From Acinetobacter gerneri DSM 14967 = CIP 107464 = MTCC 9824 (GTDB lineage: Bacteria; Pseudomonadota; Gammaproteobacteria; Pseudomonadales; Moraxellaceae), in NCBI RefSeq assembly GCF_000368565.1, contig NZ_KB849545.1:50304-114303 (forward strand): a stretch of DNA of 64,000 bases, written 5' to 3'. The notes under the pieces were generated by a model. The model did no database searches, had not been told where the DNA came from, and saw only the letters and a program-made list of their open reading frames with translations. This document shows, piece by piece, positions 1-64,000 of this stretch. Each line of letters begins with the position of its first letter. Positions within the stretch are counted from its first letter, which is position 1. Position numbers and translations under genes: made by a program.

Positions 1-368
1 ATTTACCGTTCGAATCAACAATCGCTGTGAAGGTGTTGTTGTCTTTGTCTGTCACGATAATGGTATCGCCAGCTTCGCCTGTTCCTGCCAAGCCATTGCC
101 ATTGTTGGAAGCTCAAAACACTAAGCTGATTATTATCATCAAAGACAACACTATTACTATTTTCAGCATTAAAATAATTTTCGATTATTATTTTTTCACC
201 ATTTTTCAAAGTAATAATTGCATTATTACCACTTCGCTCGATTGAAAGTACATCTTGTGCAGAGGCTTTAATCTGCACAACAGAGTCACCATTCAACTTA
301 ATTTGATTATTATTAACTTTTTCTAAAATCTGGTGTGTTTTTTTAGAAATAACTTGAATGTTTGACAT
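1..368 (-). pseudogene. Bap/BapA-type adhesin, N-terminal prefix domain, apparently frameshifted, partial
   Basis: The first ~85 residues (MSNIQVISKK onward) resemble the prefix domain that opens Bap/BapA/LapF-type surface adhesins, which are type I secreted biofilm proteins in Acinetobacter. After the stretch ending NNQLSVLS the frame runs into unrelated sequence and a stop at about 15. One frame over, from about position 112 to the window edge, the same strand reads an Ig-like repeat start (NNGNGLAGTGEAGDTIIV). Joining the two needs a one-base shift near 107-119. In homologues as I recall them, a linker with a hydrophobic segment separates the prefix from the repeats; here it is absent, so a deletion or an assembly error is possible. 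The ATG at 368 is chosen over 380 because a GGAGGGG ribosome site lies just before it. Confidence 0.6.
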
Positions 369-380
369 AAACCCCTCCAT

Positions 381-954
381 GTCATTAACTGGCTTTCTGT
401 CACGTAGAGCAGCAACAAAAAATTAGAAATCATGTTTTGTTTAACATTTATTGTTTTTTATGAGAAATACTATTTGCTTAAATGTAAGACTACTTATTTA
501 TTATTAAACCATTATTTAAATTTAATTTAATAATAATAAAGCATTGATTTTTAAATACAAAAAAAATAAAAATACTGCACACTTACCATGTAGATATTGA
601 CTTATGTCACATTAATATTATTTTATGTAAGTTTTGACAATTTTATAAGATTAAAACAATCTTTATATTTTTTTATTATAATAATCATACATTTTTAATA
701 TTTTATTGAAATAGATAATGAAAATAAATAAATCTTAATAATAGATTGTATTTTTAATTATGAATTAACAATTAAATTACATTTTTTGTTTAATTATAGA
801 AGTAATTCACATAAAAATAATGAAATGTGATTCAAGATATTATTTAGAAATAATGTAGAGTGCTCAATAAAAAACACTCAGCATATATTGTCTGACAAAA
901 GACAAATAACTGAGTGTTTCTATTTAACGCAATATATGAGTATCGATTACTCGA
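381..954. other. Long AT-rich intergenic region
   Basis: No supported gene is visible in these ~570 bases, which are extremely A+T rich with many T and A runs. The right end holds the terminator of the LysM gene (872-919). The left end must carry the promoter of the Bap-like gene. Long AT-rich upstream regions are typical targets of H-NS-like silencers, but that is inference. Confidence 0.6.
872..919 (-). terminator. Terminator downstream of the LysM/BON gene
   Basis: Ten-base arms AAACACTCAG (872-881) and CTGAGTGTTT (910-919) pair. On the minus strand a T-rich run follows. The loop holds an inner palindrome TTGTCTGACAA at 888-898. Confidence 0.65.
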
Positions 955-1425
955 TTAAGCAGGAATACGTAACACCTGACCTGGGAAAATATCATCAGCA
1001 TTTTTCAGTAATGGGCGATTAGCTTCAAAAATTTTGTTGTATTGATTTGGATCACCATAAAACTCTTTAGAAATTTTCGATAAATTATCACCAGATTTAA
1101 CAGTATAAAATTTACTTTCAGGCTCTGGTGTTGCTACTGTGATCTGATCATCCACTTGTGCAACATGATCCACATTGCCAATCGCCAAAACAATTTTTTC
1201 TTTATCCGCTTGGGTCTGTACTTCACCACGCACTGTAGCCAAATCTGTTTCAGAGTTATAACTCACTGACAGTCCTGTAACAGGCAGTCCTAAGCTTTTG
1301 ACCAATCCTAATAATTTATTTGCGACCTCTTGTGCAGTCGGTTCAGCTGGAGTTGCTGGTGTTTGTGGTTCAGCAGGTGCAGTATTTTTCTTACCGATAC
1401 CTTTAACAAAATCAAATAATCCCAT
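955..1425 (-). CDS. kbp: LysM and BON domain protein, Kbp/YgaU family
   Basis: This 156-residue protein has the layout of E. coli Kbp (YgaU), a small cytoplasmic potassium-binding protein. A short N-terminal piece (GLFDFVKGIGKK) and an Ala/Pro linker come first. A BON-like domain follows (about residues 30-95), and a C-terminal LysM domain ends it (about 105-156, FYTVKSGDNLSKISKEFYGD to the terminal GQVLRIP). There is no signal peptide, in keeping with the family. The start ATG follows a GGAG site at good distance. The gene stands alone, with its own terminator and a gap of about 220 bases to acpP. The potassium role is taken from the family and not shown here. Confidence 0.85.
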   Translation of the reverse strand: MGLFDFVKGIGKKNTAPAEPQTPATPAEPTAQEVANKLLGLVKSLGLPVTGLSVSYNSETDLATVRGEVQTQADKEKIVLAIGNVDHVAQVDDQITVATPEPESKFYTVKSGDNLSKISKEFYGDPNQYNKIFEANRPLLKNADDIFPGQVLRIPA

Positions 1426-1590
1426 GTTGTACTCCGTGTTGTTTTATTCAAAATGAATGTGGTTATAAAAATTGTTCTTCTTGTATAACCAAATTCATTG
1501 CTGAAAAAAAGTACTATTATTCTGATTCACGTAAAGACTTGTAACTTGAGATAAAATTCATCTAATTTGTGCCGATTTAAGCCATAAAAA

Positions 1591-1610
1591 AAGCCACCCA
1601 AAGGTGGCTT
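1591..1610 (-). terminator. Terminator after acpP
   Basis: Arms AAGCCACC (1591-1598) and GGTGGCTT (1603-1610) form a tight hairpin with a 4-base loop. On the minus strand it is followed by a T run, so it ends the fabD-fabG-acpP transcript. Confidence 0.85.
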
Positions 1611-1641
1611 TCATTCGTAGAAAAACTACGCAATATGCAAA

Positions 1642-1878
1642 TTAACCAAGTTTCTTAGAAACGTAGTCGATTGCAGATTGAACTGTAGTGATTTCATTTG
1701 AATCTTCATCAGGGATAGTGATGTCGAAGTCATTTTCGAAAGACATTACAAGTTCAACTAAGTCTAAAGAGTCAGCACCCAAATCATCCATAAAAGATGC
1801 TTCGTTTTTGATTTCTTCAGCTTTCATACCCAATTGTTCTGCAACAGCTTGTTTAATGCGTTGTTCGATATCGCTCAC
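1642..1878 (-). CDS. acpP: Acyl carrier protein
   Basis: AcpP carries growing fatty-acyl chains in type II fatty-acid synthesis. The 78-residue acidic protein has the DSLD motif, whose Ser37 takes the 4'-phosphopantetheine arm, within [12 protein letters not shown], and a typical C-terminus. The start is set at the GTG at 1878, which gives the usual N-terminus MSDIEQR and sits seven bases after a GAGGAG site. An in-frame ATG 15 bases earlier overlaps that ribosome site and is unlikely. It lies downstream of fabD and fabG on the same strand with a strong terminator behind it. Confidence 0.96.
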
Positions 1879-1963
1879 AGGAATTCTCCTCATTGCTTGT
1901 GGCGGCTTTTAATTGCCTATAGTTTAATTGATTATTGAATTTTTTCAAAGTTTATACATCGCA

Positions 1964-2698
1964 TTAAGCCATGTATAAACCACCATTTACGTGTAATACT
2001 GTACCAGTGATGTAACTAGCTTTGTCTGAAGCCAAGAAACTCACTGCATTTGCGATATCTTTTGGCTCGCCGAAACGGCTTAGCGCAACTTGATCGCTCA
2101 TTTTCTTACGAATATCTTCACTTAATTGCTCAGTCATTTCTGTCGCAATAAAGCCCGGTGCAATACAGTTCACTGTAATTTGGCGGCTACCCATTTCTTT
2201 TGCAAGACTACGGCTAAATGCCTCAATACCCGCTTTTGCAGCTGAGTAGTTGGCTTGACCCGGATTTGCAAAATGAGCAACCACAGAACTGATATTGATA
2301 ATGCGACCAAAACGCGCTTTGGTCATACCTTTAAGCACACGTTTTGATAAACGGAATACTGCTTTAAGATGGATATTTAAAATATCATCCCAGTCATCTT
2401 CTGACATACGAAGCAATAAATTATCTTTGGTAATACCTGCATTATTCACCAAAATCATGACTGAACCAAAGTTTTGTTCAATATCAGTCACCAATGCATC
2501 AATCGCTGCACCATCGCGTACATCAAGTACACGACCTGCACCATTTTCAGCAAAAGTTGCTGATATTTTTTCAGCACCAGATTCAGATGTTGCAGTACCT
2601 ACAACAAAATAACCGTCTTGAATGAGTTGCTGTGCAATCGCCGCCCCAATTCCTCGGCTTGCACCTGTAACTAAAGCAACTTTACGTTCTTGTGTCAT
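1964..2698 (-). CDS. fabG: 3-oxoacyl-ACP reductase FabG
   Basis: FabG is the NADPH-dependent reductase that converts 3-oxoacyl-ACP to 3-hydroxyacyl-ACP in fatty-acid elongation. The 244-residue sequence is a full-length short-chain dehydrogenase. It has the cofactor motif TGASRGIG (residues 11-18), NNAG (85-88) and the catalytic Ser138, Tyr151 and Lys155 (YSAAK), at the same numbers as in E. coli FabG. Its ATG overlaps the stop of fabD by four bases (ATGA), so the two are translationally coupled. acpP follows in the same direction. Confidence 0.97.
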   Translation of the reverse strand: MTQERKVALVTGASRGIGAAIAQQLIQDGYFVVGTATSESGAEKISATFAENGAGRVLDVRDGAAIDALVTDIEQNFGSVMILVNNAGITKDNLLLRMSEDDWDDILNIHLKAVFRLSKRVLKGMTKARFGRIINISSVVAHFANPGQANYSAAKAGIEAFSRSLAKEMGSRQITVNCIAPGFIATEMTEQLSEDIRKKMSDQVALSRFGEPKDIANAVSFLASDKASYITGTVLHVNGGLYMA

Positions 2699-3681
2699 GC
2701 AATTTTCCCTTCTGCCACCAAAATGGCATTTAGTGCATCTTCCATACGACTTTTCGTATCGATTGGAAAGGCTTTTTCAATATTTGGTAAGCGTTTTGCC
2801 AAATTTGCAAGTACATTGCCCGGACCACACTCAACAACATATTCGATCCCTTGATCTTGGATATATTGCATTGTTTTTGTCCATTGAACTGATTTGTATA
2901 ATTGTTCAGTCAATGCTTTGCGTAATGCAGCAACATCAGTTGCAATTTCAGCACCTACATTTTGTATTACAGGAATACTTGGTAGCTCAATGGCAGTATG
3001 TTCCAATGCTTCCGCAAACTTTTCAGCAGCAGGAATCATCAATGAACAATGTGATGGCACAGATACAGGAAGTGCAATTGCTTTACCTGATTGTTCTTTT
3101 GCCAATGCCATAACGTCTTGTACCAATGCTGTTGTTCCAGCAATCACAACTTGACCTTGTGCATTGTAGTTCGCAGCTTCAACAGAACCATTTCCAGCTT
3201 GAGAAACGCTTTGGCAAAGTTCAATCACTTTAGCATCTTCCAAACCTAAAATAGCGGCCATTGCGCCCTCGCCTTGAGGAACTGCGCTTTGCATCAATTG
3301 ACCACGTAGGTTGACCAATTTCACAGCATCACCAAGTGACATCGCATTTGCCGCAACAAGTGCACTATATTCACCAAGTGAATGACCAGCCAAATATTTA
3401 GGTGCAACACCACCCAAATCTAGCCATACACGCCATAAAGCAATACTCGCTGTCAGTAAAACAGGTTGAGTATTTTCAGTACGATCTAAACCTTCACCGC
3501 TTTGAGCGATGTGCCATAAGTCAAAACCAATTGCATCAGATGCTTCAGCAAAGGTGTCAGACACACCGCTAAACTGTTCTGCAAGTTCAGCCAGCATTCC
3601 GACTTTTTGTGATCCTTGTCCAGGAAACAAAAATGCTGTTTTGGTTGCTTGAGCTGCTTGCTCGAGTCGTTTAGCAGACAT
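2695..3681 (-). CDS. fabD: Malonyl-CoA:ACP transacylase FabD
   Basis: FabD moves malonyl from CoA to ACP, supplying the two-carbon donor for fatty-acid synthesis. The 328-residue protein has the early FPGQGSQKVGM motif, the nucleophile Ser101 in GHSLG and a histidine in VPSHCSLM. The start at 3681 (MSAKRLEQ) has an AAGGA site upstream; the longer open frame to 3738 adds 19 residues without family support. It heads a fabD-fabG-acpP unit. plsX and fabH, which sit with these genes in E. coli, are not in this cluster. Confidence 0.96.
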   Translation of the reverse strand: MSAKRLEQAAQATKTAFLFPGQGSQKVGMLAELAEQFSGVSDTFAEASDAIGFDLWHIAQSGEGLDRTENTQPVLLTASIALWRVWLDLGGVAPKYLAGHSLGEYSALVAANAMSLGDAVKLVNLRGQLMQSAVPQGEGAMAAILGLEDAKVIELCQSVSQAGNGSVEAANYNAQGQVVIAGTTALVQDVMALAKEQSGKAIALPVSVPSHCSLMIPAAEKFAEALEHTAIELPSIPVIQNVGAEIATDVAALRKALTEQLYKSVQWTKTMQYIQDQGIEYVVECGPGNVLANLAKRLPNIEKAFPIDTKSRMEDALNAILVAEGKIA

Positions 3682-3817
3682 ATAAAATCCTTTAATCGGG
3701 GAATATTTTTTATTCAATGAGAATAGAATAATCAACACGCCCTTATCTTAGCTTTTTTCTGGGGGCAAATTTAACACTTAATTTTGACGATGATAATTGC
3801 GAAAAAGAACAAAAAAA

Positions 3818-3833
3818 GGGAGCTTTCGCTCCC
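3818..3833 (-). terminator. Terminator after rpmF
   Basis: GGGAGC (3818-3823) pairs with GCTCCC (3828-3833) around a 4-base loop, flanked by A7 and T6 runs, so it can work in both directions. It lies between rpmF and fabD and suggests that fabD has its own promoter in 3682-3817. Confidence 0.85.
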
Positions 3834-3869
3834 ATTTTTTCTTAAGCATGACGCTTAATTTGGTTTCAA

Positions 3870-4055
3870 TTATTCAGCATCAGCTGCTTTAGCGAATAAT
3901 TGACGACCACGGTAGAAACCATCTTTAGTTACGTGGTGACGACGATGAGTTTCACCAGTAGTTTGGTCTACAGTTAATGCATTCTCGGTTAAAGCGTCAT
4001 GTGAACGGCGCATGTCACGGCGAGAGCGACTTTTACGGTTTTGCTGAACGGCCAT
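3870..4055 (-). CDS. rpmF: 50S ribosomal protein L32
   Basis: This 61-residue, very basic protein is ribosomal protein L32 of the large subunit. It starts [20 protein letters not shown], the conserved L32 opening. The usual later half is present ([19 protein letters not shown]). No zinc-ribbon cysteines are seen, as expected for the cysteine-free form. It sits 72 bases downstream of yceD in the same direction, the widespread yceD-rpmF pair, and is followed by a strong hairpin terminator. Confidence 0.97.
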
Positions 4056-4127
4056 GATGGCTCCTTACAAATCGAAAAAATGGATCAGAACAAATTTGGT
4101 TGTCTTAACTTAACAGTATAACACAAA

Positions 4128-4685
4128 TCAGTTAAGTTTACCCTTCAAACTTGCCAAAACATCAAACGGATTATCCCGTTTTTCTTCAGCTTCGTCCTGA
4201 ACGGTAGGCTGATGCTTATGCTCACAAGCGTCATGCTTAGGAGATAAAGGCATCAACAATAACAATTCATCCTCTATCAGTGAGAGTAAATCAATAGAAG
4301 CAGGAGTATCAAAATCTCCTTTAACTGTCGATTCGCTTTCACCTAAAACGATGAAATCAGCATCCTCATCCAAGCGCTCTATCAGTGATTCATCATCCAC
4401 AAGAGCTAAATGAAAATCTGAAACGAGAGTGATTTCAACAGGTTCCAAACAACGTTGGCATTCCATTGGAACCTTCGTTTCAACATGACCATCTAACCAT
4501 ACGATACGATGATACGTATCCATTGATAGTTTACAGTCTATGTTGATCAATTGGTTATCAATTGATCCAACAGCTTCACGGGCAATACGAGCAAAGCGAG
4601 ACAATGGCAGTGTACCTGACCATGTAAAGCCTTGTTCAGCCCATTTAAACGGCTCAATCTGTGCCGGAAAGGTATTTGCTGACAT
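4128..4685 (-). CDS. yceD: YceD family protein (DUF177), 23S rRNA accumulation protein
   Basis: YceD proteins are small acidic factors needed for normal 23S rRNA levels; in most bacteria the gene precedes rpmF, as here. The 185-residue sequence has the family's CQRCLEPV cysteine pair near the middle (about residues 95-102) and a long acidic stretch after it. It ends with a conserved-looking segment (NPFDVLASLKGKLN). Start ATG at 4685. It is divergent from epmC, with 96 bases between them to hold both promoters. The rRNA role is by family. Confidence 0.92.
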   Translation of the reverse strand: MSANTFPAQIEPFKWAEQGFTWSGTLPLSRFARIAREAVGSIDNQLINIDCKLSMDTYHRIVWLDGHVETKVPMECQRCLEPVEITLVSDFHLALVDDESLIERLDEDADFIVLGESESTVKGDFDTPASIDLLSLIEDELLLLMPLSPKHDACEHKHQPTVQDEAEEKRDNPFDVLASLKGKLN

Positions 4686-4781
4686 AATTAAGGCGGCAAT
4701 TCTACAAATTCATGGGTACTCTGTCAAAGATTAAGATACAATTTTGTACTTATTTAGACAGATCGCTTGGGGAAATAAGTC

Positions 4782-5444
4782 ATGCACCTGTTGCAGCCGC
4801 AACCCGAAATAACAACTTCATCACCTATCAAGCCCCTGTCAACTCTTGATTCTGACTTGGATTTAGACCATGTGCAACGTGATCCATGGGTCAATTTAAA
4901 AACAGAAATCGAGCAAGTTGACTGGCTTATCTTACACTTTAATCATTGGTTTTCCCACTTAAATGTGACGCTTGTTCGTGGAGATTTTGAACCAGAATAT
5001 TTTCCAGCTGAAAATAATGCACCTGCACGTATCCAATTTGCCCATGGTTTTTTCAATAGTGCCTTGCATGAAATTAGCCATTGGACGATTGCTGGGGAAA
5101 AACGTCGTTTATTGCCTGATCTTGGCTATTGGTATGCGCCAGATGGACGAACTGCGGAGCAACAAGCCTTATTTGAACAAGTCGAAATCAAGCCTCAAGC
5201 CATCGAATGGATGTTTTCTACAGCCTTCGGAAGACCTTTTCGAGTCTCTTTAGACAATCTCACTGGTGAAGGTGGTGACGGTCAGATTTTTAAAGACCGT
5301 GTTTATGCTCAAGTACAAAAATTTTTCTCTGGGGAAAGCCAACTTCCACGTGATGCAAAACGATTTATTGACTGTATTTGTCTATGCACCCGAGGTGGCA
5401 AAATATTACAATCAAATGAGTTTAATCGGTCAATGCTCGGTTAA
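4782..5444 (+). CDS. epmC: Elongation factor P hydroxylase EpmC
   Basis: EpmC is an iron-dependent enzyme that hydroxylates the beta-lysylated lysine of translation factor EF-P. The 220-residue sequence carries the metal-binding motif HEISHW (His96, Glu97, His100) and the conserved region LPDLGYWYAPDGR just after it. The N-terminal ~30 residues look variable. The start ATG follows a GGGG site (CTTGGGGAAATAAGTC). epmA, epmB and efp are not in the window. It is first in a plus-strand row with yciO and small unknown genes. Confidence 0.9.
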   Translation: MHLLQPQPEITTSSPIKPLSTLDSDLDLDHVQRDPWVNLKTEIEQVDWLILHFNHWFSHLNVTLVRGDFEPEYFPAENNAPARIQFAHGFFNSALHEISHWTIAGEKRRLLPDLGYWYAPDGRTAEQQALFEQVEIKPQAIEWMFSTAFGRPFRVSLDNLTGEGGDGQIFKDRVYAQVQKFFSGESQLPRDAKRFIDCICLCTRGGKILQSNEFNRSMLG

Positions 5445-5528
5445 TTTACAGATTTCAACGTGTAAATGATTGCCAGCAATTGAATTAAACCTACATAATA
5501 ACGAAAAGGTAAATCTGGGAGATAATAG

Positions 5529-6146
5529 ATGTTGCACTTAAGAATACACCCTGATAATCCTCAACCGCGTTTAATTGATCAAGCTGTTGAACGAATTCGT
5601 GCTGGAGATGTGGTCGTTTACCCAACAGATGCAGCGTATGCAATTGGTTGTCAAATCGGAAATAAAAATGCAATGGAGCGCATTTCACAAATTCGTGGTC
5701 TAGGTCCTAAACACCAATATGCGATTATTTGTGCAGATTTATCAGATATTGCAACCTATGCCAAAGTAGATAATGCGATGTATCGTCTACTCAAAGCCAA
5801 TACGCCTGCGGTCACAACCTTTATTTTACCTGCGACGAGTGAAGTACCTCGACGTTTGATGCATCCTAAAAAGAAAACCATCGGGCTACGTATCCCAAGC
5901 AATCCAGTCTGTCAAATGCTACTCAAAGAGTTGGGCGAACCTCTTTTGACCAGTACTTTGATATTGCCGGGGCAAACTGAACCTTTGGATGATCCTTATG
6001 ATATTGAAAGCCAGCTTGAAAAACGTATTGATGTATTCATTGATAGTGGTTTAGGTACACTTAGCACCACCAGTATTATTGATTTATCAGGTACTAATCC
6101 TGAAATCATACGTCGTGGTGTAGGTGATGTCAGCGCATTTGAGTAA
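5529..6146 (+). CDS. yciO: YciO family protein, threonylcarbamoyl-AMP synthase-like
   Basis: The 205-residue protein matches the YciO branch of the TsaC/Sua5/YciO fold (IHPDNPQPRLIDQAVE at the start, VVYPTDAAYAIGC, NAMERISQIRGL, KKTIGLRIPSNP, a late VRRGVGDV-like end). TsaC makes threonylcarbamoyl-AMP for the t6A tRNA base. YciO paralogues share the fold, but their own role is less certain, so an exact function is not claimed. The ATG follows GGGAG. It is 84 bases after epmC and 12 bases before the next small gene. Confidence 0.88.
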   Translation: MLHLRIHPDNPQPRLIDQAVERIRAGDVVVYPTDAAYAIGCQIGNKNAMERISQIRGLGPKHQYAIICADLSDIATYAKVDNAMYRLLKANTPAVTTFILPATSEVPRRLMHPKKKTIGLRIPSNPVCQMLLKELGEPLLTSTLILPGQTEPLDDPYDIESQLEKRIDVFIDSGLGTLSTTSIIDLSGTNPEIIRRGVGDVSAFE

Positions 6147-6158
6147 GAGATCAATGCT

Positions 6159-6416
6159 GTGGATCTGCAATATGTCCTCTTAAATATAAATCAGTTTCAA
6201 CATGATGCTGTAATTTATGCTCAAAAGCCTTGGACACTCATGTCTGAGGCTTTTGTTGTTTCTGAAGATCAAATCATAGAGCTTAAAAATGCTGAGCCGT
6301 GCCATTTTTTGGCTGTATATCAAGTGAGAATGTTACTCAGCAAATTTCAGACACAAAATCTATGTTTAAATGATCTTTGCTTGAGAATAATTGAGTATGC
6401 TATACAACTAAAATAA
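6159..6416 (+). CDS. Small protein of unknown function
   Basis: I do not recognise this 85-residue protein. It starts at a GTG with an AAGAGA site about nine bases before it, only 12 bases after the yciO stop, so it is probably in the same transcript. It has no signal peptide or membrane segment. The middle (FVVSEDQIIELKNAEPCHFLAVYQ) looks like a compact mixed alpha/beta fold. Codon use resembles the neighbours, so it is likely a real gene. Confidence 0.6.
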   Translation: MDLQYVLLNINQFQHDAVIYAQKPWTLMSEAFVVSEDQIIELKNAEPCHFLAVYQVRMLLSKFQTQNLCLNDLCLRIIEYAIQLK

Positions 6417-6434
6417 TCTTTTAGATTTATAAAA

Positions 6435-6842
6435 ATGAAAAAAATAATCTTTGGAATCATCTTCGCTATTGTTGGAATCATTTTATATCTCCATTTTAAA
6501 GGTCCAAATTTAGTTATATCGACGACAAAAAATAGTGTCGCAATCAATAGTGTATTTTTAGGTGACTATCATTTAGGTTTTAGTAAAATCAGAATTATTC
6601 AATATAAAAACAATGCTCTAGTATGTGAACTCATACATCGACATTATTTTCGAGCGAATGATGCCATTATTCAATTAAAATATGGAACAAATACAGAAGC
6701 CAGTATTTTTGGTAGCGCTCCACAAGATGGACTACAAAAGAACTGCATCTTAAATCAACAAAAATATCTCGTTGAGGTTTGGGGGAATAATGGCTTTGCA
6801 AATCAAACCAAAGCGACAACATTGATTGATTTAAATAAATAA
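6435..6842 (+). CDS. Unknown protein with N-terminal membrane anchor
   Basis: The 135-residue protein begins with Lys-Lys-Ile-Ile and a hydrophobic helix at about residues 4-20, then a soluble part facing the periplasm by the usual topology rule. Two cysteines (CELIH and KNCIL) could form a disulfide there. It ends with NQTKATTLIDLNK. I know no family for it. It lies 18 bases after the preceding small gene and 17 bases before the next, so the three probably form one unit. Confidence 0.6.
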   Translation: MKKIIFGIIFAIVGIILYLHFKGPNLVISTTKNSVAINSVFLGDYHLGFSKIRIIQYKNNALVCELIHRHYFRANDAIIQLKYGTNTEASIFGSAPQDGLQKNCILNQQKYLVEVWGNNGFANQTKATTLIDLNK

Positions 6843-6859
6843 AGTAAGAGGGATAGTGT

Positions 6860-6982
6860 ATGGATTCAAATCAAAATAATTTACCCCAAAATAATCAAAA
6901 CAATTCACCAGATTTAACACTCATTACAAAAGAAAAAAAGCGTATACGACTCGTTTTAAAATATGCATCGTTTCAGGCATAA
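6860..6982 (+). CDS. Small Asn/Gln-rich ORF with possible -1 frameshift to a membrane helix
   Basis: An AGAGGG site eight bases before the ATG supports translation. The zero frame gives 40 residues (MDSNQNNLPQ..., ending KYASFQA). At 6934-6940 the sequence is A AAA AAG in the zero frame, the same heptamer used for the dnaX frameshift. A -1 shift there continues AYTTRFKICIVSGIIFSILF to a TAA at 7018-7020. That gives a 53-residue protein with a clear C-terminal membrane helix. Without the shift the helix is lost. It may be programmed recoding, a decayed gene or a sequencing error in the A7 run; the sequence alone cannot decide. Confidence 0.45.
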   Translation: MDSNQNNLPQNNQNNSPDLTLITKEKKRIRLVLKYASFQA

Positions 6983-7040
6983 TTTTTTCAATATTATTCT
7001 GTATCTTTTATATTCAATAATATTTATTTTCACACTCAAA

Positions 7041-7080
7041 AAATAAGCATTCCAACATGATATCGTTAGAATGCTTATTT
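7041..7080. terminator. Bidirectional terminator
   Basis: Twelve-base arms AAATAAGCATTC (7041-7052) and GAATGCTTATTT (7069-7080) pair across a 16-base loop. They are flanked by A-rich and T-rich sequence on both sides. It ends the plus-strand small-gene unit, and on the minus strand it follows the GNAT gene and the tiny ORF at 7106-7165. Confidence 0.7.
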
Positions 7081-7105
7081 TATAAAATATCTAAATTCGA
7101 ATATA

Positions 7106-7165
7106 TTAATTCCGTATCACCTGCGTTTCCCAACCATCATAGTCACCCCCTACTTCAACTACCAT
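7106..7165 (-). CDS. Possible 19-residue ORF
   Basis: A minus-strand ATG at 7165 lies seven bases after a GAGGA site (7173-7177) and encodes MVVEVGGDYDGWETQVIRN. A terminator follows 25 bases later. It could be a tiny protein or the relic of a larger gene. I recognise no family. Confidence 0.2.
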   Translation of the reverse strand: MVVEVGGDYDGWETQVIRN

Positions 7166-7236
7166 AATCTTGTCCTCTAATTAATTCATATTATTTTCGA
7201 TATATTTTCAGACGATACATTGTTTAGCATTACAAA

Positions 7237-7971
7237 TTAGTTGCTTTTATACAACTGCATAAAATCCCCCAATCGAATCTTTTGCTGACCATTCTCATCA
7301 AAATTATCTGCTTTCAACCAAGCAAGATAGGCTTTTTCTAAAGTGCCCCATTCTTCATCCAGTATTGAATACCAATCAGTATTGCGATTACGCCCTTTGG
7401 AAATACGATCCTGTCTAAATGTGCCCTCATAACTGAAACCAAATCGATCCGCAGCGCGTCTTGAAGGCTCATTTAAAGAGTTACACTTCCATTCAACTCG
7501 ACGAAAACCCTGATCAAAACATGCTTTTAATAATAAATAGATCGTTTCAGTTGAGGCAGTTGACTGTTTCATTTTATGGGAAAAATATACATTACCAATC
7601 TCAATGACGCGATCATTGGCACGTTCATTAAGTAGACCAATCCAGCCCACAGCCTGTTGATTGACGATGATGAGATAATGGGTTGAACCTTTAAAGCCAA
7701 AATTATGCTGCAATGCTTGTGCTAACTCAGCCTCAGATTCAAAACCCGAATAAGGCAAATACGTCCAACAACGACGATCAGGCTCACTGCTGACACATTG
7801 CCATATCTGCTCAAGCTGATCAGCTGGTAGCGTATTTTCTGATAAAGCAACTAAATGCACAGCACTACCCTGCAATGTCTCCGCTAGAAAATGAGTCGCT
7901 AAAGGATTGGGAACAGCCCACCCGATCGCTTGTCCGAATTCATTCGCCTCAGTTTTTTTAAAATTTTGCAT
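7237..7971 (-). CDS. GNAT family N-acetyltransferase, RimJ/RimL type
   Basis: The 244-residue protein resembles the RimJ/RimL-like GNAT group, which acetylates proteins or small amines with acetyl-CoA. It opens with a variable N-terminus. The fold's core is visible: a central strand region with YLIIVNQQAVGWIGLL, then VIEIGNVYFSHKMK, and the late NEPSRRAADRFGFSYEGTFRQD typical of the group, where NxxSxxxxxxxGF marks the CoA-side helix. The substrate is unknown. Start ATG at 7971 has no strong ribosome site, so the start is less sure. It stands alone between two gaps. Confidence 0.82.
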   Translation of the reverse strand: MQNFKKTEANEFGQAIGWAVPNPLATHFLAETLQGSAVHLVALSENTLPADQLEQIWQCVSSEPDRRCWTYLPYSGFESEAELAQALQHNFGFKGSTHYLIIVNQQAVGWIGLLNERANDRVIEIGNVYFSHKMKQSTASTETIYLLLKACFDQGFRRVEWKCNSLNEPSRRAADRFGFSYEGTFRQDRISKGRNRNTDWYSILDEEWGTLEKAYLAWLKADNFDENGQQKIRLGDFMQLYKSN

Positions 7972-8282
7972 GAGAATGGTTCAACTTATCAATTTGGGAT
8001 CAAATGATCTCTTTTATAGCGTATATATCTAAATTTTCATTGATTAATTACAAATCATATTGTCAAAAAATATGTCATTTACCATCAAGCAAAAAAATGT
8101 TCTCTATTTATTTACAGTTTTTTTGCGCTTTTTAATGTTTTAGCAATTTATTCATTGTGATTTTTATTTTAGAATAGACATACTTTCTATATGCAATTCG
8201 TCTTTCACTCATCTCCTTACTCATCCGAAGAGTGATTCTGAATCCAACATGCTTTTGAAAATTCGCGTGGCTAATAATTGTA
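7972..8282. other. Divergent intergenic region, GNAT / scpA
   Basis: About 310 AT-rich bases hold the promoters of the two divergent genes. A weak inverted repeat TCACTC (8205-8210) / GAGTGA (8230-8235) lies in the scpA leader. I see no gene here. Confidence 0.5.
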
Positions 8283-9074
8283 ATGACCCAAATCATCCAT
8301 GACCCTATGGAATCGACCCCACACATCCGAATCTTAGATGAGTGGACAGATACGATTCCAGAGGACTTGTACATCCCGCCTGCCGCATTCGAAATTTTAC
8401 TTGAACATTTCGAAGGACCACTCGATTTTCTCATTTACCTGATCCAAAAAAGCGGTTTTGATTTATTACAAGTGGATATTGCCCCGATTGCAACACAGTA
8501 TTTATCCTATATGGACAGCATGAAGTCGCTCAATATTGAACTGACTGCTGACTATATGGTGATGGCAGCCTTGCTTGCCGATTTAAAATCTCGTTTGTTA
8601 TTGCCTAAACCAACATCAGTTCATATCGAAAAAGATCCAAAACAAGAACTGATTGATCGTTTAGAAACCTATTTACGTATAAAAAAGGCAGCTGAACGCT
8701 TAGGTCAAATGACTGTTTTTGAAAGAGATACTTTCTCTACAAATGTGGCTATTGGACATATTGCTAAAAGCTATGACGGCTATCAAGCTGATATGCTTCG
8801 TGATGCTATTTTTTGTATTTTCAATCGTCCAGAACCGATTACACATCAAATTGTACAAGAACCCGTTTTACTCGAAGAACGTATTGCCTATATTGAGCAT
8901 ATGATTGATTCGGGGGAAGTTTTAAGTTTTGAACAACTTTTAAAACCAAGCCAAGGTAGAATGGGAATGGTGGTAACTTTTATGGCTATTTTAGAGCTTA
9001 CTCGCCAACAGAAAGTCAATATTATTTCGACTGGTATTGAAGCGCCTTTGAGTATTCAGGGAGCGTTGCAATGA
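8283..9074 (+). CDS. scpA: Segregation and condensation protein ScpA
   Basis: ScpA is the kleisin subunit that, with ScpB, joins the head domains of SMC to make the condensin that compacts DNA. The 263-residue protein has the kleisin opening FEGPLDFLIYLIQKSGFDLLQ (about residues 43-63) and ADYMVMAALLADLKSRLLLP (99-118). A C-terminal winged-helix part ends in IEAPLSIQGAL. Its stop overlaps the scpB start by four bases (ATGA). The partner gene smc is also in this window, on the other strand at 29-32.5 kb. The start ATG lacks a clear ribosome site. Confidence 0.92.
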   Translation: MTQIIHDPMESTPHIRILDEWTDTIPEDLYIPPAAFEILLEHFEGPLDFLIYLIQKSGFDLLQVDIAPIATQYLSYMDSMKSLNIELTADYMVMAALLADLKSRLLLPKPTSVHIEKDPKQELIDRLETYLRIKKAAERLGQMTVFERDTFSTNVAIGHIAKSYDGYQADMLRDAIFCIFNRPEPITHQIVQEPVLLEERIAYIEHMIDSGEVLSFEQLLKPSQGRMGMVVTFMAILELTRQQKVNIISTGIEAPLSIQGALQ

Positions 9075-9661
9075 CAGCCGATCAGCAAAATGCATTTCAT
9101 GTAGATGAACTCCATCATGAAGTGCTCATGCAACTTGAAGCGATTATTTTTGCCAGTGATGCTCCTGTATCACTCGCCCGCTTAAAAGAAGCGTTTCAAA
9201 ACCAATACAACAAGCAACAACTACGTCAGTATTTGGCACAACTTGCTGTATTACAACATGGTCGTTCAATTGAGCTTGTTGAATCTGCTCAAGGATTTCG
9301 TTTTCAGGTCCGTGCAAAATATCGCAATATTATTGCGCAGGTTTGGCCTGAAAGACCAACTAGATTATCACCATCACTGCTCGAAACCATAGCAGTGGTC
9401 GCTTACCATCAGCCTGTTACCCGGGCAGATATTGAGCAAATTCGTGGAGTAACAAATAATAGTCAGATATTACGGACTTTATTTGATTGGAACTGGATTA
9501 AAGAATCGGGTTTCCGCGAACTCCCAGGAAGACCTGCGTTGTTAGTGACAACGCCACAATTTTTGAACGCATTTGGTCTAATTTCACTAGATCAATTGCC
9601 TCCCCTGCAGGATGCCAAGGAAGCTTTTATGGCTTTGGATGTGCAAGCACCCAAATCATAA
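9071..9661 (+). CDS. scpB: Segregation and condensation protein ScpB
   Basis: ScpB forms a dimer that binds ScpA in the SMC complex. The 196-residue protein shows its two winged-helix domains. The first covers about residues 17-90 (LEAIIFASDAPVSLARLKEAF). The second covers about 100-170 with the hallmark LETIAVVAYHQPVTRADIEQIRG and ELPGRPALLVTT. The start overlaps the end of scpA, so the two are co-translated. The gene rluB follows 41 bases later, a common arrangement. Confidence 0.94.
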   Translation: MTADQQNAFHVDELHHEVLMQLEAIIFASDAPVSLARLKEAFQNQYNKQQLRQYLAQLAVLQHGRSIELVESAQGFRFQVRAKYRNIIAQVWPERPTRLSPSLLETIAVVAYHQPVTRADIEQIRGVTNNSQILRTLFDWNWIKESGFRELPGRPALLVTTPQFLNAFGLISLDQLPPLQDAKEAFMALDVQAPKS

Positions 9662-9702
9662 ATAGGTGAACTGTTGATGAATATTTCTAAGGTTATGCTG
9701 TC

Positions 9703-10815
9703 ATGAGTGAAAAATTGCAAAAGGTATTAGCGCGGGTTGGATTGGGTTCTCGCCGTTATATGGAAGAAGTCATTGCTGCTGGACGCGTTAGTGTCAACGG
9801 TCAAGTTGCTCAAGTAGGTGAGCGTATTGAACCGGGCGATGAGCTTCGTATCGATGGTCGTAAAGTCCAATTTCAAATCGAAGATGAAATTCGTCGTCGC
9901 GTACTCATTTATTACAAACCAGAAGGTGAAATCTGCTCACGCAACGATCCAGAATCGCGCCCAACTGTGTTTGATCATTTACCAACAATTGCCAATGATC
10001 GCTGGGTCATGGTTGGTCGTCTAGACATTAACTCAACTGGTTTGCTTCTTTTTACAAATGATGGCGAACTTGCTAACCGTTTAATGCACCCTTCAAATGA
10101 AATTGAACGTGAATATGCGGTACGTGTGATGGGTGAAGTCACTCCACAAATCCGTCAAAATATGTTGAATGGTGTTGTATTGGACGATGGTCCTGCCAAA
10201 TTTGAATCTTTTACTGAAATTGGTGGTGAAGGGATCAACCGTTGGTATCAAGTGGTTGTAAAAGAAGGTCGTAACCGTGAGGTTCGTCGTATTTTTGAAT
10301 CACAAGGTTTAAAAGTAAGCCGTTTGCTACGTACTCGTTATGGTACGGTTATCCTTCCTCGTGAGCTTCGTACAGGTCGCTGGATGGAGCTTGATAAAGC
10401 GGACATCGATAACTTGACCAAAATCGTGGAGTTAAAACCACGTCAAGGTACTGGTCTATTCGGTATGGCTAAACGTCGTAATGAACGTATGCAAGAAAAA
10501 CCAATGGCAGCACGCCGTGGTGGTTACTTGCGTCAACAACGTCGTGATAATGAAGGTGAAAACCATCAGCACGAAGGTCAAGGTCAAACTCAAGGTTTTA
10601 ATAACAATTATCGTCAAGAACGTCAGGACAATCGCTCTGAACGTAACGATAACCGTTATGATCGCAATGATAATCGTGGCAACCGCAACGACAATCGTTC
10701 AGCGCGTGGCGAAAATCGCTATGACCGCAATGAAAGAGGTTTTGATGAGCAACGTGGTGAACGTTCAGGTCAACGTAAACCATTTGTGATCAATAAGGGC
10801 TTTAAAAAGTTCTAA
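9703..10815 (+). CDS. rluB: 23S rRNA pseudouridine(2605) synthase RluB
   Basis: RluB makes pseudouridine 2605 in 23S rRNA. An S4 RNA-binding domain fills residues 1-60. The synthase domain has GRLDINSTGLLLFTNDGELA with the catalytic Asp108, then the usual GRNREVRRIFE. From about residue 250 the protein has a tail of some 120 residues rich in Arg, Asn, Asp and Gln, with repeated RNDNR and NRYDRN units. The repeats are imperfect at DNA level. Such tails occur on several RNA enzymes and may bind RNA; that is inference. A terminator lies just behind the gene. Confidence 0.94.
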   Translation: MSEKLQKVLARVGLGSRRYMEEVIAAGRVSVNGQVAQVGERIEPGDELRIDGRKVQFQIEDEIRRRVLIYYKPEGEICSRNDPESRPTVFDHLPTIANDRWVMVGRLDINSTGLLLFTNDGELANRLMHPSNEIEREYAVRVMGEVTPQIRQNMLNGVVLDDGPAKFESFTEIGGEGINRWYQVVVKEGRNREVRRIFESQGLKVSRLLRTRYGTVILPRELRTGRWMELDKADIDNLTKIVELKPRQGTGLFGMAKRRNERMQEKPMAARRGGYLRQQRRDNEGENHQHEGQGQTQGFNNNYRQERQDNRSERNDNRYDRNDNRGNRNDNRSARGENRYDRNERGFDEQRGERSGQRKPFVINKGFKKF

Positions 10816-10853
10816 TATTTACTTAAAAGTTAAATCAAGTGATTGATTAGACT

Positions 10854-10889
10854 AAACCGCAATATCATTTCAACATGCTATTGCGGTTT
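10854..10889 (+). terminator. Terminator after rluB
   Basis: AAACCGCAATA (10854-10864) pairs with TATTGCGGTTT (10879-10889), followed by a T run on the plus strand. Confidence 0.85.
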
Positions 10890-10976
10890 TTTACGTTCAT
10901 TTTCAAGCAAGTTTCAACAAAATCGAATGTGAATTTATCCTATAAAAATACTTCTATTCATTTGATTTATACCACA

Positions 10977-11438
10977 TCAAGATGTTTGTTTTTGCTTCCA
11001 AAACTCGTATAACTCAAAAGGTAAATTTGTTGAAAGTTGCACAAATTGCAGACCTTCTTGACGATGTGGTTCCTGACGTAATTTTTCAGCAATAGCTGCT
11101 GTAGACAATCCAAATGGCTCTGCATCAGCATTTGAATAGGCATAAACAATTTTTTCTATGCCAGCCATTCTCAAAGCAGCAAGGCACATCGGACATGGTT
11201 GACCACTTGCATATACAGTACAATCTTTCAAAGTTAAACTTTTCAAATTTTCACACGCTTGACGCAAAGCGTTAAGTTCAGCGTGAGAGGTCGGATCACC
11301 ACTCGTCAAAATCTGATTTACACCTTGGCTAACGACCTCACCATTTTTTACAATCACTGCTCCAAATGGGCGACCACCTTGCTCTACATTATCTTTTGCA
11401 AGATAAATTGCTTGTTGTAAAAAACCTTGATCGTCCAT
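10977..11438 (-). CDS. Nucleoside/guanine deaminase, CMP/dCMP deaminase family
   Basis: The 153-residue enzyme has the zinc site of the cytidine/deoxycytidylate deaminase family: HAE (His ligand and catalytic Glu, in TSHAELNALRQA) and PCPMC (two Cys ligands). The pattern GGRPFGAVIVKNG, TSGDPTSHAE and a C-terminal FELYEFWK resembles guanine deaminase GuaD-type enzymes more than tRNA adenosine deaminase TadA, but the substrate is not certain. The start ATG follows GAGGAAATTT. It is convergent with rluB. Confidence 0.85.
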   Translation of the reverse strand: MDDQGFLQQAIYLAKDNVEQGGRPFGAVIVKNGEVVSQGVNQILTSGDPTSHAELNALRQACENLKSLTLKDCTVYASGQPCPMCLAALRMAGIEKIVYAYSNADAEPFGLSTAAIAEKLRQEPHRQEGLQFVQLSTNLPFELYEFWKQKQTS

Positions 11439-11571
11439 AAATTTCCTCGATATCGCTTAGATCTGATTGAACATTTTCAGCCTAACATATTTTCAACAAT
11501 CACCTTAAAAGTTGCTATATTTTACCTAATTATTCACATAAAAGATTGAAGCTGATCTTGATCGAATTTTT

Positions 11572-12263
11572 CATGTATTCTGTAGATGATCATTTTTATT
11601 TAAATATCTCATTTGCTATATAAATCATATGAAAAAGAATAATCCCACCACTCAAGCAACAAAAAAGAAAATATATTTGATTCTATTTGCAATCTGGTTG
11701 ATCGCTTCTACGTCTATTGCCTATCAAGCACAGTTTATTGGTGGTTATCTCGTTCATGTCCGAGGAATGACACAAGAGGAATATCAATATCCACTTGAAC
11801 ACGTGCAGATGCTTTGCGGATTTTTAGGGCTACTCATTCTCAATGAAGCTTATCTAATCACAAGCGAATTCAGTTATAACCATCCTATTTTTTGCTATTT
11901 TATCTGCTCCATCGCTCCACTATTTCTCAGTGCAATAGCTGTATTTAGCGCGATGCATGCAGCAGATTATTTAATCAATTTTATCCTACTCGTCCTACTT
12001 ATAAGTCTGTTCCATTTTTTGATTTTGCCTTTTCTTTTAGTTAAATTTCACAAAATAATTCACAAAAAATACTGAAGCTACTCAAGGATAAATTTCACAT
12101 GTATTCTGTACATGATCATTTTTATTTAAATATCTCATTTACTATACAAATTATATGAAAAAGAATAATCACATTACTCAAGCAACAAAAAAGAAAATAT
12201 ATTTGATTTTTTTGACGATCTGGTTGATCGCTTCAACATATATTGCCTATGAAGGACAATTTG
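11572..12263 (+). repeat. Tandem duplication of leader and gene start
   Basis: About 165 bases at 11572-11737 recur almost unchanged at 12098-12263 (offset 526). The repeat covers ~57 bases of leader, the ATG and about 35 codons. Beyond that the two genes diverge strongly although they stay homologous. Confidence 0.85.
11629..12075 (+). CDS. Unknown four-helix membrane protein, copy 1 of a tandem pair
   Basis: The 148-residue protein has a basic start (MKKNNPTTQATKKK) and about four membrane helices (roughly residues 14-33, 58-78, 85-110 and 113-135). A loop with EEYQYPLEHV follows helix 1, and FSAMHAAD sits at the end of helix 3. The downstream neighbour at 12155 is a paralogue with the same layout and a matching MHAA. 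The start ATG lies in a leader repeated before copy 2. I know no family for it; it could be a small inner-membrane protein of the kind often encoded in tandem. Confidence 0.65.
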   Translation: MKKNNPTTQATKKKIYLILFAIWLIASTSIAYQAQFIGGYLVHVRGMTQEEYQYPLEHVQMLCGFLGLLILNEAYLITSEFSYNHPIFCYFICSIAPLFLSAIAVFSAMHAADYLINFILLVLLISLFHFLILPFLLVKFHKIIHKKY

Positions 12264-12613
12264 AGTCACCTTACAGATTTCATCCTGCAGGGGTAGAGCA
12301 CCTTCCTTTTGAGTATCCGTTATTTGGCGTCACGTTCGCTATAAGCTTATATTTACTTGAGATGCTAAATTATGCATTGCTCTTTTCAAACAGCTCGATC
12401 GTCAAACATCCTATAATATCGTACCTCTTCGCGTCCATTATTCCATTCAGTCTTTTATGCATCGCATTTTTAGGTGCGATGCATGCTGCTCCATTTTGGG
12501 GGGCATTTATTCAAGTGATTCTTTTTACATCACTCTTCCATTTATTGATTTTACCGCCAACGATCAGTCATTTTAGGCGCAACCATCAAATTGAAGAAAG
12601 CAATGAAAATTAA
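12155..12613 (+). CDS. Unknown four-helix membrane protein, copy 2 of a tandem pair
   Basis: This 152-residue paralogue of the preceding gene shares the first ~35 residues almost exactly (KKKIYLI...IWLIAST.IAY). The rest is diverged. The loop reads PAGVEHLPFEYPLFGV and helix 3 ends in LGAMHAAPF. It also has about four membrane helices and ends in a charged tail (HQIEESNEN). Its stop overlaps the convergent bioD stop by three bases. The strong match in leader and first codons suggests recent duplication or gene conversion at the 5' end only. Confidence 0.65.
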   Translation: MKKNNHITQATKKKIYLIFLTIWLIASTYIAYEGQFESPYRFHPAGVEHLPFEYPLFGVTFAISLYLLEMLNYALLFSNSSIVKHPIISYLFASIIPFSLLCIAFLGAMHAAPFWGAFIQVILFTSLFHLLILPPTISHFRRNHQIEESNEN

Positions 12614-13254
12614 TTGATCACTGGAATATCAATCCATTTTGCTTTAGGAAAATGCTTCGCTAAATAGGCTTTCAGGTAATCTGAAGTATCTTTGGAAATT
12701 AATGCATCTTGAGACTCATCATTGAGATTATATGCCAATGCATAGAGTTCGATTTGACGTGATTTAAGCGCTTCAAGACTCAGTAAAGTATGATTAATGC
12801 TACCTAAACGTCCCGAACTAACCAAAATTACTGGAAATTTCTTTTGCTCGATATAGTCAATGGTCAGCAAATCAGTGGTGAGTGGAACCATTAAACCACC
12901 TGCCCCTTCAAGCAGTACGGTGTCGTATTTTTCACACAATGCCTGAGTAGCATCTTCTATTTTTTTAAAATCAATTTCACGAGAATCAATCTTAGTCGCC
13001 AAATGCGGTGAAGCAGGATAAGTAAAAATTTCTGGCATGGTGAGCTTGCTTTCATCTTCAGGAAACCACCCCATTCCCATGATCTCACGATGCTGTTCAA
13101 TATCTTCTGAAATATCAGTATTTCCAGTTTGAACCAGCTTTTGCGTGATGGTTTTAATGCCCTGTTCATTCAATTGTTTTGCCAAAATACCTGTGGTAAA
13201 CGTCTTACCAATACCTGTATCTATACCGCTAATAAAATAAATAGGAGCTGTCAT
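12610..13254 (-). CDS. bioD: Dethiobiotin synthetase BioD
   Basis: BioD closes the ureido ring of dethiobiotin from diaminopelargonate, CO2 and ATP. The 214-residue protein has the P-loop GIDTGIGKT (residues 10-18) and the late LLEGAGGLMVPL motif. The start at 13254 is chosen because it overlaps the bioC stop (ATGA) and has a GGAGAG site; the longer frame to 13275 adds seven residues. It is the last gene of bioA-bioF-bioC-bioD. bioB is not in the window. Confidence 0.95.
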   Translation of the reverse strand: MTAPIYFISGIDTGIGKTFTTGILAKQLNEQGIKTITQKLVQTGNTDISEDIEQHREIMGMGWFPEDESKLTMPEIFTYPASPHLATKIDSREIDFKKIEDATQALCEKYDTVLLEGAGGLMVPLTTDLLTIDYIEQKKFPVILVSSGRLGSINHTLLSLEALKSRQIELYALAYNLNDESQDALISKDTSDYLKAYLAKHFPKAKWIDIPVIN

Positions 13255-14021
13255 TTTTCTCTCCGAGCAACACAATAAATTGGGTGATAAGTCAATGGAT
13301 ACTTCATTTGATTCATAGCATCGAAATAGCCATATTTTTGATAATCTTGATAAAAACTTTGCAATGAGGCTTTATTCCAACGATGTCCAGAAGCAGTCGC
13401 GGTCACCCCAGTCGCTTTGAGATGCTTTAAGATATCTTTAGGATGCTCAAAGCTAAGAGTCTTGGTTTCTTCAGACAGGTGTAAAATCTCAAAACCCTGC
13501 TCAATGAGCATGGTTTGGATCTCCTGCATCGTTAAATAGCTTAGGCCTTGACCTGTTAACTGTTTAATTTGTTGAAGATTATCTGGACCGAAAGTCGAAA
13601 AACAAAAATAGCCATTCGGTTGCAAAGCATGATTGATCGTGGACATTAGTTTTGCTAGATCATCCATCCATTGCAAAGCAGAACTCGAACAAACCAAATC
13701 CAAATGTGCAGGAAGCTCAAGCTGTTCTACATCCCCGATGCAAAAACTAATTTCAGGAAAGTCTGTGAAATGTTGTTCAATCTCAGGATATATATCATTT
13801 AAATAAAGCTGCTCTATTTGAAATTTTTGTAGTAAAAGGGTCGTTAAATTACCTGAACCACAACCGATCTCCAACACCTTAGATAAATGTTCTTGTGTTA
13901 AAAAACGTCGTATCAAACCGATTAAAGCAAAACAAATGTCTTTTTGCACAAACGCCTGTTGATTGTAACTTTGCGTCGCTTTGGCAAATCGCCGAGCTAC
14001 CTGTGATTTATTAATATTCAC
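13251..14021 (-). CDS. bioC: Malonyl-ACP O-methyltransferase BioC
   Basis: BioC methylates malonyl-ACP so that the fatty-acid enzymes can build pimeloyl-ACP methyl ester, the precursor of biotin. The 256-residue SAM-dependent methyltransferase has motif I VLEIGCGSGNLT (residues 49-60) and the BioC-like SSSALQWMDDL and FSTFGPDNLQQI. It is 12 bases after bioF and overlaps bioD by four bases. BioH, encoded upstream at 16594-17313, would remove the methyl group. Confidence 0.94.
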   Translation of the reverse strand: MNINKSQVARRFAKATQSYNQQAFVQKDICFALIGLIRRFLTQEHLSKVLEIGCGSGNLTTLLLQKFQIEQLYLNDIYPEIEQHFTDFPEISFCIGDVEQLELPAHLDLVCSSSALQWMDDLAKLMSTINHALQPNGYFCFSTFGPDNLQQIKQLTGQGLSYLTMQEIQTMLIEQGFEILHLSEETKTLSFEHPKDILKHLKATGVTATASGHRWNKASLQSFYQDYQKYGYFDAMNQMKYPLTYHPIYCVARREK

Positions 14022-14033
14022 TTTTATCTTCCA

Positions 14034-15191
14034 TCACAATAACGCAATTAAAGCATCTATTTCTGATTGCTCAATCAAAGCCGTCAGCGAAATACGCAAT
14101 CGAGCACTCTGCTTCGGCACTGTCGGTGGACGTACAGGCATCACATAAAAACCTTCACTTTGGATATGTTTCGCGAGATTGACCGTTTTTTGCGACTCAC
14201 CAATAACAACGGGAACAATATGACTGGTCGATGGACACTCGTACTGTTTAGCAATAATGCTTCGCTGCAAATATTGACTCAAATCATGCAATTTTTCGCG
14301 TGAAGCATTTAATAAAAAGACTTTTTTTAAGACAAAATTAGTCCATGCCATACAAATCGGTGGTTGAGCTGTACTGAAAATCAAAGGACGCATGCTATTG
14401 ATCAAATACTCTCGAATAATAGGATGACAAATCAAATATCCACCAATAGAAGCAATGGCTTTTCCAAATGTTCCCACCAGCAAATCTATATCATTAATCA
14501 CGTGATATTGTTCAGCACAACCTAAACCTTGTTTGCCTCGCACCCCGATTGCATGAGCTTCGTCTACATAGAGCATGACATTTGGGTATTTATTTTTGAT
14601 CCGAACCAATTCAGCAAGATCAGTTTCATCACCGTCCATACTAAAAATACTTTCAGTAACCACGATAATTTTATTAAAGGCTTCATCTTGCTGATATTTT
14701 TCTAATAATTGTTCAAGATGTTGCAGGTCATTATGTCGATAACGCAGATACTTCGCAGCAGATAAACGAATCCCATCAATCATACTGGCATGAACCAATT
14801 TATCAGCTAAGATCAAGGTTTTACTATCACTGAGTGCTGGCAATATACCAATATTCATGTGATATCCACTATTAAATAAAAGTGCTGATCTACCTAAAAA
14901 AGCTTTACTTAGCGTATCTTCAAGCTGTTCATATTGAGGGAAATTTCCTGTTAATAAGCGTGAAGAAGCAGCACTCATCACACGAGCTGAGTGATCTGTA
15001 ACATCAAAAAACTCCTCACGTAACTGTATATTTGATGCCAAGCCCAGATAATCATTTGAGGATAAGTTGAGCATCCGTTGCTGTTCGATAGTAATGTATT
15101 TATCTTGCTGAATATTCGATGTAAAACGGCGTAAATTTCCTTGCGATTTAAGCTGTTGCAAGGACTCTGCATATTGATCCAATAAATTCAT
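14034..15191 (-). CDS. bioF: 8-amino-7-oxononanoate synthase BioF
   Basis: BioF joins pimeloyl-ACP and alanine with pyridoxal phosphate to form 8-amino-7-oxononanoate. The 385-residue protein belongs to the alpha-oxoamine synthase fold. It has NLSSNDYLGLA near the start, the cofactor motif DEAHA (residues 210-214) and the PLP lysine Lys244 in GTFGKA. A family SMDGD is also present. The start ATG is two bases past the bioA stop, so the genes are translated together. Confidence 0.95.
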   Translation of the reverse strand: MNLLDQYAESLQQLKSQGNLRRFTSNIQQDKYITIEQQRMLNLSSNDYLGLASNIQLREEFFDVTDHSARVMSAASSRLLTGNFPQYEQLEDTLSKAFLGRSALLFNSGYHMNIGILPALSDSKTLILADKLVHASMIDGIRLSAAKYLRYRHNDLQHLEQLLEKYQQDEAFNKIIVVTESIFSMDGDETDLAELVRIKNKYPNVMLYVDEAHAIGVRGKQGLGCAEQYHVINDIDLLVGTFGKAIASIGGYLICHPIIREYLINSMRPLIFSTAQPPICMAWTNFVLKKVFLLNASREKLHDLSQYLQRSIIAKQYECPSTSHIVPVVIGESQKTVNLAKHIQSEGFYVMPVRPPTVPKQSARLRISLTALIEQSEIDALIALL

Positions 15192-15193
15192 GA

Positions 15194-16498
15194 TCAGATC
15201 TCCTGCATCTCTTTCACGACCTTAACTAAAGCCTGTAACAATAATTCAAGTTCTTGTTTTGAAATAATATACGGTGGCATGACATAAACCAATTTTCCAA
15301 AAGGTCGAATCCAAATACCTTGATCAATAAATTTTTGTTGTAGTGACTGCATATCGACATTAAAGGTCAGCTCAACCACGCCAATTGCCCCCAACACTCT
15401 GACATCTTTCACATAATCAAGTTGGGATAATTGAGGTAAATATTGATTTAATTGTCCTTCAATTCTTTGGATATTACTTTGCCAATCTTGACTAAGTAAT
15501 AATTGAGTACTTTTCAGAGCAACAGCACAAGCCAAAGGATTTGCCATAAATGTCGGGCCATGCATAAACACACCCGCCTCGCCCAGACTAATGGTTTCAG
15601 CCACATGCTTGCTCGTTAAAGTTGCTGACAAAGTCATATAACCGCCTGTTAAGCCTTTACCGATACACATGATATCGGGCTCGACGCCTGCATGTTCCCA
15701 AGCGAACAACTTGCCTGTACGACCAAACCCCGTGGCAATTTCATCGAAAATCAATAAAATTTGATATTTTTCACAAAGCAATTTTGCTTGGCGTAAATAT
15801 TCAGGATGATAAAAACGCATCCCTCCTGCACCTTGCACAATAGGCTCTAAAATCAGTGCGGCAATCATTGAATGGTTTCGTGATAATTCATTTTCCAATT
15901 CAACAATATCTGCTGGGTCCCAATCTTCAGCAAATGTCGTTTGTGGCGCAGGTACAAAAATACGATTGGGTAAACTACTACCAAAAATCTGATGCATGCC
16001 TGTTACAGGATCACAAACAGACATCGCATTCCACGTATCACCGTGATACCCCGAACGGGGTGTAACAAAGTTGGTTTTTTTGCTATTTCCTTGCGAAGTC
16101 CAGTACTGAACTGCCATTTTCAAAGCAACTTCTACAGCAACTGAACCCGAATCTGCATAGAAAATTTTGTCTAGACTTGGTGGGGTAATTTCAATCAAAA
16201 GCCTTGCTAAATCAATCGCTGGTTGATGCGTCAATCCACCAAACATGATATGCGACATATTTTGTAGCTGGTCGATTGCCGCTTGATTGAGCTCAGGATG
16301 GTTATAACCGTGAATCGCGCACCACCAAGATGACATGCCATCGATCAAAGTACGACCATCTTCCAATTCGATCAACGCACCATAGGCTTTTTTTACTTTA
16401 AATGTCGGCAGTGGTTTCAACATCGAAGTATAAGGATGCCAAATATGTTGCAGATCAAATTGTTGATCATTGAGCGCTATATTTTCAAGCTTGGTCAT
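15194..16498 (-). CDS. bioA: Adenosylmethionine-8-amino-7-oxononanoate aminotransferase BioA
   Basis: BioA converts 8-amino-7-oxononanoate to 7,8-diaminopelargonate, using SAM as the amino donor. The 434-residue class III aminotransferase has IWHPYTSM at the substrate end, the PLP aspartate Asp252 in [12 protein letters not shown] and the PLP lysine Lys281 in IGKGLTGGY. It is first of four packed bio genes. The start follows an AAGG site, and an 8-base inverted repeat lies just upstream (16515-16540). Confidence 0.96.
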
Positions 16499-16514
16499 CC
16501 TTAACTCCTGCAGT

Positions 16515-16540
16515 ACATCAAATTTTCAATGTTTTGATGT
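16515..16540 (-). promoter_or_regulatory. Inverted repeat in front of bioA, candidate operator
   Basis: Perfect arms ACATCAAA (16515-16522) and TTTGATGT (16533-16540) separated by ten bases lie 17-42 bases before the bioA ATG. It does not look like the BirA or BioR operators I know. The BirA encoded at 34780 lacks a DNA-binding domain, so another regulator would be needed. The regulator's identity is unknown. Confidence 0.4.
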
Positions 16541-16593
16541 TAAACCTGCAAGAATAAAAAATAAATTGCGTGATCATCCAAATCTGTCTGAGA

Positions 16594-17313
16594 TTAGTTA
16601 TTTTTTTCCAAATAATGGCAGATTTTGTCAGTTAACAAGTCAAATTTAAAAACTGGCAAGCCATGCGAGCCTTCAATATTTTCAATTTCCAAAAATTTTG
16701 CTGGAATTTGTTGTAAATATTGAGCAACTTTGCAATCAACCAATACATCTTGCTCAGCAAAAATATGATATTGCTTTCCAGAATAATTTTCCAAGATACT
16801 CACAAGATTGAGCTGTTCCAACATCGCCAATCCTTGTTTTAGTAGATTGAGTGGTTGTGGCTGGATTAAACTTTGTAAGTTTATAAAATCAACTTTACTT
16901 GTAGATACTCCTTGGCAAACCATATAGCCAAATTTTTTCAAAGTCGCAATTGCATCATGTTCGAAAGATGCTTTAAAACTTTGAAATGTCGCTTGAGGCA
17001 TGGCAGTTTGCCAGTTTTCATTTGCAACAAAGCAAGGGTTGGAAGCAATCGTGATCAATATCTTTTGTTCATGATATTTCTGCTGGATTTGGTCGACTAA
17101 GATCGTCGCCAATTGACCACCTAAAGACCAACCAATCATCACATCAAATGTTTTGGCGAATTCAACATTTTTCTCTAATTCATGAGGATCAAGCGCATTA
17201 AAAATATTCATCAAATGCACTTCAAAACCTTTAGATTCAAGTGAATTTTTAAATGAATTTAGCAGTTTTGTACCACCACCCCAACCCGTGATCAGGAGAA
17301 TTTTTTGCTTCAA
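16594..17313 (-). CDS. bioH: Pimeloyl-ACP methyl ester esterase BioH
   Basis: BioH hydrolyses the methyl ester of pimeloyl-ACP, ending chain building for biotin. The 239-residue alpha/beta hydrolase has an early ITGWGGG oxyanion region and nucleophile Ser63 in GWSLGG. Its TIASNPCFVANENW aligns with the same stretch of E. coli BioH. Asp189 (AEQDVLVD) and His217 (GSHGLP) complete the triad. It lies 95 bases upstream of bioA in the same direction, which supports the call. Confidence 0.85.
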   Translation of the reverse strand: MKQKILLITGWGGGTKLLNSFKNSLESKGFEVHLMNIFNALDPHELEKNVEFAKTFDVMIGWSLGGQLATILVDQIQQKYHEQKILITIASNPCFVANENWQTAMPQATFQSFKASFEHDAIATLKKFGYMVCQGVSTSKVDFINLQSLIQPQPLNLLKQGLAMLEQLNLVSILENYSGKQYHIFAEQDVLVDCKVAQYLQQIPAKFLEIENIEGSHGLPVFKFDLLTDKICHYLEKNN

Positions 17314-17424
17314 AATATGACTCGATAAATGTGTTTATTGGTCACTATTATTCAATAAACTTAAACCATTTTCATAAATATTTTCTTTGATCTGCTCTAG
17401 ACTGATGTATTTGTATAAAAATCC

Positions 17425-17760
17425 TCATTGTTCTTTAAAGGCTTCATTTTCCAAGTCCAATAGCAGCTTTGCTGGATATACCTTTTCCCAAGTTTGTTTA
17501 AATGCTTTATGTACTTGATCGATGGCAAATTGACTCTTGCGACCGATCTCCTGGGCATGAGCGATATTTTCTGCACGCATATAAGCAATCAGATAGTTTT
17601 CTCCCTCAAGTTCCACATGGAACCATGATTCAATCGTGACACCTTCGGCTTTTAAAGTTTCAAGCGCCTCACTTTTACGTGCTTCAAGCTGTTCTTGCCA
17701 ACTTTTGACTTGCTCTTGTGTATCTGGCTTTAGCTTGATGAGTACCGCGCCTATATCCAT
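17425..17760 (-). CDS. DUF6176 family protein
   Basis: The 111-residue soluble protein resembles the uncharacterised DUF6176 group (IGAVLIKLKPDTQEQVKSWQ, then ALETLKAEGVTIESWFHVEL). The fold looks ferredoxin-like, as in small monooxygenase or dimeric alpha/beta-barrel relatives. Two starts exist. The ATG at 17760 follows AAGG at usable distance and is chosen; a GTG at 17769 would add three residues. It stands alone upstream of bioH, with about 110 bases between. Function unknown. Confidence 0.7.
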   Translation of the reverse strand: MDIGAVLIKLKPDTQEQVKSWQEQLEARKSEALETLKAEGVTIESWFHVELEGENYLIAYMRAENIAHAQEIGRKSQFAIDQVHKAFKQTWEKVYPAKLLLDLENEAFKEQ

Positions 17761-17847
17761 CTCAATCACCTTGTTTTCATTGTTATTGCCTGAGTTTCAA
17801 TTTGTGTTTAAAAACTTCACAGCCAAAATTTGCATCGCTAGGTTTTT

Positions 17848-17960
17848 ATGCCTTTGCGTAGGCTTATTCAACTTTTGCTAGCCCAAAAGTTGAGCAAAAG
17901 GGCTTTGTTGGACAGATGGGCATACATCCATGTAACCCCTGTCCAACGGACGGCATCCTG
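17848..17960. repeat. Palindrome-rich intergenic element in the gap 17761-18154
   Basis: The main hairpin has nine-base arms GTTGGACAG (17907-17915) and CTGTCCAAC (17939-17947), with inner GGG/CCC and CAT/ATG pairs. Smaller palindromes flank it (GCCT..AGGC near 17850-17863, and CTTTTGCT..AGCAAAAG near 17872-17900). It is richer in G+C than the surrounding gap and holds no reading frame. It looks like a repeated intergenic element, but I see no second copy here. The rest of the gap to 18154 is plain AT-rich sequence. Confidence 0.5.
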
Positions 17961-18154
17961 CCTTAAATCTCGATAGTATATTTTTATTAAAAGTTCAAAA
18001 TCTTAATAAAACAGTAAAATTTATAGATAGAGAAATAAAGTTAAGAGTCCTGTAATTATTCATATTTAGTATTGTTTAAATCAATATACAATTACCATAA
18101 AATTTCAAAACTTGTTAAGCTTTTATCCATGCACTTTTACACCAAGTGAATCGG

Positions 18155-18721
18155 ATGAAATACTCAAAATTTGTTGCAATGAGCATATTTTCTATTTGTT
18201 CAATATTTTCATTTCAAAGCATCACACATGCAAATAACGGCGTATTTTCAAAATTTGAAGACACGCAAAAACAATGGGTAGGCAAAAAAGCGCCTGATTT
18301 TAGTTTGCAAGATCAAAATGGGAAACTACATAGCTTAGCGAAATACAAAGGTAAATGGGTTGTACTGTACTTTTACCCTAAAGACAACTCTCCTGGTTGT
18401 ACTCAAGAAGCCAACCAATTTAAACGCTTATATCCCGATTTTGTTAAAAATAATGCAGTGGTGTTGGGTGTAAGCTTGGACGATGTCAAATCACACCAGA
18501 AATTTTCTGAGAAATTAGCTTTGCCTTTTCCAATCTTGGCTGACAACAACCATGTTTTGGCAGATCAATTAGGCATCGTGCGCAATCTAGGGGTTTTGAA
18601 AATAGCCAAACGAGAAACCTTTTTGATTGATCCTCAAGGCGTCATTATCTATCACTACGAAAGTGTCAATACACAAACACATGCAACACAAGTATTGGCA
18701 GACATTCAAAAAAACAAATGA
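18155..18721 (+). CDS. Exported peroxiredoxin, BCP/PrxQ-like
   Basis: The 188-residue protein is a thioredoxin-fold peroxidase that reduces peroxides. A signal peptide covers about residues 1-26 (ends SITHA). The peroxidatic cysteine Cys82 is in YPKDNSPGCTQEANQF, with the family's KAPDFSLQD before it. The usual second cysteine of PrxQ, five residues after the first, is replaced by Asn87, so it may work by a one-cysteine route. Start uncertain: an ATG at 18155 or a GTG nine bases earlier; neither has a strong site. A hairpin terminator lies at 18831. Confidence 0.85.
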   Translation: MKYSKFVAMSIFSICSIFSFQSITHANNGVFSKFEDTQKQWVGKKAPDFSLQDQNGKLHSLAKYKGKWVVLYFYPKDNSPGCTQEANQFKRLYPDFVKNNAVVLGVSLDDVKSHQKFSEKLALPFPILADNNHVLADQLGIVRNLGVLKIAKRETFLIDPQGVIIYHYESVNTQTHATQVLADIQKNK

Positions 18722-18830
18722 TGCTAGTGCTGAGTGTCTTCGCTATCGTTGTTAATACATAAAAAATAAGTGCAGGCTGCTTGCTCATATTTATCATGTA
18801 TAGATTATATAAATTTTATATTTAAAATCA

Positions 18831-18864
18831 AAAACATCGCTACATGTTTTGCAGCGATGTTTTT
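18831..18864 (+). terminator. Terminator after the peroxiredoxin gene
   Basis: AAAACATCGCT (18831-18841) pairs with AGCGATGTTTT (18853-18863) and a T-rich run follows on the plus strand. The rest of 18722-19007 holds the promoter region of the phosphatase and nothing else I can support. Confidence 0.8.
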
Positions 18865-19007
18865 ATTTTCTATAACTTATATGAGTTTCAATAGGATACA
18901 AATAATCGTACATTTATTTACAATAAATTCATTTCTGTATCACATAAATTTCACTGTAAAAAATTATTTTGACAGCTCTTTTTTATTAATATTTATTAGG
19001 GGCTACA

Positions 19008-20504
19008 TTGAAAAACTCAAAAATTATTCTCCCAGTGGTCTTATCCACTGTGCTTGTCGCATGTAACGATGAATCTAAACCTGTCGCTGTGACCAAACCC
19101 ATTCCAACGCCTACTCCCGTACCGACTCAACCCACAAAACCTAATCCACCAACACCCCTTCCAACTGACAATGGTGAATTATTAGATCCAAGTAGTCGTG
19201 GAGATATTTCGGTGAATGGTGGTGCCACTCGTTTAAAAAAAGAACGTAGTGAAGCCTTGAAAGCATCGATCAGCAATCGTAATGTGAAACATGTAATTTT
19301 GTTTATTGGTGATGGTACCAGTGAGTCTGAAATTACCGCAGCACGTAACTATGCTGAAGGTGCAGCAGGATATTTTAAAGGCTTAGATGTGTTTCCATTT
19401 ACAGGGGCTTATAGTACTTATTCTTTGATTAAAGGCACCAAATCAATTGACTACGTGACTGATTCAGCGGCATCAGCAACAGCATGGGCAACTGGCACAA
19501 AAAGCTATAATGGTGCAATCAGTGTTGATCGCGATGCAAAGCCTCAACAGACAATACTCGAACTTGCTAAAAGTGCAGGTTTTGCTACTGGTAATGTCAC
19601 GACCACTGAATTACAGGATGCAACTCCTGCTGCCCTCGCTGCACATGTCACTTCTCGCAAATGTTATGCCCCAACGCAAACCAGCAAGAGCTGTCCAAAA
19701 AATGCTTTAGAAAAAGGTGGCGCAGGTTCTATTACTGAACAACTTTTACAAACCAAAGCAGATGTCACTTTTGGTGGTGGTGGAGCGAGCTTTAAGGATG
19801 TTGCGAAAGCTGGGACCTATAGTGGTAAAACGCTCTTTGACCAAGCAATTGCTATGAACTATCAGGTGGTGACTGATGTAAAAAGTATGAATACACTTAC
19901 AGAAGCCAATCAAAATAAACCTGTATTGGGCTTATTTGCTGATGGCAATTTACCTGTAATGTGGTCTGGACCTAAAGCCCAAGTCGATGGGAACAAGGGC
20001 GCAGCAAGTCTATGTACTGCAAATCCTTCACGTAGCTCAAATACACCAACGCTCAAAGAGATGACCGCCAAAGCCATTGATTTGCTAAAAACTCATCAGA
20101 AAGGTTTCTTCTTGCAAGTCGAAAGTGGCTCTATTGATAAACGTAACCATGCTGCGGATGCATGTGGTCAAATTGGTGAAACTGTGGCTTTGGATGAAGC
20201 GATCCAAGAGGCACTTGCCTTCGCCAAACAAAATCCTGACACCTTAATTATTGTCACAGGAGATCATGCCCATACCAGTCAAATTATCCCAAATGATGCA
20301 GATAGTCCTGGAAAAACAGTGAAACTTCTGACCAAAGATCAAGTTGAAATGACGATTAATTATGCGACAAGCAAAGATGGTAGCCAAGAGCATACCGGAG
20401 CTCAGGTTCGAACTGCTGCCTATGGTCCTCATGCTGCCAACATCTCTGGTCTATTAGATCAAACGGATCTATTCTTTATTATCAAAAAAGCATTTGGTTT
20501 ATAA
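19008..20504 (+). CDS. phoA: Alkaline phosphatase, PhoA family, lipoprotein
   Basis: The 498-residue protein is a PhoA-type alkaline phosphatase that releases phosphate from esters outside the inner membrane. It has a lipoprotein signal ending STVLVAC (lipid cysteine at residue 19), then a Pro/Thr-rich linker (about 28-52) instead of a plain signal peptide. Metal and active-site motifs are present: IGDGT (Asp102), [13 protein letters not shown] with nucleophile Ser153, and [10 protein letters not shown] and HTGAQV in the C-terminal part. The start is a TTG with AGGGG five bases before it. No convincing Pho box is visible upstream. Confidence 0.93.
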
Positions 20505-20513
20505 ACCTACAAA

Positions 20514-20541
20514 AAAAAGCAGCTTGTTTAAGCTGCTTTTT
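20514..20541. terminator. Terminator between phosphatase and ferritin genes
   Basis: A perfect hairpin with stem centred on GCAGCTT / AAGCTGC (arms 20514-20525 and 20530-20541, 4-base loop) and flanking A and T runs can end transcription from both convergent genes. Confidence 0.85.
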
Positions 20542-20554
20542 TAAATCTTCGATA

Positions 20555-21019
20555 TTACATTTGTGACTGAATATAATTTTGCAATCCAATCAACTCAATC
20601 AGACGAATTTGTTTTTCTAACCAATATGTATGATCTTCTTCAGTATCGCTCATTTGCTGGCGGAGCATATCACGAGTAACGTAATCACCTTTTTCTTCAG
20701 CAAGTTTGACACCTTGCGCCAGTTTTTCACGAACATGATACTCAAGCTTTAAATCAGCTTTTAAACAAGTCACGACATCTGTACCTGTTTCAATATCATC
20801 ACGATTCATATTCGGCGTACCTTCCAAAAACAGTACACGGCGAATCAAAGCATCTGCATGTGATGCTTCTTCTTGCATTTCGTGGTCGATGCGCTCATAA
20901 ATTTTGCTTAAGCCCCAGTCCTCGTACATGCGAGAATGGATAAGATATTGATCACGCGCAGCCAGTTCACCACCGATCAACATATTTAGATAGTCTATGA
21001 CTTCTGGATTTCCACGCAT
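20555..21019 (-). CDS. bfr: Bacterioferritin-family iron store lacking the haem methionine
   Basis: The 154-residue four-helix protein is of the bacterioferritin family and stores iron in a 24-subunit shell. Diiron ligands Glu18, Glu51 and His54 are present, with Glu93 and a late E-x-x-H (TEEDH) in place of Glu94, Glu127 and His130. At the position of the haem ligand Met52 of E. coli Bfr there is Ala52, with Met at 48 instead. It is therefore likely the haem-free, FtnA-like subtype and not a typical bacterioferritin. The ATG follows GGAG. Confidence 0.9.
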
Positions 21020-21112
21020 TTCAATTACTCCATACCTTTTCAGCTATTATGGAGAATTTTCGTGAATAATGCAAAATTATATTATTGTAAGTTTATGATT
21101 TTATTATAATTA

Positions 21113-21133
21113 AAATGAGAAGCATACTCATTT
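21113..21133. promoter_or_regulatory. Fur-like inverted repeat upstream of the ferritin gene
   Basis: AAATGAG (21113-21119) and CTCATTT (21127-21133) flank a 7-base centre. The spacing and arms recall a degenerate Fur box, about 100 bases before the ferritin ATG. The match is partial; the link to iron is inferred from the neighbours. Confidence 0.35.
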
Positions 21134-21286
21134 GCAGTTTTAATTAGTAAAATTTCCACATAGAAAATAAGCCTTTGCAAAATTTGAACCATTTCACAAA
21201 GTCTTAGTTTCCAGTATTTTTATCATGTCTATTTTTGTAACTAAAATTAATCCGAATAAATTGAATGACAAAATTTATGGCTTTCT

Positions 21287-22915
21287 CTACTTTGGGGCTT
21301 TAGCGATAGACCATATAGAACCTACTTCTGCAATCTGACTTCTCAATCTTGCTTGCTGATAAAAGCGTAAAAATGCTAGAGCGAATAAAATTGCAACTAG
21401 ATCAATGATAAGCAAACGCCCCATCGAATACCATAAACCCACATCAGGCACGAGATAGGCGATCAGTGAGGTAAATGGAATGGCAAACAAAACGATCGCA
21501 ATTGCTAACAATAAATGAGGCAATGCCCGTGCAGCACCAAAGCCAAAGGTATAAAGCAAACTCAGTATAAATGCAGCATAATAAGTATAGATAAAGAGAT
21601 GATTCAGACTGGCTAATTCAGGATAAATCACATAGCCCCATCGTCCCAAAAGCATGCTGACACATACCGCCAAGATCGTTCCAAGACACGCGCCAATCGT
21701 AAGATTGGTGACAAATCGAACATCCTTACGCTGTGCTGGAGCAGGAAGATTTGGATTTTTTTGTCTTTTTATCCGTGATTCAATCCATAAAATATTGCCA
21801 GAATAAAATAAGAAAGCACCGCCGATTCCCAAAACAAAGTACATCCAACGAGTAAAATCACCACCAAAACTGCCAAAGTGCAAACTGAACATCGACTTTA
21901 TGACTTTATCTGCAACGGTCGCATGAGGATTTAAAGTAGCGACTTTATATGGCTGTTCTTGATAAGGATTTATGAGCATAAAGTCAAAATTATCCCCTCG
22001 AAGCATCTGATCAGCACTGTATAAAGCAACTCGTGCTGATGCCTTTTCTCGTTTATCTAGCTGATTGAAACTGACGGACATAATTTCATATTCTGGAGCG
22101 GATTGCTGCAAACGGTATAAAATCTTTTCAACATCAAGTTTAGGCTGTGGGTCTGCAATCTGCGTCGGTGCCGGACGCTCAAACAGTGGCTTTCCTTTGC
22201 TGACCAGTTGCCCTAAGGCGTCATACATCAAATCGTGAAAGGCAAACACAATCACTGAAACACAAATAATGATATGAAATGGCAGACTGGTAATCCCAAT
22301 CACATTATGTGTATCAAGCCAAAAACGCTTCTTATTTTTCCCCTTACGAATTGCAAAATAATCTTTGATCAATGTCGGTAAAAGTACAACAAGCCCAGAA
22401 AAAATGGCCAGAAAATACAAAAATGCAATGATGCCCATCACATAGACACCCAATGTATGGTGACCTAATAATCCAGGAATACCTGCAGTTTCATGTAATT
22501 GTTCTATTAACCAACCGAGTTTAGATACATTCTCTTTTTTTACCTCAAGTTGACCATCTTCATCCAAAGTCGCCAACATTGTATTTTGCGAAGCATTGAA
22601 GCCCCGCCCCTCACCCGCTTTCGAAGTACTCCATTGTATAGGCGCATTGTGCAATTCTTTTGAGGCGAAATTGACTGTAAAACTCTTTTGAGTTTCGGGA
22701 TATTTTTGCTGTACTTGCTCGACGAGCTGATTATATTGATTTGTCTGAATCGCGGAGAGTTTTTGCTGAGGAGGCGTTGCCCACTGGCTGAGATCATGTT
22801 GAAACATAGTCAATCCACCAGCAAAAAAACAAATAAATAGCAATATGCCTGCACTAATCCCCACCCATGTGTGCATTTCTTTTGCTAATTTGAGGATATC
22901 CGTTCTAACTTTCAT
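21287..22915 (-). CDS. PepSY-associated transmembrane protein, iron-uptake linked
   Basis: The 542-residue protein starts MKVRTDILKLAKEMHTWVGISAG, the PepSY-TM opening with a conserved His. It has four or more membrane helices and two periplasmic parts (about 35-150 and 245-345). Members sit next to TonB-dependent receptors and are thought to reduce or handle ferric siderophores in the inner membrane. Here it lies downstream of the receptor and two small membrane proteins in the same direction, so it is probably the last gene of an iron-uptake unit. The exact role is not known. Confidence 0.85.
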   Translation of the reverse strand: MKVRTDILKLAKEMHTWVGISAGILLFICFFAGGLTMFQHDLSQWATPPQQKLSAIQTNQYNQLVEQVQQKYPETQKSFTVNFASKELHNAPIQWSTSKAGEGRGFNASQNTMLATLDEDGQLEVKKENVSKLGWLIEQLHETAGIPGLLGHHTLGVYVMGIIAFLYFLAIFSGLVVLLPTLIKDYFAIRKGKNKKRFWLDTHNVIGITSLPFHIIICVSVIVFAFHDLMYDALGQLVSKGKPLFERPAPTQIADPQPKLDVEKILYRLQQSAPEYEIMSVSFNQLDKREKASARVALYSADQMLRGDNFDFMLINPYQEQPYKVATLNPHATVADKVIKSMFSLHFGSFGGDFTRWMYFVLGIGGAFLFYSGNILWIESRIKRQKNPNLPAPAQRKDVRFVTNLTIGACLGTILAVCVSMLLGRWGYVIYPELASLNHLFIYTYYAAFILSLLYTFGFGAARALPHLLLAIAIVLFAIPFTSLIAYLVPDVGLWYSMGRLLIIDLVAILFALAFLRFYQQARLRSQIAEVGSIWSIAKAPK

Positions 22916-22916
22916 T

Positions 22917-23207
22917 TCAACCTCGTAGCAGCAATAGCAAAATATACGCGAGCATTGTCGCTAAGCTATAAATAACAATCGCTTGCCAACCTCTAGGGAT
23001 AAAATAGGCAAGAAAAAGTAAAGGACACCAGATCCAAGGAATCGTCCACATCCCCATTTGCGGCGCAAGTACTGCCTCCATTCTTGTGAAGCTAAGCACG
23101 GTCACAATCGCTCCAATACAAACCGAAAATGCAAATCCTAAAAAAACACCTGCAAAAGTTTTGGACAACCAATCAGCGTGAATTTTTGGAAATTTTTGTA
23201 ATCTCAT
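22917..23207 (-). CDS. Small membrane protein, DUF3649-like, iron-uptake linked
   Basis: The 96-residue protein has three membrane helices (about residues 16-38, 48-68 and 72-94) and an IPRGWQAIVIY stretch. It resembles the small inner-membrane proteins (DUF3649 type) encoded between TonB-dependent siderophore receptors and PepSY proteins. It overlaps the end of the next upstream gene (23173) by 35 bases and stops one base before the PepSY gene, so it is co-translated. Function unknown. Confidence 0.72.
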   Translation of the reverse strand: MRLQKFPKIHADWLSKTFAGVFLGFAFSVCIGAIVTVLSFTRMEAVLAPQMGMWTIPWIWCPLLFLAYFIPRGWQAIVIYSLATMLAYILLLLLRG

Positions 23208-23460
23208 GCTGTTTCAACTTTTGAAATAGAGGAATAAATGGAATAAAACTCCACATCACGATCGCCGTGATCATCAACATATAAATTGCGACCAGTGCAG
23301 GAAGTTTTACAACAAGAATAATGAAAGACAGAAAAAGTAAAATCCCCGCAAGCCAACGATATTGACGTTGCAATGTCACTTGAATCAAAGCCTGATTTGG
23401 GTGCGTCAGATACAATGTCAAATATCCAAGCATCGCTAAAATAAAACCCAATATTTTCAT
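23173..23460 (-). CDS. Small membrane protein, DUF3325-like, iron-uptake linked
   Basis: The 95-residue protein has three membrane helices (about 3-20, 35-52 and 55-75). The order 'LAMLGYLTLYLTHPNQ' then RQYRWLAGILLF resembles DUF3325 proteins, which also neighbour siderophore receptors. Its 3' end overlaps the next gene in another frame. About 76 bases separate it from the TonB receptor gene upstream, so it is likely in the same transcript. Function unknown. Confidence 0.72.
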   Translation of the reverse strand: MKILGFILAMLGYLTLYLTHPNQALIQVTLQRQYRWLAGILLFLSFIILVVKLPALVAIYMLMITAIVMWSFIPFIPLFQKLKQHEITKISKNSR

Positions 23461-23536
23461 TACTCTTGCTACCTATATGATTTTTAAATCATTAAAAAAG
23501 CAAAAAGCCTATAAACATAGGCTTTTCAAATATGAA

Positions 23537-25681
23537 TTAAAAATCAAAACTCACGCCTAGCTTATAACTACGCGCTGCACCAACAATGGCATAGTTATCG
23601 TTAAACACACCTTCCCAATAATTTTTATTGGTTACATTATCGATATTGGCAAGGAATGTGGTATTTACTCCACCAATTTTAGTCGTGTAACGAGCGCCAA
23701 GATCCCAAATGGTAAAGTCTGGAAGTGTTAAGGTATTTGCACTATTCAAATACTGTTCACCGACATAGCTCACTCGTGTATTCACACTCAATCCCTCTAC
23801 ATAAGGAATTGCATAATCTAAACCAAGAGAGGCTGTAAAATCGGGTATACCATAAACATCTTTGTTTTTAAGCGCAGCAGAATTTTTTGTGTATTTAGAA
23901 TCAATATAAGCAAGATTACCGATCAAATTTAGATCATCGGTTACTTTGCCTGAGAACGACCACTCAACTCCACGAGAACGGGTTTCAGCATTGTCTGTTG
24001 TGATTTGAGTTTTTTTATTTTCATCTGCCGCTGCAAACTTTGTCGTCAATAAAGCAGGTTTTTCAATCTGATAAATCGCTAAAGTATGCAACCAATTTGA
24101 TGTTTGATATTTCGTACCAATTTCATATTGCTTTGTTTGATAAGGCGCAAAAGTTTTATTGTAGTTGACATCATCTTTATAGATTACATCACTCAATGTA
24201 ACCCCTTCCGATAAGCCCTCAACATAACTTGCATAAAAAGATAAATCTTCGCCGAAAGGTTTGATTACGATTCCTAGGCTTGGTGAGATCTTATCTTCGT
24301 TATAAGAGGTCTTTTTTTGCAGATTGACTGTATCAATATTTTGATAACGTGCCCCAATAATCAACTGTAACTTGTCATCCAACATCGAGAGTTGATCAGT
24401 CAATGTATAACTGATGTAGTCATTATCACCTAAAGGACGAATGGTTGGATAATCATATGGCATATGACCACCATTACTTGGATTATACAAATTGGTATCT
24501 TTAAACGCAAATGTCGTCGCTGCGGTATGCTGCGTGTATTTGCGTTTTAAATAATCTGCTCTTAAACCAAGCGTATGCTTAATCGAACCTGTATCGAATT
24601 TGCCTTCAAAGCCCATGTTCGCAGCAGTATTTTTTTCTTTAGACCCAACACGATAATACTGTGAAGTCCCATCACCTTGCGCATTAGTCAAAATCATACG
24701 GGTACCAAATAAATGCCCCGAATATTCTTTTTCAATATAGCCTATACCTGCAAAAGCTTTAAAATCAGGAGTGAACTGATATTCTCCAGATAAACCTGCA
24801 AATCGGCTATTGGTATAACCTTCTAGATGACGAAAATGATTGGTATCACCGTCTGGTGCCTTAATCACACTGGTCAAGTTTTGCATTGAAACCATGGCAG
24901 GTGAACCACCATTACGGCTATCACGAAGCACGTACGAATCAAAATTCAGTTTTAATTTATCAGTCGTATAATCAGCAGCAAGCGCTCCTGAAATATGACG
25001 GTCATTCATGCCTTCAATATAATGTTCACCATCACCATAGGTGCCATTGACACGTACACCAAATTCTTTCTCAGCACCAAATCGTCTAGAAATATCAAAA
25101 CCAGACTGGTAATAACCCTTTTCTTCCATTGAAGCTGACAATTGAGTGAGTTCTTTATCTGCACGTTTTGAATTGGCAATAATCACACCACCCACACTAC
25201 CTGTAGGCGCGACACCAGCGATAAGTGCATTTGGACCTTTCAGTACCGTGACCGACTCTAAAAATTCGGTTGGTACACGTCCATAAGGTGCAACCCCAAA
25301 TAGTCCGTTATAAGACATATCTTCGTGATTGACATCAAAGCCACGTAATTTAAAGTTTTCGTTTAAATGCCCCTGATTCGTGGTTACACGAATACCGGCA
25401 TCATTCTTCAATACATCGCCAACTGTTGTTGCTTGTTGATCCTCAATGATTTTTTGAGAATAAGACTGAACACTAAAAGGTGTATTGAGAATTTTTTTCT
25501 CACCCAATGCCCCAAGCTTTGCCTGTTGTACATATGTACCCGTCGCATCCGTTTGACTCAGTTCCTCAGCCTCTGCAGTGATTGCAGGTAGCATCGAAAC
25601 GTCTTCAGCCCATACGATTTGAGCAGCCCCACCAGACAACATAAAAAATGATATCGCTTTGACTAAAGCTTTTTTTGGCAT
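23537..25681 (-). CDS. TonB-dependent siderophore receptor
   Basis: The 714-residue outer-membrane receptor imports a ferric siderophore with energy from TonB. A signal peptide ends near QIVWAED (about residue 25). The plug domain covers about 60-180 (TPFSVQSYSQKIIEDQQA, VTVLKGPNALIAG), and the beta-barrel ends in a terminal Phe (LGVSFDF). The start at 25681 (MPKKALVK) is preferred to 25732 because it gives a proper signal peptide. A Fur-box-like site lies 25-43 bases upstream. Three iron-uptake membrane genes follow. The siderophore cannot be told from sequence alone. Confidence 0.9.
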   Translation of the reverse strand: MPKKALVKAISFFMLSGGAAQIVWAEDVSMLPAITAEAEELSQTDATGTYVQQAKLGALGEKKILNTPFSVQSYSQKIIEDQQATTVGDVLKNDAGIRVTTNQGHLNENFKLRGFDVNHEDMSYNGLFGVAPYGRVPTEFLESVTVLKGPNALIAGVAPTGSVGGVIIANSKRADKELTQLSASMEEKGYYQSGFDISRRFGAEKEFGVRVNGTYGDGEHYIEGMNDRHISGALAADYTTDKLKLNFDSYVLRDSRNGGSPAMVSMQNLTSVIKAPDGDTNHFRHLEGYTNSRFAGLSGEYQFTPDFKAFAGIGYIEKEYSGHLFGTRMILTNAQGDGTSQYYRVGSKEKNTAANMGFEGKFDTGSIKHTLGLRADYLKRKYTQHTAATTFAFKDTNLYNPSNGGHMPYDYPTIRPLGDNDYISYTLTDQLSMLDDKLQLIIGARYQNIDTVNLQKKTSYNEDKISPSLGIVIKPFGEDLSFYASYVEGLSEGVTLSDVIYKDDVNYNKTFAPYQTKQYEIGTKYQTSNWLHTLAIYQIEKPALLTTKFAAADENKKTQITTDNAETRSRGVEWSFSGKVTDDLNLIGNLAYIDSKYTKNSAALKNKDVYGIPDFTASLGLDYAIPYVEGLSVNTRVSYVGEQYLNSANTLTLPDFTIWDLGARYTTKIGGVNTTFLANIDNVTNKNYWEGVFNDNYAIVGAARSYKLGVSFDF

Positions 25682-25705
25682 AAAGATCATAATAACAAAA
25701 ATAGA

Positions 25706-25724
25706 ATAAATGATAATCATTATT
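25706..25724 (-). promoter_or_regulatory. Fur box before the siderophore receptor gene
   Basis: The core ATGATAATCATTAT (25710-25723) matches the 19-base Fur consensus at 15 of 19 positions and lies 25-43 bases upstream of the start. Fur would repress the receptor when iron is plentiful. Confidence 0.75.
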
Positions 25725-25830
25725 ATAAACATTAAGAATATAATTTGTATACAAAACTCTAATATTAAATATGATCAAAAGCGCAACAAATAAAAAAAAT
25801 TGAAATCTATTTTTTATAATCAAAAAAAAA

Positions 25831-25850
25831 GCCAAGCAGATCCGCTTGGC
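25831..25850. terminator. Bidirectional terminator between ligA and the receptor gene
   Basis: GCCAAGC (25831-25837) pairs with GCTTGGC (25844-25850) around a 6-base loop, flanked by A9 and T6 runs. It serves ligA on the minus strand. Confidence 0.88.
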
Positions 25851-25875
25851 TTTTTTAGTTTAGCTTTTCAAAAGG

Positions 25876-27963
<2,088 letters not shown>

Positions 27964-27984
27964 TTATAAATCAATTTTGCTTAT

Positions 27985-29031
27985 TTAAGCTTCTTGTTTA
28001 GAGCGATAATCAATCGCTTGATGACGCCAATGTTCTTTCAACTGAGGGGTAAATTCAAGATTATTTTCATCATAAACCGTACCATCAATCTCACGTGCAA
28101 TCAGTCCTGCAATACTCGCCATCGTATCAAAGCCTTTTTGTACATTTGGATGCGGTAATGCCAAGAAAAATGCCAAACCATTGACTTGTTCAGTCGATAA
28201 CGTTTCCAAATCAAATCCTGCTGGACCTTCATCTGTAATACGAAGCACAGAGAACATCAACGGGCTAGGCTCATTGATATCTTCATAACGGTGGAAACAT
28301 GACATTTCCCCAAAACGTAAACCATATTTAAGTAGAACTTTTAAGGTTTTATCGCCTGATAATGCACGGCGTGGATTTGGATAAAGATTTAAACCAATGA
28401 TTTGTTCTGCATTTGCGAGAATACTCTCATCATCTGAACGCTGTTGTTCATGCAAATGCACATCTAAAATATTGCTTTCGCCTTCAAACTCTTGAATTGC
28501 AGCCGCTTCAACATCTGGATTGAGGCTAAATTCAGCATCTTTAGAATCTGGTGTTTGTGCTGTAACTTCCGCAGGTTTTTCTGAAGTTTCAGTAACTTTA
28601 TCTTGAGCAACTTCAGAAGTTTCTTGTTCAGGAGAATGTGTTGCATCTGAACTTTTTACTGCTTCTTGATCCGCTTTCTCAGTCACTGCTGCTGTTTCAG
28701 CACTATTCTCGACCACAGCAAGAGGCTCATCTTTTTGATTGGCAACTTCAACTTGATCCAAAGTCTCAATCGACGGTGTTTTGACTGCATCGGTTACTTC
28801 AAGTGATGCAAGCTGATCCAAATTTGGCTCAACACGTTGTCCTGCAGATTCTTCCACAGCCAATTGATCTCGAACATGTCGAGGAATAATCGGTTGCTGG
28901 CATTCTGAATTGATATGCAACTCAGATTCTAGTGAGGGTGCCTGATCATTTGACTTACGAAAAATCATTCGCAGTCCCACCAGAATAATAATAACTGCGA
29001 CAACAATCCCAATAATAGTGGTAACTTCCAT
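27985..29031 (-). CDS. zipA: Cell division protein ZipA
   Basis: ZipA anchors FtsZ to the membrane at the division site. The 348-residue protein has one N-terminal membrane helix (about residues 5-23) and a basic turn (RMIFRK). A long acidic and Glu/Thr/Ala-rich linker (about 30-195) follows. The C-terminal FtsZ-binding domain starts near 205 (ANAEQIIGLNLYPNPRR) and includes GAGF-like hydrophobic strands. It sits one base after smc and 75 bases before ligA, matching the smc-zipA-ligA order of related bacteria. Confidence 0.92.
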   Translation of the reverse strand: MEVTTIIGIVVAVIIILVGLRMIFRKSNDQAPSLESELHINSECQQPIIPRHVRDQLAVEESAGQRVEPNLDQLASLEVTDAVKTPSIETLDQVEVANQKDEPLAVVENSAETAAVTEKADQEAVKSSDATHSPEQETSEVAQDKVTETSEKPAEVTAQTPDSKDAEFSLNPDVEAAAIQEFEGESNILDVHLHEQQRSDDESILANAEQIIGLNLYPNPRRALSGDKTLKVLLKYGLRFGEMSCFHRYEDINEPSPLMFSVLRITDEGPAGFDLETLSTEQVNGLAFFLALPHPNVQKGFDTMASIAGLIAREIDGTVYDENNLEFTPQLKEHWRHQAIDYRSKQEA

Positions 29032-29032
29032 A

Positions 29033-32000
29033 CTATGACTCCGCGGCAGCTAGACCGTATTCTTTAGCCTCTTCCAAATTCACAGTGACGAGTTTTGATG
29101 TTCCTGGTTCAGGCATGGTCACACCCAGTAAATCTGTTGCCATCGTCATTGCAACTTTATTATGCGTAATGTAAATGAATTGTACCTGTTCCGAAAGTTC
29201 TTTTACCAAATTACAAAACCTTCCAACATTCGCATCATCTAGCGGCGCATCAACTTCATCGAGCACACAAAATGGTGCAGGATTTAAACGGAAAATCGCA
29301 AAAACCAATGCCAAAGCGGTCAATGCCTTTTCCCCACCCGAAAGTAAAGCCAGCGAACTGTTCTTTTTACCCGGTGGACGTGCCATCAATTTAACACCTG
29401 ATTGCCAGTCATCTTCAAGGCTTAATGAAGCTTCTCCTCCATTAAACACCTTTGGAAAAAGATTTTGAAGCTCTGCATTCACTTGATCAAAGGTTCCCAT
29501 AAACAATTTTTTGGTTTCCTGATCAATACTTCGCATCGCATCTTTGAGCGAAGTCACCGTATTTTCCAAATCTTCAATTTGATGACTTAACTCTTCAAAA
29601 CGTTTTGAAACTTCATCATATTCCTCTGATGCAGCCAAATTCACTGCACCTAATTTTTCAAACTGACGCTGTGATTTTTCAAGCTTAGTCTGATGTGCAG
29701 CCAAGTCAATCACTAAACCTTGTACAACTTCACTATTCAGCTCTTTTAACTGCTCTGAATAATGCTGTAAATCCGATTTGGCTGATTGCCAAGCCAAACG
29801 TTTATCTTCAAGCGCAGTTCGCAATTTTTCATCACTTTGCTGATGCTGATGACGACGCTCAGTCAAACTCTGTTGTTTTTCCTGAATATTGTTCAGTTCA
29901 ACTTGCCATTCATTCCAAGTTTTTTGCAATTTTTCAGTGATCAAAAACTGTTCTTGGAACTCAGACTCTAAACTTGGTAGCTCAAGCTGTATCGGATCAA
30001 CAAATTTTTTGGCACTTTCCATTTGTTGTAGGATTTGCTGATATTGCTGTTTTAAAAATGATAAATCTTTTTCTAAGAGTTCGATTTGTTGCTGATTTTG
30101 CACCGTCAAACGACGAGTCGCTTCCAAATCTTGCTGTTTTTGCAACAATTTTTGTTGGGACTCATCTAAGCCATCCGCCAACTCATCCACTTTAAATTGT
30201 AGTGTTTTATATTCTGGCAGTGCTTGTTCAAGCTTCATGATCAGAGAATGCATATCGATTTCAAGATCATCTTTTTGCATTGCATCTTCTTCTAACTGTG
30301 CATCTAGACCTGCAAGTTGCAGATTTAATTGCTCTTTTTGCACAGCAAAAGCCTGCACAGCAGTTTGAATCTTGACGATTTCAACATCAAAGCTTTGAAC
30401 CGCCTTTTGAGCTGATTTTAACTGTTCAGCATCTTGTTGAATTTGCTGTTGTAAGGCTTGGATTTTTTGATTTAACTCAGGTAGTTTTTGCTCTGCCAAA
30501 GTAAAATCATCAGTCAACGCCGCCAAAGCATTTTCAATTTCTTCCAAACGTACACGATGGCTCAATGCACCTTGGGCTGCCTGACTTGATTCATCAAAAA
30601 AAAGACCAATCACCCAATCCGCCCCGACATGATAACCATCCAAGCTTAGGATGGATTGTCCTGCTTTCAAGGCGTGTTGTTGGGAAAGTGCTTGATGAAG
30701 GGTTTCAGCAATCGCAACTTGATTCCATAGAGAATACTGCGGTGAACTGATAAAGCTTGCAAGACATGGCAAATCAGCAAGTTGAATCTGTTCAACTGAA
30801 GCAGAAGATTTTAACTGACGCGCTAAGCCTTCTTGAAAATTGGTCTCATCAGCAACAACTTGCGCAGATAACCATTTTGCCAAAAACTTTTCGATCAAAT
30901 TGGCATGTACTTTACCCGCTTCACTCAGTTTCAGCACTTGCATCAACTGCACAGCATTTTGATCCGTTTTGTTTGAGGTCTTCGCTAAAAGTTGATTTAA
31001 ATTCTTTTGCTCAGACTGCAAAACTTGAATCTCAGAACGCAAAGTCGCAACTTGAGATTTTTGCGTATTGAGTAAGCTTTGCTCTTGCTCCAATGCTGTC
31101 TTTTGTTCAGCCATTTTAGCTTCAAGCGTGGCAATCGAAGCCAAACTTTGCGCTTTATCTTGCTCTATTTGCTGAACATCTTCAGATTGATGCTGATTTT
31201 GGATCTGAGTCGTTTGCGCTTTTAAAGTTTCTTTCTGCTGTTCAATACGTGCAATATTTTTTGCCAATTGCTCAGATTGTGCAGTCATCTGCGCTTTTTG
31301 TTGTTGTTGCTTTTCGGCTTGCGCTTTGATCTGCTCAAATTGTGCCAGAGCATTTTGGTGCTGTGATTTTAAATCAGCAAAACTTTGATTTTGATTTTGT
31401 GTTTCTTGATCACTATTTTGCAAAGCTTCAAGCTGTTGTTCTTGCTGAGTTTGCAATGTTTCCAGTTGCAATTCAATCAACTGAATACGTTCTTTGGTTT
31501 CCGCCTTTTGCGTTTCTAACTGGCTCAAAGCTTGGCTATTTTGTTGAAATAAACCTTGCTTTTGCTCCAAGGTAATCTTCAGTTCAGCGAGTTTTTTCTC
31601 AGCTTGTTGCCATTCGTTTTGTAATGGTGTCGATTGCTGAATCAAACGCTGAAATAGTTCACTGGTCGAACCCAAGTCATGTTCAAGCGTCGTTAATTCA
31701 GAGCGAACCAGTTTAAATTGTTCACCTAAATCATGCATATACACATCATATTCTTGTTGAATACGCGTGCTTTGCTCACATTGAAAAGACAAGATTTCAA
31801 TTTTTAAACTACGAATCTCAGTTTCAAGCGTTTTATATTGGATCGCAGCTTCAGCTTGACGTTTTAAAGTCTTTAGCTGACCTTTCAACTCATGCGCAAT
31901 ATCATCTAAACGCGATAAATTTAGAGTCGTATGTTCCAAATGTTGCATCGTTTCACGGCGACGTGCCTGATAACGTGAAACACCCGCCGCTTCTTCGATA

Positions 32001-32488
32001 AATACCCGCATTTCTTCAGGTTTGGCATCCACCAAACGGTTGATCATGCCCTGTTCAATGATCGCATAGGATCGAGGACCTAAACCTGTTCCCAAGAAAA
32101 TATCGGTAATATCGCGACGACGACATTTCGTACCATTTAGAAAATAGTCCGATTTGCCATCTCGCGTCACCTGACGACGAACGGATAATTCATTATACGC
32201 ATTGTACGCTCCCCCCAGTTTTCCCAAGGTATTTTCAAAACGTAACTCTACGCTTGCCACTCCGACAGGTTTACGCTTTTGCGTTCCTGTAAAAATGACA
32301 TCCTGCATGCTGCCACCACGAAGCTGACGCGCACTTGATTCCCCCATCACCCAACGGATTGCATCAATCACGTTAGACTTACCACAACCATTCGGTCCAA
32401 CGACTGCGGTACGGTTTGCTTTAAATTGTAATGTTGAACTATCGGCAAATGATTTGAAGCCAGAAAGTTTTAAGCTGCTTAAACGCAT
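29033..32488 (-). CDS. smc: Chromosome segregation ATPase SMC
   Basis: SMC is the ATPase that, with ScpA and ScpB (encoded at 8283-9661), compacts and separates chromosomes. The 1151-residue protein starts at the N-terminal head with Walker A GPNGCGKS (residues 31-38). Two long coiled-coil arms, rich in Gln and Glu, flank a hinge near residues 510-640. The C-terminal head has the signature LLSGGEKALTALAL and Walker B FCVLDEVDAPLDDAN. It lies ten bases after the GntR gene and overlaps nothing. Confidence 0.96.
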   Translation of the reverse strand: MRLSSLKLSGFKSFADSSTLQFKANRTAVVGPNGCGKSNVIDAIRWVMGESSARQLRGGSMQDVIFTGTQKRKPVGVASVELRFENTLGKLGGAYNAYNELSVRRQVTRDGKSDYFLNGTKCRRRDITDIFLGTGLGPRSYAIIEQGMINRLVDAKPEEMRVFIEEAAGVSRYQARRRETMQHLEHTTLNLSRLDDIAHELKGQLKTLKRQAEAAIQYKTLETEIRSLKIEILSFQCEQSTRIQQEYDVYMHDLGEQFKLVRSELTTLEHDLGSTSELFQRLIQQSTPLQNEWQQAEKKLAELKITLEQKQGLFQQNSQALSQLETQKAETKERIQLIELQLETLQTQQEQQLEALQNSDQETQNQNQSFADLKSQHQNALAQFEQIKAQAEKQQQQKAQMTAQSEQLAKNIARIEQQKETLKAQTTQIQNQHQSEDVQQIEQDKAQSLASIATLEAKMAEQKTALEQEQSLLNTQKSQVATLRSEIQVLQSEQKNLNQLLAKTSNKTDQNAVQLMQVLKLSEAGKVHANLIEKFLAKWLSAQVVADETNFQEGLARQLKSSASVEQIQLADLPCLASFISSPQYSLWNQVAIAETLHQALSQQHALKAGQSILSLDGYHVGADWVIGLFFDESSQAAQGALSHRVRLEEIENALAALTDDFTLAEQKLPELNQKIQALQQQIQQDAEQLKSAQKAVQSFDVEIVKIQTAVQAFAVQKEQLNLQLAGLDAQLEEDAMQKDDLEIDMHSLIMKLEQALPEYKTLQFKVDELADGLDESQQKLLQKQQDLEATRRLTVQNQQQIELLEKDLSFLKQQYQQILQQMESAKKFVDPIQLELPSLESEFQEQFLITEKLQKTWNEWQVELNNIQEKQQSLTERRHQHQQSDEKLRTALEDKRLAWQSAKSDLQHYSEQLKELNSEVVQGLVIDLAAHQTKLEKSQRQFEKLGAVNLAASEEYDEVSKRFEELSHQIEDLENTVTSLKDAMRSIDQETKKLFMGTFDQVNAELQNLFPKVFNGGEASLSLEDDWQSGVKLMARPPGKKNSSLALLSGGEKALTALALVFAIFRLNPAPFCVLDEVDAPLDDANVGRFCNLVKELSEQVQFIYITHNKVAMTMATDLLGVTMPEPGTSKLVTVNLEEAKEYGLAAAES

Positions 32489-32498
32489 AATGTCCTAA

Positions 32499-33194
32499 TT
32501 ACCGACGCGATCGACGCGCCCAAGCCAATTCTATTTGTTTCATTCGAGTTAGAGATTCCAACACGAGATTACGCAAGTGTCGACAAAAATCTTCCATAAA
32601 TAAAGTAGCTTGTTGTGATTTTCGGATCAAAATTGCATCAATCACCAACTTTAAAAGCTCTAGAGACTCTTGTAACTCACGTTTTGATGTATTTAATGTC
32701 AAAAAATAGCTTCTGCGAAGTGAAGGTAGCAATTCTTTGTAAAATTTTATGAGATATGGATTGGCAACCATATCCGATTGATGAGCAAGATATTGAAAGA
32801 TCCCATCATAAAATTTCTCGGTATTGCCCTGCTTGACCTGATCCACCAAATGCTGAAAAACGTGTTGTAAATGTTCAGCTTCATGATTGCGCCATGTCTC
32901 ACTGATTCTTTGCACGATCTGCCCCAACAAAAGTGCAGTTGTATCAAATAATGCACGTACTTGCCCTGCTGACATTTCTGATACCACAGCACCCCTGCGT
33001 GGATAAATCTCGATCAGCTGTGTACGTTCTAAAATGAGTAAAGCCTCGCGCACCGAACCTCGACTGACATCGAGTTCTTTGGCAATACGTAATTCTTGTA
33101 TTCTTTCCCCTTCTACAAGCTCACCGCTGATGATTTGCTCACTAATATGTTTTGCGATTTGCTCCGAAAGACTATCCACTTCTTCATGTTGCAT
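32499..33194 (-). CDS. GntR/FadR-family transcriptional regulator
   Basis: The 231-residue protein has an N-terminal winged helix (about residues 5-75; GERIQELRIAKELDVSRGSVREALLILE is the recognition part, read in short: SRGSVREAL). A C-terminal all-helical FCD-type ligand domain follows (about 85-215). Such regulators usually sense a small acid. The target here is unknown; the gene heads the smc-zipA-ligA row with only ten bases to smc, so it may be co-transcribed. A TnGTnnnACnA operator lies ~82 bases upstream, which suggests autoregulation. Confidence 0.86.
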   Translation of the reverse strand: MQHEEVDSLSEQIAKHISEQIISGELVEGERIQELRIAKELDVSRGSVREALLILERTQLIEIYPRRGAVVSEMSAGQVRALFDTTALLLGQIVQRISETWRNHEAEHLQHVFQHLVDQVKQGNTEKFYDGIFQYLAHQSDMVANPYLIKFYKELLPSLRRSYFLTLNTSKRELQESLELLKLVIDAILIRKSQQATLFMEDFCRHLRNLVLESLTRMKQIELAWARRSRR

Positions 33195-33275
33195 AGTTGT
33201 CCTGTCTTACTTTTTTTAATTTGATGACGATTTCTAGTTATATTTACCCAATTTTATAGGACTATTTCCATGTCT

Positions 33276-33286
33276 TTGTCTGACAA
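33276..33286 (-). promoter_or_regulatory. FadR-type operator upstream of gntR
   Basis: TTGTCTGACAA is a perfect palindrome and fits the GntR/FadR consensus TnGTnnnACnA exactly. It is ~82 bases before the gntR start, next to its likely promoter. The rest of the gap 33195-33497 is AT-rich and holds no gene. Confidence 0.5.
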
Positions 33287-33497
33287 TTTTAGTGACTTTT
33301 GGGTCAATAATGTAGATTAGAAACACTTTTTAAAGATATTCTCAATGAATATTCTAAATATTTTGTTATTTCATTCAATGATCTATGGTTTTTAATTTCC
33401 ACATTTCTTGTCATTTACGAAAAAAATCATTCCAATTTATGACATTTCGCCATGAGCAAAGTGATTATTCAATTAAATCAAGAACGATCAAAAAAAC

Positions 33498-33830
33498 TCA
33501 ATCCAATATTTCTTCAACGTTTAAACACTTAAACGAAATATTTTCTTCTTCAATTTGGAATACATTATATTTTACATCGTCCCAACCATCATGATTTTTT
33601 TCAATATGAAGATCGACAAATTGAGTAAACTTATTTCCAAAATTCCTCATCTCTAAGTTCGTTATATTGACGAATCGAATCTTCAAACGTGGTATGGACT
33701 GTTTAAATAAATCAACGGCTAAAATCAATTCCAAATTATAATATCCATTTATTTCATCATATTTCAATAAACACTCAACCACATGATTATATGATAAAAA
33801 CTTTTGATTAAGCTGATTTATATCAAGCAT
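33498..33830 (-). CDS. Small unknown protein, immunity-protein-like
   Basis: The 110-residue protein has no signal peptide or membrane helix. Its pattern of strands, NLELILAVDLFKQ, then RLKIRFVNITNLEM, then a Trp in DGWDDVKYNVFQIE, recalls the Imm50-like group of small immunity proteins, but the match is by impression only. It follows AGAGAATAATA at a fair distance. Base composition is more AT-rich than its neighbours, and it stands alone between two unrelated core genes, which suits a recently acquired gene. Confidence 0.55.
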   Translation of the reverse strand: MLDINQLNQKFLSYNHVVECLLKYDEINGYYNLELILAVDLFKQSIPRLKIRFVNITNLEMRNFGNKFTQFVDLHIEKNHDGWDDVKYNVFQIEEENISFKCLNVEEILD

Positions 33831-33945
33831 TATTATTCTCTTATGATGTGTTTATAAGGTTAAGATCAGACCTAGCTCTAACATAAAATAGCTAGGATGA
33901 GTTTATATCGTTATAGATAAAATAAGTAAGATCCGCATGATTCAA

Positions 33946-34749
33946 TCAATGCCAGAACCCTTTAAATATAAAATAACAACCAATCACCGTCAGCAAACAG
34001 GCAAAGCATTTTTTCAACATCGCAGGCGATAACATGTGTGCGACTTTTGCCCCCAATTTTGCTGTAATAAAGCTCATCACACTGATCCCAATAAACGCAT
34101 AGATATGCACATAACCTATCGCATTTGGTACATGTACCGCTTCTTTAGCACCAAAGAACATAAAGCCCAAAGCACCTGCGATTGCGATCGGTAAACCACA
34201 TGCAGAAGAAGTTCCCACAGCTTTTTGCATCACCACGCCATTTTTATTGAGATAAGGTACAGTCAAACTTCCTCCACCAATCCCAAAGATCGCTGAAGCA
34301 ATCCCGATACCGCCTCCTGCCAACATTTGCATCGGCGCAGAAGGCAAAGATTTAGACTCATCAACAGCGACTTTTGCACCTTTAAACATTTTAAAAGCAA
34401 CCCAAAGCGCAAATAAACCAATGATGATCTGCAAATGCTGACCCGATAAAATATCTGCGACCCCTGCCCCTAAAAATGAACCTAAAATCAAACCGGGAGC
34501 AAGATTGCGGACGACATTCCAAAGCACAGCACCATTTTTGTTATGTGCCATCATTGAACTAATTGAAGTGATCATGATCGTTGCCAGTGAAGTTCCCAAA
34601 GCCATGTGCATGATCACAGAAGGATCATAGCCTGCCTGAGTAAAGACCACATATAAAATTGGGACAATAATTAACCCACCGCCTACACCAAATAGCCCTG
34701 CTGCAAAACCAGCGATTGCACCAATACCTAAATATGTGATTAACTCCAT
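33946..34749 (-). CDS. TSUP-family membrane exporter (TauE/SafE type)
   Basis: The 267-residue protein has about eight membrane helices and the two inverted halves of the TSUP family. Glycine-rich FAAGLFGVGGGLIIVP (about residues 15-30) opens the first, and the matching SAIFGIGGGSLTVPYL (about 156-171) the second. The family moves sulfite, sulfonates or other small anions; the substrate cannot be read here. The ATG follows GGAAGAAC. It is divergent from birA, with 30 bases between. Confidence 0.88.
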   Translation of the reverse strand: MELITYLGIGAIAGFAAGLFGVGGGLIIVPILYVVFTQAGYDPSVIMHMALGTSLATIMITSISSMMAHNKNGAVLWNVVRNLAPGLILGSFLGAGVADILSGQHLQIIIGLFALWVAFKMFKGAKVAVDESKSLPSAPMQMLAGGGIGIASAIFGIGGGSLTVPYLNKNGVVMQKAVGTSSACGLPIAIAGALGFMFFGAKEAVHVPNAIGYVHIYAFIGISVMSFITAKLGAKVAHMLSPAMLKKCFACLLTVIGCYFIFKGFWH

Positions 34750-34779
34750 AAATGTTCTTCCATTCTTCTCAGATTCAAC

Positions 34780-35532
34780 ATGGATTTAGAGACACGTCAT
34801 CTCAGTCAAATTTTGAGCGATGCAGGTCAACTGCCTGAAATTCTCATGCTCAAGAAAAGCACAACATCAACCAATGATGATGTGCGTGAATTCGCCTTAA
34901 AAGGTGTCCAAAATATTTTGGTCTGTAGTGAAACTCAGACACAAGGTCGAGGGCAACACCAAAGACAATGGGTCTCGCCTCGAGGCAATATTTATTTAAG
35001 CACATTGCTTACGACGAAAACAGCAATTGATGGTCGTTTGGCATTGGAAATCGCGTTAAATATCCTGCAAATGCCGAGCATTAAAGCTTTGCCCGATCTG
35101 CAAATCAAATGGCCAAATGATTTGTATAGTCATCAAGGCAAATGGGGTGGCATCTTAGTCGAACCGATTTCAACACACCAAGCAATCATTGGTGTAGGAA
35201 TCAACCTTATGCCGATTGCCGAATCAGAAGTCACTCAGCAAGCAACTTCATTGATGCAATTAGGTATTCGCCATCCCAATCGCTTACATCTTATCAGTGA
35301 GCTTTTTTTGGCAATACGTCAAGCAGGTCAATGGTTTGAGCATGGTTCTTACAATCTCAGCGGTCGCTTCAATCATGTTGCTTCATTTATGGATCAAGAG
35401 GTTCATTTTGAACAAATCAAAGGATTTGCCGAGGGGATTTTCAAAGGAATTTCAGATGATGGCTCAGTCAAAATATTGACCCGTCATGGCTTGGAAAATT
35501 TCTATCAAGGTCGTTTGAGTTTACAAAAATAA
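34780..35532 (+). CDS. birA: Biotin-[acetyl-CoA carboxylase] ligase, class I BirA
   Basis: BirA attaches biotin to the carrier subunit of acetyl-CoA carboxylase, using ATP. The 250-residue enzyme has TNDDVRE near the start, the biotinyl-AMP loop GRGQHQRQW, the core QIKWPNDLY and GGILVEP, and a C-terminal SH3-like part. The winged-helix DNA-binding domain of E. coli BirA is missing, so it is a class I enzyme that does not repress bio genes. coaX follows ten bases later. Confidence 0.93.
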
Positions 35533-35542
35533 GGCTACAAAG

Positions 35543-36268
35543 ATGAAACAACTTTGGCTCGATGTCGGCAATACTCGCCTAAAATATTGGGTGACTGAAG
35601 ATAAGCAAATCATTGAACATGCAGCCGAAATGCATCTGCAATCCCCTGCAGATCTGTTGCTTGGATTGATTCACCATTTTAAGAAAATGGGCTTAAGTAA
35701 TGTCGGTGTTTCCTCAGTTCAAGATAAAAAAAATAATGAACGTATCGTCAAGATTTTAAAACGACTGAATATTCCTGTGACCTTTGCCAAAGTCCATAGC
35801 GAATATGCAGGACTACAATGTGGCTATGATGAACCGAGTCAACTTGGTATTGATCGTTGGTTACAAGTGTTGGCCGTTGCTTCAAAAGAGCAAGATATCT
35901 GTGTAATTAGTTGTGGAACTGCACTAACGATTGATCTCACCCACGGTCTAAACCATCTGGGTGGCTATATCTTGCCAAATCTATATCTACAACGTGATTC
36001 CCTGATTCAAAATACCAAAGGAATTAAAATCCCTGATGCAGCGTTCTCAGAGCTTTCGCCGGGTAGAAATACGATAGATGCTGTTCATCATGGCATCTTT
36101 TTAGGTTTGCTCAGCACTGTTGAAAAAGTACTTGAACAAAAACCAAGAACCTTAGTTTTAACAGGCGGAGATGCGCCACTATTTGCAGAATTTTTAGGGA
36201 AATATCAACCTATCATCGAAGCAGACTTACTGCTTAAAGGTCTACAGTTTTATATTGAAAATCAATAA
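35543..36268 (+). CDS. coaX: Type III pantothenate kinase CoaX
   Basis: CoaX does the first step of coenzyme A synthesis, phosphorylating pantothenate. The 241-residue protein is of the ASKHA fold. It has [14 protein letters not shown] at the start, a middle [11 protein letters not shown] and a Thr/Gly-rich CGTALTIDL, and a late LTGGDAPLF. Type III enzymes need a monovalent cation and are not feedback-inhibited, a family property. It is ten bases after birA and ends with a strong terminator. Confidence 0.94.
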
Positions 36269-36282
36269 TTTCTTTTTATAAT

Positions 36283-36314
36283 AAAAAGCAGGCTGTTTTT
36301 TAGCCTGCTTTTTT
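36283..36314 (+). terminator. Terminator after coaX
   Basis: AAAAAGCAGGCT (36283-36294) pairs with AGCCTGCTTTTT (36302-36313), with a T run. Confidence 0.88.
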
Positions 36315-36348
36315 GTATTTTTATAACAATTTTTATTTTGGAACAATA

Positions 36349-37023
36349 ATGAGTATTAAAACAATTGGTTTTTTAGGCGCTATGTTGAGTCTTTCACTCA
36401 CAGCCTGCACAACACTCAATCAATTACCGCATTCAACACAACAAGTCTCAAGCAAAATAGAAAAGGCACCCATAAACCAACCGATCATTGCCTATTTTAC
36501 AGCGTCTTCGGCTGATCCAGACAACGAGCATTCAACAGAATATTCGCTCACAGCTGTGGCTAAAGGCTATTATCGCATCCTTTTAGGTCGGGATGATGAA
36601 GGACGATTTTTAGTTCAAGATTATTATGCCAATAGTAAAAAGCCACAATCTCTTCCTTTTTCGATCAAAGACCCTGAAGGCTTGAGCAGCTTTAAAAGTA
36701 TCTATGTGGATGGTCCTGTAACCATATTATCTGAAAATGGAGAAACCATTTTTAAAGCCACTGTTCAAGATTACAAGCCGATCGGCATATCACAAAGCTT
36801 CTACAAAAATGGACAACTTGCTCAAGAAAATGACTATGAAAGCTTCGGAGAGGTTCATCAAAAGCTTTGGTATGAAAATGGCAAGCCCGCAGCAGATGCC
36901 GTGCTAAACATGGAGTATCAAATCATCAAAGCTCAGTTTTGGAATCTCCAAGGTGAACTTGTAACTGATGATGATGAGATCCAAGCGATCGCCGATGCAA
37001 TTGAACAAAAAACTGCGCTATAA
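36349..37023 (+). CDS. Lipoprotein with MORN-like repeats
   Basis: The 224-residue protein has a lipoprotein signal ending SLSLTAC (lipid cysteine at residue 20). A beta-rich region follows, and in the C-terminal half two short repeats of the MORN variant type (FYKNGQLAQE and WYENGKPAAD). Such repeats occur in surface and secreted proteins of unknown role. The start at 36349 is chosen because it gives a normal signal peptide; the frame to 36313 adds 12 residues inside the coaX terminator. It stands alone between two terminators. Confidence 0.75.
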   Translation: MSIKTIGFLGAMLSLSLTACTTLNQLPHSTQQVSSKIEKAPINQPIIAYFTASSADPDNEHSTEYSLTAVAKGYYRILLGRDDEGRFLVQDYYANSKKPQSLPFSIKDPEGLSSFKSIYVDGPVTILSENGETIFKATVQDYKPIGISQSFYKNGQLAQENDYESFGEVHQKLWYENGKPAADAVLNMEYQIIKAQFWNLQGELVTDDDEIQAIADAIEQKTAL

Positions 37024-37060
37024 GCCTTAAAACACTTAAAAGTTTATAGCCTAGACAATA

Positions 37061-37090
37061 AAAAAAGATGCGACTTGCGCATCTTTTTTT
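37061..37090. terminator. Bidirectional terminator between the lipoprotein gene and ffh
   Basis: AAAAAAGATGCG (37061-37072) pairs with CGCATCTTTTTT (37078-37089); A and T runs on both sides let it serve both convergent genes. Confidence 0.88.
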
Positions 37091-37107
37091 GGTCAGAAAT
37101 AAAAATC

Positions 37108-38514
37108 TTATTTCTTATCATTACCGCCAAACAATGGTCCCATACCGCCACCACCACCAAATTGTTTTTGCATACCGCTCAATGAACGCATCATTTTTGC
37201 CATACCCGATGGATTAGCAAATTTCTTCATCATTTTCGCCATTTGCGCATGTTGTTTGATGAGTTTATTCACTTCAGCAACATCCATACCACAACCAGAT
37301 GCGATACGTTTTTTACGGCTTGGATTCATCAAATCAGGATTACGACGCTCTTTGATCGTCATAGACTGAATGATTGCTTCCATTTTTTTGACTTGTTTTT
37401 CAGGATTGGCTTGTTCAAGCGCTTGTTGGATACCTGCATTGCTCATGCCCGGCAATTTATCCAAGAAGCCCATCATACCGCCCATTTTATTCATCTGTTC
37501 AAACTGCATCAGCATGTCTTCAAAGTTGAAGCTACCGCCTTTTTGCAGTTTTTTCGCCATTTTTTCGGCTTTTTCTTTGTCGATCTTACGTTCAACTTCT
37601 TCGACCAAAGAAAGTACGTCACCCATACCCAAGATACGCTGTGCAACACGTTCAGGATGGAATGGCTCAAGAGCATCGAGTTTTTCACCCATACCCAAGA
37701 ATTTGATTGGCTTACCTGTGATCGCACGAACTGAAAGTGCTGCACCACCACGGGCATCACCGTCAGTTTTAGTCAGAATCACACCAGTAAGAGGCAATGC
37801 ATCATTGAAGGCTTTTGCTGTATTTGCAGCATCCTGACCTGTCATGGCATCGACCACAAACAGTGTTTCAGTTGGTTTTACTGCAGCATGTAAAGCTTTG
37901 ATCTCATCCATCATGTCGTCATCGACATGCAAACGACCTGCGGTATCGACGATCAAGACATCAGCAAATTTGATTTTTGCTTGTTCAATAGCACGATTTA
38001 CGATGGCTATCGGATTTTCAGTCGCTTCAGATGGAATAAACTCAGCACCGACCTCGCCTGCAACAGTTTGTAACTGTTTAATTGCGGCTGGACGATAAAC
38101 GTCGGCAGAAACCATCGCCACTTTTTTCTTTTGGCGTTCTTTTAGAAAACGGGCAAGTTTTGCAGCAGTTGTTGTTTTACCTGCACCTTGTAAACCCGCT
38201 AATAACACAACAACAGGTGGCTTAGCAGCCAAATCGAGGCTTTCGTTTGCCTCACCCATCATTTTAGTCAATTCATTATAGACAATTTTTACGAAAGCCT
38301 GACCCGGAGAGAGTTGAGTCATCACTTCTTGACCCAATGCCTCTTCCTTAACTTTCGCGATAAATTCACGAGTTACAGGTAAGGCAACATCAGCTTCGAG
38401 AAGTGCCATACGTACTTCACGTAGCGTATCTTTAATATTGTCTTCTGTTAGCTGCCCTGAGCCAGTAACATTTTTTAAACTCTGCGTGAGTCGTTCTGTT
38501 AAGGTATCAAACAT
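37108..38514 (-). CDS. ffh: Signal recognition particle protein Ffh
   Basis: Ffh binds signal sequences of nascent membrane proteins and 4.5S RNA, and delivers ribosomes to FtsY. The 468-residue protein has an N domain (1-90), a GTPase domain with GLQGAGKTTTAAKLA, DTAGRLHVD and TKTDG, and a Met-rich M domain (about 300-440) that ends in GGGGGMGPLFGG. ypjD is divergent from it, as in E. coli. Confidence 0.97.
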   Translation of the reverse strand: MFDTLTERLTQSLKNVTGSGQLTEDNIKDTLREVRMALLEADVALPVTREFIAKVKEEALGQEVMTQLSPGQAFVKIVYNELTKMMGEANESLDLAAKPPVVVLLAGLQGAGKTTTAAKLARFLKERQKKKVAMVSADVYRPAAIKQLQTVAGEVGAEFIPSEATENPIAIVNRAIEQAKIKFADVLIVDTAGRLHVDDDMMDEIKALHAAVKPTETLFVVDAMTGQDAANTAKAFNDALPLTGVILTKTDGDARGGAALSVRAITGKPIKFLGMGEKLDALEPFHPERVAQRILGMGDVLSLVEEVERKIDKEKAEKMAKKLQKGGSFNFEDMLMQFEQMNKMGGMMGFLDKLPGMSNAGIQQALEQANPEKQVKKMEAIIQSMTIKERRNPDLMNPSRKKRIASGCGMDVAEVNKLIKQHAQMAKMMKKFANPSGMAKMMRSLSGMQKQFGGGGGMGPLFGGNDKK

Positions 38515-38658
38515 TGCAAAATCCGCTTAAAATAGCTAGTAGCAAAAAATTCTTTCTAAAAATAGAAAATTTATGCATAAGATGCTATAGGATACTTTAG
38601 TTCACTTGGAATTTATATCTTATAACATGAATATTCATCATCCCGAAAAAGGTTTGAC

Positions 38659-39468
38659 ATGATTAGCCTCCCCTTGGTTTACACCATTTTAGCATTAATT
38701 GCCTATACCACGTCATTTTGGTATTTGTTTTCTCACTTAATGTCTAAACGTACACCAAACCACTGGTTCATTGCCATCGTACTCGGCTTGGGGCTGTTGT
38801 TGCATGCTGGAGTTCTATATAACGATATGTTGACTCCTTTGGGGATCAACTATGATGTCTTCAATTTGATGTCATTTACTTCGTTATTAATGCTGTTATT
38901 GAGTTTGCTTTATAGTACCTATCGTCCTGTTTTAGCACTCAATTTAATCGGTATTCCTGTCGCAGCTTTGGGTTTGATCTTAGGTTTTGGTTTTAGTAAA
39001 CCGAATCAATTTATCGAGCAACATTCAATCGGTTTAGATTTTCATATTATTTTATCTTTGTCTGCCTATGCCGTACTGTTCATGGCTGCGATTCAGGCAA
39101 TGATTTTATGGATTCAAAATCGCGAACTCAAAAATAAATTAAAAAAACGTATCTGGGTCAATCTTTTGCCCTCATTCCAAGCGATGGAAACTTTATTATT
39201 TGACTTATTGATCACTGGCTTTGTGTTACTCACAGTTGCATTAGTCTTTGGTTTCTTTACGATTGACAATTTCTTTGCTCAGCATTTGGCGCATAAAACA
39301 GCATTTAGTATCGTCTCTTGGTTTGTCTATGGTTCTATATTAATTGGACATTATAAATTTGGCTGGCGTGGTGAAAAAGCGATTCGTTTTACCTTGATTG
39401 GCTTTATGTTATTGGCGATTGGTTTTATTGGTAGTAAATTTATTTTAGAAATGGTTTTGCATCGTTAG
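38659..39468 (+). CDS. ypjD: Inner-membrane protein YpjD, cytochrome c assembly fold
   Basis: The 269-residue protein has about eight membrane helices and belongs to the CcsA/ResC-like cytochrome c assembly family. In gammaproteobacteria this branch (YpjD/CorE) lies next to ffh, as here. It has a conserved LHAGVLY, FDLLITGFVLLTVALVFGF, and a His-rich AQHLAHKTAFSIVSWFVYG stretch. The family is also linked to Mg/Co handling; the exact role is not settled. The ATG follows AAAAAGG. Confidence 0.85.
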   Translation: MISLPLVYTILALIAYTTSFWYLFSHLMSKRTPNHWFIAIVLGLGLLLHAGVLYNDMLTPLGINYDVFNLMSFTSLLMLLLSLLYSTYRPVLALNLIGIPVAALGLILGFGFSKPNQFIEQHSIGLDFHIILSLSAYAVLFMAAIQAMILWIQNRELKNKLKKRIWVNLLPSFQAMETLLFDLLITGFVLLTVALVFGFFTIDNFFAQHLAHKTAFSIVSWFVYGSILIGHYKFGWRGEKAIRFTLIGFMLLAIGFIGSKFILEMVLHR

Positions 39469-39524
39469 TCATTTTCATGGCTCTGTTCTGATTAATTTAT
39501 TATTTTGAATTTGATATAGAAAGT

Positions 39525-39558
39525 CCCTTCTCACTTTGGGAGAAGGTTAGGATGAGGG
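39525..39558 (+). repeat. REP-like intergenic element, copy 1, in the gap 39469-39788
   Basis: CCTTCTC (39526-39532) and GAGAAGG (39540-39546) pair, followed by TTAGGATGAGGG. The same plan (CTCC-pyrimidine, short loop, GGAGAGG, TTAGG, GAGG) occurs twice more at 61986-62083. It is a kind of repeat often seen between genes of this group. The rest of the gap is AT-rich and has a terminator at 39684. Confidence 0.7.
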
Positions 39559-39683
39559 TAAATTTTTCATAAAATCCTCAACCTCTTACGCAATATATTT
39601 CTCATTATTAAAAAAGAGAGAACTGCATTGAAAAAATATCATTTTAATCTAAAATCTATTTATGCAAGTTAATCTAATAAAAC

Positions 39684-39712
39684 AAAAAGCCTGAGTTAAG
39701 CTCAGGCTTTTT
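39684..39712. terminator. Terminator between ypjD and the macro-domain gene
   Basis: AAAAAGCCTGAG (39684-39695) pairs with CTCAGGCTTTTT (39701-39712); flanking A and T runs make it usable by both convergent genes. Confidence 0.85.
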
Positions 39713-39788
39713 ATTGCTAATCTAAGATTTAAATATTAGATATTTTCTAATGACCATAAAATACGTTATCAATCCACTAAATACTGTC

Positions 39789-40283
39789 TTATGCCTTTAC
39801 AGGCTCATCAGCTTGGACACCTTTTTGGTAAAGTGTATAGATATAAATCGGGATTTCTAAGTCTTCGAGATGCTTATAGATCAGTGGGCTTACATCATCC
39901 CAACTCAGACCACCGACACCCGTTGCTAAGCGTGGCAAAGCAAGACTTTCAATTTTTTCATCTTCAATCACTTGTTTTAAAGCTCTAAGCGTTCGATTGA
40001 CATACTCAATTGATGCTTTACCTGGTTTTGCGCCATTATCATAGGCTGCTTCTTGAGTCAACAAATTGATGATACGTTGACCTTCTGCATTGACCCAAGT
40101 CCAAAGCTCACCAGATTTTGGATGGTACAAATGACAATAATTGCGAAAATCTTTATAAAGTGACGGCCAATGTTCTCTTAGGTTAAAAGCTAAACCTGTT
40201 GCAAAATTATCATTTGGTGCTACCCCGTGTGCGATTGCCTGTGCCTTACTTAGTAAAATATCACCAGATACTTCATAAATCAT
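39789..40283 (-). CDS. Macro-domain protein, ADP-ribose binding
   Basis: The 164-residue protein is a single macro domain, which binds ADP-ribose and often removes it from proteins or from ADP-ribose-1''-phosphate. It has VSGDILLSKAQAIAHGV, the loop FATGLAFNLRE and the late LALPRLATGVGGLSWDDV, which matches the phosphate-binding Gly-rich loop. No ADP-ribosyltransferase such as DarT sits beside it, so it is probably not a toxin antidote. The ATG follows GGGAG. It stands alone. Confidence 0.85.
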   Translation of the reverse strand: MIYEVSGDILLSKAQAIAHGVAPNDNFATGLAFNLREHWPSLYKDFRNYCHLYHPKSGELWTWVNAEGQRIINLLTQEAAYDNGAKPGKASIEYVNRTLRALKQVIEDEKIESLALPRLATGVGGLSWDDVSPLIYKHLEDLEIPIYIYTLYQKGVQADEPVKA

Positions 40284-40600
40284 ATGCTTGCTCCCATTAA
40301 AAATATTTAGGTTATTTTCTGTTTTGTCTCTTATTATCCTAACGCATAACCTTATGTTTATATTTAGAAAAACTTACCAGCCAGTCCAATGATTTAAAAT
40401 AATAATCACGGTTTTTATGTTAAAATTATAGGGGAAGCTATGATTTATTTAATGATCATTTTTTCAAAAGATTTGATGAATAATTTCTAATATTTTAAAG
40501 ACAAATATGCCTTAAACTGAGTACTTTTTATACTCAAATTCTAAACCTAAAATGCAATAACGCCCTGTTCCCAAAACTAGCTTCAGACGATAACGATCTA
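40284..40600. other. Intergenic region without visible gene
   Basis: Some 317 AT-rich bases between the macro-domain gene and ppnP hold the macro gene's promoter. A small palindrome GAGTA..TACTC lies near 40519-40535. I see no reading frame or RNA gene. Confidence 0.5.
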
Positions 40601-40924
40601 CTATTTTTCTAAATGACACACATAGTCAACAACTTCATTGACAGTGACGCTAAATTGACTGTTTTCAGGAATATCGAAATATTCTCCTGCACGGACCAGA
40701 TGAATCTCAGGATCCTGCCCTATTTGCACATGACATTCTCCAGAAATAATTTCTATACGTTCAAATACATGCGTTCTAAAAACCAATGGCTGTTTTGATG
40801 GTAAAAAAACGCCTAATGTTTTTTGAGTTCCGTCTTCAAGTTTGATCACATGGCTAATGGATAAACCGCCAAAATGCACATTGGATTTTTTCATTACAGA
40901 AACAAAATCAAATTTATTTGTCAT
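40601..40924 (-). CDS. ppnP: Pyrimidine/purine nucleoside phosphorylase PpnP
   Basis: PpnP (YaiE) is a small cupin that splits nucleosides with phosphate into base and ribose-1-phosphate. Its 107 residues include the N-terminal VYFGG-type turn (VHFGGLSIS), TLGVFLPSKQPLVFRTHVFERIEI and the late FDIPENSQFSVTV, all typical. It follows ACGAGGAAAAGTC at a good distance. Single gene, no operon partner. Confidence 0.9.
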   Translation of the reverse strand: MTNKFDFVSVMKKSNVHFGGLSISHVIKLEDGTQKTLGVFLPSKQPLVFRTHVFERIEIISGECHVQIGQDPEIHLVRAGEYFDIPENSQFSVTVNEVVDYVCHLEK

Positions 40925-41180
40925 GACTTTTCCTCGTATTTTTCTTATTGGTAAATAAAAGCATTTTCACAAAAATGCTAATCTAAACTTATTCTGCATA
41001 GCATAAGCAAAATCAGATCATTTGTTGATCGACTTTTAGAAATAAAGTGTAAATGAGTTTTTGAATATTAGCCCATTCTCAGCCAGCATCCTTAGATAGT
41101 AACCTAAAGTGATGAACGCTAGACATCCCCTCTAAAATTGCGTATAACCCTCATTTTTAAAACTGATCAGGTCTATCACA

Positions 41181-42119
41181 TTGAAACTCGTTCTTGCTCC
41201 CATGGAAGGCTTAACCGATCCAATCATGCGTGATGTACTCACTCATGTCGGCAGCTTTGATTGGTGCGTGACTGAATTTATCCGTGTGACCGATTCGCTA
41301 TTACCTGATCATGTTTATTATGGCTACTGCCCTGAACTGAAAAATCAGGGGAAAACAGCTGCAGGCACTCCTGTGCATGTGCAGTTCCTAGGCAATAATC
41401 CAGACATGCTCGCAGCCAATGCTGCCAAAGTAGTGGAACTTGGTGCGCCTGCCATAGATATGAACTTCGGTTGTCCTGCAAAAACAGTCAATCGTCATCG
41501 TGGTGGTTCTGTTTTGCTTGATGAGCCAGAAGTGGTTTATCAGTTAGTCAAAGCCGTCCGAGACGCTGTACCTCGTCATATTCCTGTTTCCGCCAAAATG
41601 CGCTTAGGTTATATGGATCGTAACTTTACTATGGAAAATGCACATGCTATCGAAGATGCAGGCGCATCGTGGGTAACAGTACATGCAAGAACCAAAGCCG
41701 ATGGTTATACCCCGCCTGCATTTTGGGACTTGTTACATCCAATACGTGAAAATCTGAAAATTAACGTGATCGCCAATGGTGAAATCTGGAACAATGCCGA
41801 TGCCAAACAATGCCAGTTTGAATCAGGCTGCCAAGATTTGATGATTGGGCGGGGTGCCGTGACCACTCCTGATTTAACTCAATGTATTCGCCAAAATACC
41901 GACCAAGCGCTCATTACTTGGAATGAATTACTCAATTTACAAATTCGTTTTATCAATGGTCCGAGTAAGACTGAAATTGGTATGGTCGGACGTTATAAAC
42001 AATGGCTGGGTATGATGAGTAAACATTATCCTGAAGCAAAACAACTTTGGGATCTGGTCAAACGCGTCAAAAAACTTGATGAAATCGTTGCTGTCTTAAA
42101 ACAAAATCAGCACCACTAA
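41181..42119 (+). CDS. dusC: tRNA-dihydrouridine(16) synthase DusC
   Basis: DusC reduces uridine 16 of tRNA with an FMN cofactor. The 312-residue enzyme has LAPMEGLTDPIMR at the start, DMNFGCPAKTVNRHRGG with the catalytic Cys98, and SAKMRLG with a VHARTK core. It starts at a TTG (41181); the next Met is at residue 8 inside the conserved start, so the TTG is needed. An AGG site lies a few bases before it. Single gene. Confidence 0.92.
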   Translation: MKLVLAPMEGLTDPIMRDVLTHVGSFDWCVTEFIRVTDSLLPDHVYYGYCPELKNQGKTAAGTPVHVQFLGNNPDMLAANAAKVVELGAPAIDMNFGCPAKTVNRHRGGSVLLDEPEVVYQLVKAVRDAVPRHIPVSAKMRLGYMDRNFTMENAHAIEDAGASWVTVHARTKADGYTPPAFWDLLHPIRENLKINVIANGEIWNNADAKQCQFESGCQDLMIGRGAVTTPDLTQCIRQNTDQALITWNELLNLQIRFINGPSKTEIGMVGRYKQWLGMMSKHYPEAKQLWDLVKRVKKLDEIVAVLKQNQHH

Positions 42120-42168
42120 CAATGGTGCAGTTCTTCAAATCGTTTGACCAAAAATCCAATTTTATAGC

Positions 42169-42540
42169 TTAAGACAAGCCTAAGCTCAGTAAAAACTCTA
42201 TCTCATCTGGCGCAAATTCTTTCATGTAATCAGATGCAGGATTGAGCAAAAGTACCGCACCCTTGGTCATTTCAAAAAAATCACGAGCGGACATAATAAA
42301 ATAATCTAGATCATCGCCAAAACTGCTTCTTAAAGTGTCCAAGCTCAGAAAAAAAGGAATCGCTTGCTCTCCTTCTGGAGTCTCAAGCATTTGAAAATAA
42401 ACATTTGATTGGTCACTATCATCACCAATACAGAATACGTCAGAAATTAAAAGTTGATTTAAAAATTCGGAAAATAATTCGGGTTGTTGTGAGGTTTTGC
42501 TAAAGAGCAATTCAAGCTTTTGATTTTGCATCATCTTCAT
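42169..42540 (-). CDS. SseB-family protein
   Basis: The ~123-residue protein resembles the N-terminal SseB domain (PF07179 type): LELLFSKTSQQPELFSEFLNQLLISDVFC, then IPFFLSLDTLRSSFG and a late GAVLLLNPASDYMKEFAPDEI. SseB names enhanced serine sensitivity in E. coli; the role here is unknown. Several starts are possible near the end of the frame (ATG 42540, ATG 42534, ATG 42531). None has a strong site, so the start is open. Single gene. Confidence 0.75.
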   Translation of the reverse strand: MKMMQNQKLELLFSKTSQQPELFSEFLNQLLISDVFCIGDDSDQSNVYFQMLETPEGEQAIPFFLSLDTLRSSFGDDLDYFIMSARDFFEMTKGAVLLLNPASDYMKEFAPDEIEFLLSLGLS

Positions 42541-42712
42541 CACTTTATTGAAATCGAAAATTGATTTATAAATGGCAAGAAAAATATGCCAGCAAAATAA
42601 TAGATCAAGCAGTGCATCCCCAATTGACTTGATCTACTTAAAAAATATCACAACAATATTTGCTTGCAATTGATTTTATTGGTTTTAATGTGCAGCAAAT
42701 CTATACTTTATT

Positions 42713-43117
42713 TTAAAAAGCTCTACTGATCACAGTTCCATTAAAATTTAAACAATCCTCTACCCGGATCCGTTGAACTTTGGACAATTCATCCAGATTG
42801 AACCAACGATATTCAGAATGTTCATCACTCAACTGGATATCTACATGCTCTGATACTTTACATTTAAATATAAAAGCATGTGATTGAACGGCTTGGTGAA
42901 AGTACACCCCAGATAAGTACTCAACTTCAACATCACAGCCAATTTCCTCCTGACATTCACGAACTAAAGCCTGATGGATAGTTTCCCCCATATCCAGTGC
43001 CCCACCCGGCAAGCCCCATGCATGATCAGCATATGTTGCTTTTAGCAACAAGACTTGGTTTGAAGCATTGAATAACACAGCGTGAGCACTCAAACGATAC
43101 ATATCCTGAAATGCCAT
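42713..43117 (-). CDS. NUDIX hydrolase
   Basis: The 134-residue enzyme splits nucleoside diphosphates linked to another group. The NUDIX box is complete: GALDMGETIHQALVRECQEE ending IG (about residues 39-60), with Glu and Arg at the proper places. Substrate unknown. The ATG follows GAGGAAATCTT. It is 17 bases downstream of the LtrA gene in the same direction, so the two may share a transcript. Confidence 0.9.
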   Translation of the reverse strand: MAFQDMYRLSAHAVLFNASNQVLLLKATYADHAWGLPGGALDMGETIHQALVRECQEEIGCDVEVEYLSGVYFHQAVQSHAFIFKCKVSEHVDIQLSDEHSEYRWFNLDELSKVQRIRVEDCLNFNGTVISRAF

Positions 43118-43133
43118 AAGATTTCCTCAAGAC

Positions 43134-44303
43134 TTAGCGGGCCAAATAACATTTTGATAGCATTAAGCGTAGTGCATACACAATCGCCATCAGAAAAATA
43201 CTATAGCCGATCGGCTGAACAAACATAGGAATCGACAGTACAATCATAGCGGTAATCGGATACAGCCATTTTTTAAACCCTTGTAAATGATAAGCTTCAT
43301 GCAATATCCACAAAGTCGCACTATAAATAATCAGAGAAATCGCAACAAAATAACTTACAAATTCATTTGAAACTTCAGCCTTATGCGCAACGACATCCAC
43401 GCCTGCGGCAAGCCCTGCCCCAATAGCGGCAATACTAATAAAAATGAAAAAATGCCCATATCCCCAAGTAAACGCCATTTTCTGACTGGTCAATCGTTCA
43501 GACACTTCATGATCAAAATATGCCCACCACATGGTAAACATCATGATCAGACCACCGATCATCAAAAAGAATAGTTCAGTGCTTAAACTCACATTGCTCA
43601 GGGCATCTTGTATGGCATAAAAACAGCCCACAATCGACTCACCTAGTACGATAATGGTCAACAATGAGTAACGTTCAGCGATATGTTCAGGATGCCACGG
43701 CGTCATATTATAAGATTCAGCATAAATCGGTACGGATAGCTCCGCGATCACCAAGAGTGCAAAACAGAAATAGGCATATTGAGGATCTATAAAATGAAAT
43801 AATATCCAACCGATTTGTACAAAGATAATCCCAAATGCATATCTCAAAGCAGTTTTTCGACGTGCCTGATCATTTTTAGCCGCACGAAACCATTGAGCGA
43901 CCAGACCTAAACGCATGATCAGATAGCCCAAAATAATCACATCAAAATCTTGTTGCGCAAATGCTGATGGAATACCCGCGGCGATCACCAAGGAACCGAT
44001 GATTTGGACAAAGGTCAAAATACGGTAAAGCGCATCATCATTATCGTAAGCAGAGGCAAACCAACTAAAATTCATCCAAGCCCACCACAGTGCAAAAAAC
44101 ACCATGAAATACATGGTGAGTCCATGCCAAAAGTGATTTTCGATGATGCTGTGATGTAATTGTTGACCTGCTGTTGCAATCGCAACCACAAAAATCAGGT
44201 CAAATAATAATTCTAAAGAAGTCGCAACTCGATGTTTTTCATTTGGGTTACGTGGCAACAGTGGTTTCAGCCACTCATGCGGTGTGCTAAAGGGGTTTGG
44301 CAT
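43134..44303 (-). CDS. LtrA family membrane protein (low temperature requirement A)
   Basis: The 389-residue protein has about ten or more membrane helices. It has the family's ATSLELLFDLIFVVAIA near residue 28-44, the FALWWAWMNFSW segment, and a later SLLTIIVLGESIVG. It belongs to the LtrA group, named after a Listeria gene needed at low temperature; transport role and substrate are unknown. The ATG at 44303 is preferred to a TTG six bases before. The NUDIX gene follows. Confidence 0.88.
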   Translation of the reverse strand: MPNPFSTPHEWLKPLLPRNPNEKHRVATSLELLFDLIFVVAIATAGQQLHHSIIENHFWHGLTMYFMVFFALWWAWMNFSWFASAYDNDDALYRILTFVQIIGSLVIAAGIPSAFAQQDFDVIILGYLIMRLGLVAQWFRAAKNDQARRKTALRYAFGIIFVQIGWILFHFIDPQYAYFCFALLVIAELSVPIYAESYNMTPWHPEHIAERYSLLTIIVLGESIVGCFYAIQDALSNVSLSTELFFLMIGGLIMMFTMWWAYFDHEVSERLTSQKMAFTWGYGHFFIFISIAAIGAGLAAGVDVVAHKAEVSNEFVSYFVAISLIIYSATLWILHEAYHLQGFKKWLYPITAMIVLSIPMFVQPIGYSIFLMAIVYALRLMLSKCYLAR

Positions 44304-44452
44304 AATCAATCTACTTATAGTTTATTTGACTAAATTTTTTCAAAAGTTGAACTATTTCACAAGAATATTATATAAATTTAGAATTTTTATCTTATAGGAA
44401 GCGTAATTTTATTTTTAGAATCTCTGACAAATAAAAAATCTAAATCATAAAA

Positions 44453-44478
44453 AAATCACTCTAAAAGTAGAGTGATTT
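44453..44478 (-). terminator. Terminator after the NTF2-like gene
   Basis: AAATCACTCT (44453-44462) pairs with AGAGTGATTT (44469-44478), with an A/T run. It ends the gene at 44528. Confidence 0.8.
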
Positions 44479-44527
44479 AAATACAAATAGTTTTTATTTT
44501 TATAATAAAAATAACTTAAATATTCAC

Positions 44528-44992
44528 TTAACCCAAAAGCTTGAGTTTAGGTTCATCTTTCAACACGATTGCCTTACCATCTGCTAAATTGATTGGCATA
44601 GAAATATGCTGATGAATCAAACGCCAGTTTTGGTCTTCTTTTTTCATACAAATCGTCGTACGGCACCAAGGCATTTTAATTTTTCCAACCAAAGCTTTAT
44701 GCTCAACCTTAGAAAAACAATGTACGATTGCTAAATCATCAGATGTATAAACTTTGATATCTTTACGAGAAATCATCATATTTTCATTAAAATACGGACT
44801 AAATTTGTACCATTCAGTCTTGTATTCCTCGATCCCATTCATTTGCGAACTCACATCGAACATACTAACATCTTCAGCACAATGATCCGTAATTTGATCA
44901 ATATCTTTATTGATCACGGCCTGATCCCAATCTTGGATTTGCTGCAGAATTTCTTTACCTAAATAACTGTCACCGATAATTTCAGTAGGCAT
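44528..44992 (-). CDS. NTF2-like (SnoaL/YybH-type) protein
   Basis: The 154-residue protein has the cone-shaped NTF2-like fold: an N-terminal helix pair (DWDQAVINKDIDQITDHCAEDV), then VSMFDVSSQMNGIEEYKTEW, and a long sheet with RTTICMKKEDQNWRLIHQHIS. The last piece is the SgcJ/YybH hallmark, with the paired His. A short C-terminal tail follows. Function unknown; such proteins often bind small ligands. The start at 44992 follows GAGGTG; a GTG at 45001 would add three residues. Confidence 0.82.
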   Translation of the reverse strand: MPTEIIGDSYLGKEILQQIQDWDQAVINKDIDQITDHCAEDVSMFDVSSQMNGIEEYKTEWYKFSPYFNENMMISRKDIKVYTSDDLAIVHCFSKVEHKALVGKIKMPWCRTTICMKKEDQNWRLIHQHISMPINLADGKAIVLKDEPKLKLLG

Positions 44993-45138
44993 AAAACACA
45001 CCTCAAAATATTTTATTTTATGTGATAGAATCTACATTATTTTGTATATTTGTGAAAGCTCTCACTCAATGTTTTTTATAACCGTTTGTAAAGACATGTT
45101 TTTATTATAAATTAAACCTTAATATTTAATACTATTTA

Positions 45139-45807
45139 TTAAAAAAACTTAATTTTAATATTTACAATTTTCCAGTTTATTCCTTCTCTTTTTAAAATAA
45201 AACTAGTCTTCTGACCATCATCACTGGGAATAATGACTTCAAAATGGTTTAAATCCTGATAATGCATACTAATTTTTTCTTGTGATTTTTCACCTGAAAT
45301 ATCACTAGAAATATGCTTTTCTTCACTTGTTTTTTGCGGTTCTTTTTCAGAGACTATTGCATTTGGGGAAATGGATAATTCTGGCTTTGAATCAACTCCA
45401 AATATATTTTCAATTTTATTAAACCATTTTTTTATTGGGGAAATCACCTGATCAGAGGGTAATTTGATCGACTCTTTTAAAGCCTTTCCTTGCAATAACA
45501 ACTGAATAGCCTCTGGATTAACCACCAAATCCACGACTTGATTAGACAGTTTTTCTGAAACTACCGCCCCCCACGCTTCAATTTGATTATCAGGATGATC
45601 TACACCCAATTTATGTTGAATCTGTTGTTGGATTTGCGGTTTTAAATTGTTTCTCAAGCTTGGATAATCAATATATGAAGACAAAGCCTCTGCATTATTT
45701 TGATCAACTGCTTGCTTGATCTTGTATAAAGTCCAGTAGGGAGTAGCAAAAAATATTGCAACAAAACACAGGATAATTAAACTAAAAAATATAGTTATTT
45801 TTCTCAT
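45139..45807 (-). CDS. DUF2939 protein, membrane anchored
   Basis: The 222-residue protein has one N-terminal membrane helix (about residues 5-22), followed by ATPYWTLYKIKQAVDQNNAEALSSYIDY, which matches the DUF2939 start. A low-complexity Glu/Lys/Ser linker lies at about 145-180, and a C-terminal beta strand end reads IPSDDGQKTSFIL. The function is unknown. The ATG follows an AGGG site. The methyltransferase gene upstream is 33 bases away in the same direction. Confidence 0.78.
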   Translation of the reverse strand: MRKITIFFSLIILCFVAIFFATPYWTLYKIKQAVDQNNAEALSSYIDYPSLRNNLKPQIQQQIQHKLGVDHPDNQIEAWGAVVSEKLSNQVVDLVVNPEAIQLLLQGKALKESIKLPSDQVISPIKKWFNKIENIFGVDSKPELSISPNAIVSEKEPQKTSEEKHISSDISGEKSQEKISMHYQDLNHFEVIIPSDDGQKTSFILKREGINWKIVNIKIKFF

Positions 45808-45840
45808 AAACTACCCTTTTTTCAAAAATATTGCTATTTA

Positions 45841-46431
45841 CTAAGCTTTTACTGCAATCAATTGTACGACAGAAGCCATACCCGTATGATATTTTCCTTC
45901 AACAACTCGGCGTTCAATTCGGTGTAATTTCAGGACTTTTAACTGCCCTGAAAAATCACGCTCTAATGATTCTTTCGTGGTCATCAATTCGGTAGATTGA
46001 CCACCACCAGTAGCAAATTGAAGTTGTTCAGGTGTATAAGCTTCAAGCAAAAATACCCCATCCTTTTTCAATCCTTTTATCACCTTTTGATGCAAAACAT
46101 GTCTTTGGCTCTCAGTCATTGGACAAAAGATGGAAATAATGCCATCCCATGCATTTTCTTCAATCTCAAAATCATCTAGATTTGCTTGAATTGTGTTGAT
46201 TTTGACTTGGTTTTCCGCAGCCAATTTTTGTGCTTTATCCAAGCCAACTTGTGAAGCGTCAACTGCCGTCACATCATAATTTTGTAAGGCGAGAAATACA
46301 GCATTTCGTCCTTCACCTTCTGCGAGGCTTAGCACTTTGCCTTGAGGAATCCTTTCATAATTTTCAGCTAAAAAGTCATTGGGCTTTTTCCCATAAACAT
46401 ATTCTGCTTCACTATAGCGTTCATCCCACAT
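45841..46431 (-). CDS. Class I SAM-dependent methyltransferase
   Basis: The 196-residue enzyme has the Rossmann methyltransferase core: WDERYSEAEYVYGKKPNDFL at the start, motif I VLSLAEGEGRNAVFLA, and the acidic loop AVDASQVGL, as in TehB/UbiE-like proteins of the thiopurine/tellurite group. A C-terminal FLLEAYTPEQL is also typical. The substrate is unknown. The start at 46431 is chosen for its strong GGAGAG site; the longer frame to 46503 adds 24 residues with no support. A terminator is at 46548. Confidence 0.85.
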   Translation of the reverse strand: MWDERYSEAEYVYGKKPNDFLAENYERIPQGKVLSLAEGEGRNAVFLALQNYDVTAVDASQVGLDKAQKLAAENQVKINTIQANLDDFEIEENAWDGIISIFCPMTESQRHVLHQKVIKGLKKDGVFLLEAYTPEQLQFATGGGQSTELMTTKESLERDFSGQLKVLKLHRIERRVVEGKYHTGMASVVQLIAVKA

Positions 46432-46547
46432 ACGACTCTCCAGCCCTAAAGCACTAAAATGTGATCTCTCAAAGATCATAGTCTTTTCAGAGGTTGAACT
46501 CAAACTAAGAGCTAAATTCGATAAAATTAGCTTTCTTTTTCAATAAA

Positions 46548-46571
46548 AAAAGCATGTATAAACATGCTTTT
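46548..46571 (-). terminator. Terminator after the YegP gene
   Basis: AAAAGCATGT (46548-46557) pairs with ACATGCTTTT (46562-46571) with a 4-base loop and a T-rich follow-on on the minus strand. Confidence 0.82.
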
Positions 46572-46587
46572 AATGATTCTAACGCTA

Positions 46588-46923
46588 TTAAACAGTTAAA
46601 TCTTTAATATGTGTTGAAGGACCGTTTGTTTTCACAGATTCAATACCATGATCACGTGATTGTTCACTTGCATAAAGCTGACTCGTACCAATGATTTGAT
46701 GATTTGCAGCTTTTAAATTGAAATATGGCTTGCCATTTTTTGCAGTTAAACGCTCATACTTACTCTCATCTGGACTATTCTTTTGCACAGACTCGATACC
46801 ATTTTGTGCTGAAGCTTTCGCTTTATAGAGTTCACTTGTCAAAATGACTTCACCATTACCCGCTTTGAGTACAAAACGATATTGACCGTCTTTGGCTTGA
46901 CTAATTTCATAAATTCCAGACAT
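46588..46923 (-). CDS. YegP family protein (DUF1508), two repeats
   Basis: The 111-residue protein holds two copies of the DUF1508 repeat: GQYRFVLKAGNGEVILTSELY (about 13-33) and GKPYFNLKAANHQIIGTSQLY (about 64-84), each followed by a conserved GIESVK/Q. It is like E. coli YegP; function not known, but such proteins are small and often stress-linked. The start follows GAGGTGGGAA. It has its own terminator and stands alone. Confidence 0.9.
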   Translation of the reverse strand: MSGIYEISQAKDGQYRFVLKAGNGEVILTSELYKAKASAQNGIESVQKNSPDESKYERLTAKNGKPYFNLKAANHQIIGTSQLYASEQSRDHGIESVKTNGPSTHIKDLTV

Positions 46924-47038
46924 TTCCCACCTCTTTTGTTATTACGGTTTTTTGTGATTTTCAGCGTTTGAATCAATATAAATTACGCTATTAACATGAA
47001 ATATAGATGAATTATTTTAAGTTGCAAAAGGAAATTTG

Positions 47039-47455
47039 TTATTTCTTTTGTATATATAAATCATAAATTCTTTGATCTTGCTGATCCATAAAAAGTTCTA
47101 AAAATTGACGCGCTTGTTGTTGATTTAGTTCTTTTGTAATGGAATCTACACGAGACCGATAACTGAATAGACCTAAAAATTTTTTTCTCAGCTCAATATC
47201 TATATCTGTTTCTACTAAAAATATGATCGATGTTTTATTTCCTATTACAGCTACCCAAAAGAGCCTCTTTTTATCCTGATCCTCAACACTCAGTGTTGGT
47301 GAAAATTCCTCGTGATCTGCCAACTCAGCCTGCTCATACCAATCAACTTGATCAAAAAAAGCCAAAATTTCTTGTTTAGATAACAAACCCAAATCACTTG
47401 AAGTTTCAAATGTTTGATCTGCATATAACATATCGGTTTTAAAAAGCTTCTGCAT
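47039..47455 (-). CDS. Unknown soluble protein
   Basis: I do not recognise this 138-residue protein. It has no signal peptide or membrane helix. The middle, KKRLFWVAVIGNKTSIIFLVETD, looks like paired beta strands, and the C-terminus is helical (LNQQQARQFLELFMDQQDQ). The start at 47455 (MQKLFKTD) is well supported by AAGGGG; a frame to 47476 adds seven residues. It is 41 bases downstream of the Yip1 gene and may be in its transcript. Confidence 0.6.
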   Translation of the reverse strand: MQKLFKTDMLYADQTFETSSDLGLLSKQEILAFFDQVDWYEQAELADHEEFSPTLSVEDQDKKRLFWVAVIGNKTSIIFLVETDIDIELRKKFLGLFSYRSRVDSITKELNQQQARQFLELFMDQQDQRIYDLYIQKK

Positions 47456-47496
47456 GGTATCCCCTTGTAAAATCAAAAAATTAAATCATAAAATAA

Positions 47497-48159
47497 CTAC
47501 AGTACTCTCATAATATAAATGATTACAATCAAGATGTAGCTCACAAGTGGCAACAATAAAAACCAAAATATTCCCCACTTATTGACTGAAAATATTGTTT
47601 TAACAGCGATATAGCTCACCCAACTCGAATATAAACTCATCGCCATGATCAATATCCCTGTCCATATTTCATCGCTCAAAAATGCTGCCAAATAATTTTC
47701 ATATATAAAAGTTTGTAGCAAAGTAATGATAAAAATAGGAATCGCAAAAATACACCACTGCAAAACGTTTACTTGCCGAACCAAAGTACTATCAGGATTA
47801 TCCACACCAGACCATGTCAAACGAATTTTATAAAACCATCCATAGACAAACCAAACGATAACACTGGCAAATAAACCAAGCACAAAAACAAAAATCCAAT
47901 AGTTCGACCAACGCTCCAAAATAAATGCGTAACGACTAAAATCAGGATTTTCATTTAAGGAAATTTTCAATAATTGTTGATCGATACGGTCCATAATCAT
48001 CAAAATTCCGACAAGCAATGTCGCAAAATGAATGTATTGAGTATCAAGTTTTGGTAAATCTTGAAAAAATTGTTTAGGTTTTAAAAATAATTGTGCAATT
48101 CTTTTTGGATTCAGCACTGAATCCTTTTGGATATTTTGTCCTTCTGGTTCTTCTAGCAT
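47497..48159 (-). CDS. Yip1-domain membrane protein
   Basis: The 220-residue protein has five or six membrane helices (about residues 42-60, 85-112, 128-150, 158-178 and 195-218). An N-terminal cytoplasmic part includes RIAQLFLKPKQFFQDLPKLD, the usual Yip1-family entry. Bacterial members are poorly understood. The ATG follows AGAGAATATCT. It lies 58 bases downstream of the SnoaL-like gene. Confidence 0.75.
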   Translation of the reverse strand: MLEEPEGQNIQKDSVLNPKRIAQLFLKPKQFFQDLPKLDTQYIHFATLLVGILMIMDRIDQQLLKISLNENPDFSRYAFILERWSNYWIFVFVLGLFASVIVWFVYGWFYKIRLTWSGVDNPDSTLVRQVNVLQWCIFAIPIFIITLLQTFIYENYLAAFLSDEIWTGILIMAMSLYSSWVSYIAVKTIFSVNKWGIFWFLLLPLVSYILIVIIYIMRVL

Positions 48160-48217
48160 AGATATTCTCTTTCATTTATTTGTTTTTTAATAAAATATCA
48201 GGGTAGAAATGGCGGCA

Positions 48218-48595
48218 TTAAAACACACCATTTTCATTTAATTTTTCAGTTGGAATCGTTTGCCCAATATCCCAAAGTTCAACTATTTTTGCCTGTTCAA
48301 ATCGACAAATATGTATGACATTCATCCCTATATCATCTATTTCGAAGCGTAAATGTGCATGAACAATCACTGTTTCTTGATCTTGATAAACATGTTTTAC
48401 ATCATAGATTTTATGTGGAAAAAGTTGATCATTTGCCAACATCCCATTTTTTAAACTCTCGCGGTCCCCTTTAAAATAAGCATTATGATGGATCATGTTT
48501 TCTGCCGCATAATCTGCATAAGCTTGTTGTATTTCCCCTTGTGTAATCAATCCTAAAAACTCAATTGCCCTTTGCTTTAAATCGAATTGCTTCAT
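48218..48595 (-). CDS. SnoaL-like NTF2-family protein
   Basis: The 125-residue protein has the SnoaL-type NTF2 fold. FLGLITQGEIQQAYADYAAENMIHHN has the His pair typical of this group, then VIVHAHLRFEI and a late AKIVELWDIGQTIP. It may be an ester cyclase or a ligand-binding relative; the substrate is unknown. A second protein of the same fold lies at 44528. Start ATG at 48595 follows GAGAA at a loose spacing. Confidence 0.82.
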   Translation of the reverse strand: MKQFDLKQRAIEFLGLITQGEIQQAYADYAAENMIHHNAYFKGDRESLKNGMLANDQLFPHKIYDVKHVYQDQETVIVHAHLRFEIDDIGMNVIHICRFEQAKIVELWDIGQTIPTEKLNENGVF

Positions 48596-48716
48596 TTAAA
48601 TATTCTCGTATTTTTCTTGAATTTATAATAAAAATCTTACTTTAAAATTTCTATTTATTGTAAAAATTTTATGAATTTATCGTTTTAATAAAAGTAAATG
48701 ACAGTTTAAAAATAAA

Positions 48717-48740
48717 AAACCCTAGTAGATACTAGGGTTT
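48717..48740 (-). terminator. Terminator after yjdM
   Basis: AAACCCTAGTA (48717-48727) pairs with TACTAGGGTTT (48730-48740) with a tiny loop; A and T runs flank it. Confidence 0.8.
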
Positions 48741-48746
48741 GGATGC

Positions 48747-49091
48747 TTAAGCTTTTTTGACAAATTCAGATTTTAATTTGATTGCACCGATTCCATCGAC
48801 TTTACAGTCAATATTGTGACCATCTGAAGCATCCGAGATTAAACGAATATTCTTTACTTTCGTTCCGACTTTCACTACTGAGGAAGAGCCTTTCAACTTC
48901 AAATCTTTGATGACGCTAACCGCATCACCGTCAGTTAAAACATTACCGAATGCATCTTTAATAATTTCATCATTACTATTATATGAAGTTTCCCCTTCTT
49001 TCCATTCGTGTGCGCATTCTGGGCAGATCAGTAAATCACCATCTTCATAAGCGTATTCTGATGAACATTTTGGGCAATTAGGTAAAGACAT
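48747..49091 (-). CDS. yjdM: Zinc-ribbon protein YjdM (PhnA-like)
   Basis: The 114-residue protein has an N-terminal zinc ribbon (CPKC at residues 6-9 and CPEC at about 23-26) and a C-terminal PhnA-type domain ([21 protein letters not shown]). It was once linked to phosphonate use, but its role is unclear. The ATG follows GAGGTGAGTC. It has its own terminator. Confidence 0.92.
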
Positions 49092-49241
49092 GACTCACCT
49101 CAAAAAACCTAAACTATAGCATTTTTATTTTATTTTCAAAAAGTTAAAATCAATATTTTTTGTAAGGAATAATCTCCACGATATTTCCCTAGTCAAAAAA
49201 TAAAAAACAACTTCTATTTTACAGCAACAAAGATGTTCTTC

Positions 49242-49589
49242 CTAAGACTCTAAAATAGATTTCAGCACTGTGGCATGATTTTGATGTTCATTTTTAGCTG
49301 CGGTTAGAAGTGTAATATGTTCTTGCTTTGCGAGAGCTTTAAGTTGCTGTAATTGATCATGATGTTCAGCAAGCTCAGCTTGATAGCGCACCTGAAACTC
49401 TTCCCAACGTGCAGGCATATCTTCGTGATACCATTTACGCAGTTCATTTGATGGCGTTATTTCTTTCGCCCAAAGATCAATTTTCGCGACCTCTTTTTTG
49501 ATACCTCGTGGCCAAAGTCGATCCACCAAAATACGTTTACCATCTGAATCAAGGGCTTCGCTATAGATCCGCTTTATTGTAATTGTCAC
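49242..49589 (-). CDS. DUF488 family protein
   Basis: The 115-residue protein has the DUF488 hallmarks RILVDRLWPRGIKKE and WYHEDMPARWEEFQVRY, with LTAAKNEHQNHA near the end, where many members have AKD..HN. Function unknown. It starts at a GTG preceded by GAGGAAAATAAT; the ATG beside it is out of frame. It is 24 bases downstream of the next signal-peptide gene and may be in its transcript. Confidence 0.85.
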   Translation of the reverse strand: MTITIKRIYSEALDSDGKRILVDRLWPRGIKKEVAKIDLWAKEITPSNELRKWYHEDMPARWEEFQVRYQAELAEHHDQLQQLKALAKQEHITLLTAAKNEHQNHATVLKSILES

Positions 49590-49613
49590 ATTATTTTCCT
49601 CACTTCATTTCCA

Positions 49614-50102
49614 TCACTTAGACTGCGTATTATGTCGCTGTTTTTCAATCATATTTGATATTTCTTCACCGTACATCCATGTATTCAATATACCATTTGA
49701 ACTCTCTAAGCCCACAATGTCCATTATATTTTCAAAATTTGTGGCGATTTGTTCAGCCTCATCAGTATCAAATCTATCACGTGGAATTTTATTGATGGTT
49801 TCTTGCAAAGTATTCAGCAAATCCGCTTGTGTCGGCTGTTTTTCTTTATACAGTAAAACGAAGTTCAAACTCGCCAAGCGTATACTTTCATTTAAAATAT
49901 AATGTCTAGTTTTGCTTCCAGATGCAAATTCAGCGAAATGTTCTTGTTCTGAAAAAATCATCAATCGTTTGATCACATCTATATTGAGCTCTAGATAATC
50001 AACATTTGGACTAGGTTTAGCCAAGACTGTAGTAAAAGCTGTTGTTTGAAGAAATACGATCAAAATTAATTTAAATATTTTTTGTTTGTATGGCATTTTC
50101 AT
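49614..50102 (-). CDS. Unknown exported protein
   Basis: The 162-residue protein has a signal peptide (about residues 1-28, ending TVLAKPSP). The rest is helical and polar, with no cysteine pair or membrane helix after the signal. I know no family for it. Possible starts are the ATG at 50102 and one at 50096. The DUF488 gene lies 24 bases downstream. It is probably periplasmic. Confidence 0.6.
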   Translation of the reverse strand: MKMPYKQKIFKLILIVFLQTTAFTTVLAKPSPNVDYLELNIDVIKRLMIFSEQEHFAEFASGSKTRHYILNESIRLASLNFVLLYKEKQPTQADLLNTLQETINKIPRDRFDTDEAEQIATNFENIMDIVGLESSNGILNTWMYGEEISNMIEKQRHNTQSK

Positions 50103-50147
50103 TGCTCAAATTCATATTATTCAAAAAATCTAAATCAAATCTATAAA

Positions 50148-50172
50148 AAAATCCACGTCTAAGGTGGATTTT
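50148..50172 (-). terminator. Terminator after the SRPBCC gene
   Basis: AAAATCCAC (50148-50156) pairs with GTGGATTTT (50164-50172), with A/T runs. Confidence 0.8.
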
Positions 50173-50182
50173 CAAGTGAATA

Positions 50183-50629
50183 CTATTGATCAGGAATACT
50201 TGGATTGACCAAGAGTCCTAAAAGTTGCAAAGATTCTTGCCACCCCAAATAACATGCCGAAAGAGGAATCGCGTCAGGAATCCCAGACTGGGTGATGATA
50301 ACTTCCGTCCCCATCGGTACAGAACGAAATTCTATTTTCATTTCAATCGTTCCATCTAAATTTGCATCTTCAAATTGATCGGTATAACGAATCAATTGTT
50401 CAGGGATCAGCTCGATGTATGTACCACCAAATGCGTGACTTGTCCCCGTACTAAAATTACTAAATGACATTTTATAAGTCCCGCCCATTCTCTCCTCTAA
50501 ATGGTGGACTTTTGCAGTAAATCCATGGGGTGCCATCCATTTGACCAATGCATCTGGATCTAAAAATGCCCGATATACGCGTTCTGCTGGTGCACTAAAT
50601 ACCCGATGCAATGTTACAGTGTTGCTCAT
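50183..50629 (-). CDS. SRPBCC (AHSA1-like) protein
   Basis: The 148-residue protein has the SRPBCC/AHSA1 opening RVFSAPAERVYRAFLDPDALVKWMAP, then GGTYKMSFSNF, and a late GWQESLQLLGLLV. These proteins have a deep hydrophobic pocket; the ligand is unknown. The ATG follows AAGGATGGAAA. Single gene with its own terminator. Confidence 0.9.
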   Translation of the reverse strand: MSNTVTLHRVFSAPAERVYRAFLDPDALVKWMAPHGFTAKVHHLEERMGGTYKMSFSNFSTGTSHAFGGTYIELIPEQLIRYTDQFEDANLDGTIEMKIEFRSVPMGTEVIITQSGIPDAIPLSACYLGWQESLQLLGLLVNPSIPDQ

Positions 50630-50734
50630 TTTCCATCCTTGTTTGTTTTATTTATAACAGCTCAGTTTAATATGACCTTCATCGGATTTTGTTGTGCTTT
50701 AGTATTTTGAAACTTAAATCATGATATTGAATAT

Positions 50735-50766
50735 AAAAAAAGCACGTCATTTCGACGTGCTTTTTT
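50735..50766. terminator. Terminator after yggT
   Basis: A strong hairpin, GCACGTC / GACGTGC (within 50735-50748 and 50754-50766), with A7 and T6 runs ends the yggT transcript. Confidence 0.88.
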
Positions 50767-50782
50767 CTATAGAATATCGCTT

Positions 50783-51352
50783 TTATAGCCCCATCAAAAG
50801 CGTACTCGCAGCTTCAGTCATTAAGCGATCAGCAATATATAAAGCAAAGAAAGCCAAGATTGGAGATAAATCAATCATGCCCATATTCGGTAAAATTTTA
50901 CGAAATGGCGCAAGCAAAGGCTCTGCAAGCTCTTGAATTACTTCAATATAAGGTGAACGAGACTGGGTAAACATCACCACCCAACTCAAAATAATGGTCG
51001 CAAAAATCAAATAACGACAGAACCTGATCAAATCTTGGATCATGGTGACAAAAGTCAAAATCAATAAATGTACTGAACCATTTGGCATAATCCCTTGTAG
51101 GTACATCATGCCGTACATTTTCAATAAATACAGTACAACTAACAACACCAATGCTGCTAAATTGACTCGACCTTTGGCAATCGTCGGAAAAATTCGCCCA
51201 AAAATGTCTACTATTTTGGTTGCTTTGACCGTAGACATCACAACTGGATTATATGGAGTGACCATCGCCAATTGCATTAAAAAACGGAAGAATACAAGCA
51301 ATATTGCGACGTTAATGATGATGCCAAAAATTAGCGCAGAATTTGCACCCAT
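50783..51352 (-). CDS. yggT: YggT family membrane protein
   Basis: The 189-residue protein has two YggT units, each with helices and a conserved arginine/Pro turn: RFLMQLAMVTPYNPVV (about 23-38) and a second near TQSRSPYIEVIQELAEPLLAPFRKILP. It is a small inner-membrane protein linked to osmotic stress and division in some bacteria. Start ATG at 51352. proC is 26 bases upstream in the same direction, a common pairing. Confidence 0.9.
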   Translation of the reverse strand: MGANSALIFGIIINVAILLVFFRFLMQLAMVTPYNPVVMSTVKATKIVDIFGRIFPTIAKGRVNLAALVLLVVLYLLKMYGMMYLQGIMPNGSVHLLILTFVTMIQDLIRFCRYLIFATIILSWVVMFTQSRSPYIEVIQELAEPLLAPFRKILPNMGMIDLSPILAFFALYIADRLMTEAASTLLMGL

Positions 51353-51378
51353 ACTTGAACTTTCCTAAAAAAAATCGA

Positions 51379-52209
51379 TTACTTCGTGCTATCACTTAAT
51401 TCTTGAGCGAGTTCTTGGCTACGTTTTTGTGCAGCAGCAAGCGCTGTTTGAATATTTTGTGAAATTTGAGCACGATCAAAAACTTCTAAAGCCGCCTGAG
51501 TTGTCCCATTTGGTGAAGTCACATTTTTACGCAATTCTGCTGGAGAATTTGAACTTGTGATCGCCATTTGAGCAGCACCCAAAGCTGTTTGCAAGGTTAA
51601 AGCTGTTGCCACTTTTTCATCTAAGCCTAAATTTTTTCCAGCTCGGATCATACTTTCCATCATATAAAAGAAATATGCTGGACCTGAACCTGAAACTGCT
51701 GTCACTGCATCGATTTGCGCTTCAGTATTTACCCAAATCGTCAAACCAGTTGCTGATAATACTTGGCTTGCCAAATCACGGTCTTTGGCTGCAACAACAT
51801 CTGTTGCATATAAACCGTGTGCACCTGTTTGCACAAGCGCTGGTGTATTTGGCATCACACGAACGATTTGGTCTGTGCCTGTGAGATTGGAAATTGTGTT
51901 TATTTCAGCACCTGCGACGATTGAAATAATCAACTTTCCTTCAAACAAACCTTTTAATGGTTTCAGTACATTTGCCAAAACTTGTGGTTTTACCGCAAAT
52001 ACCACAACATCTGCATCTTTAATTGCTGCGATATTATCATCTGTGACATGTACATCTTTTTCTTGTAATAGCTGTCGAACTTTCTCTACCGGATCTGAAA
52101 CAGTAATACGTGTTGCAGGTAAACCACGATTAATCAAGCCACCAATTAGGGCTTGAGCCATATTACCGCCACCGATAAAACAAATATTACAATTTAAAGC
52201 TGCACTCAT
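51379..52209 (-). CDS. proC: Pyrroline-5-carboxylate reductase ProC
   Basis: ProC makes proline from pyrroline-5-carboxylate with NAD(P)H, the last step. The 276-residue enzyme has the cofactor motif FIGGGNMAQALIGG (residues 11-24), the middle VFAVKPQVL, and the catalytic-domain signature AVSGSGPAYFFYMMESM. Leu-Arg-Lys-Asn-Val-Thr-Ser-Pro near the end is also typical. It precedes yggT. Confidence 0.96.
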   Translation of the reverse strand: MSAALNCNICFIGGGNMAQALIGGLINRGLPATRITVSDPVEKVRQLLQEKDVHVTDDNIAAIKDADVVVFAVKPQVLANVLKPLKGLFEGKLIISIVAGAEINTISNLTGTDQIVRVMPNTPALVQTGAHGLYATDVVAAKDRDLASQVLSATGLTIWVNTEAQIDAVTAVSGSGPAYFFYMMESMIRAGKNLGLDEKVATALTLQTALGAAQMAITSSNSPAELRKNVTSPNGTTQAALEVFDRAQISQNIQTALAAAQKRSQELAQELSDSTK

Positions 52210-52233
52210 AAATTTCGCTCGACCTTGAATCTT

Positions 52234-53589
52234 TTATAACGAAGAAATCAATTCTGGCTGCCAACCATCTATTTCACAATAGGAAGATTGTGCTAACCAA
52301 AAACCTTTCGGCGTAAAAACACCAAGCATAACATTATCTATGCTTAATATTTGAATTGTATGACGCTTCCATGGAAAAATTTGTGCTTCTTGAATTGCTT
52401 TTTTCAATGGCCACGCCCCAACACGCCCGAATAAATGGATTTTCTCACCACCTTGACGCTGTTTTAAATCCAACTTTTGATTTAATAATGCAAAAGATAG
52501 ACCCATTTTAGTCTTTTTGATATAAAAATGACCGCTAGGCAGCTCAATCTCTTGATCGAGCCCTAGTTTCAGCGCTTGTTCTACTTCAATTTCATCATTT
52601 TTTTCAGCTAAATATTGCTGTTTTTCTAGCCGATACAGCACATTTTGATAGCGAACATAATAATATCCTGACCAATGCACAGCTGCCTGTCGATCGGATT
52701 TTGCTTGAATCACTTCATGTTGAATGCGCTGTACCATTTCAAAGGCAGGTCGATATTGCCCTTCACCTTTGATCCAAGATGAAAGTAATTGTCGCTGTCT
52801 TGCCTCAGAAAGCGTGCCCAATTTTGTCAAATCAAGTTGATTCTGATCACCGCAAAAGTTTAAATCTTCGACCACAACTTCATCTAAAATTTGATTTGCA
52901 TCCTGCATCAGCATACTGGTGCGTGCCAAAGATTGCTGCATTTTTGGAAAACGGCTTTGCAAAATATTCCAAAGTTCATGTCGACACCATGAACGATCAT
53001 AGCGGGTATCTAAATTTGATGGATCATCAATATAACTGATATCTAGCTCATGCACCCATTGGCAAATCTGCTCACGAGACAAATCCAAAAGTGGTCGCCA
53101 AATACTCAATTGATCACGCACATCGAATGTCTGCATAGCAGCAAGACCATTAACCCCTGCTCCAGACAACAGTCTAAGCATCACAGTTTCAGCTTGATCT
53201 TGTTGATGATGAGCCAGAACTAAGACTTCATGAGTCGCGATATGCTGCTGATATGCGGTATATCTTGCTTGGCGTGCCTGATTTTCCATATTGCCTGTAG
53301 CAACGTCGACTTTTTCAATGATGTATGGAATTTTGAGTTTTTGGCATTGTTCTGCGACAAAATCGCCCCATTCAGCACTGATTTTTTGCAGCTGATGATC
53401 GATATAGATTGCACGTATTTTATTTGGACAAATCAAAGACATGAGATGTAGCAAGAGCATGGAATCCATGCCACCGCTACATCCAATCAGAAATTGGGTA
53501 TTTTCTGGAAAAGTATCTAACTGTTTTAAGATGCTAAGCCGGCATTGTCGCTGCCAAATTTCATTAAACGCTGATAACGTGCTTCGCAT
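52234..53589 (-). CDS. tilS: tRNA(Ile)-lysidine synthase TilS
   Basis: TilS changes C34 of the minor tRNA-Ile to lysidine so that it reads AUA. The 451-residue enzyme has the ATP-pyrophosphatase motif SGGMDS (38-43). [28 protein letters not shown] follows (in parts: [10 protein letters not shown]), and a C-terminal domain covers about 370-450. Its start lies 64 bases inside the accA coding end in another frame, so the two are coupled or the start may be later. Confidence 0.93.
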
Positions 53590-54350
53590 CGCTCATCGGC
53601 TTCCATAGGTTGAACTTCATCGAGTGCTTGTTTTAACACATCTTTGAGTTTTTCCATAACCTCAAGTGGATGTAAATGAGCGCCCTCACCTTCATCGACA
53701 ACATATTCGATGATACCGATTTCTTTTAATTTATCGGCAGTAAGCGCAAGTGCTTCACTCGCCTGTTCAGCTTTTTCTGCAGTTTTCCACAAAATAGATG
53801 CACAGCCTTCTGGTGAAATCACAGAATAGATACTGTGTGAAAGCATAATTACTTTATCTGCCACACCGATACCGAGTGCACCACCAGAACCACCTTCACC
53901 TAAAACTGTAGCAATAACAGGAACTTTAAGGCTTGAAAGTTGTGCAAGGCTAGTCGCAATTGCTTCAGCTTGACCGCGTTCTTCTGCACCTACACCAGGA
54001 TATGCACCCATAGTGTCAATAAAGGTAAATACTGGAAGATTGAAACGCTCAGCCATATCAAGTAAGCGCTGAGATTTACGATAACCTTCAGGATTACACA
54101 TCCCGAAATTGTGCTGTAACTTCTCACGGGTACTACGACCACGATGTTGACCGACCACCATCACAGGTTTTCCATCAAAACGTGCTAAACCGCCGACCAT
54201 TGCACCGTCATCACCGTATAATCGATCACCATGTAATGTATCGAATTCGGTAAAAATTTCACTCACATAATCTAAAAATTGCGGACGGTCTGGATGACGC
54301 GCAATTTGAACAGTTTTCCATGCTTTAGATTGAGCAGCTTTATTTTTCAT
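53526..54350 (-). CDS. accA: Acetyl-CoA carboxylase carboxyltransferase subunit alpha
   Basis: AccA, with AccD, moves the carboxyl group from biotin to acetyl-CoA to form malonyl-CoA, the first committed step of fatty-acid synthesis. The 274-residue protein has [15 protein letters not shown], the VVGQHRGR and [15 protein letters not shown] pieces, and [12 protein letters not shown] in the active core. It is shorter than the ~319 residues of E. coli AccA at its N-terminus. It lies upstream of tilS. Confidence 0.95.
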
Positions 54351-54431
54351 AAGTCGATTATTATCCTTGAATTAACCAATATCTAGTTAACTGATAAATT
54401 GTTTGTTGCATTGATAAATCGCAAAAGATTT

Positions 54432-55955
54432 TTAATGATCAACAAATTGTTCCGACTGAATATTCAATTCAATATCCCAGTGCTTAAACTGAACTTGCTC
54501 ATCGTGCAAATCAGCTACAAGCAGTGGCCATTGTTTGGCATCACCAGAAACGCTGAGTTGCCATTGTTGCGCATCATGCACCGTTAATTCAATGGCAGGA
54601 AGCATCTCATCGCTACGGCTATGATTGAGTAAAACAGCGAGTCTCAAAATCAAACAAAGATAAACAAGACTGTCTCCGCCGACTTTTTGTACTTCATTTT
54701 TGGTGTCATTTCGCAATTTTCGGCGATGATGAGCGACCAAATGTGCCAAATGGTTTTGATCAATTTGTGAAAAACCAGGAATGTCTGAATGCTGTAATAG
54801 ATAAGCACTATGACGTTGATAACCACTATGGCTAATTGCTAAACCAATTTCATGTAAATATGCAGCACGACGCAACAAATCACTATCATCACTGGTCAGT
54901 TTAAGTTTTTTAGCCACACTATCAAATAAATGCTGTGCAGTATCGACGACACGCTGCGCTTGTTTACTATCTGCACCATAACGCCCCATCATCGCTTGTA
55001 CGCTACGATCTCGCACATCTTCGTGTTGGAAACGACCTAGCAAGTCGTACATCACTCCTTCACGTAATGCGCCATCTGAATAAACCAATTTATCCAAATT
55101 CAGCACTTCAAAAACCGTATATAAAATCGCGATACCCGCAGGTAATACCGCACGTCGATCTTCTTTTAGACCGACAAAATCCATGTCTGATACATGTTTA
55201 AATTTTAAAAGCTTATCTTTTAATTTTTCGATGCCTTCACGTGTCAGCGTTTCTTGCTCATCACTCCAGCCCATATTCACTGCGATTTGGCGACAAGCTT
55301 TGATGGTCCCACTCGAACCAACAACAGTATCCCAACCTTCAGCTTTATAAGTATTGGCAATAGAATTGAGTTCTTTACGTGCAGCAACGACCGCTTTATC
55401 AAAAGACTTTTGACTAATCTCGCCTTCTGGAAAATACGACTTGGTAAAAGCTACGCAGCCCATCTGTAGAGATTCGGTATGAATAGGCTCAAACTCTTCA
55501 CCAATAATCAACTCTGTCGAACCACCGCCGATATCAATCACCAAACGACGACCACTATTGACCATCGTATGTGAAACACCGAGGTAAATCAGACGCGCTT
55601 CTTCACGTCCTGCAATGATTTCAATGGGTTTAGGTAAAATAGTCGCTGCTTTTTGGATAAATTCATGACCATTTTTCGCTTGACGTAAGGCATTGGTTGC
55701 CACGATACGTAAACGATTCGGTTGCACCGAACTTAAACGCCCCACAAAACGAGCCAAACAATCCAAACCACGCTGCTGCGCAACTTCTGTCAAATTTTTA
55801 TTTTCATCTAAGCCAGCACCAAGCTGTACTTTTTCTGACATTGAAGCGACTTTTTTTACTTCACCATGATCCACACGAGCAATTGCCAAATGGAAACTGT
55901 TTGACCCCATATCAATAGCAGCAAGTAACTCTTCATCAATCAAAAAATCAGACAT
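54432..55955 (-). CDS. ppx: Exopolyphosphatase Ppx/GppA
   Basis: The 507-residue enzyme removes phosphate from polyphosphate chains (and may act on pppGpp). It has the ASKHA opening LLAAIDMGSNSFHLAIARV, the phosphate loop DIGGGSTELIIG, and ATNALRQAKN. A C-terminal HD-like domain follows (about 315-500; HEIGLAISHSGYQRHSAYLL). Start ATG at 55955. It is divergent from trxA with 383 bases between, and it stands alone from accA. Confidence 0.93.
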   Translation of the reverse strand: MSDFLIDEELLAAIDMGSNSFHLAIARVDHGEVKKVASMSEKVQLGAGLDENKNLTEVAQQRGLDCLARFVGRLSSVQPNRLRIVATNALRQAKNGHEFIQKAATILPKPIEIIAGREEARLIYLGVSHTMVNSGRRLVIDIGGGSTELIIGEEFEPIHTESLQMGCVAFTKSYFPEGEISQKSFDKAVVAARKELNSIANTYKAEGWDTVVGSSGTIKACRQIAVNMGWSDEQETLTREGIEKLKDKLLKFKHVSDMDFVGLKEDRRAVLPAGIAILYTVFEVLNLDKLVYSDGALREGVMYDLLGRFQHEDVRDRSVQAMMGRYGADSKQAQRVVDTAQHLFDSVAKKLKLTSDDSDLLRRAAYLHEIGLAISHSGYQRHSAYLLQHSDIPGFSQIDQNHLAHLVAHHRRKLRNDTKNEVQKVGGDSLVYLCLILRLAVLLNHSRSDEMLPAIELTVHDAQQWQLSVSGDAKQWPLLVADLHDEQVQFKHWDIELNIQSEQFVDH

Positions 55956-56338
55956 TCTTTTAAACTAACTCTTTAGAATTGTGCTTAGATTAATTCACTC
56001 CCACCCAATTTAAAAGCCATTTATTCAGACAAAGTCACGAGTTTTTATTTTTTCAACATATATGACAATTTCATGACAAAGCAATCGGATTGCAAAGATC
56101 ATTTCAAAAGGAATTAATCCCTATTTTTATTTAAGAAATTATCAAAATTTAAATATCTTAATAAGTTATCTATATTTTGTAGCATTTTTTTGCAAAAAAT
56201 ATTTGTGTAGCATTGTGTTCATCAATTAAGCGAATCGAATATTCAAATCGAAAAATTACATAACGGACTATTTTGATCAACTTAGCTATGTAATACTTAG
56301 CGCCATAGCTGTTTTAAAATTATTTTGGAGCAAATTCC
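55956..56338. other. Divergent promoter region ppx / trxA
   Basis: This AT-rich gap of 383 bases holds promoters for both genes. A direct repeat GTAGCATT occurs near 56179 and again near 56207. I see no gene here. Confidence 0.5.
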
Positions 56339-56665
56339 ATGTCTGCAAACATTGTAAATACGACAGATGCGAACTTCGAAGCTGACGTTTTAAATTCTGA
56401 CACACCTGTACTCGTTGATTTCTGGGCTGGCTGGTGTGCGCCATGTAAAGCGATTGCACCTGTATTAGAAGTGCTTTCAACTGAATACGAAGGCAAAGTA
56501 AAAATCGTTAAAGTAGACGTGACTGCTTGCGAAGCAACTGCTGTAAACTACAACATCCGTAACATTCCAGCATTATTGATGTTTAAAAATGGTGAAGTTG
56601 TTGCACAACAAATCGGTGCAGTGCCTAAGTCTAAATTGACTGCATTTATTGATGAAAATATCTAA
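56339..56665 (+). CDS. trxA: Thioredoxin TrxA
   Basis: TrxA is the main cytoplasmic disulfide reductant. The 108-residue protein has the active site WAGWCAPCK (Cys33 and Cys36; the usual x-x pair Gly-Pro is Ala-Pro here) and the cis-Pro loop RNIPALLMFKNGEV. The ATG follows TTGGAGCAAATTCC. rho follows 355 bases later, the order usual in this group. A weak hairpin AAAATACG (56717) / CGTATTTT (56737) and T8 ends the transcript. Confidence 0.95.
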   Translation: MSANIVNTTDANFEADVLNSDTPVLVDFWAGWCAPCKAIAPVLEVLSTEYEGKVKIVKVDVTACEATAVNYNIRNIPALLMFKNGEVVAQQIGAVPKSKLTAFIDENI

Positions 56666-57020
56666 GCAAATATTCAATTTTAATATTTGATTATAAGTCA
56701 TCAAAAAATTAGTCATAAAATACGTCATAAAAATGGCGTATTTTTTTTGACTATAAATTGACAAATCGTTAGATCTCACTTATATTTCATGCTCAAGGAA
56801 CATTTGGATAATCTTTAATTTCCCAGTTTCTTAGAAAGACACAACACATAAGATCGCCGCTCGGCAATAGAAATTGTTTTACACATTTCTCCTCAAAAGA
56901 ACTTAATCAGATTCTGAGTTTGTTATTGTGCAAATACAATTGCGTCTCTACATTTGCAATGCGTCGATTTTAGCTGATCTCTATCCGTGTACCACACATC
57001 CTATATCAATCTGATCATAT
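56666..57020 (+). other. Gap between trxA and rho, with rho leader
   Basis: After the trxA terminator (56717-56748) about 270 bases remain before rho. They hold a long leader; E. coli rho is autoregulated through a comparable leader, but no clear hairpin or leader peptide stands out here. Confidence 0.5.
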
Positions 57021-58289
57021 ATGAACTTAACCGAACTCAAGAAAAAACCAATTGGCGAACTCATCAAGATTGCTGAGTTTATGGGCCTTGAAGGAATGGC
57101 TCGTAACCGCAAGCAAGATATTATTTTTGCCATCTTAAAGCGTCACGCGATGAATGGTGAAGAAATCTTTGGGGATGGCGTTCTTGAAATTCTCTCTGAT
57201 GGTTTTGGATTTTTACGCTCTGCTGCAGGTTCTTATCTTGCAGGCCCAGACGATATCTATGTCAGCCCGTCACAAATCCGCCGTTTTAATTTGCGCACTG
57301 GGGATACAATTACAGGAACAATCCGTCCTCCAAAAGAAGGCGAGCGCTATTTTGCACTATTAAAAGTTAATCAAATTAACTATGACACCCCAGAAAACTC
57401 GCGCAATAAAATCCTTTTCGAAAACTTAACGCCTCTTTTCCCAACCGAACAAATGGTTATGGAACTAGGTAATGGTTCTTCAGAAGATTTAACAGCACGT
57501 GTAGTCGATTTGGTTGCGCCTATTGGTAAAGGACAACGTTCTATCATCGTTGCTCCGCCAAAAGCGGGTAAAACCATGTTGTTACAAAACATCGCTCAAT
57601 CGATTGTGCGTAATAACCCTGAAGTGTTCTTGATCGTATTATTGATCGATGAACGCCCAGAAGAAGTAACCGAAATGGAACGTTCAGTTCGCGGTGAAGT
57701 TGTTGCTTCTACATTTGATGAATCACCTGCTCGTCACGTTCAAGTGGCAGAAATGGTGATCGAAAAAGCAAAACGTTTAGTTGAACATAAAAAAGACGTA
57801 GTGATTTTATTAGACTCAATCACTCGTTTAGCACGTGCCTACAACACTGTAATTCCTTCATCTGGTAAGGTTTTAACAGGTGGTGTTGATGCGCATGCAT
57901 TAGAACGTCCAAAACGTTTCTTCGGTGCTGCACGTAACATCGAAGAAGGTGGTTCACTGACCATCATTTCAACTGCATTGATTGAAACAGGCAGTAAAAT
58001 GGATGAAGTGATCTATGAAGAATTTAAAGGTACAGGTAACCAAGAAATTACCTTGGATCGCCGTATTGCTGAAAAACGCGTCTTCCCTGCAATGAATATC
58101 AAGAAATCAGGTACTCGTCGTGAAGAACGTTTGATGAGTGAAGAAAATCTACGTAAAGTTTGGATCTTGCGCAAATTGCTTCACCCTATGGATGAACTTG
58201 CTGCAATGGAATTCTTGCTTGATCGTATGAAAGAAACCAAAACAAATGATGATTTCTTTGATCAAATGAAGCGTAAAGCAGCAAACTAA
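57021..58289 (+). CDS. rho: Transcription termination factor Rho
   Basis: Rho is the hexameric RNA helicase that ends transcription of untranslated RNA. The 422-residue protein has an N-terminal RNA-binding domain with the cold-shock fold (about 48-118; [15 protein letters not shown]). The ATPase domain has P-loop PPKAGKTM (179-186), Walker [17 protein letters not shown], and the Q and R loops. It is of the short form without a long insert. A terminator lies behind it. Confidence 0.97.
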
Positions 58290-58314
58290 ATCAAAGAACT
58301 TTTCAATAAAAAGG

Positions 58315-58338
58315 CCATCATTAACGATGGCTTTTTTA
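58315..58338 (+). terminator. Terminator after rho
   Basis: GCCATC (58315-58320) pairs with GATGGC (58327-58332), followed by T6 on the plus strand. Confidence 0.82.
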
Positions 58339-58702
58339 TTTGGTTGACATCTTTTACATAAAGATACATTTGACTATCGCTTTTGTAATTTTATATTTAA
58401 AGCTTTGATTATAAATAACTAAGCTCCTATAAACATATAATTTTTATACAATAAAACTCAGGATAACCGATATAAATACGCAAATCGATTGTTATTTTCT
58501 GTTAAAAAATAGCCAATTTTTCCACTTTTTTTCATATTTTTTTGAAGTAGCTAGTAGTATTTCAAAATGCACAGTGATAGCATAGCTTCTAGTCCAGTTA
58601 GACTGCTCCATGCGTTTTAGACCTATCTAGCGTTAGGAATAATAAGAGCAAAACAGACTAACTTGGGTTTTTTATAGTCTCTAATTTTATGAGAGTGATG
58701 CC
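58339..58702 (+). promoter_or_regulatory. Long leader and possible promoters before the Ala-rich lipoprotein gene
   Basis: A sigma70-like pair TTTGAC (58370-58375) and TATATT (58393-58398), 17 bases apart, lies ~305 bases before the ATG. A second, weaker one lies near 58615-58642. An inverted repeat AGACTA (58655-58660) / TAGTCT (58675-58680) sits just before the ribosome site. I see no gene in the gap. Confidence 0.4.
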
Positions 58703-58951
58703 ATGTTATTCAAAAAATTCGCTGTTGTTGCTGCAGTTGCTGCTACTTTGGCTTTCGTTGGTTGTACTAAAAAAGAAGCTACTGATGCGAACGCTGCTGC
58801 TTCTCAAGCTGTAACTGCTGCTTCTGAAGCTACTGCTGCTGCTGATGCTGCTACTCAACAAGCTGCTTCTGCTGCTGACACAGCTGCTTCTGCTGTTGCT
58901 GCTGCTTCTGCTGCTGTTGACGCTGCTCCTGCTGCTTCTGCTGCAAAATAA
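58703..58951 (+). CDS. Very alanine-rich small lipoprotein
   Basis: The 82-residue protein has a lipoprotein signal (FKKFAVVAAVAATLAFVGC, lipid cysteine at residue 21). The mature part is made almost only of Ala with Ser, Thr, Asp, Gln and Val: 38 of all 82 residues are Ala. It should form one long helix, much like the Lpp/OprI murein lipoproteins, but without their C-terminal lysine pattern beyond a single final Lys. Codon use is strongly biased (nearly every Ala is GCT), a sign of high expression. A GAGAGTGATGCC site precedes the ATG. The function is unknown. Confidence 0.75.
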   Translation: MLFKKFAVVAAVAATLAFVGCTKKEATDANAAASQAVTAASEATAAADAATQQAASAADTAASAVAAASAAVDAAPAASAAK

Positions 58952-58973
58952 TAATCGCTTAGATTATTATGAG

Positions 58974-59001
58974 AAAAAGAGAACCCTTTGGTTCTCTTTT
59001 T
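58974..59001 (+). terminator. Terminator after the Ala-rich lipoprotein gene
   Basis: AAAAAGAGAACC (58974-58985) pairs with GGTTCTCTTTTT (58990-59001), with a T run. The rest of the gap to 59226 holds nothing I can support. Confidence 0.88.
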
Positions 59002-59226
59002 TTATGCCTATATAAAAGTAAAGATAAATTAAAATAATCCCCCCTACTAACTCTCTCCTTTTAATTCATCATGATTGAAATACACGCTAGGCTTAAAACC
59101 CGTTCAACATGAATATCAATATTAATGCCTAGTTCAGGATTGGTCTGTATATCTCAACATGGCATTTGCTTGTATTCAATTTCATTTTGAACAATGAACT
59201 AAAGCAATAAAATCTTAGCCAATAAA

Positions 59227-59259
59227 AAAGCCTTAAATAGAATTCCTATTTAAGGCTTT
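59227..59259 (-). terminator. Terminator after ihfA
   Basis: Perfect 14-base arms, AAAGCCTTAAATAG (59227-59240) and its complement (59246-59259), with a 5-base loop; T6 follows on the minus strand. Confidence 0.88.
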
Positions 59260-59276
59260 ATTTGGACAAACAGAAA

Positions 59277-59576
59277 TTAGCTTTCTGCTTGCTCAGTACC
59301 TACACGTTGTCTAAATTTTTGTCCAGCACGGAAGGTAACCACACGGCGAGCAGAAATTGGAATTTCTTCACCAGTTTTAGGGTTACGACCCGGGCGTTGG
59401 CGTTTATCACGCAATTCAAAATTACCAAAGCCTGATAATTTCACTTGTTCTCCAGCAATAAGTGCATTGCTGATTTCATCGAAAAACAACTCGACCATTT
59501 GTTTTGCTTCACGACGGTTTAAACTCGTAAGCTCACTTAAATGATCAGCCATTTCTGCTTTTGTTAATGCTGTCAT
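59277..59576 (-). CDS. ihfA: Integration host factor subunit alpha
   Basis: IhfA with IhfB bends DNA at specific sites, for recombination, replication and gene control. The 99-residue protein has the HU/IHF fold: [16 protein letters not shown] at the start, and the beta-arm [11 protein letters not shown] with [14 protein letters not shown]. It overlaps the pheT stop by four bases (ATGA), the usual pheT-ihfA arrangement. A strong terminator follows. Confidence 0.96.
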
Positions 59577-61954
59577 GAGGCCCTCAATGTCGCTTGATAA
59601 GTGTTCTCTAACACTTCGATTATATGATCCATTCCAGATTTAATTTCAGCATCTTCAAGCGTACGTGATGGGTGCTGCCACAACAATGCAAATGCCAGAG
59701 AGCGTTTGCCATTTTCAACACCTTGACCAGTATACACATCGAACAACCAAGTTGAGTCTAATAGATCTCCGCCAGACTTTTCGATAAGTTGCTGAATTTC
59801 TCTAACATTAATATTATCATCTATTAACAGCGCAATATCACGTCTAACCGACGGAAAACGTGATAATTCTGTAAAATTAGATACATAAGTTTGCAAAACT
59901 GCGGATTGGTCCAGCTCTGCAACCCAAGTTGTGCCCAAATCTAGTGCATCCTCGAGAGAAGGGTGTAATCGACCTAAATATCCTATTGATTTTCCATCAA
60001 CGACTATTTCAGCAGACTGACCCGGATGTAACCACGATTTGTTTGAACGTACATATTCGGCTTGAACACGACCAGCAGCTAAAACTTCTTCAACTTCACC
60101 TTTGAAATCGAAAAAGTCCATTGCTTGTACTTTGCCATGCCAAGATTCAGGTGTACGTGACCCAACAGCGATTAATGCCAATGTTGGAATTTGTTTTAAT
60201 TCTTCAATAGATTCAGCATTTTGATAATCAAAACGCAAACCCAACTCGAAGAATCTTACACGGTTTTGTTGACGATTTAAATTATATTGCACACATGGAA
60301 TCAAACTTGAGAGCAAAGTTGAACGCATAGTAGCCAAATCGCTTGAAATTGGGTTCGCCAACATCAAAGGATGGACTTCTGGGTTAAGTTGTTTTTCAAG
60401 TTTTAGATCAGCAAAACTAAAGCTAATTGCTTCTTGATAACCCAAAGTTGCTACAGTTTGACGCAATTGAGCCAACTCAAATTGATCTTGATGTTTTGCC
60501 AATTTGACATCAATCACAGGTAGACTCATTTGGATATTGTCATAACCATGAATACGAGCGACTTCTTCGATCAAGTCTTGATAAATTTCCATATCATAAC
60601 GATGAGATGGTGGAACAACTGTCCATTCACCTTGTGCTTTCACTGTTACAGCACAGCCTAGGCGTTGCAATGCATCTATAATAAAGTCTGATTCAACTTG
60701 ATAACCGAGCAATTGATCAACTTGTGCTTGTTTCAATTCGATGGCATGACGCTGTGGTAAAAGTGCAGTATTTTCAGCGACTGTAATCGGACCAAAATCA
60801 CCACCTGCCAATTCAGCAATCAGTTGTGAAGCTCGGTTCATCGCGATCATTGGCAATTCAAAGTCAACACCACGTTCATAACGCTGTGAAGCATCAGTAT
60901 GCAAACCAAAACGACGAGCACGACCAACGATTGCCAGCGGTGCAAAGAATGCTGATTCGAGGAAAATTTCGGTGGTTTCATCAGAAACGGCTGATGATAC
61001 GCCCCCCATAATCCCTGCAATTGCTAATGCTTTTTGATCATCGGCAATCACCATCACATCTTCGCTCAGCTCAACTTCTTGATCGTTGAGAAGCACAAGT
61101 TTTTCATTGGCAGTTGCTTGACGAACGTGTACAGCACCTTCAACTTTACCACCATCAAAAGCATGTAATGGTTGACCCAATTCCATCAAGACATAGTTGG
61201 TAATATCGACCAAAATACTATGTTGACGAATACCTGAACGAGCAAGCGCCTGCTCCATCCATTCTGGTGTTGGGGCTTTAGTATTTACATTTTTGATCAC
61301 ACGACCGAGATAGCGCGGTGCACCCTCAGTATCTACAACAACTTTTTTCTCATCAGAAATTGTCGCAGGAACTTCACTAATCGCTGGAGCATTAACAGCA
61401 AGTTGATTGATCACACCAATTTCACGTGCAACACCACGAATACTGAAGCAGTCGCCACGATTTGGAGTAATGCTGATATCAATCACATGATCATCAAGAT
61501 TTAAATATTCACGGATATTTGTACCAATCGGAGCGTCCGCTGGGAGTTCTAATAGACCATCCAATTTATCTTCAAGATCAATCTCTGAAGCACCACACAA
61601 CATACCGTGTGATTCGATACCGCGAAGTTTACCTTTCTTGATTTTGAAATCACCCGGTAAAACTGCGCCGATCGTCGCTACTGGAGCTTTCATTCCAGCA
61701 CGAACGTTTGGTGCGCCACACACAATTTGCAATGGCTCACCAGAACCAATGTTAACTGTTGTTACACGTAAACGATCTGCATCAGGATGCTGTTCTACTG
61801 TTAAAACTTCACCAACAACCACACCTGTAAATGCTTTTGCAGCAGGTGTCATCTCATCAACTTCTAAGCCAAGCATAGTCAACTGATCAGATAAAGTATC
61901 GCTATCAACTGCAGGATTAACCCACGTGCGTAACCAATTTTCGCTAATTTTCAT
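59573..61954 (-). CDS. pheT: Phenylalanine-tRNA ligase subunit beta
   Basis: PheT is the larger subunit of the phenylalanyl-tRNA synthetase. The 793-residue protein has an N-terminal tRNA-binding OB domain (about 40-150; [20 protein letters not shown]), the B3/B4 editing domain, the B5 domain, and the C-terminal ferredoxin-like anticodon-binding domain ([13 protein letters not shown]). It is downstream of pheS with a gap of 141 bases that carries two REP-like elements. Confidence 0.96.
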
Positions 61955-61985
61955 TGTCTTAAAAACCTATAAATCTAAATTCTGA

Positions 61986-62083
61986 ATCCCCCTCTAACTC
62001 CCTCTTTGAGAAAGGGGGAGAACCCTAAATCATTTTGATATTGATCATCCCTCCCCTTTTAAAGGAGAGGTTAGGAGAGGATT
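61986..62083. repeat. REP-like elements, inverted pair between pheS and pheT
   Basis: Two copies of the same kind of element as at 39525 face opposite ways: the first (about 61986-62021) reads on the minus strand, the second (about 62050-62083) on the plus strand (CTCCCC, TTTTAAA, GGAGAGG, TTAGGAGAGG). The pair could fold into a large hairpin in the mRNA between pheS and pheT. Confidence 0.7.
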
Positions 62084-62095
62084 AATTAAAAACCA

Positions 62096-63151
<1,056 letters not shown>

Positions 63152-63290
63152 TTATAACACAGGAAAATACTCAGCTTTTTATAATAATTTTATGCATAAT
63201 CAAGCATTCATGACAGAATGCTCAACAAAACCCTTACGCTATTTTATAAAAAGTATAAAATAATCATACTGTCACTGAGATCTACAACAA

Positions 63291-64000
63291 ATGGCACTCG
63301 ATCAAATTTGGAAACCAGAGCTTGCTTTAGTTACATATGCTAATGAATACCTAAGCCAAGATTATAGTTTTGCGTTTTGGGTAAAACATTCTATTTTCAA
63401 TCAGCACATCTTTACATTTCGTGATCTGATCAGCCAACATTTGCTCGCACAGCATTTTCAAATTTGGCTTGAAGGCTTGAAAAAACAAGGGGTTTACCGT
63501 GTGAGCTTGCATAGTTCGAGCTTGCTAAACGATGAGCAAAACCCAAATGCCAATGTTGAACTTTTGGCGATCCCACATTTCATCGTCAGTCATGAAAAAA
63601 ATAAGAAAACGGCGTGGATCTTCGGTAAAGAACTTGCCGAATGGTATAGCGGTGATAATGACTACGAAGCCCCGATTTATCAACGCTCAGATGTTCGTAA
63701 TGAGGTTTTCTGGCGTTTTGAATTGAGTTCAAAAATCACTAAACGTATCGACAATGATTTGGCACAGCCCAATTGGGATGATATCCAAGCCTATACAGAC
63801 AATGAATTGTTTAATAGCAAATATGCACAAGGCTTTATCGAACCCAACAATCGTGGCCTACCCTATTATGGGATTAAACAGGTGCAAAATGCAGATGGCA
63901 CAATCATTGAAAATGGACAATATCTTCCGCTTCTGCCACAGGAATATGCTGCGGACTATGCCAATGATACGCTTGTTCGATTAGATGCCTTATCGAGTTT
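63291..64000 (+). CDS. Unknown protein, cut by the window edge
   Basis: An open frame runs from the ATG at 63291 to the window end, at least 236 residues. It starts MALDQIWKPELALVTYANEY and shows no signal peptide. It has many Trp, Tyr and Asp residues, and a stretch near residues 180-205 (FIEPNNRGLPYYGIKQVQN). I recognise no family. It is divergent from pheS with 214 bases between, in a place where ribosomal genes stand in many relatives, so it may be an insertion. Confidence 0.6.
   Translation, partial: MALDQIWKPELALVTYANEYLSQDYSFAFWVKHSIFNQHIFTFRDLISQHLLAQHFQIWLEGLKKQGVYRVSLHSSSLLNDEQNPNANVELLAIPHFIVSHEKNKKTAWIFGKELAEWYSGDNDYEAPIYQRSDVRNEVFWRFELSSKITKRIDNDLAQPNWDDIQAYTDNELFNSKYAQGFIEPNNRGLPYYGIKQVQNADGTIIENGQYLPLLPQEYAADYANDTLVRLDALSS

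Follow-up and report, generated by a model that had tools for sequence, protein, structure and literature searches.

Two neighbouring genes of Acinetobacter gerneri DSM 14967 raise the question of how tandem paralogues can come to carry almost the same leader and gene start on clearly different coding sequences. Both are located in a stretch of 64,000 nucleotides of contig NZ_KB849545.1, which was analyzed as a whole and is called the window in the following. They lie in tandem on the forward strand between a deaminase-like and a bioD-like gene on the reverse strand (Table 1), the labels of the two flanking genes being presumed from their sequences. A sequence-only reading of this locus had explained the pattern either by gene conversion at the 5′ end or by selection on a common leader.

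Table 1. Features of the gene pair and its surroundings, in window positions.
Feature	Position	Strand	Description	Basis
Gene 1	11629-12075	+	predicted membrane protein of 148 aa, about four long helices	ORF, translation, family profile, low-confidence model
Gene 2	12155-12613	+	paralogue of gene 1, 152 aa	ORF, translation, family profile
Deaminase-like gene (presumed)	10977-11438	-	upstream of gene 1	
bioD-like gene (presumed)	12610-13251	-	downstream bound of the slot	
Repeat copy 1	11516-11736	+	34 nt resembling the gene 1 tail, followed by a spacer (22 nt), the leader (57 nt) and codons 1-36 (108 nt)	
Repeat copy 2	12042-12262	+	last 34 nt of the gene 1 CDS, followed by a spacer (22 nt) and, for gene 2, the leader (57 nt) and codons 1-36	
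Leader of gene 1	11572-11628	+	53 of 57 nt identical to the leader of gene 2	
Leader of gene 2	12098-12154	+		
Sequence before gene 1	11516-11549	+	resembles the final 34 nt of the gene 1 CDS (26 of 34 identical)	

The two genes are connected by a direct repeat of 221 bp, which aligns without gaps at an offset of exactly 526 nucleotides and with 84% identity. Near-identical 5′ stretches at this offset, including a leader of about 57 bases, had been described before, and the description proved accurate. Its limits (11572 to 11737) hold for the core of the repeat only: the start lies 56 nt farther upstream, so that the repeat reaches into the last 34 nt of the gene 1 CDS, and position 11737 is already a mismatch between the copies. 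The block is colinear and runs on into the tail of gene 1. Identity varies between its parts, with 26 of 34 positions in the tail, 12 of 22 in the spacer, 53 of 57 in the leader and 94 of 108 in codons 1 to 36. Past the end of the repeat it drops abruptly, as the next 60 nt match at only 23 positions.

With exact seeds of 14, the repeat search reported no other direct repeat of 45 nt or longer in the 64-kb window, and the 221-mer, slid ungapped over the forward strand, reached a maximum of 42.1% identity in the rest of the window. Neither 20,000 dinucleotide shuffles nor the 63,828 other positions of the window yielded a match as good as the 26 of 34 nt in the tail. The sequence at 11516-11549 is therefore either the 3′ remnant of another copy or the source of the last 11 codons of gene 1 during a duplication of the front end. 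A comparison of the C-terminal tails of family members is compatible with these 11 codons being native as well as with their being captured upstream DNA.

Further copies elsewhere in the genome, for which a search had been suggested, were not found by protein and profile searches, both of which returned just these two genes. A DNA search of the same genome gave the two copies and 15 short matches of at most 35 nt (best E 0.003). An assembly duplication, named earlier as a way in which the observation might fall, is unlikely, because the bodies differ throughout and both genes lie within one contig of 564,812 bases.

A max-chi2 scan of the codon alignment placed the break between the similar and the diverged part at nucleotide 108 (window position 11736), with a value that was reached in none of 2000 codon shuffles. 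The block offers few synonymous sites, and in codons 1 to 36 6 of 21.5 of them differ (pS 0.28, pN 0.09), compared with about 51 of 73 in the bodies (pS about 0.70, pN 0.48). Divergence changes sharply along the pair at synonymous sites as well, which is the pattern of a recombination chimera. Protein constraint alone would not produce such a synonymous contrast between block and body. The block stops right after predicted helix 1, at residue 36, and both proteins therefore carry a near-identical N-terminal tail and first helix. Hydropathy places this helix at residues 15 to 33. The structure model of gene 1, which is of low confidence (mean pLDDT 62.7, pTM 0.41) and was too poor for a fold search, shows a longer helix from residue 6 to 43.

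The divergence of the remaining codons, as stated in the earlier reading, is evident from the 60 nt past the break and from the bodies, which share 39 of 112 amino acids (35%) and 47% of their nucleotides. Two genes of other species, from the genomes G112 and G086 (row G086a), are nearer to the bodies than these are to each other. The body of gene 1 shares 45 of 111 residues (41%) with G112 and 41 of 108 (38%) with G086a, and that of gene 2 shares 47 of 115 (41%) and 49 of 108 (45%), respectively. The other rows of the alignment were as far from each body as its window neighbour or farther, e.g., gene 2 and G030 with 32 of 116. For the N-terminal parts, the window genes agree with each other in 28 of 36 residues and with seven other rows in at most 15 of 28; a second alignment gave 16 of 28 for gene 1 and G174. 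A stretch of 8 N-terminal residues is common to both window genes and absent from G112 and G086a.

N-terminal identity exceeds body identity by more in the window pair than in any other of the 276 pairs formed by 24 rows. The next two pairs are G174-G063, with 22 of 28 amino acids in the N-terminal part and 48 of 114 in the body, and G174-G080. Their excess looks like protein constraint, since pS in the N-terminal part is 0.69 and 0.66, respectively. In the N-terminal tree, which comprises 32 columns only, gene 1 and gene 2 are joined with moderate support (83/89). In the body tree they are not joined, yet a sister pairing was not rejected (AU p 0.38), so topology does not prove a separate ancestry of the bodies. 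A DNA search for the segment in the other 174 genomes of the genus, in which two candidates were scored per genome, gave no match at E 1e-5, and no relative carrying both genes was found by it.

Three results lend good support to an exchange of the 5′ end: synonymous divergence shifts at the limit of the block, this limit is sharp, and each body resembles the genes from G112 and G086 more than its neighbour in the window. Of the two explanations offered earlier, it is this one that is supported. From the observed repeat, its boundary, the synonymous contrast and the comparison with relatives we infer the recombination event itself. Gene 1 and gene 2 are probably old tandem paralogues, between which the 5′ block was exchanged or captured by recombination within the genome after the bodies had diverged. 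Judged from the sequences, the bodies of these members of an Acinetobacter membrane-protein family would have diverged first. A block of about 220 bp, consisting of the end of the preceding sequence, the leader and the first 36 codons, would then have moved between the copies. This may have happened by non-reciprocal gene conversion, or by a short tandem duplication of the front end of gene 1 followed by its fusion to the body of gene 2. The latter route would explain the start of the repeat inside the tail of gene 1 without an extra assumption. Furthermore, an identity of 47% in nucleotides is low for RecA-type gene conversion, and a duplication with fusion, or an older event, is favoured because the bodies are only this much alike. 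As a result, two different bodies would now have one upstream region and one signal-anchor segment in common.

The other explanation offered earlier, selection since an old duplication on a common leader and gene start, e.g., on a binding site for a regulator or a small RNA or on an RNA element extending into the CDS, is unlikely and was not upheld as the main cause. The leader is indeed kept better than the adjoining spacer (Fisher p 0.0002), a comparison that was chosen post hoc, as were those with the tail (p 0.05) and with the third codon positions of the block (29 of 36; p 0.10). The leader may also exceed the tail, whereas its advantage over the third codon positions and over the whole coding part of the repeat (p 0.30) is not clear-cut. 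In addition, the subgroup of G174, G063 and G080 also keeps the N-terminal part of the protein better than the body. Against selection, however, stands the similarity of synonymous sites over 36 codons, with an abrupt limit, as well as the lack of the leader in relatives. Within 200 nt upstream of the genes of 16 relatives it was not found, the best ungapped matches covering 24 to 31 of 57 positions. For 15 of the 16 these were at shuffle level (reached by at least 85 of 500 shuffles); the best match of the remaining one, G121, with 31 of 57, was reached by 11 of 500 shuffles and is not striking among 16 tests. An alignment of the upstream regions of four genes likewise contained no common leader. 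The two other tandem pairs of the genus, in G086 and G037, do not have starts common to both genes. They are a weak control on leaders, because hardly any leader precedes their second genes: the one in G086 follows after a gap of 16 nt and the one in G037 overlaps the first gene.

A structured leader RNA was rejected, as folding gave no signal (z 0.06 to 0.58) and no Rfam match was obtained at the gathering score. One sub-threshold snoRNA match (E 0.28) lies outside the leader, at 10930-11053. A scan for consensus promoters gave no site inside either leader and one in front of gene 1, at 11493-11521; in total, 3 such sites were counted in the region, compared with a mean of 6.2 in shuffles. 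The main pattern can be explained without selection on a common leader. That the leader is better kept would follow from a second, shorter exchange as well as from a constraint on it after the first exchange; such a constraint is possible. A leader specific to the species is also possible, since the 16 relatives are distant.

Two further explanations are compatible with part of the data. A recent duplication of the whole gene followed by very fast change of the body would agree with the body tree, in which the sister pairing was not rejected. It is very improbable, however, as synonymous sites are near saturation in the body but not in the first 36 codons, protein-level selection alone does not speed up synonymous change, and pN of the body is below pS. 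Horizontal transfer of gene 2, or of gene 1, from a relative carrying this leader and start would suit the patchy distribution of the family and the varying content of its slot between rluB and bioD, but has very little probability: the DNA search of the other 174 of 175 genomes (two candidates scored per genome) gave no match at E 1e-5, and a plasmid origin was rejected because gene 2 matched no plasmid at E 0.01.

Both window genes belong to the same membrane-protein family, as their whole length matches its profile (E 2.4e-43 and 6.1e-42), partly by construction, since both are among the 24 members from which the profile was built. Within the genus, 30 of 175 genomes gave matches to it, and 27 of the 169 genomes of good quality did so. 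With gene 1 alone as query, matches were found in 18 of 175 genomes including its own, that in G112 at 2.4e-26. In a sample of the taxonomic family, 5 of 119 genomes matched the profile, all of them Acinetobacter, i.e., one of 16 genera; the protein family was absent from the 15 other genera sampled. A total of 36 family ORFs were found, 4 of which were repeat finds in overlapping loci, and 24 of the 32 distinct ones were aligned (alignment A1). Left out were those of G098, G143, G164 (short), G152, G010 and G023 and two pieces of G013. The start codons were partly picked by hand (an internal ATG for G112, one codon off ATG for loci L014 and L018, and TTG for L021:1468). Several members look broken or shortened, with internal stops in G004 (L087) and G164 (L039), two pieces in different frames in G013 (L027) and a partial match in G026 (L085), which suggests that family genes can be lost.

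The most regular feature of the family is a GAMHAPPYW-like motif, which in the relatives mostly reads MHAPPYW or MHAPPF. MHAA, observed earlier at the end of helix 3 in each protein, is present in both translations; in gene 1 it occupies residues 109 to 112, and helix 3 spans residues 86 to 109 in the low-confidence model. MHAA is the version of the family motif in the window genes and does not indicate a special conservation between the two. A terminator-like stem with a T run was seen within the CDS of gene 2 (12487-12505, forward strand), overlapping the codons right after MHAA, with 2 overlapping sites compared with 0.5 in shuffles.

The family is without a usable name in the libraries searched. 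The Pfam family FAM177 (PF14774) matched gene 1 only, i.e., one of 24 members, with 20.7 bits below its cut-off of 25. Other weak matches in Pfam and NCBIfam (best E 0.0035 and 0.0049) were scattered over unrelated families. PHROGs and PADLOC gave no match at E 0.01, and no chain among the solved structures matched at E 10.

By their neighbours, the members of 28 of the 30 family genomes could be placed in one of three alternative slots, G004 and G026 remaining unplaced. Seven are located beside rluB and/or bioD, twelve between a gene resembling rsmI and one resembling an FAD monooxygenase gene, and nine beside a DEAD-box helicase gene and/or a suhB-like gene; all these neighbours are named presumptively. 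At E 0.001, none of the 28 genomes had family matches in two slots. In G030 and G174 the member adjoins rluB, with bioD elsewhere. The deaminase-like gene also sits between rluB and bioD in some relatives. For bioD, 30 loci out of 165 matching genomes were inspected, and for the deaminase 30 of 42 loci. Besides the genome of the window, the inspected bioD loci came from the 29 genomes that matched best; in these, rluB was near bioD without a deaminase or family match between them in 16, a deaminase lay between them in 3, a family member in 3, and rluB was missing from the inspected stretch in 7. The content of the interval thus varies by species and comprises no matched gene, the deaminase, family members or other genes. 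The latter include an ORF in L093, presumably macro-domain-like, an ORF of 335 aa in L147 and shorter ORFs in L135 that look similar to the latter ORF by eye.

A wider interpretation, in which the leader and helix-1 segment would be a reusable front-end module passed between tandem copies, and the family a group of diversifying membrane proteins in three fixed slots with one slot per species, is quite improbable. If true, new bodies would be attached to a single control region with its membrane anchor.

A literature search returned nothing on this case. Chimeric genes arise by duplication and deletion in tandem arrays. The window pair resembles such chimeras, as the 5′ end of one copy stands on the body of another with a sharp junction. 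It differs from them in that the history of the junction is known here only indirectly and the tail of gene 1 belongs to the repeat. The finding is ordinary as a mechanism, because the process is already well known, and leaves general views unchanged. As a by-product, an unnamed membrane-protein family came to light, to which both genes belong by profile; its MHAPPYW-like motif recurs among the members, its genome positions are slot-like, and it was found here in no genus but Acinetobacter. Gene conversion and concerted evolution of prokaryotic paralogues have been described for 26 genes (PMC6053082). There, paralogues within one genome are likewise more alike than the remainder of their history would suggest, from which recombination was inferred, and two passages of the study deal with tandem copies. 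Unlike in those cases, here the 5′ block alone is alike, in the one genome in which the pair was seen, and the bodies are as diverged as genes of different species. The pair is thus a clean small example of paralogues that ended up with one common front end on different bodies.
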